A stretch of 57,109 nucleotides of DNA. It comes from Opitutaceae bacterium (GTDB lineage Bacteria > Verrucomicrobiota > Verrucomicrobiia > Opitutales > Opitutaceae). Both the position numbers and the translations under genes were made by a program. The stretch covers positions 1 to 57,109 of the forward strand of contig PLTZ01000050.1 of NCBI GenBank assembly GCA_003164715.1, given 5' to 3'. The notes beneath the pieces were generated by a model. It searched no databases and had not been told where the DNA came from. It saw only the letters and a program-made list of their open reading frames with translations. Positions 1 through 57,109 of the stretch are shown here, in pieces (positions within the stretch are counted from its first letter, which is position 1; every line of letters starts with the position of its first letter).

Positions 1-2
1 GC

Positions 3-194
3 TTCGGTTATACGAAGTTTTCGGGATACCAGCTTAAGATGATTCAGGAAGTTGTCACCCTCGTCGTCTTCGTGGGATTCGCGACCACGTTCCTGAAAGA
101 GAAGCTCGCGTGGAATTACCTCGTGGCATTTGCCTTTCTCGGCGTGGCTGCGTTCTTCGCCTTTGCGTTCAAGGCGCCCGGACCGGCCGCATGA
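3..194 (+). CDS. DMT-family small membrane protein (DUF486), 3' end
   Basis: This is the C-terminal 63 residues of a small multi-pass membrane protein; its start lies before the window. It reads from base 3 to a TGA at 192-194. The segment GYQLKMIQEVVTLVVF, then FLKEKLAWNYLVAFAFL and a final hydrophobic helix, matches the DUF486/DMT-superfamily pattern of about 110 residues with four transmembrane segments. The family has no assigned substrate. Family identity comes from memory of the C-terminal motif. No partner gene is visible because the window is cut here. Confidence 0.75.
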   Translation, partial: FGYTKFSGYQLKMIQEVVTLVVFVGFATTFLKEKLAWNYLVAFAFLGVAAFFAFAFKAPGPAA

Positions 195-326
195 GGCCCG
201 AATATATGTGGGAATGAGAGTGAGAATAACGCAATTGATCAGGGATGACGCAGACATACATATCTCTCTCGTCAGCAATGTAAGTCGTTGTCAGCCATCA
301 ACGAGATTTGAAACCGGCGTTCGAAT

Positions 327-355
327 CCCCGTGGGGATGCCATCAGGCCACGGGG
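327..355. terminator. GC-rich hairpin downstream of the DUF486 gene
   Basis: CCCCGTGG (327-334) and CCACGGGG (348-355) are perfect 8-base inverted arms around a 13-base loop. It lies between the end of the DUF486 gene and the end of the converging pseudogene. There is no T-run, so it may be a bidirectional stem-loop rather than a classical intrinsic terminator. The bases just before it (GTTCGAATCCCC, 319-330) resemble a tRNA T-loop, but no tRNA fold could be built. Confidence 0.4.
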
Positions 356-419
356 AGCCACTCCAAAGGTAGCATGAGGCGGGTCAACTGCGCCAACAGC
401 GCGTAGCTCCGCTCCCGCC

Positions 420-595
420 CTAGGATTTCATCCAGTCGCCAGCGTTGTAGAAGCCGACGACCTGTTCGTTGGCGTGACAGTCCTCACCCACGATCGACAG
501 CTCTCTCATTTCAAAGCCGGATTGCTGAAGTTGCTTTTTATAGAGGCATTTGCGCCCAGGTGCTTCGGAAATGCCGCTACGATAGAATCGCCCAT
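420..595 (-). pseudogene. Broken stress-protein-like gene (GS17M/DUF1269-type), frameshift plus nonsense
   Basis: The ATG at 595 has a good ribosome site (AAGGGAAAT). It opens a frame MGDSIVAAFPKHLGAN that runs to a TGA right after LKTS-like residues. The next frame continues with the family-typical LQQSGFEMRELSIVG and EQVVGFYNAGDWMKS, then stops at TAG (420-422). The join is in a run of five A; six would restore one frame reading IKKQLQQSGFEM. Intact relatives (general stress protein 17M-like membrane proteins) continue after the DRMK position with Trp-Gly and a glycine-rich helix. Here that Trp codon position is TAG, and the sequence beyond looks eroded. Two lesions make a sequencing error alone an unlikely explanation. 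Confidence 0.7.
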
Positions 596-664
596 TTTGA
601 TTTCCCTTGTATTGTTCTTGGGTCGTTGACCGGTGGGGTGGCAACCGGTGTGCCGCGGGTCAAA

Positions 665-1237
665 TCACTTTAGCTCCGCGTCGGTCTTCTCGGCCTCCCG
701 GGCTGCCTGGAGCATCCGGTCATGTTCGGCCTCCTCGGAGCCCTGATCGACGAGCTGCTCGGTTTCGCTCCGTCCCTCGTCATCCATGTCTTCGCTCTCG
801 GCCCCCGGGGTCTCGTGGCCCTCCGAACCCGGCACAGGGTCCCAGCGTTTTGATTCGGGAAGCGAGTCCAATAGGTCGTCCTTGCGATCGGAGTCCGATT
901 CCCCGGCCAGCTCGTGCTTGGCCGCCTCCATGTCTCCCGGTAGCACATCCCCGGCCGAGCGCCCGTTTATGAGGGCCAGCTCGGCCGCGCGGACGCGCAC
1001 CATCCCGTGCGACACAGGCCCGATGCCCTTGAAGTTTTCGCTGATGGCTCCGTCATTGACCTGGTTGTTGGCGCCATCGGACGACGCTGTGCCGGCGGCG
1101 CCCGCGGAGAGGGGCTGCGCGATTGCCGCCTCGTTTTCATGGGTGCGCCGGATGTCGGCGTTCTTGGGCTTCACGTCGCTCAGGATTACCTCACCGCTCG
1201 TCCGCTTGTTGTATGGCTTCTTTGAATGGATATGCAT
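665..1237 (-). CDS. Small acidic protein with a DUF2934-like segment
   Basis: A 190-residue soluble protein without signal peptide or membrane segment. The N-terminus is basic (MHIHSKKPYNKR). The middle (about residues 70-115) holds NFKGIGPVSHGMVRVRAAEL followed by ALINGR, and resembles the short DUF2934-type helical motif seen in many Verrucomicrobia proteins. The C-terminal third is strongly acidic and Glu/Asp/Ser-rich, and is probably disordered. The ATG at 1237 is preceded by AAGGAAC at a proper distance. It stands alone, with no operon partner. Function is unknown; the DUF2934 resemblance is a judgement from pattern only. Confidence 0.7.
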   Translation of the reverse strand: MHIHSKKPYNKRTSGEVILSDVKPKNADIRRTHENEAAIAQPLSAGAAGTASSDGANNQVNDGAISENFKGIGPVSHGMVRVRAAELALINGRSAGDVLPGDMEAAKHELAGESDSDRKDDLLDSLPESKRWDPVPGSEGHETPGAESEDMDDEGRSETEQLVDQGSEEAEHDRMLQAAREAEKTDAELK

Positions 1238-1562
1238 AAGTTCGTTCCTTGCCCGGCAGGAGATCCGTCCCGACCGGTTGTCTCACGCCCTGGCCCGTGG
1301 CACCAGAGTACTCCTGAAACGGGATGGGGCCTATGGGGTATGAACCCCTTTGGCGGTTCCCACGGCACGCGTACCGCAGTGAAAACGTCCCCCTTCTAGA
1401 CGATCTTGCCTCCCGTGTGGCCACGTTGGCCCATCTCCTGGACGCGCGTGGCGTGAGAAAGGGGAAGGATCGTGTGCCGGCCGTTGTGGATTTAGGCGGT
1501 GATTCCTCGGGCTCCTTGAGCAGAGAGGCCGGCGAAGCGTGGCTCATTGCGCCTTCTATTCT
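1238..1562. other. Intergenic region without a recognisable gene
   Basis: These 325 bases separate the small acidic protein from the end of the DUF2891 gene. The part next to 1238 must carry the promoter and ribosome site of the acidic protein. Open frames here lack family motifs and good ribosome sites. I saw no clear terminator or operator. Confidence 0.5.
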
Positions 1563-2603
1563 TCAGCCCGGCGGCACGCCAATAGTGAGTAGGTAGACCG
1601 CAAACGACGCGAGCCAGTGTTCGCCTGCGTAATCGCCACTCGAGACTCGCTCCAATCCGGCATGCGCATGGCGCCCGGCCGCGATACGGACATTGTCGCT
1701 CAGGGGCACCAAGGGGGCCATCCTGCAATAGGCCCACGCCCGGCTCAGACACAGGCCGTCAAGGTGTACCTGCTTCGGGTCACGGCGGTCGTGTACCCGC
1801 GGCGGCTTCAAGAGGGCAAACGGCTCGCCGCGGCTCAATTGCGGTAGAAACCGCGCCAGCCATCGCCGGAATTCGGCGGCAGGAAGGACCCGGGACACGA
1901 GGTCGGCCTCGGTCAACGAAGGTGATAGAAAATCCTCGCCGCTCGGTTCCAATTCAACTGGGGCAGCGGCATCTTCGCGGAAGAATTCGAGGCTCTTCGT
2001 GACAATGACCGCATCCAGGCGGCGATGCCCCGTCGCCCGCGCGTAGTCCAATGCAAGCGTCAATGCGAACGCGGTATTGGAATGCACGCCCGAGCGGACT
2101 GGGTACGGCAGCCGAGGAAGGTATCCGCAGAATCTCTCCGCGATGAATCGCTCAAGCGGGCGGACCGCCCGCGACCACTGGCGGGCGCAAGGGTCGCGCC
2201 CCTCGCGCAATTCGGCCGCGAGAGCGAGGAGCCATCCCCAGCCGTACGGACGCTCAAACGACCCCCTCCCCGGGGCCCGAAAATACGCCAGCTCCGCGGC
2301 AATGTGCTCCTCGGTCAGGCTTCCATTGAGGGCCGCGCGGATTCGCCCCGCGGAAGGGAGCTTCGGGAAAAGCCTGAGGAGGCGCGCCAGCATCCAGTGG
2401 CCGTGCACCGCGGAATGCCAGTCAAGACAGCCGAAAAAGGCCGGGTGCAGCTCCCGCGGCGAACGCACGTCCGCCGGACCCCGCGCCACGTGCTGGAAGG
2501 AATGGGGCCACTCGCGCGCAACGCCGGCCAACGCCAGGCCGGCAAATTCCGCCGCGAGGGGTTGTGTGAGCACGCGGGGCAAGGGCTTAGAAACGGTAGA
2601 CAC
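1563..2603 (-). CDS. DUF2891 family protein
   Basis: A 346-residue protein matching DUF2891 throughout: the N-terminal LTQPLAAEFAGLALAGV, the conserved HPAFFGCLDWHSAVHGHW block (about residues 52-70), and FLSPSLTEADLVSRVLP in the C-terminal half. The family looks like an all-helical toroid similar to other carbohydrate- or peptide-processing folds, but its reaction is unknown. There is no signal peptide. The first start is GTG at 2603, overlapping the end of the upstream DUF979 gene by 17 bases; a GTG ten codons later is the alternative. It is the last gene of a coupled DUF969-DUF979-DUF2891 operon, so it probably acts on what those membrane proteins move. Confidence 0.85.
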   Translation of the reverse strand: MSTVSKPLPRVLTQPLAAEFAGLALAGVAREWPHSFQHVARGPADVRSPRELHPAFFGCLDWHSAVHGHWMLARLLRLFPKLPSAGRIRAALNGSLTEEHIAAELAYFRAPGRGSFERPYGWGWLLALAAELREGRDPCARQWSRAVRPLERFIAERFCGYLPRLPYPVRSGVHSNTAFALTLALDYARATGHRRLDAVIVTKSLEFFREDAAAPVELEPSGEDFLSPSLTEADLVSRVLPAAEFRRWLARFLPQLSRGEPFALLKPPRVHDRRDPKQVHLDGLCLSRAWAYCRMAPLVPLSDNVRIAAGRHAHAGLERVSSGDYAGEHWLASFAVYLLTIGVPPG

Positions 2604-3549
2604 AAAACTCCACGAGGAGCAGGTTAAACGCGAACAGCGCCAGGGCGATCGGCACCTGCGCCTTGATGACCGCGTTGTCGTCTTCCAGTTCCAGGAGCAT
2701 GACGGGCACGAGGTTGAAGTTGGCGGCCATCGGTGTCAGTAGCGTCCCGCAGTAACCCGAAAGCATTCCAATGGCCGCCATGATCGCGGGATTGCCGCCG
2801 TGCGCATGGACAACGAGCGGCACGCCGATGCCCCCGGTGATGACGGCAAACGCGGCAAAGGCGTTGCCCAGGCACATTGTGAAGAGCATCATCCCAAGGC
2901 AGTAGGCCGCCACGGCGACGGACGAGTACTGGGTCGGCAGCGCCCGCTCCACCAGGCCGGCCACGACCGCGCCCACGCCTGCGCGGGCGAACAGGCCCCC
3001 CAGCGCGGCCAAGGCCTGCGGCAGAATGAGCGCCCAACCGACCGCCTGCAGGAGGCGGCTGCCCTCGCCCACCGCCGCGCGGGCTGGAGCCCGCGTCACA
3101 CGAAGCCCGGCCGCAAGGGCCAGCACGGCGCCGATGCATACCGACGTGACCGCAAGGTTGGCCGAATCTACGAGCGCCACGTCGTGCCACCGAATTCGGC
3201 CAAAGAAGAGGCTGCCGACGACCGCCGTCACGGGGACCAGAAGCGCGGGCCAAAACAGCCTTTCCCCGAGGCGCTGCGCCGAGGCCAGCCTTTCCTCGCG
3301 CGCCGTGGTCCGCTCGTGGGATGCCCGCACCCCCCCGCTCGCGGCCAGGATTGTTATCCCGAGGACCAGGTAACCCACGGCCGCCGGCGGCATCGACCCG
3401 CCGAAGGCGAAGCTGGCGCCCAGCAGGCCCCAGAAAAGGGCCGTGGTCCACCGCCGCGCGTGTCCCTTGTCCGACATGACGCGCAGGGCAGTCGCCAGCA
3501 TGAGCGCGCCAGCCAGGACGTAGAACGAACTAAGGCTGATCAGGCTCAC
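2587..3549 (-). CDS. DUF979 family integral membrane protein
   Basis: A hydrophobic 320-residue protein with about nine membrane segments, recognisable as DUF979 (for example GYLVLGITILAASGGV and AHGGNPAIMAAIGMLSGYCG). An upstream in-frame start at 3684 exists, but the likely start is GTG at 3549. It overlaps the stop of the DUF969 gene as GTGA, which implies translational coupling. DUF979 and DUF969 nearly always occur as a pair. I recall them near pyrrolidone-carboxylate peptidase genes in other bacteria, suggesting a two-subunit permease for a small metabolite. That role is inference. Confidence 0.85.
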   Translation of the reverse strand: MSLISLSSFYVLAGALMLATALRVMSDKGHARRWTTALFWGLLGASFAFGGSMPPAAVGYLVLGITILAASGGVRASHERTTAREERLASAQRLGERLFWPALLVPVTAVVGSLFFGRIRWHDVALVDSANLAVTSVCIGAVLALAAGLRVTRAPARAAVGEGSRLLQAVGWALILPQALAALGGLFARAGVGAVVAGLVERALPTQYSSVAVAAYCLGMMLFTMCLGNAFAAFAVITGGIGVPLVVHAHGGNPAIMAAIGMLSGYCGTLLTPMAANFNLVPVMLLELEDDNAVIKAQVPIALALFAFNLLLVEFCVYRF

Positions 3550-4244
3550 GCGTCCTTGGGGTTTGCGTCTTCGGTCGCGCGGGCGGCCTCCCGGGTCAAG
3601 TGCCGGTCCAGGGCGTGGGTCCGCCAGGCCATCACGGCGAAGGCACCTAAGGCCGTGGGTATTCCCCAGAGCGCCATCGCCCATGAGCTGACCTCGATCT
3701 TCAGGCCCTCGAAAAAGCCCTTCATGAGCAGAATCGAGCCCACGGCGATGAATACGTCCTCGCCGAAGAAGTTTCCCACGTTTTCCGCCGCCGCCGCGTG
3801 CGCCCGGATCCGCTCCACCATCGCCTTTGACAGGCTTCCGTAGCGCACACGCGCGGCCCCCTCGGCAAGAGGGGCAATTAGCGGACGCACCGCGCCGGCA
3901 TGCCCGCCTATGTTGACCCCTAGGGCTATGGAAGCCTGGCGAACGCCCGTGTAGAGGAGCAGCACACGGCCGGCGGTCGCCGCAGCAGACCGGCGGATCA
4001 GCGTCTCCGCCCGCTCCCGGAGTCCGTAGCGCTCCAGGAGGCCCACCACAGGAAGCATCATCACTATCGGCAGCGCCATGTACCGATTTGTCACGTAGAG
4101 CCGACCGAACTCCTCCATGGTCTCATTGAACGACATCCCGGAAACGAGGCCGGTCACGATCCCAGACAGGAGGACCACCAGGAGGGCGTTGAGCCGCAGC
4201 GAAAAGCCGGCCGCGATGACGATAATGCCGATGAGCTTGATCAC
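3546..4244 (-). CDS. DUF969 family integral membrane protein
   Basis: A 232-residue membrane protein opening with IKLIGIIVIAAGFSLRLNAL, followed by LPIVMMLPVVGLLERYGLRE and NIGGHAGAVRPLIAPLAEG, which are hallmarks of DUF969. The asparagine/glycine-rich NIGGHAG stretch inside a hydrophobic region resembles re-entrant loops of ion-coupled transporters. It is first in the operon and overlaps DUF979 by four bases. The pair is probably a transporter of unknown substrate. The last residues are charged and cytosolic-looking. Confidence 0.85.
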   Translation of the reverse strand: MIKLIGIIVIAAGFSLRLNALLVVLLSGIVTGLVSGMSFNETMEEFGRLYVTNRYMALPIVMMLPVVGLLERYGLRERAETLIRRSAAATAGRVLLLYTGVRQASIALGVNIGGHAGAVRPLIAPLAEGAARVRYGSLSKAMVERIRAHAAAAENVGNFFGEDVFIAVGSILLMKGFFEGLKIEVSSWAMALWGIPTALGAFAVMAWRTHALDRHLTREAARATEDANPKDA

Positions 4245-4284
4245 AGCTTGGCGGGGGATCTTGAGGGATTCGATTTGGCGACAA

Positions 4285-4950
4285 TCACGGTCTATCGGGT
4301 CTCTCGAAACGCACGCCCTCGACCCGGCTCCCGTCGGATTCCGTCAGGCGAAGGTAGCAACCGTAATTCTCCTCGATATACGTCGAAGCCGCTCCGCGCG
4401 AGGGCGCGTAGAGGATGCGGACATCGTTGCCTCCCTTCCTTAGGTCCAATTGGCCTCCGTCGACCCTCAGGCCATTCAGGGAAAGGGCCTTCACGCCCGC
4501 GCGGCTGAAGACCGCGTGAACGGTCTGCGCCCTCGGTGAGACAATGCGGCCATAAAGGAGGTAATAGGCGTTCTTGTACGGGAAATAGATCGAGAAATCG
4601 GACGGATAGTTGTCGGGCGTGTTCGCCCGTCCGCTGGTCGGGATGATGTCGGGGTCGAGGATCGCGGCCCTGGCTGGGGCCAGGACCTTCCATGCGATGC
4701 TTCCAACCCACGGCACCGAGTAGCTCGTCTCGGGCGGCCTTCCTGCCATGAACGCCGCCCGGAGGTCATGGAACAGAGGGGCGATGTGCAGATGCGCGCG
4801 CCGAGCGGCCTCCTCGGACTTAAACGTTACGAGAATGGTCTGCGAGTACGCCTCCATGGAAACGGGCCCGTTGGCATCGCCTGGTGCTGACGCTTCCACG
4901 CTTCCGGAGGTCAGAATCGAAATCGCCGCCAGGATCTGAACGCGTCTCAT
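4285..4950 (-). CDS. Exported protein of unknown function
   Basis: A 221-residue protein with a plausible signal peptide (MRRVQILAAISILTSGSVEA). The mature part contains two cysteine-poor, aromatic-rich blocks (SDFSIYFPYKNAYYLLYG and YIEENYGCYLRLTESDG), suggesting a beta-rich secreted domain. I do not recognise the family. ATG 4950 is the only good start. The gene lies 40 bases upstream of DUF969 in the same direction and could share its transcript. The exported nitrilase-like gene follows on the other side, also on this strand. Confidence 0.65.
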   Translation of the reverse strand: MRRVQILAAISILTSGSVEASAPGDANGPVSMEAYSQTILVTFKSEEAARRAHLHIAPLFHDLRAAFMAGRPPETSYSVPWVGSIAWKVLAPARAAILDPDIIPTSGRANTPDNYPSDFSIYFPYKNAYYLLYGRIVSPRAQTVHAVFSRAGVKALSLNGLRVDGGQLDLRKGGNDVRILYAPSRGAASTYIEENYGCYLRLTESDGSRVEGVRFERPDRP

Positions 4951-5005
4951 GGGTCCGGAGGTCTCGCCATGTTTGGTGACGGTCGAGTTCTGCGCTTCGC
5001 GGTCC

Positions 5006-5872
5006 CTACCGGGTGCGCACCGGTGCCCTGACTCTCACGGACAGCACCGTGACGTCACGGTCGCGGTCCCTGCCTCGGAACAGGATGCTGCCGTCCCCGT
5101 CTGCCGCGACGCTTTGCCCCCCGTACACCTGCCCGCTCCAGGGCCCATTCGTGATTGCGCCCACCAGGTCCGTGCCGATCACCGGGCAATGCACGGTCCT
5201 CGCCACCGTCTGGACAATGTCCCTCAGCGAATCTCCGTGGTTCGGCCACTCCCCCTCCGGCGCAGCCCAGCCGTAAGGAATGAGCACGAGGTCCGGCCTT
5301 TGGTCCGCCATACGCTGCACAAGTTCCTTCAGAAAGGAATCGGCGCAGATCATCATGCCTATCCTCCCGAATTTCGTGTCCGCCGTCCTGGCCGCTCCAT
5401 CACCCACTGAATACGGCGGCGACATGAGCTCCGGCAGCACGTTCACCTTTCGGTGCTTCAGAAGTATGTTCCCCGCGTCGTCGATCAGCAGACAGGAGTC
5501 GTACAACCCCTCCCCGTCCTTCTCGTCCAACCCCACGCTTAGAAACACCCGATGCTTTCTGGCCAGGGCGCACAGCCTATCGGAGTCTTCGCCCGGGATT
5601 GAATGTGACCGTACATGCGCGGCCGGATTCTCCCAGCCCAGGAGGCTGGATTCCGGAAATGTGACAATCTCCGCGCCCTGCAGCTTCGCCTCAAGGATGG
5701 CGTTCTCGATGCGGGCAAGATTGCCCGCCCGGTCGACATCGAGGCAAAGGATCTGTGCTATCCCTATCTTGACCTGCCGCTCCTGCCCTTCGGTAGGTTT
5801 CATTTGGGATGCGGCGAGGGCGGTGAATGGAAGTGCCATGGCGGCGCCCAGGAAGGGCGCCAAGATCTTCAT
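5006..5872 (-). CDS. Exported carbon-nitrogen hydrolase (nitrilase superfamily)
   Basis: An amide-hydrolysing nitrilase-fold enzyme of about 288 residues. The Glu-Lys-Cys triad is visible: E74 in VTFPESSLLGW, K142 in LLKHRKVNV and C176 in GMMICADSF. The N-terminus MKILAPFLGAAMALPFTALA is a convincing signal peptide, unusual because most family members are cytosolic. ATG 5872 was chosen; a GTG three codons upstream (5881) is possible. Substrate cannot be told; aliphatic amidase or carbamoylase-type activity is possible. It ends 55 bases before the exported unknown on the same strand. Confidence 0.85.
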   Translation of the reverse strand: MKILAPFLGAAMALPFTALAASQMKPTEGQERQVKIGIAQILCLDVDRAGNLARIENAILEAKLQGAEIVTFPESSLLGWENPAAHVRSHSIPGEDSDRLCALARKHRVFLSVGLDEKDGEGLYDSCLLIDDAGNILLKHRKVNVLPELMSPPYSVGDGAARTADTKFGRIGMMICADSFLKELVQRMADQRPDLVLIPYGWAAPEGEWPNHGDSLRDIVQTVARTVHCPVIGTDLVGAITNGPWSGQVYGGQSVAADGDGSILFRGRDRDRDVTVLSVRVRAPVRTR

Positions 5873-5881
5873 GGGGTTCAC

Positions 5882-6245
5882 GATGGTCTTGGCAGCCTGT
5901 CGGAAAGGATTCCTGACTCAAGACCGCGACCCACAATCCATTCTTAAGCCATTATAGGCCAATAAATAGGATTTTTTGATCGGGCTGTGAATAACCGGGA
6001 CCATTGCGTGATCGGAACGCCTATCATCAGTTGTCCTTGAAATCTCAACAAGTCGGGAGGATGAGGCCCGGAATTTGATGATTTTCCGCCGCGCCTCGGG
6101 TTAATCCGGCCGCATCCCCTGGCCTGCGGACCCAAGGATACCCCTGCATCTCGTGACCAAGCGCAAGAATGAGGTAGCGCGGTTCGCGTGAATTCTGATT
6201 CATGTCTGCGGCGCCCGGTTCAGCACACTTTTAACATAACTCCAA
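5882..6245. other. Divergent intergenic region
   Basis: This region separates the minus-strand nitrilase-like gene from the plus-strand SDR gene, so it must hold both promoters. The stretch 5945-5980 is AT-rich compared with its surroundings (ATAGGCCAATAAATAGGATT) and is the best candidate for a promoter core on the minus strand. The SDR ATG at 6246 is preceded by an AT-rich TTTTAACATAACTCCAA without a strong ribosome site. No gene or clear palindrome was found. Confidence 0.4.
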
Positions 6246-6977
6246 ATGACATCACTCCTAGGCAAATGGTCACTCGTCACAGGAGCGAGCCGCGGCGTCG
6301 GCAGCCATCTGAGCGAAGGCCTCGCGAAGCTGGGGTCCAACGTAATCCTGCACAGCCGTGAGCTGTCGCACACCCAGGCACTCGCCACCCGGATCGGGCG
6401 CCATGGTGTAAACGTGGTCACCGTGTCCGGGGAGCTCTCGGACCAAGCCCAGGTTGATGCCATGCTCGACGCGGCGCTCAAGCAGGCGGGACGGATAGAC
6501 ATCCTGTATAACAACGCCGCGATCATGACGCCGTGGAAGGAAAATCCATGGGACATCCCGGCCGAGGATTTCAGGGCGAGCTTCGAGGTTAACGTCATCA
6601 GCCTTGCGCGGATCTGCTACAGGCTTGTGCCTCCGATGCTCGCGCGGAAATGGGGCCGGGTGATCAATCTGACATCGGGCATTATGAACGAGCCCAACCT
6701 CACGGCATATGCGATTTCAAAGGCTGCCGTGGACAAGTTTGTCCGCGATTTTGTCCCACGCTTGGCCGGCACCGGCGTAAATATGAACCTGCTCGATCCC
6801 GGATGGCTGCGCACCGACCTGGGAGGGCCCAGGGCGCCAAACGACCCGTCCACGGTGCTGCCGGGCGCTCTTGTTCCGGCCCTCCTCGACAACGGCGAGA
6901 GCGGCCGGTTCTTCCGCGCCCAGGACTATGCCGGCCTGAGTCTGGAGCAGGCCCTGGAGAAGGCCCGGTTGAAATAG
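6246..6977 (+). CDS. Short-chain dehydrogenase/reductase
   Basis: A 243-residue classical SDR, cytosolic and NAD(P)-dependent. The nucleotide-binding TGASRGVG is at residues 12-19, NNAA near residue 90, the catalytic serine in NLTSGIM near residue 141, and the YAISK motif near residue 154. After TGASRGVGSHLSEGLAKLG, strand 2 ends in HSRE, where an Arg following Ser is often seen with NADP(H), so NADPH is slightly favoured. Length is normal. The substrate is not evident. It has its own upstream region and no operon partner. Confidence 0.88.
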   Translation: MTSLLGKWSLVTGASRGVGSHLSEGLAKLGSNVILHSRELSHTQALATRIGRHGVNVVTVSGELSDQAQVDAMLDAALKQAGRIDILYNNAAIMTPWKENPWDIPAEDFRASFEVNVISLARICYRLVPPMLARKWGRVINLTSGIMNEPNLTAYAISKAAVDKFVRDFVPRLAGTGVNMNLLDPGWLRTDLGGPRAPNDPSTVLPGALVPALLDNGESGRFFRAQDYAGLSLEQALEKARLK

Positions 6978-7157
6978 GCCGCGGGCCCCTTTGCATCGAA
7001 AAGGCGTCAGTCGCGGCACGTTGGGGACAGCACGAGGGGCTCATCGCAAGTGCCAAAGCGGCCGCGCGCCCGTCCGGCTTCGTCAGAGCCCCGCCGGAGG
7101 AGGACGCGCCGAGGTGTGCCCAGGCGGCTGTTCGAATTCAGAAAACCCCCGACCCGG

Positions 7158-8840
7158 TCAGGGATCGCCATCCGGCAGGCGCGGTGATCGCGCGCCGGTC
7201 AGCTCCAATATTGCCACAGAGGCAAACAGGATGATCAGGGGGTAGGCTTGCGCGAAGGAGCCTGTCGCTTCGTTCGGAAACGCCAGCAGGTGCACGAGAA
7301 AATTGATGGCGACGACCGCCGAGCACCCGCCGATAAGCGCGGCGCCGACGATGAACAGGTAGTCGAAACGACGGAGCCTCACCCGGACGAGGGCCAACCA
7401 GAGCCAGCAGGCAAGGCCCGCCGCCACGAGGCAGGAGTCGAACCTGCACAGGGTGCCCCCAACTGCATCAAGCGCGCCCAGGCGCCAGGCATCCATCCGC
7501 CGCTGCGGCCGGTCGAGTTCGGGAGCTTCCGCCGAAGGGGCAAGTGGCCACCGCACGAGGTCGCGAAACAGCTGCAGCGTTGAGGCGTTGCCGACGCTGG
7601 GGGCGGCCTGTGCGGAGAATCCCCGGAACTCCGCGAAATAGCGGACGTATCCCGACAGCTCGCGGCGGAGGCGCGTCCAGTCGCCGTGGCGCCATTGCGG
7701 CGCCATCGTGTCGCGCCGCGGGCCGGCGGGAAGACGGCCCTCTTCGCATGCCGCGTTCACCTCGACCGACACGCGCTCATAGTAGTCGAGGGCTTCGGCC
7801 GCGCTTCTCGAGTGGCCGGCAGCGATGGCGGCGTCGCGCAGCGCCCACATGAACCAGCCCCCTCCAATCTCGCGCTCCTCCTTAGGCCGGCCGGTGAGCG
7901 AGGCGCTCGCGTCCGCCCAGTTGACGCCAATCTGGCCCTCGAGATAGGGCCTTAGGTCCGCGAACGCCGGGCTGACCTTGTAGGCCATTTCACGCGCCTC
8001 GCGGGTCACGGGCACGTTGGGCACTTCGCGGGTCGGGATGACTCGCTGGAGCGCGCCATATGCCGCCACGAACCGCGGGTCGCGAAACTCGACGGTGCCG
8101 AACCAGCCATAGAAACGGTAGTTCAGCGCACAGACGCCGCCGATGACCAATGCCGCTGAGGTCACGGCGACACCCAGGGTGGCAGCCAACCGGATGAGCC
8201 TGTCGCCCGCGAGCCACGAGGACACCGTCGCGGCCCCCACAAGCAGAAGGGCGCTCGGCATTATCCAGATGGTCTCTTCCCGGGTCAGCCACAACGCGGC
8301 GCCGGAGACGCCGAGGAGCAGGCCCCAGGCCATGCGCGTGCGCCATGCGGCCGCTCGCCGGGTCTCAAGCGCGATGAGGGCGGCGAAGAACAGCAGGGCC
8401 TCCGGCGTATAGAGGTTCTGGCGCAGGGTGCGGCCGAGGACGGGAAGCTCGTACGTCATCGGATTCCACCAAAGAAGCGCAAACACCAGGAAGGACCGCC
8501 AGCCCGGCCCCACATGGGGCCGCAGCGCCCGCACGGCGAGCACGCAGCCGGCAAGGTAGAGCAGGTGATCGGCCAGCGGCAGCGGCACCCGAAGCAGCAC
8601 GGTGGTGGCAATCCACATTGAATACATCGGCCCCTTCATGAGCGTGAACTGGCTGTAGGGGCCCAGCCACTCGCCGCTGAGGATGTGCCGCGCAAGCTCA
8701 AGGTAGAGCCGGTCGTCGTGGCCGGCCGGCCCAATGGCGACCACCGGCTGCGCGGCGACCAGCCACAGCTTCAGGCCCACACACGCCAGCCCAGCCATGA
8801 GCCATCCACTGCGGCCCACCGTGTCACCGGGGTGGTTCAT
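7158..8840 (-). CDS. Polytopic membrane protein, GT-C glycosyltransferase-like
   Basis: A 560-residue protein with about ten membrane segments. After the first segment the loop GPAGHDDRLYLELARHILSG carries paired acidic residues in the position where GT-C lipid-sugar transferases (PMT/ArnT-like) have their catalytic aspartate. FTLMKGPMYSMWIATTVLL follows, as in that superfamily. A large soluble loop (about residues 255-430) sits between membrane blocks, and the last segments are near residues 460-545. The true family is unassigned. It is a single gene, 100 bases downstream of the TIR protein gene on the same strand. Confidence 0.7.
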   Translation of the reverse strand: MNHPGDTVGRSGWLMAGLACVGLKLWLVAAQPVVAIGPAGHDDRLYLELARHILSGEWLGPYSQFTLMKGPMYSMWIATTVLLRVPLPLADHLLYLAGCVLAVRALRPHVGPGWRSFLVFALLWWNPMTYELPVLGRTLRQNLYTPEALLFFAALIALETRRAAAWRTRMAWGLLLGVSGAALWLTREETIWIMPSALLLVGAATVSSWLAGDRLIRLAATLGVAVTSAALVIGGVCALNYRFYGWFGTVEFRDPRFVAAYGALQRVIPTREVPNVPVTREAREMAYKVSPAFADLRPYLEGQIGVNWADASASLTGRPKEEREIGGGWFMWALRDAAIAAGHSRSAAEALDYYERVSVEVNAACEEGRLPAGPRRDTMAPQWRHGDWTRLRRELSGYVRYFAEFRGFSAQAAPSVGNASTLQLFRDLVRWPLAPSAEAPELDRPQRRMDAWRLGALDAVGGTLCRFDSCLVAAGLACWLWLALVRVRLRRFDYLFIVGAALIGGCSAVVAINFLVHLLAFPNEATGSFAQAYPLIILFASVAILELTGARSPRLPDGDP

Positions 8841-8939
8841 CGGTCGAAAGCCGGCTCGAGGGTGCCCGGGAGAAACCGTCTCAGCATTTTCTGAATCTGG
8901 CCCTCCGGTAGACCTAGCGGACCGCCTCCGTGGACCTCA

Positions 8940-11303
8940 TCATAGCGGTTTTGCCGACCTGAGGATTTCCTCGAACCGCGGATCGTCCTTTAGGCGGGAC
9001 CAAACCGGATCAAAGCGAACAGTGTTGGGGGTCAGGTTGATGAAGGGCTGCGCCACGATTTCTCGGAGGACTACAAACGCCTCTTCGCGCCGGTCTCCGA
9101 TCGCCAGAATCTGCCCGTAGTCCACACGCATCGCCAGTGACGAATAGGCATCGCGCGTGAGCTCCTCATCGAGCGCAGCCCTGGCGTCGCGATTCGCCTC
9201 GTCATGGCGCCCGGCATACGCCTCCGCGCGGGCGATGCCCATCTTGACCCACGTCTCCTGCCGCGGTGCCCACGTCTTGGCGCGATAGGCCGCAATTGCC
9301 GCGTCCGCGAACCGCCTCGCCTCGTCCGGCTTCCCGCGAAGGAAGCTCACGAGGGCCCTGTGGAGGTCCACCGGGTCGCTGATCGTACCGTCGCTGTTGG
9401 TAATTGACTTAAGCCGCGGGTCGGCGAGCACCCGGTCTGCCGCATCCAGCTCTCCATTGAGAATCGCCATTGAGTAGGCCGTCTGCAGGCCATTCGCGTC
9501 ACCCGGCCAGCGCGGCAGGTCCGCCATCGCGCGCAGGAATGCGCCCCGGTCGCCGTCGATCTCGTAGCGGGCGCGGACGGACAGCGACTTCATCGCACGG
9601 TCCCCCGAGGAAAAAATCGGGCGGTAGCGCTCCATCAGCTCCAGAAGCTGAGGATAGCGCCTCAGGGAGAACACGGTTCCAAGCAGCTGCGAGATCTCGG
9701 TGTAGTCATTCGGGTTGAGCGCTGCGGAGCGCTCCAATCGTTCCAATGCCTCCGGCCACTGGCCGAGCCGGCGATGGGCCATCGCGATCCGGTACTGAAC
9801 CTGCGCGTCATTGGGAAGCAAGGCCTCGGCTGCGCGGTATTCCGCGAGCGCCTTGGCCCAGTTATTCAGGCATGTGTAGTCGAACGAACCCTGCGCAAGC
9901 AGGGTCTCGGGGGCTCCGGGCGCCAGGAGCCTTGCGGTCTCCATCTCCGCCTGCGCCATGGCCCTGCGCTCGGGCGTGGCGTCCAGTACCGCGAACCAGT
10001 ACATCGTGCCGTGAAGGATCGACGCCTGCACATGCGGAAGCGCAAATGCCGGGTCCTTGGCCGCCGCCTGTTTGTAAAGGCTGATTGACCGCTCGTAGTC
10101 TTCCCTGGACGCCGTCGGGCCGAGATTCTGGTCGAGAATGCGCGCCCGCAGGAACAGGTCGTAGGCCTCCTGGTTCTCCGTCGGCCGGCGGACGAGCAGC
10201 GACTTCTCCTCGGACGACAGCGTGGCCTTCAGCGCGGAGGTGACGGCGGCGGCCAAATCCGACTGAACGCTGAAGACGTCGGTCAGATCCTTGGTGTAGG
10301 AGTCGGCCCAGAGGTGTTCGTCGGTCCGCGCATCGATCAGCTGAACGTTGAGGTGAACCTTTGTGCCCACTCGCTGCACACTCCCCTCCAGCACCGTGGC
10401 GACGCCCAGCTCGGCGGCGATCTTCCTTAGGTTGCGTCCGTCCTCGTTCTTGTAGGCCATGACGGAGGTCCGGGAGATCACCTTGAGGTCATGAATCTTC
10501 GCCAGCGCGGTGATCACCTCATCGTGCAGGCCGTCGGCAAAGAACTCGTTGTCCTTGTCCGGGCTGAAATTCGAGAAGGGAAGGACCGCTATGGATTTCG
10601 CCGGGGCGCCCGGCGCCTCGGGCACCGCCGGTTTGATCTCCGCCGCCGCGGGCACGGCCTTCGGCGGCTGCGCCTTTCGCGTCGAAAGGAGAACCGCAGA
10701 CCCGGCGACAACCAAGATGCCGAACACAGCCCAAGCCCAGCCAGGCAGACCCGCTTTCCTTCCCGGCGGGGAAGCAGAAGCAGTCTGCGCCGGTGGGCCG
10801 GCGTGCTGTTGGACCTTTCCTGCAGGCGGGCTGGCGCTGCCCGGATCCGACGCGGCGGCCTTGTGCGGAGCCTCCAGGAGCCGCTTCACCTGCTCGACGA
10901 ACTGCGGCGTCGGCAGCGCGCCGGGCAAACGTATCCACTGCACCCGCATGAATTCAGGTGGGACCAGGGCGCCGCTCTCGAGCGTATCGTCAACGGCAAC
11001 CGGAGCCAGAAAAGCGATTCCCTCGGCCATCAGGTGCGTCTGCTCGACGGCGAGCTTCCACTCCAGGCGGAAATACCCCTTGCCGCGCTCCTGCGTGTTC
11101 TTGGAGATGATCGGGATGAACAGCGTGCAGTCGGCGATCTGCCGGCGGATCTTCTGGTCCCACGCATCGCCTCCCCTCAACTCGTTCTGGTCAAACCAGA
11201 CCTCGACCCCATGACTGCGCAGGGCGTCGGCAAAGCGGCGGGCCACACCGGTGTCCTCGCGTGCGTAGCTGAGAAAAACCGCACTTGTTGACCCGGATGA
11301 CAT
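8940..11303 (-). CDS. TIR domain, membrane anchor, TolB-like and TPR protein
   Basis: A 787-residue multidomain protein. Residues 8-145 form a TIR domain (VFLSYAREDTGVARRFADAL; FIPIISKNT; a Glu in GYFRLEWKL where enzymatic TIRs keep the catalytic glutamate). A Pro/Ala linker leads to one membrane segment (WAWAVFGILVVAGSAVLL, about 192-210). Next come a TolB-N-like module (KSIAVLPFSNFSPDKDNEFF, about 240-380) and TPR-like helices to the end. This build is common in environmental bacteria and probably serves signalling. ATG 11303 was preferred to an in-frame start at 11396, because homology begins there. Confidence 0.82.
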   Translation of the reverse strand: MSSGSTSAVFLSYAREDTGVARRFADALRSHGVEVWFDQNELRGGDAWDQKIRRQIADCTLFIPIISKNTQERGKGYFRLEWKLAVEQTHLMAEGIAFLAPVAVDDTLESGALVPPEFMRVQWIRLPGALPTPQFVEQVKRLLEAPHKAAASDPGSASPPAGKVQQHAGPPAQTASASPPGRKAGLPGWAWAVFGILVVAGSAVLLSTRKAQPPKAVPAAAEIKPAVPEAPGAPAKSIAVLPFSNFSPDKDNEFFADGLHDEVITALAKIHDLKVISRTSVMAYKNEDGRNLRKIAAELGVATVLEGSVQRVGTKVHLNVQLIDARTDEHLWADSYTKDLTDVFSVQSDLAAAVTSALKATLSSEEKSLLVRRPTENQEAYDLFLRARILDQNLGPTASREDYERSISLYKQAAAKDPAFALPHVQASILHGTMYWFAVLDATPERRAMAQAEMETARLLAPGAPETLLAQGSFDYTCLNNWAKALAEYRAAEALLPNDAQVQYRIAMAHRRLGQWPEALERLERSAALNPNDYTEISQLLGTVFSLRRYPQLLELMERYRPIFSSGDRAMKSLSVRARYEIDGDRGAFLRAMADLPRWPGDANGLQTAYSMAILNGELDAADRVLADPRLKSITNSDGTISDPVDLHRALVSFLRGKPDEARRFADAAIAAYRAKTWAPRQETWVKMGIARAEAYAGRHDEANRDARAALDEELTRDAYSSLAMRVDYGQILAIGDRREEAFVVLREIVAQPFINLTPNTVRFDPVWSRLKDDPRFEEILRSAKPL

Positions 11304-11584
11304 GATATTTCGCTGGAGGCGTCGCCATGCTTCCAAGCACTGAACGAAATGCGAGAGGAAAACCCTTACTGCATACGGAGTTGGGACACGCGCCAAGAGG
11401 GCGCAGCCAACCGTCGGCCTGTCACGGGGAGGCGGGACGCAAGGCCGCCTTAGCTCTTCCAGAATAATCAGTTAAGTGCCGATTCGCCGATTGTTTAGGC
11501 GCCACTATCCGCCGCAGGATGACGGCAACTGCGCCATGGGGCGGCATTGAGGCGCGGGTCCTCACGCGCGCCCAATGGAAGGAT

Positions 11585-16333
<4,749 letters not shown>

Positions 16334-16674
16334 GGGTGAAATGGGTTCGGGAATTAAGGTCGTCCGTTGACGGCGGCGGGCCGATTAATAGCCATAAGAA
16401 GGGCACCTTATTCAAGCTTCACCGCCAAGCAAGGGAAAGTCTCTCTCCCTCCAGCTGCCATAAATCCCCCCAATAATCGCACTGTTAACGCGGTTCATCG
16501 AACCCGCGTGTCTCCCGCCGCCTGTCCGTCCGCTCGGCCATCCCGAAGGCCCTCCCGCTGGCCCCGGCGCAGGTGCGGCCTCGTTCCGCAGGCAGCCCGT
16601 GAACGGGCGCTTCAGAAGCGTTCTCCGATTAGGCGGTTGCGGGGTCGAAAGAGTTTTGCTCGTGTCTTTCCCTG
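16334..16674. other. Divergent promoter region
   Basis: This region lies between the PFOR gene (minus) and the TMTC-like gene (plus, GTG 16675). The PFOR side has AT-rich stretches (16380-16400 and 16458-16490) suited to a promoter. There is a short inverted repeat GGTTC-ATC-GAACC (16492-16504), with three bases between the arms. It is not the four-base spacing expected of a LexA site. No RNA gene was recognised. Confidence 0.4.
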
Positions 16675-18504
16675 GTGAAAGCGCCCCCCTCCGAGACGGC
16701 AGATCCCTGGTCAGAACGCCTCAGGGGGATTGGTCTGGGCATCCTGGTTGTCTGCGCGACCTGCTTCGCCTACCTGCCGTCGCTCTCCGGCGCCTTCATC
16801 TGGAACGACGCAGACTACGTGACGGCGCCGGCGCTGCGCTCCCTGCGCGGCCTGGCCCGCATATGGACCGAGCCCGGCGCAACCCAGCAATACTACCCTT
16901 TGCTGCACAGCGCGTTTTGGATCCAGCACCGGATCTTCGGGGACGACCCGCTGGGATACCATGTCGTCACCCTTCTCCTGCATGCCGGATCGGCGGTCCT
17001 GTTCGCGCTCGTGCTGCGCCGGCTGTTCGCCGGCGCCGGGGTCAGATCTTCCGGGGCCGAGTGGCTGGCGGCGCTGCTCTTCGCCCTCCATCCGGTGCAT
17101 GTCGAATCAGTTGCGTGGATCACGGAGCAGAAGAACACCCTTTCGCTCGCGTTCTACCTCGCGGCGGCGCTGGTCTACCTTGGGTTCGACGAGACGCGCA
17201 GGACCCGCACCTATCTCGCAGCGCTGGCGCTGTTCGCGCTGGCGCTGCTGTGCAAGACGGTCACCGCGACCCTTCCCGCGGCCCTCCTTGTGGTGTTCTG
17301 GTGGAAGCGCGGACGGCTCGGCTGGCGGCGGGACGTCCTGCCGCTGCTCCCGTGGCTTGCGCTCGGCGCGGCGGGCGGGCTCTTCAGCGACTGGGTCGAG
17401 AAGGCCTACGTCGGCGCGCAGGGCGCGGACTTCAACCTGCCGCTCGCGGCGCGGCCGATCGTCGCGGGCAGGGCCGTCTGGTTCTATGTGGGCAAGCTGG
17501 CCTGGCCTGCCGGCCTGAACTTCATCTACCCGCGCTGGACGGTGGATGCCGCGGTTTGGTGGCAATGGCTCTACCCCTTGAGCGTCCTCGCGGCGGTCGC
17601 CGCGCTCTGGTCCGTGCGTCGGCTGACCCGCGGGCCCCTCGCGGCTTTCCTGATCTTCGTGGGCTCGCTTTTCCCCGCCCTGGGCTTCGTCAACCTCTAC
17701 GGCGAGCGCTATTCGTGGGTGTGGGACCACTGGCAGTACCTGCCCGACCTGAGCCTGATTGCGCTCGGCGCCGCGGGACTGGCCGCGGGCTGGCGTCTCG
17801 TGGCCCCGGGCCTGCGTTGGTTGGGACCCGGGCTCGTCGCCGCGCTCAGCATGCTCCTGGGCGCGCTTACGTGGTCCCATTGCGGGGTGTTCCACGACAA
17901 CCAGACGCTCTACCTCGAGACGCTCGCCCGCAATCCCGCCTCATGGATGGCGCACAACAACCTAGGCCTCGCCTGGTCGAAGATCCCGGGGCGCCTTGGC
18001 GACGCGATCGCCCAGTATCAGGAGGCGCTGCGCCTGAAGCCCGACATCGCCGAGACCCACACCAACCTGGGAAAGGCCTGGGCCGAAACGCCTGGGCGCC
18101 TGAGCGACGCCGTCGCGGAATACGAGGAGGCGCTGCGCCTGGATCCCAACTATGCCGATGCGCATTTCTATCTGGCCAACACCCTCGTGCAGACCGGGCG
18201 GGTTCCCGAGGCGATCCATCACTACGAGGAGGCCCTGCGCGTGCAGCCCGACCTGGCCGAGGCGAGCAACAACCTCGGGATGACTCTTTGCCGCGTGGGA
18301 AGGGCCGACGAGGGCATGAAGCGCATCGAAGCGGCGATCCGGATGCAGCCCAGCTACGCGCAGGCCCATTTTGCACGCGGTGCCGCCCTCCTTCAGTCCG
18401 GTCGCAGAGACGAGGCAGCCGCTGAATATGAGAGAGTCCTTCAGCTGAGGCCCGGGGATCCCTCGGCGACGAGGATGCTGGAGATGATCCGCCCGCGGCA
18501 ATAG
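16675..18504 (+). CDS. TMTC-like membrane protein with C-terminal TPR repeats
   Basis: A 609-residue protein of the PMT/TMTC type. About ten membrane segments occupy residues 20-410. The first extracytoplasmic loop, GAFIWNDADYVTAPAL, has the acidic pair typical of GT-C fold mannosyl-type transferases, and LFALHPVHVESVAWITEQ is a TMTC signature. Residues 420-600 are five TPR repeats (NLGLAWS, NLGKAWAE, YLANTLV, NLGMTLC, FARGAALL). Likely role: protein or lipid glycosylation at the membrane, with TPRs binding a partner. The start is GTG 16675 and is not certain. A wrecked relative lies at 24000-24350. Confidence 0.82.
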   Translation: MKAPPSETADPWSERLRGIGLGILVVCATCFAYLPSLSGAFIWNDADYVTAPALRSLRGLARIWTEPGATQQYYPLLHSAFWIQHRIFGDDPLGYHVVTLLLHAGSAVLFALVLRRLFAGAGVRSSGAEWLAALLFALHPVHVESVAWITEQKNTLSLAFYLAAALVYLGFDETRRTRTYLAALALFALALLCKTVTATLPAALLVVFWWKRGRLGWRRDVLPLLPWLALGAAGGLFSDWVEKAYVGAQGADFNLPLAARPIVAGRAVWFYVGKLAWPAGLNFIYPRWTVDAAVWWQWLYPLSVLAAVAALWSVRRLTRGPLAAFLIFVGSLFPALGFVNLYGERYSWVWDHWQYLPDLSLIALGAAGLAAGWRLVAPGLRWLGPGLVAALSMLLGALTWSHCGVFHDNQTLYLETLARNPASWMAHNNLGLAWSKIPGRLGDAIAQYQEALRLKPDIAETHTNLGKAWAETPGRLSDAVAEYEEALRLDPNYADAHFYLANTLVQTGRVPEAIHHYEEALRVQPDLAEASNNLGMTLCRVGRADEGMKRIEAAIRMQPSYAQAHFARGAALLQSGRRDEAAAEYERVLQLRPGDPSATRMLEMIRPRQ

Positions 18505-18653
18505 GTCGCCAGGCCTGCGCGGCAAAGGCTCCAGGCCGTGCATGCCAACCGGGTTTCCCCGCCAAGGATTGCGTCGGGCCTTCGGCAAACTATTCATCGT
18601 TGAGCAGCCGCCGCGCCGTTTTGTGCACAAAGGCAAAAATACCAGGACCCCCC

Positions 18654-20225
18654 ATGCGTTTTCTCAGCCATGCCCCTGCCGCATTCGCCTGCCTTCTCCT
18701 CTGTTCGGGCCTGGGTGGGCCAACCACCTCTGCCGTGGCCTCTGAACCCGTGGTGAGCGTCACGGGAGGGGATATCAGGGGCCGCCTCCTCGAGGATGGC
18801 GCCGGCGCGGTCTTCAAGGGCATCCCGTTCGCAAGGCCTCCGGTTGGCGATTTCCGCTGGCGGGAGCCGATGCCGGTCATCCCATGGAACGACACCCGCG
18901 ATGCCGGGGAGTCGGGGCCGCCCGCCGTGCAGCCCGCCCTCGGATGGAATGACAAATCAGCAGCCGCCAGCCGTGAGGATTGCCTCTATCTGGATGTGTG
19001 GACGCCGACCGGGCCGTCGACGGCGCGAAATCCGGTGATGGTGTGGATCCATGGGGGAGCCAACGTCGCCGGCGCCGGCGGCTTCGACCCCCTGTACGAC
19101 GGCCGTGCCCTGATTTCCCACGGCGCCGTGCTGGTCGTTGTCGAATACCGGCTTGGCATCCTTGGATTCTTCGCGCACCCGGAACTGACGCGCGAATCGG
19201 CGCACCACGCGTCCGGAAACTACGCGACGCTGGACCAGATCGCGGCGCTTAGGTGGGTCCGCGACAACATCGGGAAGTTCGGCGGCGACCCGGAAAATGT
19301 CACCATCTTCGGACAATCGGCCGGCGCCACGGATGTCCTGGCTCTCATGGCCTCGCCGCTTTCCAAGGGCCTGTTCCACCGGGCGATCGCAGAAAGCGGC
19401 GCCCCGTCGCCGAGGTCGACGCTTGCGCTCGGCGAGGCGGAGGAGGAGGGCGCGCGGGCAGGCGAGAAGCTTGGGGCTCAGGGCGGCCGCGCGGTCGCCT
19501 TCCTGCGTTCGCTCCCGCCGGGAGAGCTCCTGAAGACAGAGCATAGCTTCAGCTCGTTCACCGCCGACGGCTGGGTGTTCCCGACCCCGCCCGTCGCCGT
19601 CTGGGCCTCTGGAAGGGAGCACGCGGTGCCCCTGATCATCGGCAGCAACGGCGTGGAGTTTCCTGCGGCGGGGTCCCCGGATGACCTGCGGCAGACAATC
19701 CACAAGTTCTTCGGGGACCTAGCGCCTCGGGCTCTCGCCTTGTACGGGCTCTCCGGGGATGGGCCGGCGCCGGACGCCGACCCCGTGTATGGTGACGCCG
19801 CGGACCAATTGGGGAGTGATGTCTTCCGCTGCCCCTCGGTCCTGCACGGCGAATGGCACAGCGGCGCCGGCCATCCCGTCTGGGAGTACGAATTTGACCG
19901 GGCCATCCCCCCTCACCCGAAGGTCGCGCACTCGGGCGACCTTTCCTACGTGTTTGGAAACCTGCACCCGGCGGGCAGCCAGGGAGGGGATTTCCAGGAT
20001 GCCGACCGCAGGCTCTCGGCGGTCATCCAGGCCTACTGGACGAATTTCGCCAGGACGGGCAACCCCAACGACACCGGACTGCCCAAATGGCCCGGGTTTG
20101 ACGCCATGAAGAGGGAGTATCTGGTCTTCACGGCCGCGGCGGATGTCGCCGCGGCAGCGAACGAGCGCGGTCCGTTCTGCGACCTGTACCGCGCCCTGCT
20201 GAGCGAGCCCGCGGCGCCACGCTGA
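18654..20225 (+). CDS. Secreted type-B carboxylesterase
   Basis: A 523-residue alpha/beta-hydrolase. A signal peptide (MRFLSHAPAAFACLLLCSGL) starts at ATG 18654; the in-frame start at 18600 would bury it. EDCLYLDVWTP near residue 104 and the oxyanion loop HGGANVAGAGGF are typical. The nucleophile is S222 in FGQSAGATD, and the acid/base partners are probably the Glu of SNGVEFPA and the His of KVAHSGDLSYVFGN. It hydrolyses carboxylic esters, perhaps acetyl or feruloyl groups on plant polysaccharides given the glycosidases nearby; that substrate is inference. The ICMT-type gene starts 50 bases downstream and may be cotranscribed. Confidence 0.9.
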   Translation: MRFLSHAPAAFACLLLCSGLGGPTTSAVASEPVVSVTGGDIRGRLLEDGAGAVFKGIPFARPPVGDFRWREPMPVIPWNDTRDAGESGPPAVQPALGWNDKSAAASREDCLYLDVWTPTGPSTARNPVMVWIHGGANVAGAGGFDPLYDGRALISHGAVLVVVEYRLGILGFFAHPELTRESAHHASGNYATLDQIAALRWVRDNIGKFGGDPENVTIFGQSAGATDVLALMASPLSKGLFHRAIAESGAPSPRSTLALGEAEEEGARAGEKLGAQGGRAVAFLRSLPPGELLKTEHSFSSFTADGWVFPTPPVAVWASGREHAVPLIIGSNGVEFPAAGSPDDLRQTIHKFFGDLAPRALALYGLSGDGPAPDADPVYGDAADQLGSDVFRCPSVLHGEWHSGAGHPVWEYEFDRAIPPHPKVAHSGDLSYVFGNLHPAGSQGGDFQDADRRLSAVIQAYWTNFARTGNPNDTGLPKWPGFDAMKREYLVFTAAADVAAAANERGPFCDLYRALLSEPAAPR

Positions 20226-20275
20226 TCCCTGCCCGGACCCCAGGCGCGTCAACTCGCACCTCCCGGCGCTTAAGG

Positions 20276-20881
20276 ATGTCCCCCTACTTCATCATCGCGA
20301 CCTGGATTGTCTTTTATGTCTACTGGGTGATCAACGCCTGGTCGGCCAAGGCGACCGCCGAAAGGCAGAGCCTTGCGACCACGCTCCCGAACCGGCTGCT
20401 CACCCTGGCGGGGGGGATCCTGCTCTTCTGGTACACGCCCCCGCACCCGCTTGAAACCAGGATCATCCCTCACACGCTCGTGTCGGGGTGCGCCGGTCTT
20501 GTCCTCTGCCTCCTCGGCCTGGGCCTGGCGATTTGGTCACGGAACACGCTCGGCAGGAATTGGAGCAGTTTCGTGGTGCTGAAGCAGGGGCACGAGCTCG
20601 TGGAGCGCGGGCCCTATCGCCTCATGCGCCATCCGATCTACTCAGCCATCCTGCTCATGGGACTCGGCACCGCGGTCGCGTTCGGACGACTCGCCTGCTG
20701 GATCGGCATGCTGCTGCTGTTCTGGGGCTTCTGGCTGAAGCTCAGGCAGGAGGAGAGGCTTCTGACGCGGCATTTCCCGGCTGACTACCCCGCCTATATG
20801 AAGCGGGTGAAGGCCCTTGTGCCCTGCGTGTTCGCGTTGGCCCTCTGTCTCCTCGCGCTGGCGACGCCCGCGGCGATGTAG
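20276..20881 (+). CDS. Isoprenylcysteine carboxyl methyltransferase-family membrane protein
   Basis: A 201-residue protein with about five membrane segments and the C-terminal catalytic core of the ICMT/PEMT superfamily: GPYRLMRHPIYSAILLMGLG near residues 105-125 and EERLLTRHFPADYPAY near 160-180. These bind S-adenosylmethionine and the acceptor. Bacterial members have diverse or unknown acceptors, so neither prenyl-cysteine nor phospholipid methylation can be claimed. ATG 20276 is the clear start. It follows the carboxylesterase on the same strand and converges on the homocysteine methyltransferase gene. Confidence 0.85.
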   Translation: MSPYFIIATWIVFYVYWVINAWSAKATAERQSLATTLPNRLLTLAGGILLFWYTPPHPLETRIIPHTLVSGCAGLVLCLLGLGLAIWSRNTLGRNWSSFVVLKQGHELVERGPYRLMRHPIYSAILLMGLGTAVAFGRLACWIGMLLLFWGFWLKLRQEERLLTRHFPADYPAYMKRVKALVPCVFALALCLLALATPAAM

Positions 20882-20897
20882 GGCGCCGCGACGCAAC

Positions 20898-20910
20898 GGG
20901 CCTCAGGCCC
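20898..20910. terminator. Small GC hairpin between convergent genes
   Basis: GGGCC-TCA-GGCCC lies between the ICMT-type gene (+) and the homocysteine methyltransferase gene (-). Its loop bases are the stop codon of the latter. There is no T-run, so terminator function is only possible. Confidence 0.25.
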
Positions 20911-21823
20911 CCGAGCCGCCCTGCGCAAACGCGTCGACGCTCTGGCGTATGGCGCGTGTGTGCTCCGGCGTGCTCCCGCAGCAGGATCCGATGATGGCCA
21001 CGCCGGCCTCGAGCGCCTCGGGAACGGCCCGCGCCATGTCTTCGGGGCGTTGCTTGTAGACCGCCTTCACGCCCTCGAGAACCGGCAGACCCGCGTTCGG
21101 CTGCACCATGATGGGCAGCTTGCAGTGCGTCCGGTAGATGCGTGCCACCCGAGCCGCAGCCACCATGTCCATCCCGGTTCCGCAGTTGAGGGCCACGATG
21201 TCCGCCTGTCTCTCCTCGGCGAACTCGGCGGCCTGTTCCGGCGAGACACCCATCATCGTCTTGAAGGTTTCCCCGTCCAGGCAGAGGTCATAGGCAAGCG
21301 AGGCGATGATGCACCGTGCGTTGGCGCCCTTGGCCGCGTCAATGGCGATGCCGAGCTCTTCAAGCGAGGTTTGCGTCTCGATGATGATCGCGTCGACGCC
21401 AGCCCCGACAAGCGCGGCAGCCTGCTCGGACAGCGCCGAGAGCGCATCCGCTTCGGAAAGCACGCCGTACGGCTCGATCAGCTCCCCAAGCGGGCCAATG
21501 TCGCCCAGGACGAAGCCCGGGCCTGCGCCGAAGGCCTGGCGCGCAATGCGCGCGCCCGCGCGGTTGATCTCCTCCATCTGCGCCGCGTGGCCGTGCCGCC
21601 CGAGCGCACGGCGGCTGCCGCCGAACGTGTTGGTGATGAGGCAGTCGGCACCGGCCCCGGCGTAGCGCTCCTGTATCGCGAGCACGCGCTCGGGATGGGA
21701 CAGGTTCCAGATTTCGCCGCACGCGCCCTGCTCAAGGCCCGCCAGCATGAGTTGGGTCCCCATCGCGCCGTCACATACGAGCCGGCGCACGCGCACGATT
21801 TCATGCAGGGGTTCCGTGTTCAT
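20903..21823 (-). CDS. Homocysteine S-methyltransferase family protein
   Basis: A 306-residue protein with the Hcy-binding (pfam02574-type) barrel of MetH, BHMT and MmuM. VCDGAMGTQLMLAGL (residues 16-30) and ITNTFGGSRRALGRHG carry the homocysteine site. The zinc thiolates are the Cys of ALNCGTGMD and the two Cys of IIGSCCGSTPEH near the C-terminus. No cobalamin or folate domain follows, so the methyl donor is a separate protein or a small molecule such as S-methylmethionine or betaine. Methionine formation is the likely reaction. It is divergent from the DUF4038 gene. Confidence 0.9.
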   Translation of the reverse strand: MNTEPLHEIVRVRRLVCDGAMGTQLMLAGLEQGACGEIWNLSHPERVLAIQERYAGAGADCLITNTFGGSRRALGRHGHAAQMEEINRAGARIARQAFGAGPGFVLGDIGPLGELIEPYGVLSEADALSALSEQAAALVGAGVDAIIIETQTSLEELGIAIDAAKGANARCIIASLAYDLCLDGETFKTMMGVSPEQAAEFAEERQADIVALNCGTGMDMVAAARVARIYRTHCKLPIMVQPNAGLPVLEGVKAVYKQRPEDMARAVPEALEAGVAIIGSCCGSTPEHTRAIRQSVDAFAQGGSGA

Positions 21824-22155
21824 AAAAGGGTTCGGTGTGAGGCGCGCCCCGCGCCGAGCTCATCGAAGGCCTTCGACGGGGCGCCCACGGAGCCCAATGC
21901 GTGGGCCACGCCCGAATGCCAGGGCGCCGCTGAAGCCATTTGCGGGTTATGACCAGGAATCGACACGACGCGCGAGGCCGCCGCCCGACGCGCAAATTGG
22001 AAACTCTCGCGGGAAAGCATGTGCTTGTAGCGGCCGATCCCGAGTTTCATCTTGGTGTCCAGGCCGCGATCTTGGCCGACCGGCACCTCATGAGCAAGGA
22101 TGCGCCTTGGCAGCCGTTCCGGCGTTGTTGCAGCCAATTCCCAATAGATACTGCC
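21824..22155. promoter_or_regulatory. Divergent region with a 14-base perfect palindrome
   Basis: This region separates the homocysteine methyltransferase (minus) from the DUF4038 glycosidase (plus). TCGAAGGCCTTCGA at 21863-21876 is a perfect palindrome, 40 bases upstream of the methyltransferase ATG, and a plausible operator. The 21940-22155 part reads as an upstream extension of the glycosidase frame but lacks family homology. Confidence 0.35.
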
Positions 22156-23523
22156 ATGAAGGCACTCCTCCGCACAGCCGCGGGCGCTCTGCAAACCCCG
22201 CGCCTCTCCCGTCGCCAATGCTGGCGTCTCGTCGTCTGCGTCGCCGCACTGGCAGGCGAAGCCCTGGCCCAGCCAGCCGACGCCGACGCGCCGTTTCGCA
22301 TAAGCGGAAACCACCGCTATCTGGTCGACCGCCACGAGGTCCCCTTCCTGTTGCAGGGGGATGCCGCTTGGTCCCTGGTCGCAAACCTCTCGAATGAGGA
22401 TGCGGAAATCTACCTCAAAAATCGACACGCCAAGGGCTTCAACGCGATCCTGGTCAACCTGATCGAACATAAGTTCGCCAAGAACGCGCCACGGAACATC
22501 TTCGGCGACGCGCCGTTTTCCGGAGCAACCGACTTCTCGGCGCCTAACGAGAAGTACTTCAAGCACGCCGACTGGGTGATCCAGAAGGCGGCAGAGAACG
22601 GCCTTGTGGTGCTGTTGGCCCCGGTCTACCTCGGCTACCCGGGCCTGGACGAGGGCTTCTACGATGAGGTCATGGCCAACGGGCCCGAGAAGTGCCTGGC
22701 CTATGGCCGCTTTCTTGGCCAGCGGTACCGGAGCTTCGACAACATAATCTGGGTGATGGGGGGAGACCGCGACCCCGGGCCGGCCCGGGAGAACGTCGAC
22801 ATGGTCGCCTACGGAATCCGTGAGTCCGACCGGCGCCATCTGATGACCGCACACTGCCACAGCGATGCCGCCCCGGCGGAGCAATATCCCGGTTCGTGGC
22901 TCGAGGTCAGCACCTCGTACGCCTACGAGATCGTCCATCTTCGCCTCACCTGGGACTATGAACGAAAGCCGGCGATGCCGCTCTTTCTCATCGAATCCAT
23001 CTATGAGGGGGAGCACAATTCATCGGAGCTGCAGATCCGCCGTCAGGCCTATTGGTCCGTGCTCTGCGGCGAGTTCGGCCATGTGATGGGCAACTATCCG
23101 ATCTGGTCCTTCAACCCGGGTTGGCAGGCCGCGCTGGAGTCGCCGGGGTCGACCGCGCTCATGCACTGGGGTCGGTTGTTCCGCTCACGGCCGTGGTTCG
23201 AGCTGGTGCCCGACAAGGACCACAAGATCGTGACCGCGGGTCTCGGGGAATTCTGGGGGCTCGACTACCTGACCGCGGCGGCCACCCCGGACGGCGGCAC
23301 TGCCATGGCCTACCTGCCAAGCAACCGCACCATCACGGTCGACCTTTCGCAGCTGGCAAAGGGACACGCTAAGGCTTGGTGGTACAATCCCCGCACGGGC
23401 GGCGCCGTGGAGGCCGGCTCCTTCGCCACCAACGGCGCCGTGCAGTTCACCCCGCCGTCGGATGGCGACTGGGTGATCGTGCTGGATGACGCCTCAAAGC
23501 GCCTTCCCGCGCCAGGTTCGTAG
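22156..23523 (+). CDS. Secreted DUF4038 (apiosidase-like) glycoside hydrolase
   Basis: A 455-residue exported enzyme with a signal peptide (residues 1-39, ending GEALA-QP). The DUF4038 TIM barrel follows: [20 protein letters not shown], then [20 protein letters not shown] and [12 protein letters not shown]. The barrel end [14 protein letters not shown] carries a Glu suited to the nucleophile role. The last 90 residues ([18 protein letters not shown] to VIVLDD) are the small beta-domain usually named putative collagen-binding. Characterised DUF4038 proteins include GH140 apiosidases acting on rhamnogalacturonan II; the substrate here is inferred. ATG 22156 was chosen because the signal peptide starts there; a start at 21940 is in frame. 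Confidence 0.85.
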
Positions 23524-23603
23524 CCCGACCCGGCCAGAGCATCTCCGGTCCCGGCCAGCTTTCGGCCTGCATCCCTTCAAAGACTCGTCCACGCTCGTCG
23601 GCC

Positions 23604-23979
23604 ATGAAGTCCCACCGAAAGGAACTCTGGTTCGAGGTGCCGCGCCGGCGCCAGCTGATCAACATCACCCCTGAGGTCGAGGCCGCGCTGGCAGAAAGCC
23701 AGATCAGGGAGGGAATCTGCCTCGTGAATGCGATGCACATTTCCGCGTCCGTCTTCATCAACGACGACGAATCGGGCCTCCATGCCGACATCGAGAAGTG
23801 GCTGGAGAAGCTCGCGCCGGAGAAGCTCGCGCCGGAGAAGCCGCACGATCATGGGCCGCGAGGTGGTCGTCGCCGTGACGGGGGGAAGGCTCGATTTCGG
23901 GCCCTGGGAACAGATCTTCTACGGGGAATTCGACGGAAAGCGCCGAAAGCGCGTCCTGGTCAAGATCATCGGGGAATAA
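23604..23979 (+). pseudogene. YjbQ/UPF0047 gene broken by internal deletion and frameshift
   Basis: The frame from ATG 23604 is a faithful YjbQ (UPF0047, thiamine-phosphate-synthase-like) N-terminus: [38 protein letters not shown] and the [11 protein letters not shown] helix. Then GAGAAGCTCGCGCCG occurs twice in tandem (23805-23834), followed by a jump: the family C-terminus [20 protein letters not shown] and [19 protein letters not shown] is present but in the +1 frame, ending at TAA 23979. The usual middle part (about 25 residues with the NADAHLKRQ region) is missing. Deletion plus frameshift destroy the product; both ends are otherwise well kept, so the loss is recent. Confidence 0.85.
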
Positions 23980-23999
23980 TCTGCGCCGGCACGGCGGAA

Positions 24000-24350
24000 T
24001 CACCGGCCACCAGAGTCATTTGCCCCCTTCGCGGTCTCGCAGGCGTGCAGCAGCAGATTGGTGACAGGGTAGCCGAGCGAGCGGTGGCCCCACGGGCTCC
24101 ATTCAAGCCATAGCGTGGACGACGTGACCGGCCAGTAGGCGACCGGCTCGCCCGTGAACCAGAAGCGGCGCAGTCCGTCCGCAGCCCTGATCAGAGGGTT
24201 GTCGGTCAGGAACACATCGTCGTCTCAGATGAAGGCCGCCCGTCGGACGCCGGCGTAAGCGGCGAGAACCGCCGAGACTAGCAGCGCTCCGAGCGCCAGG
24301 TTCCGGGACGCCCGGCGCTCCCGCCGCCAAAACCCCGGGGCCGCCTGGGC
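24000..24350 (-). pseudogene. N-terminal remnant of a second TMTC-like gene
   Basis: Read right to left, this encodes a first membrane helix (NLALGALLVSAVLAAYAGV), then AAFI-stop-DDDVFLTDNPLI and [20 protein letters not shown], ending [20 protein letters not shown]. It aligns with the start of the intact TMTC-like protein at 16675 (FIWNDADYV and GYHVVTLLLHA). The in-frame TGA (24234-24236 region) replaces the conserved Trp before the Asp pair (TGG to TGA). The rest of the gene, about 500 residues, is absent and the frame closes at 24000. It faces the broken YjbQ gene 20 bases away, so the two wrecks may share one rearrangement. Confidence 0.8.
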
Positions 24351-24362
24351 GGCCCGAACCGT

Positions 24363-24938
24363 TCAGGGATATAGCCACTGTTCGCGCCACTCGCCGCCCT
24401 GCTGCACGCAGATGATCCGTTCATGGCGGCGGAAGGGTTTCTGCCGCCAGAACTCGATCCGGTCCGGCACCACGCGGAAACCCGACCAGAACGGGGGCCG
24501 CGGCACGGCCCCGATGTGAAAGCGGACCGCATACGCCGCGCATGCCTGCTCCAGGTCGTAATACCCCTGCATAGGGTGCGACTGCTTGGAGGCCCATGCG
24601 CCGAGCTGGCTGAGCCTGGGCCGCGTCGCGAAATAGGCGTCGGCCTCCGCGTCCGCCACGGGCTCCGTTCTCCCGCGCACCCGCACCTGGCGGCCAATCC
24701 GGTTCCAGTAGAAGCACAGCTCAGCCTTGGGATTGGAGGCGAGGTTCTCGGCCTTCGGGCTTGTCAGGTTCGTGTAGAACACGAACCCCCTCGCGTCGAC
24801 GTGCTTGAGCAGCACCATCCGCACCGCGGGATTGCCCTGGGTGTCGCTCGTGGCGAGCGCCATCGCGGTCGGCTCGGGTTCGCCGCTCTGGGTCGCTTCT
24901 TCGAGCCACTGGCTGAACTGGGCAATGGGGTCGGTCAT
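24363..24938 (-). CDS. pdxH: Pyridoxamine 5'-phosphate oxidase
   Basis: The FMN-dependent last step of pyridoxal phosphate synthesis and salvage, in the cytosol. 191 residues from ATG 24938, which gives the family-typical start MTDPIAQFSQWLEEA; an in-frame start at 25025 is less likely. RMVLLKHVDARGFVFYTN, ELCFYWNRIGRQVRVRG and the C-terminal RIEFWRQKPFRRHERI with WLYP end are diagnostic of PdxH. FMN-binding Arg/Lys and the substrate-binding Arg in the last motif are present. It is a single gene downstream of the phosphofructokinase on the same strand. Confidence 0.95.
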   Translation of the reverse strand: MTDPIAQFSQWLEEATQSGEPEPTAMALATSDTQGNPAVRMVLLKHVDARGFVFYTNLTSPKAENLASNPKAELCFYWNRIGRQVRVRGRTEPVADAEADAYFATRPRLSQLGAWASKQSHPMQGYYDLEQACAAYAVRFHIGAVPRPPFWSGFRVVPDRIEFWRQKPFRRHERIICVQQGGEWREQWLYP

Positions 24939-25048
24939 TTCTTGGCGCAGATCCTTGTCCGGACCGGGACCCGGACACCAGCACGGTTTACGGCCATTCT
25001 GCCGGGCCGGATCCGAGCCGGGCAAGCCTGGGCGAATTCCGGCGCACC

Positions 25049-26179
25049 TCAGTCACCCAGGCACGTGCTCACCGAGCGCGCCGACTGAATCCACGGATGA
25101 TCCAGCGGCACGAGCTTCAGCTTCCCCGCGACCGACGCAAGCGGCACCGGCTGGACGCTGTTGCCGCGGGCGGCGACCATGATCCCTTCTGCGCCATTGG
25201 CTATCAGGTCGACGCAGGCGGTTCCCAGGCTTGTGGCGAGAAGCCGGTCGGCGAACGACGGCGTGCCGCCGCGCTGCACGTATCCCAGGATAGTCACGCG
25301 TGCCTCGAGGCCCGTCAGCCCCTCCAGCTGCTTGGCGAGACGCAGCGTGTTGCCCGCATGCTCCGACTCCAGCTCCGCAAGCCTCAGCTTGGCGTACTCC
25401 TTCTCCTCCAGCGTGCGCGCCGCGGCCCTGCGGCGCTCCGCCGCCACGAACGAGGCGGCATCCTCGAGCGACTTGGCGCCCTCCGCCACCGCCACGATGC
25501 TGAAGTTCGTGCCGACCTTGGACCGTTTTCGTATGGCGGCCGCGATCTTCTCAAGATCGTAGGGTATCTCGGGGATCAGGATGACGTCGGCGCCCCCCGC
25601 GAGCCCGGCTCCGAGCGTCAGCCACCCGGCCCTGTGCCCCATGATCTCGGCGATGATGATGCGGTGATGGCTGTGTGCCGTGCTGTGCAGGCGATCGATG
25701 GCCTCGGTTGCTATGCCGAGGGCCGTGTTGTAGCCGATGGTCGCGTCCGTGAGGGCCACGTCGTTGTCGATCGTCTTCGGCAGGGTCACGATCCTTAGCC
25801 CCAGCTCCGCCAGGCGCATCGAATTCTTGTGGGTGCCACCTCCGCCGATGCAGACGAGCGCGTCGAGCCTGTGCGCCTTGTAGTTGCGCACGATGGCCTT
25901 CGTCATGTCGCGCTCCTTGCCTTCGATCATCATTCGGTGCGGCTTGTCGCGGCCGGTGCCAAGGACCGTCCCGCCAACCGTCAGGATGCCACTCAGGTTG
26001 TCCTTGCCCAGCTGCTCAAACGTATCCTGGGCGAGGCCGAGGAAGCCGTCACGAAACCCGAAGATCTCCCACCCATATTTCCCTATCGCGGCCTTGCCGA
26101 CCGCGCGGATCGCGGCGTTGAGGCCTGGGCTGTCGCCGCCGGCGGTTAGGATGCCGATGCGTTTGATCTGTTTCTTCAC
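25049..26179 (-). CDS. 6-phosphofructokinase family enzyme with GGGGT motif
   Basis: A 376-residue phosphofructokinase. [17 protein letters not shown] opens the nucleotide site; [12 protein letters not shown] carries the catalytic Asp; [12 protein letters not shown] and [11 protein letters not shown] bind fructose 6-phosphate. The phosphoryl-donor loop reads [10 protein letters not shown], whereas ATP enzymes have GGDGS and PPi enzymes GGDD. The Asp that holds magnesium in Escherichia coli PfkA is thus Gly. I recall this variant in a clade that is normally annotated as ATP-dependent, but the donor cannot be settled from sequence. A helical insert (residues 235-275, Ala/Arg/Glu-rich) precedes the C-terminal domain. 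The gene is divergent from GH31. Confidence 0.9.
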
Positions 26180-26339
26180 GGGCGCGGTAGGGTAGTTGCG
26201 GAAGTCTAGGGACGGCGCGCCGATTGATCAATCATTGAGCTGCGGAAAATGCGCCCCCGCAAGAAAGGCCGCGCCTCCCAAAAGCCCGGCGAAGCAGACC
26301 GCCTACGGGCGCCAATGACTTTACTTCCGAGCATGGCAG

Positions 26340-29195
26340 ATGGAACATGCCGACGTGACCAATCCCCTGAGGCGACGCGCCCTCGCCCCGCTCTCGAAGC
26401 CGCCGGCGGGGCCCGGGGCGCCGGAGGGCTCCGTTCCCGGAAAGGGCGGCGATGTGCGCAAACTGCCCAACGGCGCGGAGGTTTTCGCAGGGGCGCAGAC
26501 GGTGCGGGTGCAGTTCGAGTCGGAGGCCACTGTGAGGGTGACCAAGAGCGCCACCGGCCTATTCCCCTCCCGCAGAAGCCTTATCGTCATCCCGCGCGAG
26601 ATGCCGCGGGTCGAGGTGGCGCTGTCGGCGGAGCCCGGCACGGTCGTGCTCCGCTCGGGGCGGCTGCGCGTCGCGATTTCAAGGGCAACCGGCGAGGTGT
26701 CGTACCACGACGGTTCGGGGAGCGTGCTGCTGGGGGAGGAAGGCGCCGCGTCCTTCACGCCGGCAGCGATCCCCGGTGAGACTCAGGCATGGTCGATCGA
26801 GACACGCTTCAGGCTGAGCGCGAGCGAGGGCATCTACGGCCTCGGGCAGCACCAGTCCGGACTGATGAACTACCGCAACCACACGGTGAAGCTCGTTCAG
26901 GCCAACACGCAGTCCGCAAACCCGTTTCTCGTCTCGACCCTCGGCTACGGAATCCTCTGGGACAATTACTCCAAGACCGTCTTCGCCGATACCGGGCGCA
27001 CCTGTTCCCTATGGTCGGAGGTGGCCGACGCCGTCGACTATTATTTCATCTTCGGCGGGAGCATCGACGGCGCGATCGCGGGTTACCGCGAGCTCACGGG
27101 CGCGGCGCCGCTCTACGGCCGGTGGGCCTACGGCTACTGGCAGAGCAAGGAGCACTATCAGAACCGCGACGAGGTGCTCAGCGTTGCCGCGCAGTACCGA
27201 TCGAGGGGCATCCCCGTCGACGGGATCGTCCAGGACTGGGACTACTGGGACGGCCGCGGCAACTGGAACCAGCTTTTCTTCGACGAGAAACTGTTCCCCC
27301 GCCCGGCCGAGATGATCGACATCCTTCACCGCGAGCACTTCCACTTCATGATATCCATCTGGTGCGGTTTCGGCCCGACGACGCCGGTCTACCGCGAGAT
27401 GGACGAGCGCGGCCTCCTTTATCCGACGGTCGGATGGGCGGGATTCAGGTACCTCGACCCCTACGCCCCCGCGGCGACCGACCTCTACTGGAGGCACGTG
27501 AGGGAGGGGCTCTTCAGGCACGGGGTGGACGGATGGTGGATGGATTCGACGGAGCCGGACATCGTCAACGCCGGGACAAAGGAGTCCCAGGAGTACGAGA
27601 TGAAGCGCATGGGATCGAATCGCCTCGGAACCTTCGCGAGGTACCTCAACACCTATCCGCTGCTGGCCACCGAGGCGGTTTACAGGAACCAGCGCGCCGA
27701 TACGGACAGAAAGCGGGTCTACATCCTCACGCGCTCCACCTTCGCGGGGCAACAGCGCGCGGCGGCCACGACCTGGACCGGGGACATCGGCGCGAGCTGG
27801 GAGATCTACCGTAACCAGATCCCCGCGGGGATCAACCACTGCATGTCCGGCATCCCCTACTGGACGTTCGACATCGGGGCGTTCGTCCTCGGCGGCTACG
27901 GCGGCGTCTTTGGCGACGGCGGAAAAGACCCGGCCTACCAGGAGCTCTACACGCGGATGTTCCAGCTCGGGACCTTCAGCCCCATCTTCCGCTCGCACGG
28001 ATCCGACACGCCGCGGGAGATATGGGAATTCGGCGAATTCACGGACGTCCTCATCGCCTTTGACCGACTTCGCTATCGGCTGATGCCCTATATCTACTCG
28101 AATGCGTGGAGGATCACGAGCGAGGGCTACACCCTCATGCGGGGGCTTCCCATGGACTTCCCCAACGACCGCGGCACGTACGACATCGCCGACCAGTACA
28201 TGTTCGGGCCGTCGCTCATGGTCTGCCCGGTCACGGGCTACATGCTGCACCGTCCGCCGGGAAGGAGCGTGCCGGTGGCCGCCAAGCACTTCCGCACCCC
28301 GGAGGGCGACCCTGGCCTTTCCATGACCTACTTCGGCGACGATCACTTCGGCACAGAGATCCTATCGCGGAACGAGCCGAGCGTCGACCTCGACTGGTAC
28401 AGCGGGTGGCCAAAGTTCGTCGAGGGGGAGAAATTCTCGATGCGCTGGTCGGGCCGGCTGATCCCCACCGAGACGGGACCGCATCGGTTCCACGTGAAGG
28501 CCTTCGGCCCGAAGCTCCTGGAACTCGACGGCAAGCCCCTGAGATACACCTACGCCTCCGTGGAGGCCATGACGGAGCCCGTGCAGCTCGAGGTGGGAAG
28601 GGAGTATCGCTTCACTTTTGCGACCTCAAACTCCGTGCTCGGCGCCTTCAGGGCGCAGCTCTTCTGGAAGACCCCGTCCATGCTCGCGGCCGATGTGCGG
28701 AGCGAACCGCGGTCGCAGACGCGGCCGGTCTACCTGCCCGCGGGTCGCGCGTGGTACGACTTCTGGACGGGCTTGAAGACCGCAGGGGGACAGGTCATCC
28801 GCGCGGATGCGCCGATCGAACGGATTCCGCTGCTGGTCCCCTCCGGGTCCATCATCCCCCTGGGGCCGCCCGTGCAGTACGCCGCCGAGAACCCGGGCGG
28901 CCCAATCGAGGTCCGCGTTTATCCCGGCTCGGATGCATCCTTCACCCTCTACGAGGACGAGAACGACTCCTACGACTATGAGAAGGGTGCCTATTCCACA
29001 ACGCGCTTTGACTGGAACGGCTCCCAGCGGCAGCTGAGGATCGGAGAGTGCAAGGGAGCCTATCCCGGGATGCCTTCGGCGCGCGTGTTCCGGTTCGTGA
29101 TCGTCGCCGACGGGCATGGCGTCGGCCAGGGTGTCACCGAGGACGCGGACAGGGTCGTCACCTACACCGGCCACGCCCAGACGCTCCATTTCTGA
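26340..29195 (+). CDS. Glycoside hydrolase family 31 with PA14 domain
   Basis: A 951-residue retaining alpha-glycosidase. The GH31 barrel spans about 260-600: nucleophile D402 in GWWMDSTEPDIVN and acid/base D482 in TTWTGDIGASWE. WQSKEHYQNRDEVL and GIVQDWDYWDGRG are typical of alpha-xylosidase/alpha-glucosidase relatives. A PA14-like beta-domain (about 675-790; WSGRLIPTETGPHRFHVKAF) is inserted before the distal beta-sheet. Usual annotations are alpha-xylosidase on xyloglucan or alpha-glucosidase; undecided. The ATG at 26340 gives no signal peptide, although relatives are commonly exported. The nearby GH29, DUF4038 and esterase genes suggest plant or algal glycan side-chain removal. Confidence 0.9.
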   Translation: MEHADVTNPLRRRALAPLSKPPAGPGAPEGSVPGKGGDVRKLPNGAEVFAGAQTVRVQFESEATVRVTKSATGLFPSRRSLIVIPREMPRVEVALSAEPGTVVLRSGRLRVAISRATGEVSYHDGSGSVLLGEEGAASFTPAAIPGETQAWSIETRFRLSASEGIYGLGQHQSGLMNYRNHTVKLVQANTQSANPFLVSTLGYGILWDNYSKTVFADTGRTCSLWSEVADAVDYYFIFGGSIDGAIAGYRELTGAAPLYGRWAYGYWQSKEHYQNRDEVLSVAAQYRSRGIPVDGIVQDWDYWDGRGNWNQLFFDEKLFPRPAEMIDILHREHFHFMISIWCGFGPTTPVYREMDERGLLYPTVGWAGFRYLDPYAPAATDLYWRHVREGLFRHGVDGWWMDSTEPDIVNAGTKESQEYEMKRMGSNRLGTFARYLNTYPLLATEAVYRNQRADTDRKRVYILTRSTFAGQQRAAATTWTGDIGASWEIYRNQIPAGINHCMSGIPYWTFDIGAFVLGGYGGVFGDGGKDPAYQELYTRMFQLGTFSPIFRSHGSDTPREIWEFGEFTDVLIAFDRLRYRLMPYIYSNAWRITSEGYTLMRGLPMDFPNDRGTYDIADQYMFGPSLMVCPVTGYMLHRPPGRSVPVAAKHFRTPEGDPGLSMTYFGDDHFGTEILSRNEPSVDLDWYSGWPKFVEGEKFSMRWSGRLIPTETGPHRFHVKAFGPKLLELDGKPLRYTYASVEAMTEPVQLEVGREYRFTFATSNSVLGAFRAQLFWKTPSMLAADVRSEPRSQTRPVYLPAGRAWYDFWTGLKTAGGQVIRADAPIERIPLLVPSGSIIPLGPPVQYAAENPGGPIEVRVYPGSDASFTLYEDENDSYDYEKGAYSTTRFDWNGSQRQLRIGECKGAYPGMPSARVFRFVIVADGHGVGQGVTEDADRVVTYTGHAQTLHF

Positions 29196-29198
29196 AAC

Positions 29199-29214
29199 GG
29201 AGCCGCCCGGCTCC
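29199..29214. terminator. Hairpin between convergent GH31 and SHOCT genes
   Basis: GGAGCC-GCCC-GGCTCC is a perfect 6-base stem with a 4-base loop, four bases after the GH31 stop and 24 bases before the SHOCT gene stop. It lacks a T-run. A bidirectional terminator is plausible. Confidence 0.4.
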
Positions 29215-29237
29215 CGGCTGCACTTCGGCGCAGCCCG

Positions 29238-29756
29238 TCAATTCGAGTGGCTCAGGAGCTTCTTCTTCTCCGCCTGGAATTCCTCGTCGGTGAGGATCCC
29301 CTTCTTGCGCAGGTCATCCAGCTTCACGAGCTCGCTGTAGAGTTCGTCGGTGGTCAGGTGCCTTTCCACCGGCGCCGCGGGCGCCGCCAAGTAAACGGGG
29401 CCGCCGGCAGCGGGCACGGGCGCCGCCGTGAGCTCCGGGTCGCCCGGATTCAAAGCCTTGAAGGTGATCTTCGCGAAGGCGTAGCCCAGGCCGAAGGTGG
29501 GCAACTTGTCTGTCAGCGAAACCACCTTCAGCTCCTTTCCGTGCTCGGCGCAGTAGCTGGCGGCGGCCTCATTGGCCTCGGTCCTCAGCACGTCGACGTC
29601 CCGATGCAGGGCGTTCTTGGCCTCGACCTTGATCGAGTAGGTGTTGTTTCCCAAAGGGACCACATCCCCGACGTTGTCATGCGACGAGGCATATCCGGTC
29701 AAAGCGACGCACAAACAGGACGCTGAAAGCAGCTTGCCAAGGGTTCTGGAGTTCAC
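29238..29756 (-). CDS. Exported protein with C-terminal SHOCT domain
   Basis: The C-terminal 30 residues (YSELVKLDDLRKKGILTDEE, then FQAEKKKLL) form a SHOCT domain, an oligomerisation module often at membranes. The upstream part has a signal-like segment (LGKLLSASCLCVALTGYASS) and a beta-rich central domain (GNNTYSIKVEA; AAASYCAEHGKELKVVS) seen in small envelope lipoproteins. GTG 29756 starts just before the signal; in-frame starts to 29894 give no extra homology. The expected lipobox Cys (LTGC) is Tyr here, encoded TAT, one base from a Cys codon, so it may not be lipidated. It is divergent from the GH29 gene. Confidence 0.75.
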   Translation of the reverse strand: MNSRTLGKLLSASCLCVALTGYASSHDNVGDVVPLGNNTYSIKVEAKNALHRDVDVLRTEANEAAASYCAEHGKELKVVSLTDKLPTFGLGYAFAKITFKALNPGDPELTAAPVPAAGGPVYLAAPAAPVERHLTTDELYSELVKLDDLRKKGILTDEEFQAEKKKLLSHSN

Positions 29757-29935
29757 ACGGGAAACGTCAGGACTCTTTCCACACAGGTCAATCCTTCGCT
29801 GAACCAATCCTGCGATCCGTCCGGTCCCGGGACTGTCACGGGCAACCGACCCTTTGACTTCCCTCTTCCTTGCAATCTCCGCAGTCCCGGGCAAATGCTG
29901 GCAGCCCCCCCGGCACCCCGTTGAACCCCACGCCC

Positions 29936-30979
29936 ATGAAGAATCCCCTGGTCCTTCCGCTGCTAGTCCTGTCGTCCTGCCTTGCGTCGCTGGCCGCGTC
30001 GGACACTCCGCCGGAACCGGCGCCGCCCGCGGCCCCGCTCTCGGTCCAACAGCGCGACTTCATGACGTGGCGCTTCGGGATGTTCGTCCATTTCAACCTG
30101 GCCACCTTTGCCGGCATTGACTGGGCGGGCGGCTACGAGGACCCGGGGCTGTTCAATCCGTCACGGCTCGACTGCGGGCAATGGGCGGATGCGGCCAAGG
30201 CGGCGGGCATGACCTACCTTGTCCTCACGGTGAAGCACACCGAGGGCATTGCGCTCTACCCTAGCGCGGTGACCACACGCGACATCACCATGTTCAGGAA
30301 CTTCAGGGGCGGAAAGGGGGACATCCTGCGCGAGTTCGTGAACGCGTGCCGCTCGCGCGGGCTTCATGTCGGCGTGTACTACTGTTTTCCCGGGGATTAT
30401 TCGGACGAGGCCCACAAGAACACCCCGCCGCCCGGCAAGCCGAACCTCCACGGCCTGCCTCCCGAGGCCGCCGGCGACTATGCAGGCTTCATGAAGCGCC
30501 AGCTTTCCGAGATCCTGACGAACTACGGGCCGATCGACCTGCTGTGGGTGGATCAATACGGCAACAAGTACACCCGGGAGAAGTGGCCGGAGATGCTGGC
30601 ATTCATCAGGTCGCTCCAGCCCCGGTGCCTGGTGCTGGCCAACAACGCGCATGACCTGCGCGAGTCGGACGTGCTGAGCTACGAGTACCCCTGGAAATCC
30701 GACCTACCCCGGGCGGACAACAAGCTCCCCGCGGAGGTCTGCGACACGATCCAGACCGGCGGCTACTGGTTCTGGCACGAGGTGCGGCAGCCGTCGGACC
30801 TGCAGACGGCCGCGGAAGTTGCGGCAAGAGCGGTTGAATGTAACAAGCGCAATGCCAACTACCTTCTCGACGTGCCTCCGGACCGCGACGGCCTGATTTC
30901 CGGGCCCCAGCTGGCGCGGCTTAGGGAGGTGGGCGCGCTGCTGCGGGCCAAGGAAACCATAAGCCCATCAATGCCTTAG
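29936..30979 (+). CDS. Secreted alpha-L-fucosidase (GH29)
   Basis: A 347-residue exported glycosidase. A signal peptide (MKNPLVLPLLVLSSCLASLA) starts at ATG 29936, the chosen start. GH29 motifs follow: WRFGMFVHFNLATF near residue 50, AAGMTYLVLTVKHTEGIALY, and the nucleophile D206 in DLLWVDQYGN. The family TIM barrel fits, but the usual C-terminal beta-sandwich is absent, so it is a compact form ending after the barrel (NANYLLDVPPDRDGLI). It releases alpha-linked L-fucose, for example from xyloglucan or algal fucans. Followed by hairpins at 30989 and 31024. Confidence 0.9.
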   Translation: MKNPLVLPLLVLSSCLASLAASDTPPEPAPPAAPLSVQQRDFMTWRFGMFVHFNLATFAGIDWAGGYEDPGLFNPSRLDCGQWADAAKAAGMTYLVLTVKHTEGIALYPSAVTTRDITMFRNFRGGKGDILREFVNACRSRGLHVGVYYCFPGDYSDEAHKNTPPPGKPNLHGLPPEAAGDYAGFMKRQLSEILTNYGPIDLLWVDQYGNKYTREKWPEMLAFIRSLQPRCLVLANNAHDLRESDVLSYEYPWKSDLPRADNKLPAEVCDTIQTGGYWFWHEVRQPSDLQTAAEVAARAVECNKRNANYLLDVPPDRDGLISGPQLARLREVGALLRAKETISPSMP

Positions 30980-31023
30980 AACGGGTCTGGCACACGGCAT
31001 CCGTGCCGCGGGTTCGACAATCG

Positions 31024-31042
31024 TAGGTTGATACCTATTTTT
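31024..31042 (+). terminator. Intrinsic terminator-like hairpin
   Basis: TAGGT-TGAT-ACCTA followed directly by TTTTT, 45 bases after the fucosidase stop. A second imperfect inverted repeat (GGCAC at 30989-30993, GTGCC at 31003-31007) lies just before it. The stem is short (5 bases) but the T-run is in the right place. Confidence 0.5.
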
Positions 31043-31183
31043 GGATGCGTCCAAGACCCCGGAGCGGGCGTATAAGTCGGCGCAGACACCCGTATCAACG
31101 ATGCCACAGCGTCAGACCCCATTAGTGGAACCTCCGCTCCGAATTTCCCGTCATTGCTGTTGCATCCTCACCCTCGTTTCTCA

Positions 31184-31201
31184 TTCGGAGAATTCTTCGA
31201 A
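31184..31201. promoter_or_regulatory. Near-perfect 18-base palindrome upstream of an exported protein
   Basis: TTCGGAGAATTCTTCGAA pairs at eight of nine positions and ends 19 bases before the ATG at 31220. It is a possible operator or an RNA hairpin overlapping the leader. No regulator can be assigned. Confidence 0.35.
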
Positions 31202-31219
31202 CCTCAAACCCACGCACCC

Positions 31220-32092
31220 ATGAAAACGATCCCATGGCCCTCCCTGAGCCTCACCGCCCTTCTGGCAGCAGGACTCTGCCCCCAACTCCACGCCAACCTG
31301 TTCACGGACAAATTTGAGGCGACCGTCGTGGCGGAGAGGGCGAAGGGCGCGCCACCCGAGCCGAAGGGCCCGGCTTCGTACGTGGCGTTCGATGGCGGCT
31401 ACATCGAGGCGGGGAACCCCATCGCCGGCGACACGCCCCCATCCGCCGACCAGGTCCGCCAGGAGCTGCGCTCGGCTCTCGAGGTACAGGGTTACCAGGC
31501 GGCTCCGGGCACCCCCTCGCTCGTGCTCACGTATCACTGGGGCGTGCTGCGGCCCGACCGTGTGCAGATTCGGGTCCCCTTTGGCATAAAGACCAACCTC
31601 AGGGCGCGGATCGCGCTCATCAGCACCGAACAGCTTCGGGCCGAGGCGGAGAACTACATCCTGGGCAGGGAGAAGGGCGTCAACGTCGATATGAAAGCCT
31701 CGTCGCCCGCGCTGCTGATGGGACCCGTGGAAACGGTCCTCCAGAACGCAAAATTCGCGCGCATCTTTTTTGTCGTCTCGGCCTACGACTACCAGGCGCT
31801 TGCGCAAGGCCACGAGGCCAAGCTCGTGTGGAGGGCCAAAATCAGCGCCCAGGAGTCCAGCGGCGATATGATCGAGGTGATCCCGCCCCTGATCGCCGCC
31901 GGCGGCCAGTTCTTCGGAAAGGACCTCCCGGATGTGCGCATCGTCACTACGGCCCTTTCCAGGGCCTCGGCCGTCACCGGCGCAGACACAGCCAGCGCGC
32001 AACCCTCGCCGGGATCCTACAACCTGGACGACAGGTTCATCCAGGGACTCTTGAAAAAGGAGCGCGCCAAGGTCTCGGGAACGAACGACTGA
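31220..32092 (+). CDS. Exported protein of unknown function
   Basis: A 290-residue protein with a clear signal peptide (MKTIPWPSLSLTALLAAGLC, cleavage near LHA-NL). The mature part opens with charged helices, followed by SLVLTYHWGVLRPDRVQIRV, a beta-strand pattern reminiscent of DUF4136-type envelope proteins, and an aromatic-rich ARIFFVVSAYDYQALA. I do not recognise a defined family. ATG 31220 was taken because it begins the signal peptide. Its end faces the TonB-like operon, separated by a hairpin. It may be envelope-associated. Confidence 0.7.
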   Translation: MKTIPWPSLSLTALLAAGLCPQLHANLFTDKFEATVVAERAKGAPPEPKGPASYVAFDGGYIEAGNPIAGDTPPSADQVRQELRSALEVQGYQAAPGTPSLVLTYHWGVLRPDRVQIRVPFGIKTNLRARIALISTEQLRAEAENYILGREKGVNVDMKASSPALLMGPVETVLQNAKFARIFFVVSAYDYQALAQGHEAKLVWRAKISAQESSGDMIEVIPPLIAAGGQFFGKDLPDVRIVTTALSRASAVTGADTASAQPSPGSYNLDDRFIQGLLKKERAKVSGTND

Positions 32093-32125
32093 GGAGCCCC
32101 AGGCGGGGGGTGCGCACACGGCCCA

Positions 32126-32152
32126 TAGGCGCTGCTTCGCGAGTGGCGCCTA
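32126..32152. terminator. Bidirectional terminator-like hairpin at the end of the TonB-like operon
   Basis: TAGGCGC (32126-32132) and GCGCCTA (32146-32152) are perfect arms; inside them CTT/GAG can extend the stem around CGC. It overlaps the stop codon of the last operon gene and lies 33 bases after the stop of the converging exported-protein gene. Confidence 0.5.
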
Positions 32153-33433
32153 CATCGCCAGTTGATTGAGATTCACCGCCGCGGTGCCCTCGACCGGCTT
32201 GCCGAGTTCGAGCGCCGGCTTGAAGCGGATGCTCTTTACGACCGACATGAGATACGGATCGGCGATCTTCTGCGTGCAGGCCGTGTCAGCGTAGGGTTCG
32301 TCGGCCAGGCCGTCCTTCGAGACCCTTACGTAGAACGTGCCCGCGTAACTCCCGTTCGCGAGGCGTGCGGGCAGGTCCGCCGGCAATTTCCCCATGACGG
32401 CCACGGCGGGCAGCGTCTCGCCCTTGTGGGCGCCGAGGTACTCCATCTTGACGTACTCGAAGGCCTCGTCGCGGGTCAGCTCGACGCGCTTGGACGAGAC
32501 GTTGGTCGCAACCTCCACGCCCTTGTTGTAGACGTGGAGCTGAAAGTCGATCAGGTCGAAGTTGAAGGGAAACCCTCCCTCGACGAAATGCACCTTCGTA
32601 GGGCGGGCGTCTATCGGGTCAAGCGACTTTGCGTACACGAGGTTCTGGACGGTCCCCTCCTTGGTGCCGGCCGGGTGGAACTTCGTCATCGTGACGACGT
32701 AGGGGTTGTGCAGCGGCCGCGTCGACGAGATCTCGAACTCCACGTCCACGCCGTCGTAACCCTGCGAGTGTGCCTCCTGACCTCCCATCGAGTAATCCGA
32801 TCCGACCCCCCCTGCTGCCGTGCTCACGCCCTGCTGCGCCGTCTGCAGTGCATGAACCAGCTCCGGCCCCAGCGTGCCAGGGGGCGGGGCGCCGGGCCCG
32901 CCGGCCGTCCTCGTGTTGATGCCCATCTCCGTCGCCGATATCGCGCCGTTCTGGACCGCGGTCGCCTGGTTCAAGGCGGCGTGGAAATCCGCGTTCTGGA
33001 CCGCGGTCTGCGACAGCGACCTCGTCCTCAGAGCCACCGGATCATTGGCTTCCGTATAGCCGCGCACGCTCTTAAGGTCCGCAATGGTGGCGGAGACTTC
33101 CGTGAGCTTGAGCGTGGGGGTGATCCTGATGTTGAGGGGCCCAGCCTTCGTGGAAACGACCCTCTGCTGGCCGCCCACCTGGATCACCCACGAGCTGCCG
33201 ACCACGTCCTTCACGGTAAAGAGATCCCTCTCCTGGCCGATGGAGATGTCGGCACCCATGAAGAGCGTATGGGTCTTCGCGGACTCGACCGTGACCTTGT
33301 CCATGGTCACAGCCTTGTCGTCCGCCGTGCCGGCGGGCAGAGGAACAGCGCCGGCCGCAAGCGCGAGGGCCGGGAGAAGTGACTTGCGAAGCGATGCCTT
33401 CGTCGGAAAACGAAGCCTTTGGGATATATTCAT
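32150..33433 (-). CDS. Exported protein ending a Ttp/TonB-like operon, unknown family
   Basis: A 427-residue protein with a signal peptide (LRKSLLPALALAAGAVPLPA). The mature N-terminal half is beta-rich (AKTHTLFMGADISIGQERDL) with an Ala/Gln-rich middle. The last 90 residues (ARLANGSYAGTFYVRVSKDG; SVVKSIRFKPALELGKPVEG) follow the strand-helix-strand rhythm of TonB C-terminal domains, which contact outer-membrane receptors. It starts with ATGA overlapping the TPR gene stop, so it is translationally coupled and belongs to the operon as its seventh and last gene. Vibrio-type operons as I recall them have no such gene. A periplasmic TonB partner is the best guess. Confidence 0.72.
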   Translation of the reverse strand: MNISQRLRFPTKASLRKSLLPALALAAGAVPLPAGTADDKAVTMDKVTVESAKTHTLFMGADISIGQERDLFTVKDVVGSSWVIQVGGQQRVVSTKAGPLNIRITPTLKLTEVSATIADLKSVRGYTEANDPVALRTRSLSQTAVQNADFHAALNQATAVQNGAISATEMGINTRTAGGPGAPPPGTLGPELVHALQTAQQGVSTAAGGVGSDYSMGGQEAHSQGYDGVDVEFEISSTRPLHNPYVVTMTKFHPAGTKEGTVQNLVYAKSLDPIDARPTKVHFVEGGFPFNFDLIDFQLHVYNKGVEVATNVSSKRVELTRDEAFEYVKMEYLGAHKGETLPAVAVMGKLPADLPARLANGSYAGTFYVRVSKDGLADEPYADTACTQKIADPYLMSVVKSIRFKPALELGKPVEGTAAVNLNQLAM

Positions 33434-34776
33434 GGGTTGGTCTGGCCGTCCTTCACGACCAATGACTTCACGCGGACGAGGAAGTCCTCGACCGCGTCTG
33501 TCTTTTCGATGCTGAGCGCCTTCTCCAGGTATTCGACGCTCTTGGCGTAATGCCGGTTCTTGAGCTCGATATTGGCCAGCTCGAGGCTGGCGACATAGGT
33601 GCTGCTGGCGACGTGGTAGGCCTCCTCGAAGGCGAGGGTCGCCCGGGGTACGTCATCGTCGGAGTCATAGGCCCGGCCGAGGCTGACGAGGGCCTTGCCG
33701 TTCATGGGATCGATCTTCAGCAGCAGCTCCAGCTCGCGGCGGGCCTCCGGCCATTTCCTTTCCGCGGTGTAAAGGTCCGCACGGGTCTGGAGCAATGCCA
33801 CGCTCGCGGCATCGCTGCCCGGTGTGCCGAACCTGTCCAGCACGTGCTCGGCGTCCTGAAGCCTGCCGGCATAGACCAGGACCTGGGCGTAGTGGAGCAG
33901 CTTCTGGCCGCCCATCTCCGGCGAGGCGACGAGCACCCTGTGATAGATCTCCGCCGCCTCGGGAACCAGGTTCTGCTCGGCGTAGAGGTCCCCGAGTATC
34001 GTGAGCTCCTCGGTGGTGGCGACGCCGGTTCCCGAGGCGGTCTCAAGGAGCACAGTCGCCTCCACCTTGCGGTTCTCGGCGAGCAGGATGTTCGCGTAGG
34101 CAAGCCAGTACCGTGCGTCACTCGGCCGCTCCTTGATGAGGTTCTTCACCAGGGATTCGGCGCGGGTGAACTGCTTTCCGTCGATGCAGATCCCGAGGAG
34201 CCCCTCCTTCCAGTCCACATTCGAGGGATCTCCGCTGAGCGCCTGCATGTACGCCATCTCGGCCGAGACGAGATCCCCCTCCTTCTGGAGGCTGTATCCC
34301 AGGAGCCCGAAGGTCGTGGAGTCGCGGTCGCCGAGCCCCACGGCCCTTGAGAAGCAGGGCACCGCCTCTGCGTACCGGGCGGACGAATAGTAGAGGATCC
34401 CCAGGTTCACCCACGCCCGCAGGAAGGTCGGGAAGCGCTTCACCGAGCTCCTGTAGTTGGCCTCCGCCTTGTCGTTCTCCCCCGCCGCGTAGTAGGCGTT
34501 GCCAAGGATGAACTGGAACGCCGGGCTCGGCACCTCCTTGTCTGAGCTCATCGCCTCAAGAAGCTTCACCGCGAAGGAGGGGTTGGACGAGAGCATGGTC
34601 ACGACCTTCTGGTAGAGGGCGTACTCCTCCTCCGTCATCTCAGGCTCGCGCTCCTTGAGGAACGAGTTTGACTCGTTGATGATGCGCTTCGGATCAAGCT
34701 TGGGCTCGGAGGCGAATGCGGGGCCCAGGAGCGCGGCCGCGAGCGAGACAACGAGGAGAATCTTTGGGGTTTTCAT
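33430..34776 (-). CDS. Periplasmic TPR protein of the Ttp/TonB-like operon
   Basis: A 448-residue exported protein: signal peptide (MKTPKILLVVSLAAALLGPA), then about ten TPR repeats (for example FILGNAYYAAGENDKAEANY, NLGILYYSSARYAEAVPCF, SLGRAYDSDDDVPRATLAF). In Vibrio TonB2 operons a TPR protein follows tonB2 and aids energy transfer; position and order match here. Start ATG 34776 lies three bases after the TonB-like stop. It overlaps the next gene by four bases. Its likely role is scaffold binding of TonB or of receptors in the periplasm. Confidence 0.85.
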   Translation of the reverse strand: MKTPKILLVVSLAAALLGPAFASEPKLDPKRIINESNSFLKEREPEMTEEEYALYQKVVTMLSSNPSFAVKLLEAMSSDKEVPSPAFQFILGNAYYAAGENDKAEANYRSSVKRFPTFLRAWVNLGILYYSSARYAEAVPCFSRAVGLGDRDSTTFGLLGYSLQKEGDLVSAEMAYMQALSGDPSNVDWKEGLLGICIDGKQFTRAESLVKNLIKERPSDARYWLAYANILLAENRKVEATVLLETASGTGVATTEELTILGDLYAEQNLVPEAAEIYHRVLVASPEMGGQKLLHYAQVLVYAGRLQDAEHVLDRFGTPGSDAASVALLQTRADLYTAERKWPEARRELELLLKIDPMNGKALVSLGRAYDSDDDVPRATLAFEEAYHVASSTYVASLELANIELKNRHYAKSVEYLEKALSIEKTDAVEDFLVRVKSLVVKDGQTNP

Positions 34777-34779
34777 GGC

Positions 34780-35514
34780 CTAAATCGTGAAGGGCGAGCC
34801 GCTCGTCCATTTGTACCAGACCAGCTGCTGCACCATGCAGCGCACCTTCTTCCCCTTCCTGATCGCCGGGCTGAACTGCCATTCGTCCCGGACGCACTCG
34901 AGGACGATGCCGTCAAACTTCGCGTTGCCCGAGGGCCTCATCACACGGATGCTCGTCACCGCCCCCTCGGTGTCGATGACCAGAAGCAGCGTGACGCGAA
35001 GGGACTCCGCGTTGTCGCGGATGACGCTCGGCACCCGAGCGATCGTCTTCACCACGGCCAGGGGGGGCTGATCCACCTCGCTCTGCTGGTAGATGTGCTG
35101 AAACTCGCCCGTGCTGCCGGTCTTCGGACTCAGGTCGGACATGAGCTGGCCGAATTGGATGGTCGCCCGGGGGGGCAGATCGGCAGGGGGCATCAGCTTG
35201 CTCAGATCCGGGGGAACCACCGACAGCTTCACGGGGCTGTCGGACGCACCGATGTCGATGCCCGTCAGCGGAACGGTGGCCTCAATCGGCTCGGAATGAT
35301 CCTCGGGCCTCGGCGGCGGGGGTTCGGAGACGGCGGACACCGCCCGAAGATCCTCGATCTCCGTGGGCACTTCGACCGTCCTCACCATCTCGAAGTGCGC
35401 GATTCCCATGAAGAGGAAGAAGGTGAGGCCCGCCCCCAGGGACACGTAGAGCGCCTCGTCGCCAAGCTGCCCGGCGCGGCTCCTGAACCTGGGGATGGAT
35501 GCGGCGTCGGCCAT
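34780..35514 (-). CDS. TonB-like energy transducer
   Basis: A 244-residue protein anchored by one N-terminal membrane helix (DEALYVSLGAGLTFFLFMGI). A short proline stretch (SEPPPPRPEDHSEP) and a periplasmic linker precede a TonB C-terminal fold (VIRDNAESLRVTLLLVIDTE; GNAKFDGIVLECVRDEWQFS). It carries proton-motive energy from the ExbB/ExbD complex to outer-membrane receptors. ATG 35514 lies ten bases after the exbD stop; a start at 35553 would overlap exbD. Short proline region and a TPR partner are typical of TonB2-type rather than TonB1-type systems. Confidence 0.88.
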   Translation of the reverse strand: MADAASIPRFRSRAGQLGDEALYVSLGAGLTFFLFMGIAHFEMVRTVEVPTEIEDLRAVSAVSEPPPPRPEDHSEPIEATVPLTGIDIGASDSPVKLSVVPPDLSKLMPPADLPPRATIQFGQLMSDLSPKTGSTGEFQHIYQQSEVDQPPLAVVKTIARVPSVIRDNAESLRVTLLLVIDTEGAVTSIRVMRPSGNAKFDGIVLECVRDEWQFSPAIRKGKKVRCMVQQLVWYKWTSGSPFTI

Positions 35515-35524
35515 CTGAGGGAGA

Positions 35525-35938
35525 TCAGGGTTTCTCCAGGTGAGTGGTTGCAAACTCCACGTGCTGGATCCCGGAGCGCTTCGCCTCCGAATACACGGCC
35601 GCGAATATCCCCAGGTTCGAGGAACGGTCCCCGCGGATGATCAGCGTCGGCACGCGCCCGATGGCCGCCTGCTTGACCACTGCGGCGACCTGGTCCGTGC
35701 GGATTTCCTGGCCGTCGAAATAGATGCGGTTGTCCGCCGTGATCGCGATGAGGAGCGCGTTCTGGTCGCCGCTCAGCGAGCCGCTGACGTCCGGCTTCTC
35801 GACCTCGACGCCGGGGTCGTTGATGAACGCGCTGCTGATCATCAGGAAGATGACGAGCACCATGATGCAGTCGACCATCGGCACCATGTCGATGTGGGTC
35901 GCCTCGAAACGGCTGCGCCCTATGTTTTTTCCAATCAT
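35525..35938 (-). CDS. exbD: ExbD/TolR family protein
   Basis: A 137-residue protein with one membrane segment (DMVPMVDCIMVLVIFLMIS) carrying the conserved Asp in MVDCIM that takes part in proton flow, then a periplasmic domain (ALLIAITADNRIYFDGQEI, PTLIIRGDRSSNLGIF). It forms the ion-conducting complex with ExbB. ATG overlaps the exbB stop as ATGA. Length is standard. Confidence 0.92.
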   Translation of the reverse strand: MIGKNIGRSRFEATHIDMVPMVDCIMVLVIFLMISSAFINDPGVEVEKPDVSGSLSGDQNALLIAITADNRIYFDGQEIRTDQVAAVVKQAAIGRVPTLIIRGDRSSNLGIFAAVYSEAKRSGIQHVEFATTHLEKP

Positions 35939-36432
35939 GTTGATACGCCGAGCCAGACGCTGCGTTCAATTCCGTTCAGCTTCTGCAGGTACCTTCTCAT
36001 GCTGCCGTTGGCGAGGTGAAGGACCATGAGCGCCGGAATGGCCACGACGAGACCCGATTCCGTGGCCACAAGCACCTCCGAGATCCCCCGCGCCAGCCCC
36101 TCCATCGTCTTCTCCATCGAGTGCCCCGAGAGGCTCTCGAAGGTCGTCACCATCCCGCTCACCGTGCCAAGGAGCCCGAGCAGCGGTGCCGCGGCGATCA
36201 TGGCGCCCAGCGCTATCCGCTGCTGGCTGAACGACTCCTGGATCTCCTCCCGCGCCCGCCTCAGCTCCGGCAGGTGCCTCTCCTGAGCCGATCCGCGGCG
36301 GTCGAGTTCGCGGCTGGACCTCCGAATCGAGATGAGCAGCTTGAAGCACCGCGAATAAAGGACGACGGACAGGCTGAGGATCGCGATCATCACGGGCCCT
36401 CCCCGCTCGACGAGCTCGATGAGGGGCTTCAT
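35935..36432 (-). CDS. ExbB/TolQ/MotA family proton channel protein
   Basis: A 165-residue short ExbB: three membrane segments, with the signature GAMIAAAPLLGLLGTVSGMV and VLVATESGLVVAIPALMVLH. It is shorter than E. coli ExbB (about 240) and matches the ExbB2-type proteins. It couples to ExbD in the inner membrane. ATG overlaps the preceding TtpC-like stop by four bases (ATGA) and its own stop overlaps exbD likewise. Confidence 0.9.
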   Translation of the reverse strand: MKPLIELVERGGPVMIAILSLSVVLYSRCFKLLISIRRSSRELDRRGSAQERHLPELRRAREEIQESFSQQRIALGAMIAAAPLLGLLGTVSGMVTTFESLSGHSMEKTMEGLARGISEVLVATESGLVVAIPALMVLHLANGSMRRYLQKLNGIERSVWLGVST

Positions 36433-37850
36433 ACGGAGGGCGCCTTCTCCCCGTCCTTCGCGGTCTCGTTGGCGGTCACAAACTCCAGCGCATAGCGCTC
36501 GAGCGTCGACAGGTTCCTCTGGATGCGGTGCGCCAGGAACCCGTGGGCAATCAGCGTCGGTATGGCCACGATGAGACCCAGCTCGGTGGCGACCAGCACC
36601 TCGGAAATTCCGCTGGCCAGTTTGCCGGCGTTGCCGGTGCCGAAGACCGTGATCAGCGCAAAGGTCCGGACCATGCCGACCACGGTGCCCAGCAGGCCCA
36701 TGAGGGGCGCCGCCGTGGCGATGACGGCGAGCAGCGGGAGCCTGCGCTCGTAATGGAGCCTCTGGCGCAGCAGCACCGATTGCAGGTGCTCCTCCAGAAT
36801 GTCCTTGGAGCCGTCGGCATACTCCAGTCCGACCTGGAATATCTCGCGCACCGGCGCGCTGAGCGTCTTGACGGCCTGCTCAACCTGCGACCGGGATCCC
36901 GCGGACACCTTCGCTAGGAACGCGTGCACCACCTCGGGCGGGTCGATCGCAAGAAGGGAGAGGTCGCGAAGCTTCTGGCCGATCATTGCCAGCGAAAGCA
37001 GCCCGACGGCGATGATCGCGTAGGCGACGGGGCCGCCCTTCTGGATGTGGTCGAAGACCGTGCCCTTTGTCTCCTTCAGGCGCAAGGCCTTGCCCCCCGA
37101 GGCGTCGGCGATGATCGTCGCCGGCTTGCCCTGAAAGAACGCGGAGGCGTCCTGGGGCTTCCACGAAGGGAGCCTGTAGGTCACGGGATAGGCGGACCCC
37201 GCGCGAGGCCTGGCCGTCCCGGCGCCGGTCCCGTCGTCCTGCAGGAAGTAGGTTTCCGGTCCGAGGAAGGCGAACGTGCCCTTGATCACCTGGTTGCTCC
37301 CCTCGATGAGCGAGCTCCCGGCCGCCGCGTAGCCACCCAGGGACCGCTGCGTGCGCGCCAGGAGGAACTCCGCGACGTCGACGGCGGACTGGGCGGTCGA
37401 GACGGAGGACTCGTCGTCGAGCTTCTGCTCGAGCGCCTGAATGCGGTCGGAGAGCAGCTGGCCTTCGCCGGGCGCCAGGCTTTCGTCGAAGGCCACGATG
37501 CCGTCGTGGGCGAGCGTGCTGATGTAGGCGGAATTCTTCCGCGTCGCATCCAGCTCCATCAGGACCTTCCTGCGCTGCTCGGAATAGTCCTCCTTGCCCG
37601 CCTCGAGGCGTTCAATCTGGCTTTGCGCGGCAATGATCCGGTCCTCGGTCAGGCGCAGCTCCTTGAGCAGCGGCGCCTTTTCGTCCGCGATGCTCTTGCG
37701 GGCCGTGTTCAGCTCGTCGGCTGCCTTTCGCAGCCGCTCGCCGTAGTCCGCCGTCGCGCGCTTCATCGCGTCGTCGAAGGTCTCCTCGGCGCGGACGGTC
37801 GCCGTGAGGAGGAAGACTGACACCAGCGCTGGAAGGAGTCGGGTGTTCAT
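36429..37850 (-). CDS. TtpC-like protein: coiled coil plus MotA/TolQ/ExbB domain
   Basis: A 473-residue protein with a signal peptide (MNTRLLPALVSVFLLTATVR). It continues as a long periplasmic coiled coil (about residues 25-150, RKSIADEKAPLLKELRLTED). The C-terminal half is a MotA/TolQ/ExbB proton-channel domain: segments near 275-297, GLLGTVVGMVRTFALI near 390, and VLVATELGLIVAIPTLIAH near 430. This build is that of TtpC (VC1547-type), a second ExbB-like protein needed by TonB2 systems. It is the second gene of the operon, six bases after the DUF3450 gene. Confidence 0.88.
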   Translation of the reverse strand: MNTRLLPALVSVFLLTATVRAEETFDDAMKRATADYGERLRKAADELNTARKSIADEKAPLLKELRLTEDRIIAAQSQIERLEAGKEDYSEQRRKVLMELDATRKNSAYISTLAHDGIVAFDESLAPGEGQLLSDRIQALEQKLDDESSVSTAQSAVDVAEFLLARTQRSLGGYAAAGSSLIEGSNQVIKGTFAFLGPETYFLQDDGTGAGTARPRAGSAYPVTYRLPSWKPQDASAFFQGKPATIIADASGGKALRLKETKGTVFDHIQKGGPVAYAIIAVGLLSLAMIGQKLRDLSLLAIDPPEVVHAFLAKVSAGSRSQVEQAVKTLSAPVREIFQVGLEYADGSKDILEEHLQSVLLRQRLHYERRLPLLAVIATAAPLMGLLGTVVGMVRTFALITVFGTGNAGKLASGISEVLVATELGLIVAIPTLIAHGFLAHRIQRNLSTLERYALEFVTANETAKDGEKAPSV

Positions 37851-37856
37851 TCTGGC

Positions 37857-38654
37857 TCAGTTCTTGAGGTTTTCCGCCACGGCCTGTCCGAGCACCGCCG
37901 GCACGGCGACGAAGTCCGGATCGGCCTTGTCGTTGTACACCGCCATGAGGTTCACGACCGGGCGGACCGCGGCGGGACTCGGGTCCCACTGCCATCCCCG
38001 GGCCCCGGGCGCCCCGTACCATGCCTTCCCCGCCGCGCGGTCGAGCGCGTAGGCGTGGCTCAACCCCCAGTAGATGACCTCAAGCGATTTCGCCCCCTGC
38101 TCGCCGCTGATCGTGAGCACCTCGTCGCCACAGGTCACCGTTCGGTTGAACAGCGCGCAGCGGTTGAGGACCGTCATGGCCAGCTGCATGCGCTCGCCCT
38201 GGGCGAGGCCCGCGTTCGCAAGGCTTCGATAGGGGAGTTCCAGGGCCTCCGACAGGCGGGGCGGCAGCGAGGGGCGCATCTCGACCAGCTTAGCAACCAG
38301 CGCCTTGATCCGGGCGTCCGCCGCATGCAGGTCGTCGCCCGCGGCCTTGTCCTTGGCCTGCAAGGTCTCGAACTCCTCGCGGTCCTTGGCCGTCGACGCC
38401 TTGAGGAGGTCGCTCTTCTCCTCGAGCGACTGGGCGCGCTCCTTCAGGCCGTTGATCGTCGACTCAAGAAGCGGCTTCTCCGACACCCACGCGCCTTCGA
38501 TGCGCGAGGTCTCCAGTCGGCTCTTGATCCAGTCGCTTGCGGCCTTCTCGCCCGGCGCAAGCGGGTCGGCGGCGGAATCGGCGCCGAAGGCGGCCGCTAG
38601 AAGGAAAAGAGCCGGCAGGAAACGCCAGGCGGGACGCAATGAAGGCATATTCAT
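37857..38654 (-). CDS. DUF3450 periplasmic coiled-coil protein, first operon gene
   Basis: A 265-residue exported protein. Signal peptide (MPSLRPAWRFLPALFLLAAA) then a long helix (LEEKSDLLKASTAKDREEFE) and the family's VEMRPSLPPRLSEALELPYR block near residue 130, and a globular C-terminal part with aromatic residues (SLEVIYWGLSHAYALDR). DUF3450 proteins precede TtpC in Vibrio and other Gram-negatives. ATG 38654 was chosen over the frame start at 38717. A second ATG at 38648 is possible. The promoter is the sigma-54 element near 38797-38813. Confidence 0.85.
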   Translation of the reverse strand: MNMPSLRPAWRFLPALFLLAAAFGADSAADPLAPGEKAASDWIKSRLETSRIEGAWVSEKPLLESTINGLKERAQSLEEKSDLLKASTAKDREEFETLQAKDKAAGDDLHAADARIKALVAKLVEMRPSLPPRLSEALELPYRSLANAGLAQGERMQLAMTVLNRCALFNRTVTCGDEVLTISGEQGAKSLEVIYWGLSHAYALDRAAGKAWYGAPGARGWQWDPSPAAVRPVVNLMAVYNDKADPDFVAVPAVLGQAVAENLKN

Positions 38655-38704
38655 GTGGGATAAACGGGGCCTGAAGCCGCGAAAAGTGAACGATTGCCGC
38701 CAGG

Positions 38705-38717
38705 ATGGCGACGCCAT
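38705..38717. promoter_or_regulatory. Palindrome in the leader of the TonB-like operon
   Basis: ATGGCG-A-CGCCAT is a perfect 13-base palindrome lying between the predicted sigma-54 start site and the DUF3450 ATG. On the plus strand the same bases followed by TTGCA (to 38721) also give GG-N10-GC spacing (38707-38708 and 38719-38720). It could therefore be a plus-strand sigma-54 promoter for the regulator gene, 300 bases away, or an operator. Confidence 0.35.
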
Positions 38718-38796
38718 TGCAGGACTATTTCCATGCCCGGGTTGCTGGGGGTAACGAAAAAAAACCTATGAGGCATGGGGGTGCCATTACTGCCTC

Positions 38797-38814
38797 TTGC
38801 AGGCTTTGTGCCAT
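38797..38814 (-). promoter_or_regulatory. Sigma-54 (-24/-12) promoter for the TonB-like operon
   Basis: Read on the minus strand: TGGCAC-AAAGCC-TGCA. The GG (38811-38812) and GC (38799-38800) are separated by exactly ten bases, and TGGCAC matches the -24 consensus. Transcription would start near 38787, about 130 bases before the DUF3450 ATG. A sigma-54 activator gene is adjacent. Confidence 0.7.
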
Positions 38815-38828
38815 TCGATCCGGATCGA
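38815..38828. promoter_or_regulatory. 14-base perfect palindrome beside the sigma-54 promoter
   Basis: TCGATCCGGATCGA is self-complementary and sits directly upstream of the -24 element of the minus-strand promoter. Activator sites usually lie farther away, so it may bind a different factor, or the regulator as a repressor. Confidence 0.35.
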
Positions 38829-39037
38829 TGCTAAGGCGTTTGAGCAAAGCATATAGCGACTCCGGGGCGAATGCGCGAGCTTCCTAGGCTGGAATCCGGT
38901 GGTTGCGTTCACCCGCTTTCGGCCGGCGCCGCCGCGCGCATTTGGACGTAGTCAACCAGCGCCGGCTCCGCGGGCTCCGCCGGCCCGTTGCGAATAATGT
39001 TGATGCGCGTGCGCGCAAACCTCGCATTGGTGGGGCC

Positions 39038-40435
39038 ATGGCTGTCGCTGCTGAGCCCCCCGCCGGATGCGAAGTTCTTCTGCTTGAAGATGACTCCGTC
39101 CTCCGAAGAAGGCTGACTGCGCACCTTCGCAGCCTCGGGGCCGAGGTGACCGAGGTCTCAACGATCGAGAAGGCGCGCGCGGCGCTATCCGGGCTGTATT
39201 TCGATTTCGCGCTCGTCGACCTCCACCTGCCGGACGGCGAGGCCCTGGAACTGCTCCGGGAAGGCGCGTTCTCGGAGAACACGGGCGTGGTCGTGATGAC
39301 GGCGTTTGGCGGTATCAAGGATGCGGTCGAGGCCATGCGCCAGGGAGCTGGAGACTATCTCACCAAGCCGTTCGAGCCGGACGAGCTTCCCATAGCGTTC
39401 ATTCGGTGCCGCGAGAAGCGCGGGATCGCGCGGCGGGAGGAGTTTCGCTCCGGCGAACACGCGTCAGGCGAAAGCGCCGAGCTCTTCTTCGGAGAGAGCC
39501 TCAGCGCAATCCGCGGCAAGCTCGACATGATCCTCTCATCGGAGCGCAGACTCGAGAAGAACCTTCCCCCAATCCTTATCGAGGGCGAGACGGGGACCGG
39601 AAAAAGCCTCCTAGCCGGCTGGCTGCACCGGCAGGGCCCGCGGGGCTCCCGGCCGTTCATCAAGGTGAACTGCGCGGCCCTGCCCGAGGCACTCGCCGAA
39701 TCCGAGCTGTTCGGACACGAGCGCGGGGCGTTCACGGATGCCAGGACCGCGCGAATCGGCCTGTTCGAGGCGGCCGACGGAGGCACCCTGTTGCTGGACG
39801 ACATTGGAACGCTCGCCCCGACGTCCCAGGCCAAGGTGCTGGCGGTCGTCGAGGACCACACCATACGGCGCCTCGGCGCGACCAAGGAGATCGGCGTGGA
39901 TGTCCGGCTGATCGCCGCGTCGAACGAGCCGCTTTCCGATCTCGTCAAGGCCGGCTCGTTTAGGGAGGACCTTTATCACCGCCTCCATCTCCTTCATCTG
40001 ACGCTGCCGCCCCTGCGGGAGCGCGGATTGGATATACTCGCGCTGGCCAAGCACCTGCTGGAGCGCATCGCCCGGCGTCACCGGCTGAAGGATATGTCAT
40101 TCTCGCCCGCCGGGGAATCGCGCCTGCTGGCCTACGGCTGGCCCGGAAACGCCAGGGAACTTGCGCATGTCATCGAAGGGGAGCTCATCTTTGCCCGCGG
40201 ACACGTCCTGGAACTTGAGAGCCTCGGCGCGCCGCCGCCCCACGCGGTGGCAGGATGGCGAAATCCCATTTGGCGCGTTCCGGAGGAGGGGTTCACAATC
40301 GACTCAGTCATCAACGATCTCATCGACGAGGTGCTGCGGGAGACCGGCCACAACATTTCCGCCACGGCCAGGCGCCTGGGAGTCACCCGAGAATTCCTCC
40401 GTTACCGGCTAAACCAATCGAAGACACGCGAGTAG
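39038..40435 (+). CDS. Sigma-54-dependent response regulator (NtrC family)
   Basis: A 465-residue transcription activator. The receiver (residues 8-125) has EDD, phospho-acceptor D61 in ALVDLHLPDG, VVMTAFGG and LTKPFEP. The AAA+ domain has Walker A GETGTGKS, sigma-54 loop RGAFTDA (usual GAFTGA) and Walker B GGTLLLDDIG (usual LDEIG). An arginine-rich second region (LPPLRERGLDILALAKHLLE) and a Fis-type helix-turn-helix (HNISATARRLGVTREFLRYR) follow. ATG 39038 was chosen because homology starts there; the open frame reaches back to 38903. Sigma-54 promoters lie on both sides, so the adjacent operons are the probable targets and the downstream kinase the probable partner. Confidence 0.9.
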   Translation: MAVAAEPPAGCEVLLLEDDSVLRRRLTAHLRSLGAEVTEVSTIEKARAALSGLYFDFALVDLHLPDGEALELLREGAFSENTGVVVMTAFGGIKDAVEAMRQGAGDYLTKPFEPDELPIAFIRCREKRGIARREEFRSGEHASGESAELFFGESLSAIRGKLDMILSSERRLEKNLPPILIEGETGTGKSLLAGWLHRQGPRGSRPFIKVNCAALPEALAESELFGHERGAFTDARTARIGLFEAADGGTLLLDDIGTLAPTSQAKVLAVVEDHTIRRLGATKEIGVDVRLIAASNEPLSDLVKAGSFREDLYHRLHLLHLTLPPLRERGLDILALAKHLLERIARRHRLKDMSFSPAGESRLLAYGWPGNARELAHVIEGELIFARGHVLELESLGAPPPHAVAGWRNPIWRVPEEGFTIDSVINDLIDEVLRETGHNISATARRLGVTREFLRYRLNQSKTRE

Positions 40436-40623
40436 GACGCCCACACGCTCGGGATGCCCGTCCCGGATTTGAAGGCGAGGCAGCTTGCACCACACCGTTC
40501 CCATTCCCCAGAGCCCCCATGGCGTGCGCCTTCAACCATTTCCCTGGGCAGCACCTACCGGCCCGGATCTGCACAATCTGGTAAGGTGATGATTGAACCT
40601 TTCTTGTGAGAATCATGCCTGAA

Positions 40624-40640
40624 TTGGCACCCGGAATGCA
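40624..40640 (+). promoter_or_regulatory. Sigma-54 promoter for the secreted-protein/kinase operon
   Basis: TTGGCAC-CCGGA-ATGCA: GG (40626-40627) and GC (40638-40639) are ten bases apart, and the -24 box is a full TTGGCAC. The start would be near 40651, 44 bases before the ATG at 40695. Confidence 0.75.
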
Positions 40641-40694
40641 CTACGGCCGCCCTGCGGACGGCTCAGGCCCTCCAGCAGCGCCCCAATTCCCCCA

Positions 40695-42386
40695 ATGACG
40701 TTTCGAGCAGCCGGCACGAGAGTCCCCTACCCGCCTTGCTTGGCGCTGGTTCTCGTGGTGTTTGCTGCCGTTGCGGGCCTTTCGGCAGCGCAGGCGCAAA
40801 CCACAGCCCCGGAATCCGCGGTTGGCGATCACGGGCTTCAGGGGGCGGCAAATTCCTATCTTCCCCAGCCGCTCAGGGACAGGTTCGACCCGGTCCGGTT
40901 CATGAACGCCTTCGCGTCCCACTACTACCTCCACCCTGAAAACCCCGCCGCGCCCCAGTTCGTCTTCTTCCCACCGGTTCCCCCACCGCTCGATTCGGAG
41001 CCTCCCCTCCTGGCCCCGTACGACCCGGGACCGGCCGCGCCAGCGGAGCTTGAGGCGTTTGTCGGCGAAACCTTCTATCCGTTGTTCGGCGCCAGGCTCG
41101 CGTCGGGCGATCTCCCAAAGCCGATGCGCGCGCGCATCGTGGCCTACCGGGAGTCCAAGGTCGGCCTCCAAGAGGCGCTGCGCTCGCAGATCCTGGCCCT
41201 CAAGGATGCCGATCCCGATGCGCGGGCGAGGCAATTGGAGGGCCTCGCAAGCCAGCAGGTGCCAAAGATCCTGGAGCTGGAGGCAGCGGCAGAGCAACTT
41301 CGCGCCGACTTGCGCCCGGCTCGCGCCTTGGGCCTCCAGGTGGGAGGCACCGATCCCGGCGCGCGCCTTGGGCGCCGGGTGCAACCTTTACGCGACACGC
41401 CGATGGACCCCGTCGGCCTCGCGCATGAGTCCGATGCGATAAAGGGTGCGGCATTCTTTCAGGAGGGCCTCTCGCTGCCGCAAAGGAGACTGCTCATGGA
41501 GACGGCTGCCGAGCTGGAATCGAGGATCAATCCGAATTCCGTCGCCATCCGGGTCGAATCCGGGATGCGACTCCTCTTCTTCTCTCCCGAATCCTCCCGA
41601 ATACCGATCCCGCTGAACCTTCAGGAGCCGCTGGCGGGCACCGTCAGCCAGTACCTCGCCGCAAAGGACACCCTAAAGGCCGAGCTCTGCGACGCGCTCG
41701 CGGGTACTGCCAGTGCGCCCGAAGACGCGCGCAGGGAAACCCTGGCAAGGCTGGCCCTGGCGCAAGCTCCCGGTTTTGCCCGCGTCGAAGCCCTGGCGGA
41801 GGAGGTTCGCCTTGGGTTGGCGGCCATGCCGAACGCAAAGGGCCCCCCTGGACCCATGCGGCTCCCACCGGAGCTGGCCTCGCGCATTTCCGATTACCGC
41901 AAGCACAAGCTGGAGCTCCTAAAGACGCTGCGCGCCTTGCTCGTCGCCCCCTCTCCCAGGGCCGAGCCGACCCGCGGCCCGAATGCGGCCGAGCAAACGG
42001 ACGCAAGCGGCGGAACCCTGGCGTGGATGCACGACGGTTCGACCCGGACGGAGATTCAATCGAACGAACTGCGGGTCTCCGTCGAGGAGTTCGACCACCG
42101 GCAGAACGAGCTCATCTCCGCACTCAACACTGAGGAGGCGGGGATTCGGGCGGCCCTTGCCGACTACGCCAGGTCCTCAGGCGGCCCCCTGGACATCAAG
42201 TCTGTAAACGACTTGCTGAGGAACTTCGAGGATGCCCGCCTGCGGCAGGAGATCTGGGACAGGTACCGGGACTACCGGGCCGCGGTCCTGCTGCCCGGCC
42301 TTCCCACCGCACAGCGACGCCTGCTCTTCGACGCGGCGACCGAGCAGCTGGCACTCCCCCTTCCCGGCGGCGAGCGAATCAACTGA
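40695..42386 (+). CDS. Secreted helical-repeat protein upstream of a histidine kinase
   Basis: A 563-residue exported protein, family unknown. Signal peptide at about residues 12-35 (LALVLVVFAAVAGLSAAQA). The mature part is helical with internal repeats: LPQRRLLMETAAELESRI near residue 260 and AQRRLLFDAATEQLAL near 540; and PxxLxxRIxxYRxxKxxLxxxLR-type units (MRARIVAYRESKVGLQEALR; LASRISDYRKHKLELLKTLR). A Pro-rich stretch follows the N-terminal FASHYYLHPENP segment. It is 20 bases upstream of the kinase, under its own sigma-54 promoter, so it is probably a periplasmic partner, sensor or substrate of the regulated system. Confidence 0.75.
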   Translation: MTFRAAGTRVPYPPCLALVLVVFAAVAGLSAAQAQTTAPESAVGDHGLQGAANSYLPQPLRDRFDPVRFMNAFASHYYLHPENPAAPQFVFFPPVPPPLDSEPPLLAPYDPGPAAPAELEAFVGETFYPLFGARLASGDLPKPMRARIVAYRESKVGLQEALRSQILALKDADPDARARQLEGLASQQVPKILELEAAAEQLRADLRPARALGLQVGGTDPGARLGRRVQPLRDTPMDPVGLAHESDAIKGAAFFQEGLSLPQRRLLMETAAELESRINPNSVAIRVESGMRLLFFSPESSRIPIPLNLQEPLAGTVSQYLAAKDTLKAELCDALAGTASAPEDARRETLARLALAQAPGFARVEALAEEVRLGLAAMPNAKGPPGPMRLPPELASRISDYRKHKLELLKTLRALLVAPSPRAEPTRGPNAAEQTDASGGTLAWMHDGSTRTEIQSNELRVSVEEFDHRQNELISALNTEEAGIRAALADYARSSGGPLDIKSVNDLLRNFEDARLRQEIWDRYRDYRAAVLLPGLPTAQRRLLFDAATEQLALPLPGGERIN

Positions 42387-42406
42387 CAACCGCAGACGCG
42401 CCATCG

Positions 42407-43768
42407 ATGCCCCGGCTCAAGCTAGAATACTCAATCGCCGCGCTGTGCACGGGGGCCCTGCTGCTCGCCATCTTCGCGGCGCTGGTGATTTGGATCCGGT
42501 CGGACCTTCGCGACGAGATTCACCTGAAGATCATCGAGCGCGACGCCGCGGTCCTGTACCCGATGGCCCTTCAGCAGCTGGCCGACAGCTCGACAAGCGC
42601 GCCCCCTGGGTCCACCAGCTCGCTCACGGCGCTGCTCACGAGCGCCCGCCAGAAAGGGATGCTTGCCGTCGCCGTGTTCGACGGAGACGGCAACACCGTC
42701 GAATCCGTGCCCTCCACCCTGCTCTTCGTCGAGCTTCCGACGTCCGACTACCTCAAGCTCCAGGGCGGAGCACCCATCAGCAGGTATCATCCCGCGTTCC
42801 CGCTTGACCAGTATTTTGCCGGGGTTTCATCCGCGCAGCCGCAAACCCCCGTGCTCGAGGTGCTGCTGCCGCTGCCCGGCCCGGGCTCGTCGAAGCCGCA
42901 GGGATTCGTGCGCTACTACATCGACGCCCGGCCGCTTTCGAGCGAGCTTGCCAACATTGACGTCCGGATTGACCGGCAAACCGCCGTCACCCTGGTCGTC
43001 GGCGCGGTCCTGATCGCCGTGGTCATGACAGGTGCCGCGTTCAGCGTGCATCGCGCCCAGAGGATCGTCGCCGAGCGCAACGAGCGGCTCACGCGGGCGA
43101 ACTTCGAGCTCACGCTTGCGTCCAAGGCGTCCGCGGTCGGACAGATCACTTCGCACCTAATCCACGGCCTCCAGGGGTCGGTCGAGGGACTGCACGCCGT
43201 GATGGCGGGTCGCAAGGCGGATCCCTCCAACCCGGCCTGGGAGTCGGCGGCCGACTACACCGAGCGCCTGCAGACCATGATCCGGGAGACGGTCTCGCTG
43301 CTGAGCGACGCGAGCGCCAGCGCCACGTATGAGCTCTCCGGCCGCGAGCTCGCGGAGACGGTCCGCGAGAGAAACAAGGTGGCCGCCGCGGAAAAGGGCG
43401 TGGAGCTGGAGGTCAACGACGGATTCGCGGCCAACACGGACAGCCACCGCGGCAGCCTGCTCTGCCTCATCGCCAACAACCTGGTGCACAACGCGATTCT
43501 CGCGACCGAACCGGGCAAGAAGGTTTACGTCTCCTTTGTGGACGCAAGCTGGGCCATCGTCCTTACCGTGCGGGACGAGGGCTCGGGCATTCCTGAATCC
43601 ATGCAGAAGCATCTTTTTAAGCCGGGCCGCAGCGGGCGGCCGGGAGGCACCGGTCTGGGGCTGGCCATCAGCCAGCTCTTGGCGCGCCAAATCGGCGCGG
43701 AAATGGTCCTCCTGTCAACCGGCGCCGGTGGCACCACCTTCAGGGTCACGCTGCCCCACAAAGATTGA
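42407..43768 (+). CDS. Membrane sensor histidine kinase
   Basis: A 453-residue kinase. Two membrane helices (residues 9-29 and 194-214) flank a periplasmic sensing domain of about 160 residues with no recognised fold. The dimerisation helix carries the phospho-acceptor His in VGQITSHLIHGLQGSVEGL, probably H253 (H250 is the alternative). ATP-binding motifs: N box LIANNLVHNAIL, G1 DEGSGIPES, G2 GGTGLGLAIS. It probably phosphorylates the NtrC-type regulator encoded upstream. It is cotranscribed with the secreted repeat protein and followed by convergent mntR. Confidence 0.9.
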   Translation: MPRLKLEYSIAALCTGALLLAIFAALVIWIRSDLRDEIHLKIIERDAAVLYPMALQQLADSSTSAPPGSTSSLTALLTSARQKGMLAVAVFDGDGNTVESVPSTLLFVELPTSDYLKLQGGAPISRYHPAFPLDQYFAGVSSAQPQTPVLEVLLPLPGPGSSKPQGFVRYYIDARPLSSELANIDVRIDRQTAVTLVVGAVLIAVVMTGAAFSVHRAQRIVAERNERLTRANFELTLASKASAVGQITSHLIHGLQGSVEGLHAVMAGRKADPSNPAWESAADYTERLQTMIRETVSLLSDASASATYELSGRELAETVRERNKVAAAEKGVELEVNDGFAANTDSHRGSLLCLIANNLVHNAILATEPGKKVYVSFVDASWAIVLTVRDEGSGIPESMQKHLFKPGRSGRPGGTGLGLAISQLLARQIGAEMVLLSTGAGGTTFRVTLPHKD

Positions 43769-43804
43769 TCGCCTTGGCGAGCGGATCCTGGAGCGAAGGC
43801 GGCC

Positions 43805-44464
43805 TCAGAGGGGCCTCACGTCGATCTTCGCGGCCTCCGGAAGGCCGAGCGTGGCCTCGCCCTCCTTCAGCTCGCACCGCACGATGCCGCTCGTGTGGTC
43901 GCGCTCGCGCACCCGCACGCGCGCGCCGGGCTTGAGCCCGGTGCGCTGGATGAACTCAAGGAACGGCGGGCTCTGGTCAAGAATGCGCTCCACGCGCAGC
44001 GGCCGCTGCACCTCGCAGGTCGCCAGCGTCGCCCCCTTGCCGCGGTCGAGCGCGGGCGCCTTGGGGCTCGGAATCGGGTCCCCGTGCGGATCCGAGGTGG
44101 GATGGCCCAGGATGGCGTCGATGCGCAGCAGCACCCGGTCCGAGAGGGCGTGCTCAAGGGCCTCCGCCTCCTCGTGCACTTCCTTCCAGTCCATCTTGAG
44201 CACCTGGACGAGGAAGGTCTCGATCAGCCGGTGCTTGCGCACCACGGCGAGCGCGACCGCCCGGCCCTCCGCCGTCAGGCGGACGCCCTCGCGCGGCTGG
44301 TGCTCGAGCAGACCGCGGGCGGCCATCGACTTCACCATCGTGGTGATCGTCCCCGGCGTGACCCCCAGCGCCTCCGCAAGCGTTCCCGTCGCCACCACCG
44401 CGTCCTTGTCCGAGGAGTGGACGAGAATGGCCTTGAGGTAGTTTTCGACCGTGCTCGTCGGCAT
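43805..44464 (-). CDS. mntR: DtxR/MntR-family metal-dependent repressor
   Basis: A 219-residue regulator: N-terminal winged helix (VENYLKAILVHSSDKDAVVA; LAEALGVTPGTITTMVKSMA), a metal-binding dimerisation domain (HRLIETFLVQVLKMDWKEVH, HALSDRVLLRIDAIL) and a C-terminal FeoA/SH3-like domain (LKPGARVRVRERDHTSGIVR). The three-domain length fits DtxR/IdeR or long MntR proteins. ATG 44464 was chosen because the HTH begins directly after it; the frame opens at 44524. It lies divergent to the Nramp manganese transporter gene, so Mn-responsive repression of that gene is the best reading. Confidence 0.88.
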   Translation of the reverse strand: MPTSTVENYLKAILVHSSDKDAVVATGTLAEALGVTPGTITTMVKSMAARGLLEHQPREGVRLTAEGRAVALAVVRKHRLIETFLVQVLKMDWKEVHEEAEALEHALSDRVLLRIDAILGHPTSDPHGDPIPSPKAPALDRGKGATLATCEVQRPLRVERILDQSPPFLEFIQRTGLKPGARVRVRERDHTSGIVRCELKEGEATLGLPEAAKIDVRPL

Positions 44465-44495
44465 TGCTTGAAGGATACCCGGCGGAATTTTGAAA

Positions 44496-44525
44496 ACAAA
44501 TATATTTTGTCTTTGATTAATCAAA
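44496..44525. promoter_or_regulatory. Two palindromes between mntR and mntH (candidate operator)
   Basis: TTTGATTAATCAAA at 44512-44525 is a perfect 14-base palindrome, and the interrupted ACAAATATATTTTGT at 44496-44510 is nearly one. They lie 48 bases upstream of the mntR ATG in a markedly AT-rich island. Such AT-rich inverted repeats are typical of MntR/DtxR sites, though no exact published consensus is matched. Confidence 0.55.
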
Positions 44526-44709
44526 TACTCGTTTTCTATATATCACAGCCATAAATTCTAGTAATCAATCACTGGAGCTTCCCGAGCCGGCGACCGCACC
44601 CCCTGCGGGTGCCGTCTCGCTCGAGGGCTTACACGGCAGCGTCGCGCTGCCGTCCCCCGCGGCGCACCCCTGGCGCCAGTACCTCGCCTTTGCCGGACCG
44701 GCTCTCCTC

Positions 44710-45981
44710 GTGAGCGTCGGCTACATGGATCCCGGCAACTGGGCGACCGACCTGCAGGCGGGGGCCCAGTTCAAGTACACGCTGCTCTGGGTCGTCGGGC
44801 TCTCCAGCGCGATGGCCGTCTTCCTGCAGATCATCGCCGCCCGCCTGGGCATCGTCACGGGCAAGGACCTGGCCCAGTGCTGCCGCGACTATCTGCCGGC
44901 ATGGACGCGGTGGCCCAACTACCTGAGCTGCGAGCTCGCGATCGCCGCGTGCGACCTCGCCGAGGTCCTGGGAAGCGCAGTCGCCCTCCACCTCCTGTTC
45001 CCGCGCCTGTCCCTTCTGCTTGCGGTGATGATCACGGCGCTCGACGTGCTGGTGCTCCTGTCGCTCCAGCGCCTCGGCATGCGACTTATCGAGGCCGTCG
45101 TTCTGGTCCTGATTGCGACCATCGGGGTGTGCTATTTCATCGAGATCTTCGTGCTGCCTCAGACGCGGCCGAGCTTCCCCGAGATGGCGCGCTGGCTCGT
45201 AGCCCCGGACCTGCCCGCCTTCTTTCGGAGCAGGGACCTGGTCTACCTGGCGATCGGCATCATCGGGGCGACGGTGATGCCGCATAACCTCTACCTGCAC
45301 TCGGCGCTCGTGCAAACCCGGAAGCTCAAGAAGGACGATGCATCCGTGCGCCGGGCGGTGCGGTACAACACGATCGACACGTCGGTGGCGCTCACGGTCG
45401 CGTTTTTCGTCAACGCCGCCATCCTCGTTCTTGCCGCGGTCGTCTTCTACGGGCATGACCGGGTGACGCTGCCGTCGGGCCAGGTCATACCATTCACTTC
45501 CGACTCGGACTGGATCCAGGTCGCTTTTGTCACGCTGGCTCCGCTCGTCGGGAAGGTTGCCGCGAGCCTGCTCTTCGCGGTCGCGCTGCTAGCGAGCGGC
45601 CAGAGCAGCACGATCACGGGCACCCTGGCGGGGCAGGTCGTGATGGAGGGGTTCATGCACTGGCGGATAGCCCCGTGGCTGAGGCGCACGATTACCCGCC
45701 TCTGCGCCATTGTGCCGGCGGCCATCCTTATTTCCCTTCGAGGCGACAACAGCGTCACGGACCTCCTGACGCTAAGCCAGGTGGTCCTGGCGATCCAGCT
45801 GCCTCTGGCGATGGTCCCGCTCCTCGCCTTTGCGGGATCGACGCGGCGGATGGGCAACGGGCGGATCGGCGGATTTCTGCTCGCTGCCGGCTGGGCCTCG
45901 TGCCTGCTGATCACGGCCCTCGACATCTACGGTCTGCCCGGGGCGATGCACGACGCCGTGAGCGTCTTCACGGGCCGCTGA
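44710..45981 (+). CDS. mntH: Nramp-family Mn2+/Fe2+ transporter
   Basis: A proton-coupled divalent-metal importer with about eleven membrane helices. The metal site of helix 1, GYMDPGNWATDLQAG, and of helix 6, GATVMPHNLYLHSAL, are intact. Only one standard start codon precedes it: GTG 44710, placed in the middle of helix 1. The frame stays open from 44521 and encodes family-like residues (WRQYLAFAGPALLVSVGYMD), so the real start probably lies upstream, with CTG 44572 or another rare codon as candidates, or it was lost. MntR-type regulation is indicated by the divergent repressor gene. Confidence 0.85.
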   Translation: MSVGYMDPGNWATDLQAGAQFKYTLLWVVGLSSAMAVFLQIIAARLGIVTGKDLAQCCRDYLPAWTRWPNYLSCELAIAACDLAEVLGSAVALHLLFPRLSLLLAVMITALDVLVLLSLQRLGMRLIEAVVLVLIATIGVCYFIEIFVLPQTRPSFPEMARWLVAPDLPAFFRSRDLVYLAIGIIGATVMPHNLYLHSALVQTRKLKKDDASVRRAVRYNTIDTSVALTVAFFVNAAILVLAAVVFYGHDRVTLPSGQVIPFTSDSDWIQVAFVTLAPLVGKVAASLLFAVALLASGQSSTITGTLAGQVVMEGFMHWRIAPWLRRTITRLCAIVPAAILISLRGDNSVTDLLTLSQVVLAIQLPLAMVPLLAFAGSTRRMGNGRIGGFLLAAGWASCLLITALDIYGLPGAMHDAVSVFTGR

Positions 45982-46096
45982 ACCGGCCCCGGGACCGGGC
46001 AGCGAGGTGCCGGCACGTTGCCGCCCAGGCGCGCTGGGGCGCAGAATCGGCAACTTCAGTGTTTACCACGGCGCCGATCGGGGCAGGTTTCGTCCC

Positions 46097-46861
46097 GTGA
46101 GGCGTCCCATCCTGTCCCTTCTCGTCGTCCTTGGCGCGCTTGCCGCGGCCGCACCCGGGCTGCGCGCGCAGGGAGGGCCGCCGATGATCACCGACGACCC
46201 CGGCACGCCCGGAAACGGGCATTGGGAGATCAACCTGGCATGGACCGACCAGCGGACCCCCGGCTCGACGCTTCTCGGCCTTCCGCTCCTCGACGCCAAT
46301 TACGGGGTCGGCGACAGGATCCAGCTCAACTACCAGGGCTCGTGGAACGTGCTCCGCAACGACGACGACCCGGCGCAGAGCGGGATGAGCGACTCGCAGC
46401 TGGCCGTGAAGTGGCGCTTTTACGACGCGGGCGAAACCGGCCTCCAGCTTTCAACGTACCCAAGGATCACATTCCTGAACCCGGGCTCCGATTCGGACCG
46501 CAGGGGCACCGCCGATTCCAACACGACGTTCCTGCTGCCCTTTGAGGTGCGCAGGGACTTCGGTGTCCTCTCGGTCAACGTCGATTTCGGGCACACGTTC
46601 AGCGCGGAGCAGGAGGATCGGGGCTGGATGGCGGGCCTTTGCGTCGGCCGCGAGGTCAGGAAGGGATGGGAACTCGACGCGGAGGTTCATCTTGCCGCCT
46701 CCGAGCACTTCCAGGGAAGCGAGGCCATTCTCAACGTGGGGTCGCGCTATGACCTCTCCGAGAACGCCACGCTCCAGCTGGCGGTAGGCAGGAATGTTCA
46801 CAACTCGCTCGGGCCGCGCGTGTCGCTCCTTACCTATCTGGGAATTCAGATCAGGATCTAG
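46097..46861 (+). CDS. Outer-membrane beta-barrel-like protein (MetA-pathway type)
   Basis: A 254-residue exported protein: signal peptide (RRPILSLLVVLGALAAAAPG), then PPMITDDPGTPGNGHWEINL, the start signature of outer-membrane proteins annotated as MetA-pathway phenol-degradation or transporter family. Alternating amphipathic strands (RIQLNYQGSWNVL, LQLSTYPRITFLN, VLSVNVDFGHTFS) continue to a C-terminal LTYLGIQIRI, consistent with a barrel. Function is unknown; a passive channel is possible. GTG 46097 was chosen; the frame from 46007 adds no homology. It follows mntH by 115 bases. Confidence 0.75.
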   Translation: MRRPILSLLVVLGALAAAAPGLRAQGGPPMITDDPGTPGNGHWEINLAWTDQRTPGSTLLGLPLLDANYGVGDRIQLNYQGSWNVLRNDDDPAQSGMSDSQLAVKWRFYDAGETGLQLSTYPRITFLNPGSDSDRRGTADSNTTFLLPFEVRRDFGVLSVNVDFGHTFSAEQEDRGWMAGLCVGREVRKGWELDAEVHLAASEHFQGSEAILNVGSRYDLSENATLQLAVGRNVHNSLGPRVSLLTYLGIQIRI

Positions 46862-46884
46862 CCTGGGCCGCCCGCCGGCCGCCT

Positions 46885-48399
46885 CTAGGGCTGCAACGTG
46901 CCCACCAGCCGGATCCGCGAAGGCGTCGCCGTGAGGCTCGCGTTGTCCAGCGCCTCGAGAATCAGCTCATTGCCCGCAAACCGGAAGTCGTACGCGGTCG
47001 AGAAGGGTGTCTGATAGCGGTACAGGGTTACGCTGTAGGTGTCGTCGCTCGTCCAGGCCCCGCTCGCGGCCTCGGGAAACGTCTCGCCCGTCCCGAGCGA
47101 TATCGTCCCCTTTGCCCAGGCGCCCTGCCCGCACTCGATGCGCTGATCGGCGCCCGCGATTCGTAGCGTGAGCACCGCGTTGGCCCCGTCCCTGGCCGGC
47201 TCGAGCGACGCCGCCTCGATTTGTTGCGGATTCCCGGGGAACAAATAGCGCTTCCCCGCGACGACCCGCGCCGCCGGCGACGCGGCCTCGCCCGGCTGCG
47301 TCCGCAGGCTCAGGCTCGCAAGCCTCTCGGAGAGCCTGCGGTCGGACTCGGGGTCCGCAGGGAGCGCGGACGCGCTGAACGCGGGGAGGAGCCTGTCCCA
47401 GACGACGTTCATGACCTCCTGCATGTCGTTGGTGCCGCTCGTGACGGCGATCACCGCGTCATACTGCTGCAGGACAAAGCAGAACTGCCCGAACGCGCCG
47501 TCGCCCCGGTAGACCCCGTGCCGGCACCGCCAGAACTGGTAGCCGTACCCCTGGTTCCAGTCGCTCGTGGGATCGCTGCCGTTCGCAGTCTGCAGCGACG
47601 TCGCCTCCTCCACCCAGGCCGCGGGGATCAGCTGGCGGTCCTGCCAGCGCCCCTTCTGGAGGTAAAGCTGCCCGAAGCGGGCGATGTCCTCAGTGCGCAG
47701 GCTGAGGCCTAATCCCCCGAGGGAGATTCCCTGTGCGCTCGCATCCCAGCGCGGCTTTCCGATGCCGAGGGGCTCGAACAGCCGCGGCCCGAGGTAGTCC
47801 AGCACAGTCTGGCCCGTCACCTTCTGGACGATGGCCGACAGCACGTAGGTGGCTGCCGTGTTGTAGACGAAATGGGTGCCGGGTATGTCCGGGACCGGAA
47901 GCTCGAGGAAGGTCCTGACGAGGTCGGCCTTCCCCATGAACGGGAAGCTCCCGAGGTCCTCCGCCCGCTGGCCAGTCGACATCCTCAGCAGGTCCCGCAC
48001 ACGCATGGATTGCAGGTTCTTGCTCGGGAAGGCGGGCGCCTCGTCGGGGAAGAACTTAAGCACCGCGTCATCCAGGCTCAGCTTGCCCTCCGAGACCGCC
48101 AGTCCGACCGCCGTCGACGTGAAGCTCTTGCTGAGCGAGAACAGGACATGGGGCTCGGCGGCCGCATAGGGCGACCACCATCCCTCGGTCACGACATGGC
48201 CATGACGCAGGATCATGAAGCTGTGCAGGGCGTCGATCTTCTGCTCGGCGCCCTCCACGAAGCCGAGGATCGCGGACGCGGAGACGCCCTGCTCCTCGGG
48301 CGTGCTCCGCGGCAGCCCCTGGGGCGTGGAAGCGGATCTGGCCTCGGCTGCGCCGAGGGCGAGAAGGGACGCGGCAGCGAGAATACGGGGGTAGTTCAT
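46885..48399 (-). CDS. Exported serine hydrolase (beta-lactamase/EstB family)
   Basis: A 504-residue class C beta-lactamase-like hydrolase, resembling 6-aminohexanoate-dimer hydrolase and EstB-type esterases. A signal peptide (ILAAASLLALGAAEARSA) precedes the catalytic SxxK in VLFSLSKSFTSTAVGL, then the Tyr motif HFVYNTAATYVLSAI, and the KTG-equivalent HGVYRGDGAFGQF. A C-terminal lipocalin-like extension (residues about 390-500; ASGAWTSDDTYSVTLYRYQT) is common in peptidase S12 proteins. It probably acts on esters or amides in the periplasm. It is a single gene, upstream of which the dnaE2 operon ends. Confidence 0.88.
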   Translation of the reverse strand: MNYPRILAAASLLALGAAEARSASTPQGLPRSTPEEQGVSASAILGFVEGAEQKIDALHSFMILRHGHVVTEGWWSPYAAAEPHVLFSLSKSFTSTAVGLAVSEGKLSLDDAVLKFFPDEAPAFPSKNLQSMRVRDLLRMSTGQRAEDLGSFPFMGKADLVRTFLELPVPDIPGTHFVYNTAATYVLSAIVQKVTGQTVLDYLGPRLFEPLGIGKPRWDASAQGISLGGLGLSLRTEDIARFGQLYLQKGRWQDRQLIPAAWVEEATSLQTANGSDPTSDWNQGYGYQFWRCRHGVYRGDGAFGQFCFVLQQYDAVIAVTSGTNDMQEVMNVVWDRLLPAFSASALPADPESDRRLSERLASLSLRTQPGEAASPAARVVAGKRYLFPGNPQQIEAASLEPARDGANAVLTLRIAGADQRIECGQGAWAKGTISLGTGETFPEAASGAWTSDDTYSVTLYRYQTPFSTAYDFRFAGNELILEALDNASLTATPSRIRLVGTLQP

Positions 48400-48514
48400 T
48401 GGGAGAGTTTCGGCGGATTCGATCGCCAGGGGGAACGCTCCCTATAGATGCGGCCGGTCGAGCGTGATATCAAGCGCCGGACGAGCAAGCCGCATGGATT
48501 CCCGCACCCCCTTT

Positions 48515-51500
48515 TCAGCGGAAATCGTGCGACGCCTGCTCGGGGAGCCCCAGGTCGGGCATGCCAGCGATCTCCTCCGCCATCACGTGGATCACGCCCT
48601 TCTCGTTCTGCAGGCGGCCCGTGATGACGAGCGCGGGCTCGAGGTTGATGACCAGCCGGGCCTCCTCGAAGAGCCGGGGCCGGACGATCGCGTTCGCGAG
48701 CCCCGTCTCGTCCTCCAGGGTGATGAAGCAGAACCCCTTCGCCGTCCCCGGCCGCTGGCGGGTGATGACCGAGCCGCAGATCCTCACGCGCTGCCCCGCC
48801 GGGATGTCCCCGAGCTCCCCGGCCGTCCTGACCCCGTGCAGCATCGGGCGCACGAGCCTCATCGGGTGCGCGCCGGCCGTGAGCGCGAGGTGGGTGTAGT
48901 CGGCCTGCAGCCGCTCGAGGAGCGTCATCCGCTCGAGGGGCGAGAGCGCCTCCTCGCCGGCCTCGGCCGCCTGCCCGAACAGGTCGTCGCCGCCGTGGAA
49001 GGCCTCGACACTCCACAAGGCGGACCTGCGGTGGCCCGCGAGCGCGTTGAGCGCACCGGCGCCCGCCAGCACACGGCGCTCGGCCGCGTTGAACTCCGTG
49101 CGCCGCAGGAAGTCCGCAAGCGACGCGAACGGCCGCTCGCGGCGCGCGGCGAGCATCGACTCGAGCGCCGCGGCGCGCACGCCGCGGACGCTCTTTAGCC
49201 CCAGGCGCACGGTGGTGTCGGAGTCGACGCGGCACTTCGCGTCGGAGGACTGGACGCAGACCGGCAGGAACGTGACGCCGTGGCGCCGGCCGTCCTGCAC
49301 CAGGCTCGCCGGGGAGTAGAACCCCATGGGCTGGCAGTTGATCAGCGAGGCGTAGAACGCGGCGACCCGGTGCACCTTCAGCCACACGCTCGAGTACGCG
49401 ATCAGCGCGAAGCTGATCGCGTGCGACTCCGGGAACCCGTAGAGCGCGAACGACGCGAGCGATTTGATCAGGTACGCCACGGCCGGCTCGTCGACGCCGT
49501 TCCTCCTGAACGCGACCTCGAGCCGCGCCTTCATCCGGTCGAGCCGCTCCTGGGAGCGCGTGAACCCTATGGCCCGCCTGAGCTCGTCAGCCTCGGCCGC
49601 GGTGAAACCGCCGAGCTCCATCGCGAGCCGCAGGATCTGCTCTTGGAAGAGCACGACCCCGAGCGTCCGCTCCAGGATGGGCCTCGCCCGCTCGTCCGGG
49701 TACGTCACGGGCTCCTCCCCGGCGCGCCGCTTTAGGTAGGGGTTCACGGCGTCCCCCTGGATGGGGCCCGGCCGGATGATCGCGACCTCGACCGCGAGGT
49801 CGTAGAAGTTCTGCGGCTTCATCCGGGGCAGGGTCGACATCTGCGCCCGGCTCTCGATCTGGAAGACCCCGATGGTGTCGGCCTCCTGCATCATCCTGAA
49901 GACCGCGGGGTCGTCCTTCGGGATCCTCGCCAAGTCCACCGGCTGGCCGCGCTGGGCGCAGATCTCGACGGCGTCCTGGAGCGCGGCCATCATGCCAAGC
50001 CCGAGCAGGTCCACCTTGAGCAGCCCCATGTCCTCGATGTCGCTCTTGTCCCACTGCAGGACGGAGCGCCCCGGCATCCGCGCGTTCTCCAGGGGCACGA
50101 ACCGGTCCAGGCCCTCCGTGCTGAGCACCATCCCTCCCGAGTGCTGCCCCAGGTGGCGCGGCAGGCCGCGCACCCTGCGGCAGGTCTCGATCAGCGCCCG
50201 CAGCCTCGGGTGCGAGTCGGCGACTCCGGCCATGCGCAGCTGCTCCCCGAGCTCGAGGGTCTGGGGCAGGTCGCCGCCGTGGTAGAGGGTCGAGAACCGG
50301 TCCAGGGCGTCGTCCGGGAAGCCGAACACCTTGCCGACCTCACGGATCGTGCTCCTGCCCCGGTAGGTGATCACGTTCGCCGTCATCGCCGCGCCCCTGC
50401 GGCCGTACCGGCGGTACACCTCCTGGATGAGCTCCTCGCGCCGCTCGCCGCTGGGAAGGTCCAAATCGATGTCCGGCCAGTCCGTGCGCCCCTCCGACAG
50501 GAACCGCTCGAAGAGCAGCTTGCTCTCGATCGGGTCGACGGCCGTGATCCCGAGGGCGTAGCACACCGCGCTGTTGGCGGCGCTCCCGCGCCCCTGGACG
50601 AGCGACCCGCGCTCGCGTGCGAAAGAGCACAGGTCCCAGACGATCAGGAAGTACCCGCTGAAGCCGAGCTTCGCGATGAGCGCAAGCTCCCGGTCGAGCT
50701 GGCGGCGCACCTCGCCCACCACGCTGCCGTAGCGCTGCTGGGCCCCGAAGTACGTCATCTTCCTCAGGAACGAGTCCTGGGACTCGCCGGCGGGCACCGG
50801 GTGGTCGGGGAACCGGTACCCCAGGTTGGCCAGCGTGAAGTCGAGCCGCTCCGCAAGCGCCCCCGCGTTCGCGACCGCCTCCGGCAGGTCCCCGAACAGC
50901 CCCTCCATCTCGCGGCCGCCCTTCAGGTGGCGCTCTCGGTTGAAGGCGAGCCGCCGGCCCGCGGCGTCGAGCGTCGTGTGGTGGCGCAGGCACGTGAACA
51001 CGTCGACGACGCCGGCCGACTCCGGCGTTGCCTGGAGGACCCCGTTGGTGGCGAGAAGCGGCAGCCGCGCGGAGCGCGCCCAGTCGACCAGGAAGGCGTT
51101 CCCGCGCTCCTCGCCGGGGATGCGGTGGCGCTGGACCTCGACGTAGAGCGCGTCCGGGCCGAAGATCTCCGCGAGCCTCGCGCCCGCCTCGGCCGCGGCG
51201 GCCGGCCCGCGCTCAAGCCACGCGCGCCGCACGGGGCCCTCCTCGTCCCCGGTGAGGGCGATCAAGCCCTCGCGCGCCCCGGCAAGCTCGCCCCAGCAGA
51301 CGCGGCCCTCGCCCTTCTCCGCGCGCAGGTGCGCCGTGGTCAAGAGGCCGCACAGGCCCCGGTAGCCCGCCCGCGTGGCGACCAGGACCGGCACGACGCT
51401 GCCGTCCTCCATCGTGAGCTCGGAGCCGACGAGCGCCCGCACACCCGCCTCCTTCCCCGACATGTGGAGCCGCACGGCCCCGTACACCCCGTCGCGGTCG

Positions 51501-51616
51501 CAGAGCGCCAGGGCCGGCATCCCCAGCCGCCCGGCCTCGGCGACGAGGGCCTCCGGAAGCGATCCGGCGCGCAGGAACGAGAACGCGCTGCGCGCGTGGA
51601 GTTCGACGTAGGCCAT
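48515..51616 (-). CDS. dnaE2: Error-prone DNA polymerase DnaE2 (ImuC)
   Basis: A 1,033-residue C-family polymerase for damage-induced mutagenic synthesis. The PHP domain (YVELHARSAFSFLRAGSLPE) is followed by the polymerase with the catalytic acids in DWPDIDLDLPSGERREELIQ, GRGSAANSAVCYALGIT, and the thumb/fingers motif GIRLAM-like block FQEQILRLAMELGGF. An OB domain (RICGSVITRQRPGTAKGFCF) closes the protein. Length is usual for DnaE2. It is the last gene of the lexA-imuA-imuB-dnaE2 operon and begins seven bases after the imuB stop. Confidence 0.95.
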   Translation of the reverse strand: MAYVELHARSAFSFLRAGSLPEALVAEAGRLGMPALALCDRDGVYGAVRLHMSGKEAGVRALVGSELTMEDGSVVPVLVATRAGYRGLCGLLTTAHLRAEKGEGRVCWGELAGAREGLIALTGDEEGPVRRAWLERGPAAAAEAGARLAEIFGPDALYVEVQRHRIPGEERGNAFLVDWARSARLPLLATNGVLQATPESAGVVDVFTCLRHHTTLDAAGRRLAFNRERHLKGGREMEGLFGDLPEAVANAGALAERLDFTLANLGYRFPDHPVPAGESQDSFLRKMTYFGAQQRYGSVVGEVRRQLDRELALIAKLGFSGYFLIVWDLCSFARERGSLVQGRGSAANSAVCYALGITAVDPIESKLLFERFLSEGRTDWPDIDLDLPSGERREELIQEVYRRYGRRGAAMTANVITYRGRSTIREVGKVFGFPDDALDRFSTLYHGGDLPQTLELGEQLRMAGVADSHPRLRALIETCRRVRGLPRHLGQHSGGMVLSTEGLDRFVPLENARMPGRSVLQWDKSDIEDMGLLKVDLLGLGMMAALQDAVEICAQRGQPVDLARIPKDDPAVFRMMQEADTIGVFQIESRAQMSTLPRMKPQNFYDLAVEVAIIRPGPIQGDAVNPYLKRRAGEEPVTYPDERARPILERTLGVVLFQEQILRLAMELGGFTAAEADELRRAIGFTRSQERLDRMKARLEVAFRRNGVDEPAVAYLIKSLASFALYGFPESHAISFALIAYSSVWLKVHRVAAFYASLINCQPMGFYSPASLVQDGRRHGVTFLPVCVQSSDAKCRVDSDTTVRLGLKSVRGVRAAALESMLAARRERPFASLADFLRRTEFNAAERRVLAGAGALNALAGHRRSALWSVEAFHGGDDLFGQAAEAGEEALSPLERMTLLERLQADYTHLALTAGAHPMRLVRPMLHGVRTAGELGDIPAGQRVRICGSVITRQRPGTAKGFCFITLEDETGLANAIVRPRLFEEARLVINLEPALVITGRLQNEKGVIHVMAEEIAGMPDLGLPEQASHDFR

Positions 51617-51623
51617 GGGCGGC

Positions 51624-53075
51624 CTAGTCCAGCATCCCCTCGACGCACCAGCCGGCCCCCGAGCGGGCGAGCTGGTAGACGCCGCCCGCGGCGAGCTCGA
51701 CCTGCCAGGTCTCGACCGCCCACGCCTCGGGCCTCCACCAGTCGCCCGCGGCGAGCCACGGGCCGAGCGCCGCGCGCACCCGGCCCTCGAGGCGCCCCCC
51801 CTCCAGCCGGGCGGGCAGGCCCCCCTCGCAGGCGACGCGCACGGGCCACGGCGGGCGAAAGCGGCGCAGCGTGGGCCCGCACGCGGAGTGCACCGGCGCC
51901 GACGCGGGGGGCGCCACGGCCTCGGCGGGCCTCTCCATCACGAAGGCGTCCGGCCGGTGGGTGTCGAGCGGCGCGGGCGTGCCGACCCGGTCGTCGCCCA
52001 CGATCGCGGCGACGCGCGCCAGGTTCTCCCAGAACGCGGCCGGGTCCTTGAGGCCGGCGTCGAACAGGCCCTCCTGCCTCTCGGGCGGGCGCGCCGGGGC
52101 CGCGACCAGCCGCGCGCCCGCTATCCTCGCGTCGGTGCGCACCGCCGCGAGGTGGGAATTGAGGACGCGCAGCCACCCCTCCACGTTCGCACCCGGCTCC
52201 GGCAGCCGGAATTCGCGGCGGTAGTCGGTGCCGTCCTCGAGGAGCAGCGTGAGGGAGAGCTTCTCGGCGACGAAGCCGGCCCCCCGGAGCTCGAGCGCGA
52301 TCCGCTCGGCGAACCGCCGCAGCTTGAAGAACAGGGGCTCTATCGACTCGACCGGGGGCTCATAGGCCCACTCGGCCGCGAAGCTCCTCGCGGGCTCGAC
52401 AAGGCGCAGCACGCGCTCCGACTGCCCCGCGGCACGCTCCCAGAGGAGCGCCCCCTCGGCGCCCATGCGCCTGCCGACCTCCGCCTTCGGCAGCGCGGTC
52501 AGCGCCCCCAGGGTCCCGATCCCCCAACCCCTGAGGATCTCCTGCTGCCCGGGCGTCGGTTCCGCGAACGCAAGGGGCAGCGGCCGGAGGAAACCCTCCG
52601 GGTCGTCGACGATGAGGACGGGCCCGGCGCACCGCGCGGCGTACGAGGCGAGGAGCGGCGTCGCTCCGGCGCCGATCCGCAGCGGCAGCCCCGCCTGGGC
52701 CAGCTCGGCGACCCGCAGCCGCATGAGCGCCTCCGTGCGCGCCCGGTCCGCCCCGCGCAGGTCGACGGTGCAGCACCCGGCGCCGGTCGACTCGACGCGC
52801 GGCGCAAGCGTGAACGCCGCCGCGACGAGAAGCCGGTGGGCCTCGACCTCCGCCCCAGGGTCGCGCGGCTTGAGCGCGATCCCCGGGCAGCGGGACATGG
52901 CCAGCGTCGCCGCGAGCCCGGGCCCGACGCCGCGCGCCTCGGGCGAGGCCTCCGTGACCCGTGCCCTGCGCCCCTCGCCCGCCACCAGGGCCACGGCGCG
53001 CCCGCGGAGCGAGGGATCGCTCCTGCATAGGGCGTGCAGGGCGAAGTCCGGAACGATGAGGACGGCGTAGGTCAC
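51624..53075 (-). CDS. imuB: ImuB, catalytically inactive Y-family polymerase
   Basis: A 483-residue Y-family polymerase-like protein that acts as the adapter of the mutasome. It opens AVLIVPDFALHALCRSDPSL. The palm motif where active enzymes have SIDE reads CCTVDLRGAD, lacking the acidic pair, as in all ImuB. PEVGR-like helix-hairpin and the little-finger (EWAYEPPVESIEPLFFKLRR) are present. A C-terminal region with QEGLFDAGL may be the clamp-binding motif. GTG 53075 overlaps the imuA stop (GTGA), which fixes the start; the frame extends upstream to 53585 without homology. Confidence 0.92.
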   Translation of the reverse strand: MTYAVLIVPDFALHALCRSDPSLRGRAVALVAGEGRRARVTEASPEARGVGPGLAATLAMSRCPGIALKPRDPGAEVEAHRLLVAAAFTLAPRVESTGAGCCTVDLRGADRARTEALMRLRVAELAQAGLPLRIGAGATPLLASYAARCAGPVLIVDDPEGFLRPLPLAFAEPTPGQQEILRGWGIGTLGALTALPKAEVGRRMGAEGALLWERAAGQSERVLRLVEPARSFAAEWAYEPPVESIEPLFFKLRRFAERIALELRGAGFVAEKLSLTLLLEDGTDYRREFRLPEPGANVEGWLRVLNSHLAAVRTDARIAGARLVAAPARPPERQEGLFDAGLKDPAAFWENLARVAAIVGDDRVGTPAPLDTHRPDAFVMERPAEAVAPPASAPVHSACGPTLRRFRPPWPVRVACEGGLPARLEGGRLEGRVRAALGPWLAAGDWWRPEAWAVETWQVELAAGGVYQLARSGAGWCVEGMLD

Positions 53076-53734
53076 CCGGCCAGACGCTCCTCTGCCTGGG
53101 CGTGGCTGCGCTCGGCCCGCACGGCGAGCCGGGCGGCCACGGCGCGCCGCGGCGCGCCTGCGTCCGACAGGGACAGGGGGGTGTCGAGGACGAGCCGCCA
53201 GGGGACCGCGGGCACCAGGGCCGAGGGGGTCTGGACAAGGACGGCCACGGTGCCCCCCTCCGCGGCCCGCTGCAGCCGGTACCAGCTGGAGGCGGGGGTC
53301 CGGCGCAGGACGCGCTCCGCGCAGCCGCGCAGGTCGAGGACGACCGCGGCATAGTTGCCGTCGCGCACAAGGATGTCCGCAGCGGCAAGGGCTTCCTCGG
53401 GCGCGCGGCAGCGCACCCACACGAGGTGGCGCAGCACGTCGGCCGGCACCGCCTCGGGCGCGAAGCCGTCCGACCCGTCGACAAGCGCGATCCGCTGCCG
53501 GGCCTCCTGGGTCGCCGAAAGCAGCCCGGCGATCACCGTCTGCCCGCCGCCGCTTGGGACCGCGGAGACGAGCTCCGTCAGGCACCCCGCCGGCAGCCCG
53601 CCCCCGAGCGCGTCATCAACCGACCGGACCGCGGCGGACACGCCGCCGCAGGGCCTCCGGGTCCTTTCCGGGAAGCGCGCGGCAAGAAGCGACCGCAGGG
53701 CGGAGACGGTTTGGGAGGGGCCGGACACCTGCAT
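53072..53734 (-). CDS. imuA: ImuA, RecA-like mutasome protein
   Basis: A 220-residue RecA/SulA-related protein. DDALGGGLPAGCLTELVSA and PSGGGQTVIAGLL form the (degenerate) Walker A region, and YAAVVLDLRGCA is the Walker B strand. It interacts with RecA and ImuB in damage tolerance. It starts nine bases after the lexA stop and overlaps imuB by four bases. Confidence 0.9.
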   Translation of the reverse strand: MQVSGPSQTVSALRSLLAARFPERTRRPCGGVSAAVRSVDDALGGGLPAGCLTELVSAVPSGGGQTVIAGLLSATQEARQRIALVDGSDGFAPEAVPADVLRHLVWVRCRAPEEALAAADILVRDGNYAAVVLDLRGCAERVLRRTPASSWYRLQRAAEGGTVAVLVQTPSALVPAVPWRLVLDTPLSLSDAGAPRRAVAARLAVRAERSHAQAEERLAG

Positions 53735-53743
53735 TCATGCTTC

Positions 53744-54364
53744 TTAACCCGCGAGGGTGACGCCTCGGCGGATCAGGCCCACCAGCACGCCCTGCGACTC
53801 CAGCCGGTGCTCGGGCACGATGTCGCGGTAGCGCCTGTTCGCCGCGCGCAGCACGGCGCGCCCGCGCACGTGCACGAGCCGCTTGAGCGTCGTCGTGGTC
53901 TCGTCCACGAGCGCCGCGATGATGTCCCCGTCGCGGGGCTCGCGCCGCTCGAGCACCGCCAGGTCGCCGTCCAGGATGTGGGCGCCGACCATCGAGTCGC
54001 CGTGGACGCGCAGCGCCCACACCTGGTGCGGGCCACGCCGGCGCACGCCGAAGACGGAGGGATTGATGGCAAGGGTCTCGTCGGGCGTCTGCTCCTGCAT
54101 CGCGGGCAGCCCGGCCGGGATCGAGCCGAAGACCGGCATCTCGAAGAGCTGCGCCTGCACCGCGGAGGCCCTGAGCCCCCAGGTGCGTCCCGCCAGCTGC
54201 TCGATCTGCCCCTTGTTCGCGAGGGCCCGCAGGTGCCCGATCACGGTCGACTGGCTGGCGAGGCGGAACCTGCGCTGGATCTCCCGCGAGGACGGCGGCA
54301 CGCCCTTCTCCCGCTGGAACTCCCGGATGAAGTCGAGGATCTGCTCCTGTCTCTCAGTCATCAT
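53744..54364 (-). CDS. lexA: LexA repressor of the SOS response
   Basis: A 206-residue LexA with an N-terminal winged helix (RQEQILDFIREFQREKGVPP; SSREIQRRFRLASQSTVIGH) and a C-terminal S24 self-cleaving domain: cleavage-site region FGSIPAGLP (Ala-Gly), Ser in RVHGDSMVGAHI and Lys in TTTTLKRLVHV. Activated RecA stimulates its cleavage. Two adjacent ATGs (54364 and 54361) are possible. It lies five bases after the VOC gene stop and heads imuA-imuB-dnaE2. This copy is probably dedicated to the cassette, as another lexA may exist elsewhere. Confidence 0.95.
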   Translation of the reverse strand: MMTERQEQILDFIREFQREKGVPPSSREIQRRFRLASQSTVIGHLRALANKGQIEQLAGRTWGLRASAVQAQLFEMPVFGSIPAGLPAMQEQTPDETLAINPSVFGVRRRGPHQVWALRVHGDSMVGAHILDGDLAVLERREPRDGDIIAALVDETTTTLKRLVHVRGRAVLRAANRRYRDIVPEHRLESQGVLVGLIRRGVTLAG

Positions 54365-54369
54365 GGGGG

Positions 54370-54723
54370 TCAGGGGTCGGAACAGACGGACAGCTCATTG
54401 CCGCTCGGCTCCGTGAAATGGAACCGGCGGCCGCCCGGGTACGAGAAGATCTCCTGAGTGATCTTGCCGCCGTGCTCGACGACCCGCTTGAGGGTCTCCT
54501 CAAGGCGCGGATGGAAGATGACGACCAGGCCGCTCCCGGTGGAGTACAGCGCGTGCTTGTCGGAGCGGAAGAAGCCCCCGCCGATCTGCCCGTCGGTGAA
54601 CGCCGTGTAGTCGGGGCCGTAGTCCGTGAAGGTCCATCCGAACACCTTTTCGAAGAACCCCTTTGTTTTCTCGAGCTCCGAGGCGTGAAACTCAACGTAG
54701 ATGATCTTGTTTGCCGGGTCCAT
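54370..54723 (-). CDS. VOC-fold protein at the head of the SOS cassette
   Basis: A 117-residue vicinal-oxygen-chelate (glyoxalase/bleomycin-resistance-like) protein: KIIYVEFHASELEKTKGFFE, VFGWTFTDYGPDYTAFTDG and the second half VVEHGGKITQEIFSYPGGRR with FTEPSGNELSVCSDP. ATG 54723 is preferred; the upstream frame (to 54849) contains the LexA-like palindrome and no homology. No substrate can be assigned. It is separated from lexA by only five bases, so they probably share the LexA-controlled promoter at 54771-54784. Confidence 0.85.
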   Translation of the reverse strand: MDPANKIIYVEFHASELEKTKGFFEKVFGWTFTDYGPDYTAFTDGQIGGGFFRSDKHALYSTGSGLVVIFHPRLEETLKRVVEHGGKITQEIFSYPGGRRFHFTEPSGNELSVCSDP

Positions 54724-54770
54724 TGTCGTGCGGGTTTTAGGGCGGTGCCAGAAAGCGTTCGATTGATCGG

Positions 54771-54784
54771 CGTTCATTTGAACA
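54771..54784 (-). promoter_or_regulatory. LexA box (GTTC-N4-GAAC palindrome)
   Basis: On the plus strand C-GTTC-ATTT-GAAC-A; one base off TGTTC-N4-GAACA, the site I recall for Verrucomicrobia LexA. It sits 48 bases upstream of the VOC gene ATG, the first gene of the VOC-lexA-imuA-imuB-dnaE2 run. Confidence 0.7.
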
Positions 54785-54915
54785 CCATGCGCGCCGAAGG
54801 CAAGCCTACAAATCTGGTGAAATCGCTTCTCGGCGTCGCAAAACGACATGGGGCGGTGGTCGACGCGTGCGACAACTTGTGGCGCCCGACCTCCCCCTTC
54901 CCTGGCGGCGGCGCC

Positions 54916-56928
54916 TCATTTCCCTAGGTTGGCCGCAAGGAAGGCCTCGAGCCGCTCGAGGAAAACGACACCCCGCTTGTTCGCGGGCCACCAGTGGCCA
55001 ACCCGGTCGAGGTAAAGGGTCTCGGGGGCGTGGCCGGCCTTCTTCAACGCGGCCGCCATCTCATAGGCCTGGCCGATCGGCACTGTGGTATCGTCCTCGC
55101 CATGCATGATGAACAGCGGCGCCTTGACGTGCGCGGCAAGTGTAACGGGGGAGGCGGCTATGAGGCGCTGGCGCTGTTTTTCATCGTTCATGTCGCCGAG
55201 CACTGCGGCCCAGAAGCGCAAAGCGTCACGTGAGTACGCAGCGTACTGATCCGCGGATTTTAAGAGGGTGAGCCAATCGCTCACGGCCGCGCACGCGACA
55301 CCGCATCGGTACAGATCGGGAGTATGGGCGAGGGCGAAGAGCGCGCTGTAGCCGCCGTAGCTGGCGCCCATGATGGCCAGCCGATTGGGGTCGGCTACGC
55401 CCTGCTGGACAGCCCACCGGGTCATATCCTCGATGTCGTCCTGGATGGCGCCGCCGACCTCCTGCCGGCCTTTGAGGTAGAATGCGTCGCCATAGCCCCC
55501 GGATCCGCGGTAGTTGACCTGCAGCACGGCGTAGCCTCGGTTTGCCAGAAACTGCACGATGGGGTCGAAACCCCAGACATCGCGTGGCCCGAAGGGTCCG
55601 CCGTGCACAAAGGTGACCATCGGCAGGTTCTTCTTCCCGCGACCCAGAGGCAGGGTGACGTAGCCGTTCAGCTCCAGCCCATCGCGGGCCATGCACTTGA
55701 CCGGGTACATCTCGGCCATGGCCTCTGGCTTGAGCCACTGCCGCGTCTTTGCCACGCGGAGCAGCTTGCCCGTCTCCAGATTGATCAGGGTGTAGTACCC
55801 CGGTTCGCGCGCCGAATGCGAGAACACGAGGACTTTCTTCACGTCCAGGTCCATGTCTACGATCTCGTGCACGAGGCTGGGATTGGCCTTGTCGAGTTCG
55901 TCCTGCAGCCTGGTAAAATCGGGGGCAAACCAGTACTGCCGCGGTTTTTCAGTGTTGTAGCGCACGCCGAGCAGCCGCCGGTGCTTGGGTGAGAAGACGG
56001 CAGCGGCGACATCGTACTTCTTGTGCTGAAAGAGCGTGCCGCTGAACTTCCGGTCCTGCAGGTCGAAGGCATAGAGCGCCTTGCGTCCGTCCGGCGACGG
56101 CTTGAAGACGAAGAGTGTGCGGTTGTCGGCGTCAAGACCGGCGATCTCGGAGGAGACTGTGTCGCGGCCAAAGTCGACCGCCGGGCCCCAGGGCTGACTC
56201 GGCGCGGCGCGGTAGATCAACCGGCTGCTCACGCCGTCGCTGATCAGTCCGAAGCGGATATTACCGTCCCAGTCGGCGCCCCAGCTCCGCACGTTGCCGG
56301 GGTTTTTCTCCACGAGGCGAAAGCTCCCATCCACGGTATTCATCTCGAGCACATCGGGCCGGAACTCGGCGTTGGAGATGTCAGGCGTGTTTGTTACCAG
56401 CACGCTCCGGGCGTCCAGCCGGCCGTCCGGCACGATCCCAATCGGGTAGAATTCCATCGAGGAGGCGATGCCCGGGCGCTCCCGCTCCTCGCTCCATCGC
56501 CCCCAGCCGGTCAGGTATTTGAAGTAGGAGAAATCGCTGTTGGTCCCGGCCCATCCGAGCGCCGTAGTGGCGAGCACGCGGTTGGGGCTGACCCATTGAT
56601 AGCCGAAGACGGCGTTGTTCTTGCCCGCGACGGAGAACCCCTTTTCGCCCCACATCATCTCCTCGGCCTTCATCTTATCGATGGAGAAGAACCCCAGGCC
56701 GGAGCTCTCGTTCTGGTATGTCCGGAAGGCGATGCAGGTGCCGTCGGGAGACAGCTGCATATCGAGGTATTGGGGCGCCCGGGCAAAGTCCTCCACCGGA
56801 ATCAGCGGCGGAGGGGGCGCCACCTCGGGCGGCTCCGCCGCCCCCGCGACCGCTGCGGGCCCGAGCAACGCCGCCGCCGTTCCCGCGAGCCACCGTCGGC
56901 CGGCCTTCCAGCGATTCGATTTCATCAT
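54916..56928 (-). CDS. Exported S9-family serine peptidase (prolyl oligopeptidase type)
   Basis: A 670-residue secreted peptidase: signal peptide (RRWLAGTAAALLGPAAVAGA), a beta-propeller (residues about 45-400) that gates access, and an alpha/beta-hydrolase domain with nucleophile Ser near residue 522 in IMGASYGGYSALFALAH, Asp in MHGEDDTTVPIG and His in LDRVGHWWPAN. It cleaves short peptides, like acylaminoacyl peptidases or dipeptidyl peptidases. ATG 56928 was chosen (MMKSNRW); a TTG at 56961 is in frame. Its promoter lies in the last 150 bases of the window, where I see no other gene. Confidence 0.92.
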   Translation of the reverse strand: MMKSNRWKAGRRWLAGTAAALLGPAAVAGAAEPPEVAPPPPLIPVEDFARAPQYLDMQLSPDGTCIAFRTYQNESSGLGFFSIDKMKAEEMMWGEKGFSVAGKNNAVFGYQWVSPNRVLATTALGWAGTNSDFSYFKYLTGWGRWSEERERPGIASSMEFYPIGIVPDGRLDARSVLVTNTPDISNAEFRPDVLEMNTVDGSFRLVEKNPGNVRSWGADWDGNIRFGLISDGVSSRLIYRAAPSQPWGPAVDFGRDTVSSEIAGLDADNRTLFVFKPSPDGRKALYAFDLQDRKFSGTLFQHKKYDVAAAVFSPKHRRLLGVRYNTEKPRQYWFAPDFTRLQDELDKANPSLVHEIVDMDLDVKKVLVFSHSAREPGYYTLINLETGKLLRVAKTRQWLKPEAMAEMYPVKCMARDGLELNGYVTLPLGRGKKNLPMVTFVHGGPFGPRDVWGFDPIVQFLANRGYAVLQVNYRGSGGYGDAFYLKGRQEVGGAIQDDIEDMTRWAVQQGVADPNRLAIMGASYGGYSALFALAHTPDLYRCGVACAAVSDWLTLLKSADQYAAYSRDALRFWAAVLGDMNDEKQRQRLIAASPVTLAAHVKAPLFIMHGEDDTTVPIGQAYEMAAALKKAGHAPETLYLDRVGHWWPANKRGVVFLERLEAFLAANLGK

Positions 56929-57109
56929 GGAGGCACTATGCAACAAGGTCGCGCCCGGCAATCCGGTTACGGCTCCCCCTCACCGAGTCCTCAAGATTCA
57001 AGATCGAATCTCTCTTTGGAGGCCTTAGGGGATCGTGCCTTGGAGTCAGCGGGCCGGCAAGGCCGCGGCATCTTGGGGGTGGCTCCCACGGCTGTCTGAT
57101 TAAGGAGCT

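What the first reader, a model, noticed from the sequence alone, without database searches (positions are those of the whole stretch)
38797..38814. Sigma-54 promoter in front of the TonB-like operon
TGGCAC-N6-TGCA on the minus strand has GG and GC ten bases apart, the strict sigma-54 spacing, 130 bases upstream of the DUF3450 start. Of the TGGCAC/GTGCCA occurrences I noted in the window, only two have GG-N10-GC spacing, and both lie close to the sigma-54 regulator gene.
Basis: seen in the sequence. Interest (0 to 1): 0.65.

Follow-up and report, generated by a model that had tools for sequence, protein, structure and literature searches.

The report
Enhancer-driven promoter of a Ton motor
In a family of uncultured soil bacteria, an operon for a membrane motor appears to be switched on by a special promoter (sigma-54) with two upstream docking sites for a neighbouring two-component regulator, and the same switch also sits in front of the sensor genes and several secreted proteins.

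Summary
The site is there: minus strand 38813-38798, TGGCACAAAGCCTGCA, strict GG-N10-GC. By itself the motif is no more than chance (2 of 20 TGGCAC have the spacing, 3.5 expected). Comparison settles it. In 9 of 9 intact loci (own included) where the NtrC-like regulator RR lies divergently beside the DUF3450-TtpC-ExbB-ExbD-TonB-TPR operon, a strict -24/-12 site (at least 10 of 12) faces the operon; of 21 operons without RR beside them, 1 has one. Both states occur within four genera. Two dyads, TGGTTG-N4-CAACCA, lie at fixed distances upstream (94-97 bp in 10 of 10 loci, 137-138 bp in 9 of 10): window 38900-38915 and 38943-38958. The same layout occurs at two or three unlinked genes for secreted beta-propeller proteins in this genome, and at further genes in relatives. 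Signal, the middle protein's role and the motor's task remain inferred. New member of a known kind (sigma-54 two-component regulon); closest in logic to PrsK/PrsR, but not that family.

The parts
38798..38813 (-). sigma-54 -24/-12 promoter (site 1), TGGCACAAAGCCTGCA, of the DUF3450-Ton operon; predicted start about 38787
   Evidence: start position inferred from the -12 rule (recalled)
38900..38915 (.). enhancer dyad 1, TGGTTGCGTTCACCCG (2 mismatches to TGGTTG-N4-CAACCA), 95 bp upstream of the -24 T
38943..38958 (.). enhancer dyad 2, TGGACGTAGTCAACCA (2 mismatches), 138 bp upstream of the -24 T
40625..40640 (+). sigma-54 promoter (site 2), TGGCACCCGGAATGCA, in front of MID-HK; predicted start about 40651
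   Evidence: a strict site of at least 9 of 12 lies there in 7 of 9 intact RR loci (at least 10 in 4) and on the G485 RR contig
40523..40538 (.). weak dyad of site 2, CGTGCGCCTTCAACCA (4 mismatches), 95 bp upstream; one good half only
39038..40435 (+). RR: NtrC-type response regulator (receiver, sigma-54 AAA+, Fis-type HTH; loop GAFTDA)
40695..42386 (+). MID: helical protein of unknown family with a signal-peptide-like start, between RR and HK
42407..43768 (+). HK: histidine kinase; two hydrophobic stretches around a loop, seen in the sequence
37857..38654 (-). DUF3450 (TtpB-like), first gene of the operon
36429..37850 (-). TtpC-like long ExbB
35935..36432 (-). ExbB-like
35525..35938 (-). ExbD-like
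34780..35553 (-). TonB-like (TonB_C)
33430..34776 (-). TPR protein (TtpD-like position)
32150..33433 (-). P33: last gene of the operon, unknown family; homologs are separate targets in two relatives

Best explanation
Site 1 is a sigma-54 promoter that transcribes the DUF3450-TtpC-ExbB-ExbD-TonB-TPR-P33 operon. The membrane kinase HK senses an envelope or external signal (inferred) and phosphorylates RR (inferred); RR binds the two dyads about 95 and 138 bp upstream of the -24 box (about four helical turns apart), the DNA loops, and the AAA+ domain opens the RpoN holoenzyme at site 1 (mechanism from established knowledge of NtrC-type activators). The same RR turns on MID-HK from site 2 (positive feedback, inferred; the dyad there is weak in the window) and a few distant genes with the same layout: secreted beta-propeller/Ig proteins here, P33 homologs and similar secreted proteins in relatives. 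Shown: promoter and dyad sequences, their spacing, their occurrence with RR, and the regulon members by sequence. Inferred: binding, phosphorylation, start site, signal, and what the motor does.
For: Site 9 of 9 with RR beside the operon, 1 of 21 without; each region's own shuffles give such a site in 1.3 to 5.2%. RR linkage changes at least five times on well-supported branches of a 29-row tree; the site goes the same way in 4 of 5 independent pairs, never the other way. Alignment of ten regions shows site 1 and the dyads as conserved blocks; distances 94-97 in 10 of 10 (at most 2 mismatches) and 137-138 in 9 of 10 (at most 3). The dyad, defined on site 1 regions, was then tested at the other 24 exact sigma-54 sites of the genome: 2 have a dyad of at most 2 mismatches within 85-105 bp, both at exactly 95, where 130 such dyads in 3.79 Mb predict about 0.02. 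Pattern dyad-86 bp-promoter: 16 matches in 9 of 19 genomes, 0 for the reversed pattern. Where RR lies elsewhere in the genome, 5 of 7 such loci have a dyad (at most 3 mismatches) 95-97 bp before a strict site just downstream of RR. RpoN found in 30 of 31 genomes.
Against: The -24/-12 match alone is not above chance. Six of the 20 genomes with an unlinked operon do have an RR of 64-68% identity elsewhere (G452, G448, G484, G202, G232, G367), yet their Ton operons lack the site (G484 has a poor one without dyad), so RR in the cell does not suffice to predict control of this operon; and the strict pattern finds nothing in G452 and G448, whose RR loci show it only in a looser form. Site 2 in the window has only a 4-mismatch dyad, G005 site 2 has none, G010 and G299 lack site 2. 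G408 lacks dyad 2 and its site 2 has dyads at 50 and 82. With five independent pairs the tree test cannot reach 0.05. The distance from site 1 to the operon varies (144 bp here, 321 in G005). No expression data.
Confidence: 0.87

Rival explanations
1. Site 1 is a chance match and the operon is read from another promoter.
For: Motif counts in the window are at or below chance.
Against: 9 of 9 versus 1 of 21, and fixed dyad spacing.
Confidence: 0.03
2. Site 1 is a real sigma-54 promoter but is driven by another activator of the cell; the dyads belong to something else.
For: Six proteins in the genome have a strong PF00158 match, RR among them, and four weak ones.
Against: Site and dyads occur where RR is next door; RR loci elsewhere carry the same dyad-promoter layout beside RR; no match of the combined pattern in five genomes where no RR match was found (G003, G006, G022, G486, G258); RR's HTH tail is nearly invariant among orthologs.
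Confidence: 0.07
3. The dyads serve mainly RR's own promoter (autoregulation), and activation of the operon is secondary.
For: Site 1 lies 242-243 bp upstream of RR residue 1 in 7 of 10 loci, a conserved block sits just before the RR start, and G002 keeps both dyads before RR without operon or site 1.
Against: Dyad distances to the -24 box are kept where the distance to RR is not (G028, G449, G408), and dyads also occur at trans promoters with no RR beside them. Both roles can hold together.
Confidence: 0.13
4. Site 1 makes a short leader or small RNA rather than operon mRNA.
For: Variable distance to the operon; a run of eight T 23 to 30 bases after the predicted start (38764-38757).
Against: No terminator called there, no stable fold of 38740-38790 (z -0.3); most other sites of this layout precede coding genes.
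Confidence: 0.05

Closest known systems
PrsK/PrsR/PrsT regulon of PEP-CTERM genes in Proteobacteria (PMC1569441, passages and section 7 read)
   Same: NtrC-like regulator plus membrane kinase, a conserved activator motif followed by a -24/-12 motif, unlinked single genes for secreted proteins; a TPR protein is part of the profile.
   Different: Motif 1 there ends in TTTACA with a mean 62.8-base spacer; here a TGGTTG-N4-CAACCA dyad with about 86 bases, often doubled. RR, HK and TPR miss the PrsR, PrsK and PrsT cut-offs. Targets here include a Ton-like motor operon.
Vibrio TonB2 operon ttpB2-ttpC2-exbB2-exbD2-tonB2-ttpD2 (PMC6957404, passages read)
   Same: Same order: DUF3450, TtpC, ExbB, ExbD, TonB, TPR.
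   Different: In Vibrio vulnificus a putative Fur box and -35/-10 promoter, with iron response; here sigma-54 and an adjacent two-component system, plus P33.
PeuRS two-component system with the peuA-tonB2 operon of V. parahaemolyticus (PMC4141801, passages read)
   Same: Two-component genes next to, and acting on, a TtpC-type Ton operon.
   Different: PeuRS resembles CpxAR/PfeR; no sigma-54 control in the passages seen.
ZraPSR (recalled)
   Same: sigma-54 two-component system with a secreted helical accessory protein.
   Different: MID is far longer and matches no Pfam model for such proteins.

Membership tests
sigma-54 (-24/-12) promoters | GG-N10-GC with TGGCAC..TGC | tested here: met
sigma-54 (-24/-12) promoters | intergenic, facing a gene, conserved in relatives with the activator beside it | tested here: met
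sigma-54 (-24/-12) promoters | activator sites about 100-200 bp upstream of the start | tested here: met
   (sequence only, no binding shown)
sigma-54 (-24/-12) promoters | transcription start 12 bases after GC, lost without rpoN | not testable with these tools
   needs RNA and mutants
NtrC-type response regulators | receiver, PF00158, Fis-type HTH | tested here: met
   PF00072, PF00158, PF02954 over cut-off
NtrC-type response regulators | GAFTGA loop | tested here: inconclusive
   GAFTDA here and in 14 of 16 other RR read (GAFTSA in L160, no match of my pattern in L176); PMC4641369 lists GAFTDA among variants that would keep activity (passages)
PrsK/PrsR/PrsT regulon | RR over the TIGR02915 cut-off, HK over TIGR02916, TPR over TIGR02917 | tested here: not met
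   259.6 of 502.6, 65 of 300, 98.8 of 312.2 bits
PrsK/PrsR/PrsT regulon | targets carry PEP-CTERM | tested here: inconclusive
   ends of the L014, L024 and L012 proteins read by eye only; no model search for PEP-CTERM on the full proteins
TtpC-type Ton systems (Vibrio TonB2-like) | gene set and order DUF3450-TtpC-ExbB-ExbD-TonB-TPR | tested here: met
   Vibrio order from PMC6957404
TtpC-type Ton systems (Vibrio TonB2-like) | energises uptake through outer-membrane receptors | not testable with these tools
   needs mutants
classical ExbB/ExbD/TolQ/TolR equivalogs (NCBIfam) | score over the curated cut-offs | tested here: not met
   all matches below cut-off
ZraP/CpxP/Spy-like accessory (for MID) | Pfam or structural match | tested here: inconclusive
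   25 members scanned without a family shared by more than 2; no solved relative by sequence; no clear fold match

The most novel reading that the evidence does not exclude
The regulon defines a dedicated surface machine: a Ton-like motor with P33 as periplasmic partner that exports or assembles (rather than imports) secreted beta-propeller proteins, with MID in the periplasm reporting the state of that export to HK, so that the motor, its client proteins and its sensor rise together under one sigma-54 enhancer.
Probability: 0.12. Interest if true: 0.8.

Novelty: new member of a known kind. Interest (0 to 1): 0.5.

Why it matters
It gives a testable cis-regulatory layout (promoter, two enhancer dyads, adjacent two-component system, trans targets) in Opitutaceae (Verrucomicrobiota). 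In the paper searches made I saw no description of such an enhancer there (open-licence papers only, searches list 10 of 1,374 and 10 of 133). It ties a TtpC-type Ton motor to named partner genes, so co-regulated client proteins can be tested directly. A 2025 sigma-54 survey that mentions Opitutia says that sigma-54 control of TonB in Flavobacteriia remains unconfirmed (PMC12316311, passages).

Tried and rejected
Palindrome TCGATCCGGATCGA at 38815-38828, next to the -24 box: perfect, but single in the window and not seen at that place in the relatives' upstream regions; set aside. Terminator in the leader: none found; the folded piece begins 3 bases before the predicted start, so pairing with bases further upstream was not tested. 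Second TGGCAC at 38781-38786: spacing one base short; G010 has a second TGGCAC too, at another spacing. Hit count as proof: rejected, no excess in the window.

MID as ZraP/CpxP relative: suggested by its repeated L-S-P-x-Q-R-R-L-L (likeness to LTXXQ is recalled), but no Pfam, PDB-sequence or fold match supports it (Foldseek best E 0.6). P33 fold: best VIA-align Z 8.0, rmsd 2.9, 94 aligned, to a beta-sandwich of a glycosidase, not above the noise the tool describes. TonB box in the P33 N-terminus: not conserved in the homologs. C-terminal domain (CTD) as the mark of the regulon: 31 genes carry it here (counted). Of 27 with upstream DNA, 3 have promoter plus dyad, but my automatic start choice missed the known site of one of them (L014, counted), so it can have missed others.

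A direct search shows RR of 64-68% identity elsewhere in 6 of these 20 genomes (G452, G448, G484, G202, G232, G367), only 48-51% relatives in 5 (G397, G032, G396, G394, G395), and no match at E 1e-90 in 9 (G003, G006, G022, G486, G258, G488, G373, G254, G336; in six or more of these only 63 of the first-look candidates were scored). Counts now speak of RR beside the operon; the main confidence was lowered from 0.88 to 0.87 and the autoregulation rival raised from 0.12 to 0.13.

G373 counts twice (two operons). G484 has only 343 bp upstream. Unlinked operons were scanned 700 bp upstream where the contig allowed. The 16 matches have the 95 bp distance by construction: 5 are site 1, 4 lie before MID (in G491 the -24 GG is broken), 6 are trans genes, 1 (G028:C73, nearest long start 471 bp away) looks like chance. 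In one search dyads were sought only 92-99 bp upstream; 6 of 19 MID loci without the Ton operon have the layout before or upstream of MID (L111, L114, L115, L117, L124, L126; in L111 and L126 the site is far from the chosen MID start), and 3 loci have hits elsewhere (L110, L120, L128), which shows the level of chance; L116 and L125 were not scanned.

Full report
What was claimed and what is there. The minus-strand site at 38813-38798 reads TGGCACAAAGCCTGCA. It has the strict GG-N10-GC spacing and lies 144 bp upstream of the DUF3450 ATG at 38654. Of 20 TGGCAC in the window, two have the spacing, the second at 40625 on the plus strand, in front of the gene after the regulator.

Genome background. 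The genome (G000, 3.79 Mb, 92 contigs) has one RpoN match with an RpoN box ARRTVAKYR. The exact pattern TGGCAC-N6-TGC occurs 26 times. With a simple codon-based ORF picker 17 of 26 are intergenic and 9 coding, against 10.4% intergenic DNA in the window by the same picker. The pattern therefore marks real sites in this genome at a useful rate, and two of the 26 lie within 1.9 kb here. The picker is mine and was trained on genes of this window; it is rough, but the contrast is large, and 11 of 11 control-pattern hits in fetched own DNA were coding.

The neighbourhood. The operon is DUF3450, TtpC-like ExbB, ExbB, ExbD, TonB, TPR and a protein of unknown family, P33. Divergently lie RR (receiver, sigma-54 AAA+ domain, Fis-type HTH), MID (no Pfam family) and a kinase HK. 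RR carries GAFTDA where most activators have GAFTGA; a Desulfovibrio study lists GAFTDA among variants that would keep function (PMC4641369, passages).

Relatives. A search of the family returned 252 genomes: 31 have the DUF3450 gene at E 1e-30 or better and 11 a close MID (E 1e-70). Nine intact loci, the window included, have RR-MID-HK divergent to the operon (G000, G005, G010, G008, G028, G299, G449, G451, G408). All nine have a strict site scoring at least 10 of 12 against TGGCACGNNNNTTGCW facing the operon, G408 with 12 of 12. Of 21 operons without RR beside them, one (G484) has a site of that score, CGGCACGATGCTCGCA, without dyad (Fisher p 7e-7, relatedness ignored). Both states occur in genera g1, g17, g48 and g11. 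On a tree of 29 operons RR linkage changes at least five times on well-supported branches; the site goes the same way in four of five independent pairs and does not differ in one. RpoN is found in 30 of 31 of these genomes, not in G003.

A limit found late. Lack of RR beside the operon is not lack of RR in the genome. A direct search (26 genomes) finds RR of 64-68% identity elsewhere in six of the 20 genomes with an unlinked operon. Seven such RR loci (six genomes' worth plus G491, G232 and G367 by their second copy; L258-L264) were read: five have a strict site just downstream of RR with a dyad of at most 3 mismatches 95-97 bp upstream, two of them (G452, G448) with a second, better dyad at 139; L261 and L262 show none at these limits. 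So RR keeps the same DNA layout next to itself there, and the Ton operon has it only where RR is its neighbour.

Enhancers. An alignment of the region between site 1 and RR in ten loci (the nine and the G485 RR contig) shows two more conserved blocks, both versions of the dyad TGGTTG-N4-CAACCA. From the -24 T to the dyad centre the distance is 94-97 bp in 10 of 10 loci and 137-138 bp in 9 of 10, while most of the region aligns poorly. In the window they are at 38900-38915 and 38943-38958, the only two places in 57 kb with at most 2 mismatches (1.0 expected in shuffles, so again the position, not the count, is telling). Two boxes 42-43 bp apart at this range are what an NtrC-type activator uses (general knowledge).

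Independent test. The dyad was defined on site 1 regions. Tested at the other 24 exact sigma-54 sites of the genome, L012 (contig C48) has dyads at 95 (1 mismatch) and 138 (2), L014 (C57) at 95 (2), and L024 (C88) weaker ones at 93 and 136 (3 each). No other of the 24 has a dyad of at most 2 mismatches near these distances; one coding site has one at 235. The three downstream genes encode secreted proteins with NHL or YVTN-type repeats, an Ig-like domain and a shared C-terminal domain (YVTN, and all domains of L024, are my reading of the sequence). 31 genes here carry that C-terminal domain, so it is not confined to the regulon.

Trans targets in relatives. The pattern dyad-86 bp-promoter with up to 3 mismatches gives 16 matches in 9 of the 19 genomes given, none for the reversed pattern, none in G003, G006, G022, G486 and G258 (no RR match), none in G452 and G448 (RR elsewhere), and none in G005, G408 and G002 (RR present; spacing or mismatches outside the limit, or no site). 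Six are unlinked genes: two P33 homologs (G028, G010), and secreted beta-propeller or C-terminal-domain proteins (G000 twice, G010, G008). That P33 is the last gene of the operon here and a separate target elsewhere is good internal agreement.

Site 2. In front of MID-HK a strict site of at least 9 of 12 occurs in 7 of 9 intact loci and on the G485 RR contig. Its dyads are good in G028, G449, G451 and G485, weak in the window (4 mismatches) and in G008 (3), off place in G408 and absent in G005. Of 19 MID loci without a Ton operon scanned, 6 have dyad plus promoter before or upstream of MID, though only 92-99 bp was allowed and several promoter boxes are imperfect. Over the 31 promoters collected, a dyad of at most 2 mismatches lies at 93-98 bp in 24 and at 135-139 bp in 9, with 3 elsewhere in 20-260 bp; part of this set was chosen by that distance, as told under Tried and rejected.

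How it most likely works. HK (two hydrophobic stretches around a loop of about 160 residues, seen in the sequence) senses something outside the cytoplasm and phosphorylates RR; RR occupies the paired dyads and activates RpoN polymerase at the Ton operon, at MID-HK and at a few secreted-protein genes. The DNA layout is shown; phosphorylation, binding and signal are inferred. MID has a signal-peptide-like start and is mostly helical in the model, and is probably made with HK, so a periplasmic accessory role is likely, but no known family or fold supports a more precise statement.

Comparison. The logic (NtrC-like regulator, kinase, activator motif plus -24/-12 motif before unlinked secreted-protein genes) is that of PrsK/PrsR in Proteobacteria (PMC1569441), but the protein cut-offs are missed and motif and spacer differ. 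The operon matches Vibrio TonB2 in order (PMC6957404, passages), where a Fur box is reported. PeuRS in V. parahaemolyticus is a two-component system of another type beside a TonB2 operon (PMC4141801, passages). Searches for a described sigma-54 enhancer in this group or for sigma-54 control of a TtpC system showed none in their listings; these cover open-licence papers, and several listings were capped.

Verdict. Observation confirmed; interpretation supported and extended. New member of a known kind; of interest because the regulon links a little-known Ton-type motor with candidate client proteins.

Noticed in passing
32150-33433: P33 C-terminus resembles the TonB C-terminal domain in a profile comparison with this operon's TonB (62 columns, E 7e-4, probability 27%) and ends in a strand-strand-helix-strand pattern in the model; the model also has two long helices.
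   Followed up: partly
38980-39037: A block just before the RR start (GAATA..TGTTGA..CTCGCATTG) is conserved in ten loci; possibly RR's own promoter, close enough to the ATG to suggest a leaderless message.
   Followed up: no
L011, G000:C48:141686: An exact sigma-54 site lies in front of a gene that reads like a TonB-dependent receptor, without dyads at 95/138.
   Followed up: partly
L009 and L010, G000:C48:74551 and 79621: Two exact sigma-54 sites flank another activator gene (C48:76470) and precede efflux-like (HlyD-type and ABC) genes by sequence look.
   Followed up: no
L002, L017, L022: Exact sigma-54 sites before genes that read like NuoB, an McsA/UvrB-motif protein and a small heat-shock protein (names by eye).
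   Followed up: no
L012, L014, L024 and 28 further genes of G000: A C-terminal domain (INLSTRAYVG..IAGFVI.G..VLIRAVGPTLA.FGV) recurs in 31 genes of this genome; the relative L195, made almost only of it, has no Pfam match at E 0.01.
   Followed up: partly
L111, L114, L115, L117, L119, L126, L263, L264: RR-MID-HK clusters exist without a Ton operon beside them, and some genomes have more than one MID or RR.
   Followed up: partly
L258, L259 (G452, G448): RR lies away from the Ton operon but has two dyads (96 and 139 bp) and a strict site directly downstream of itself; the gene driven was not identified.
   Followed up: partly
L109:4913-6285: The G299 RR is split between two frames near codon 235: sequencing error or broken gene.
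   Followed up: no
L176 (G002): RR-MID-HK without the Ton operon has both dyads upstream of RR but no site 1, so the dyads there have another use or are relics.
   Followed up: partly
43805-45981: An MntR-like regulator and an NRAMP-like transporter follow HK and stay next to the operon in G003, G006 and G008 (names by sequence look).
   Followed up: no
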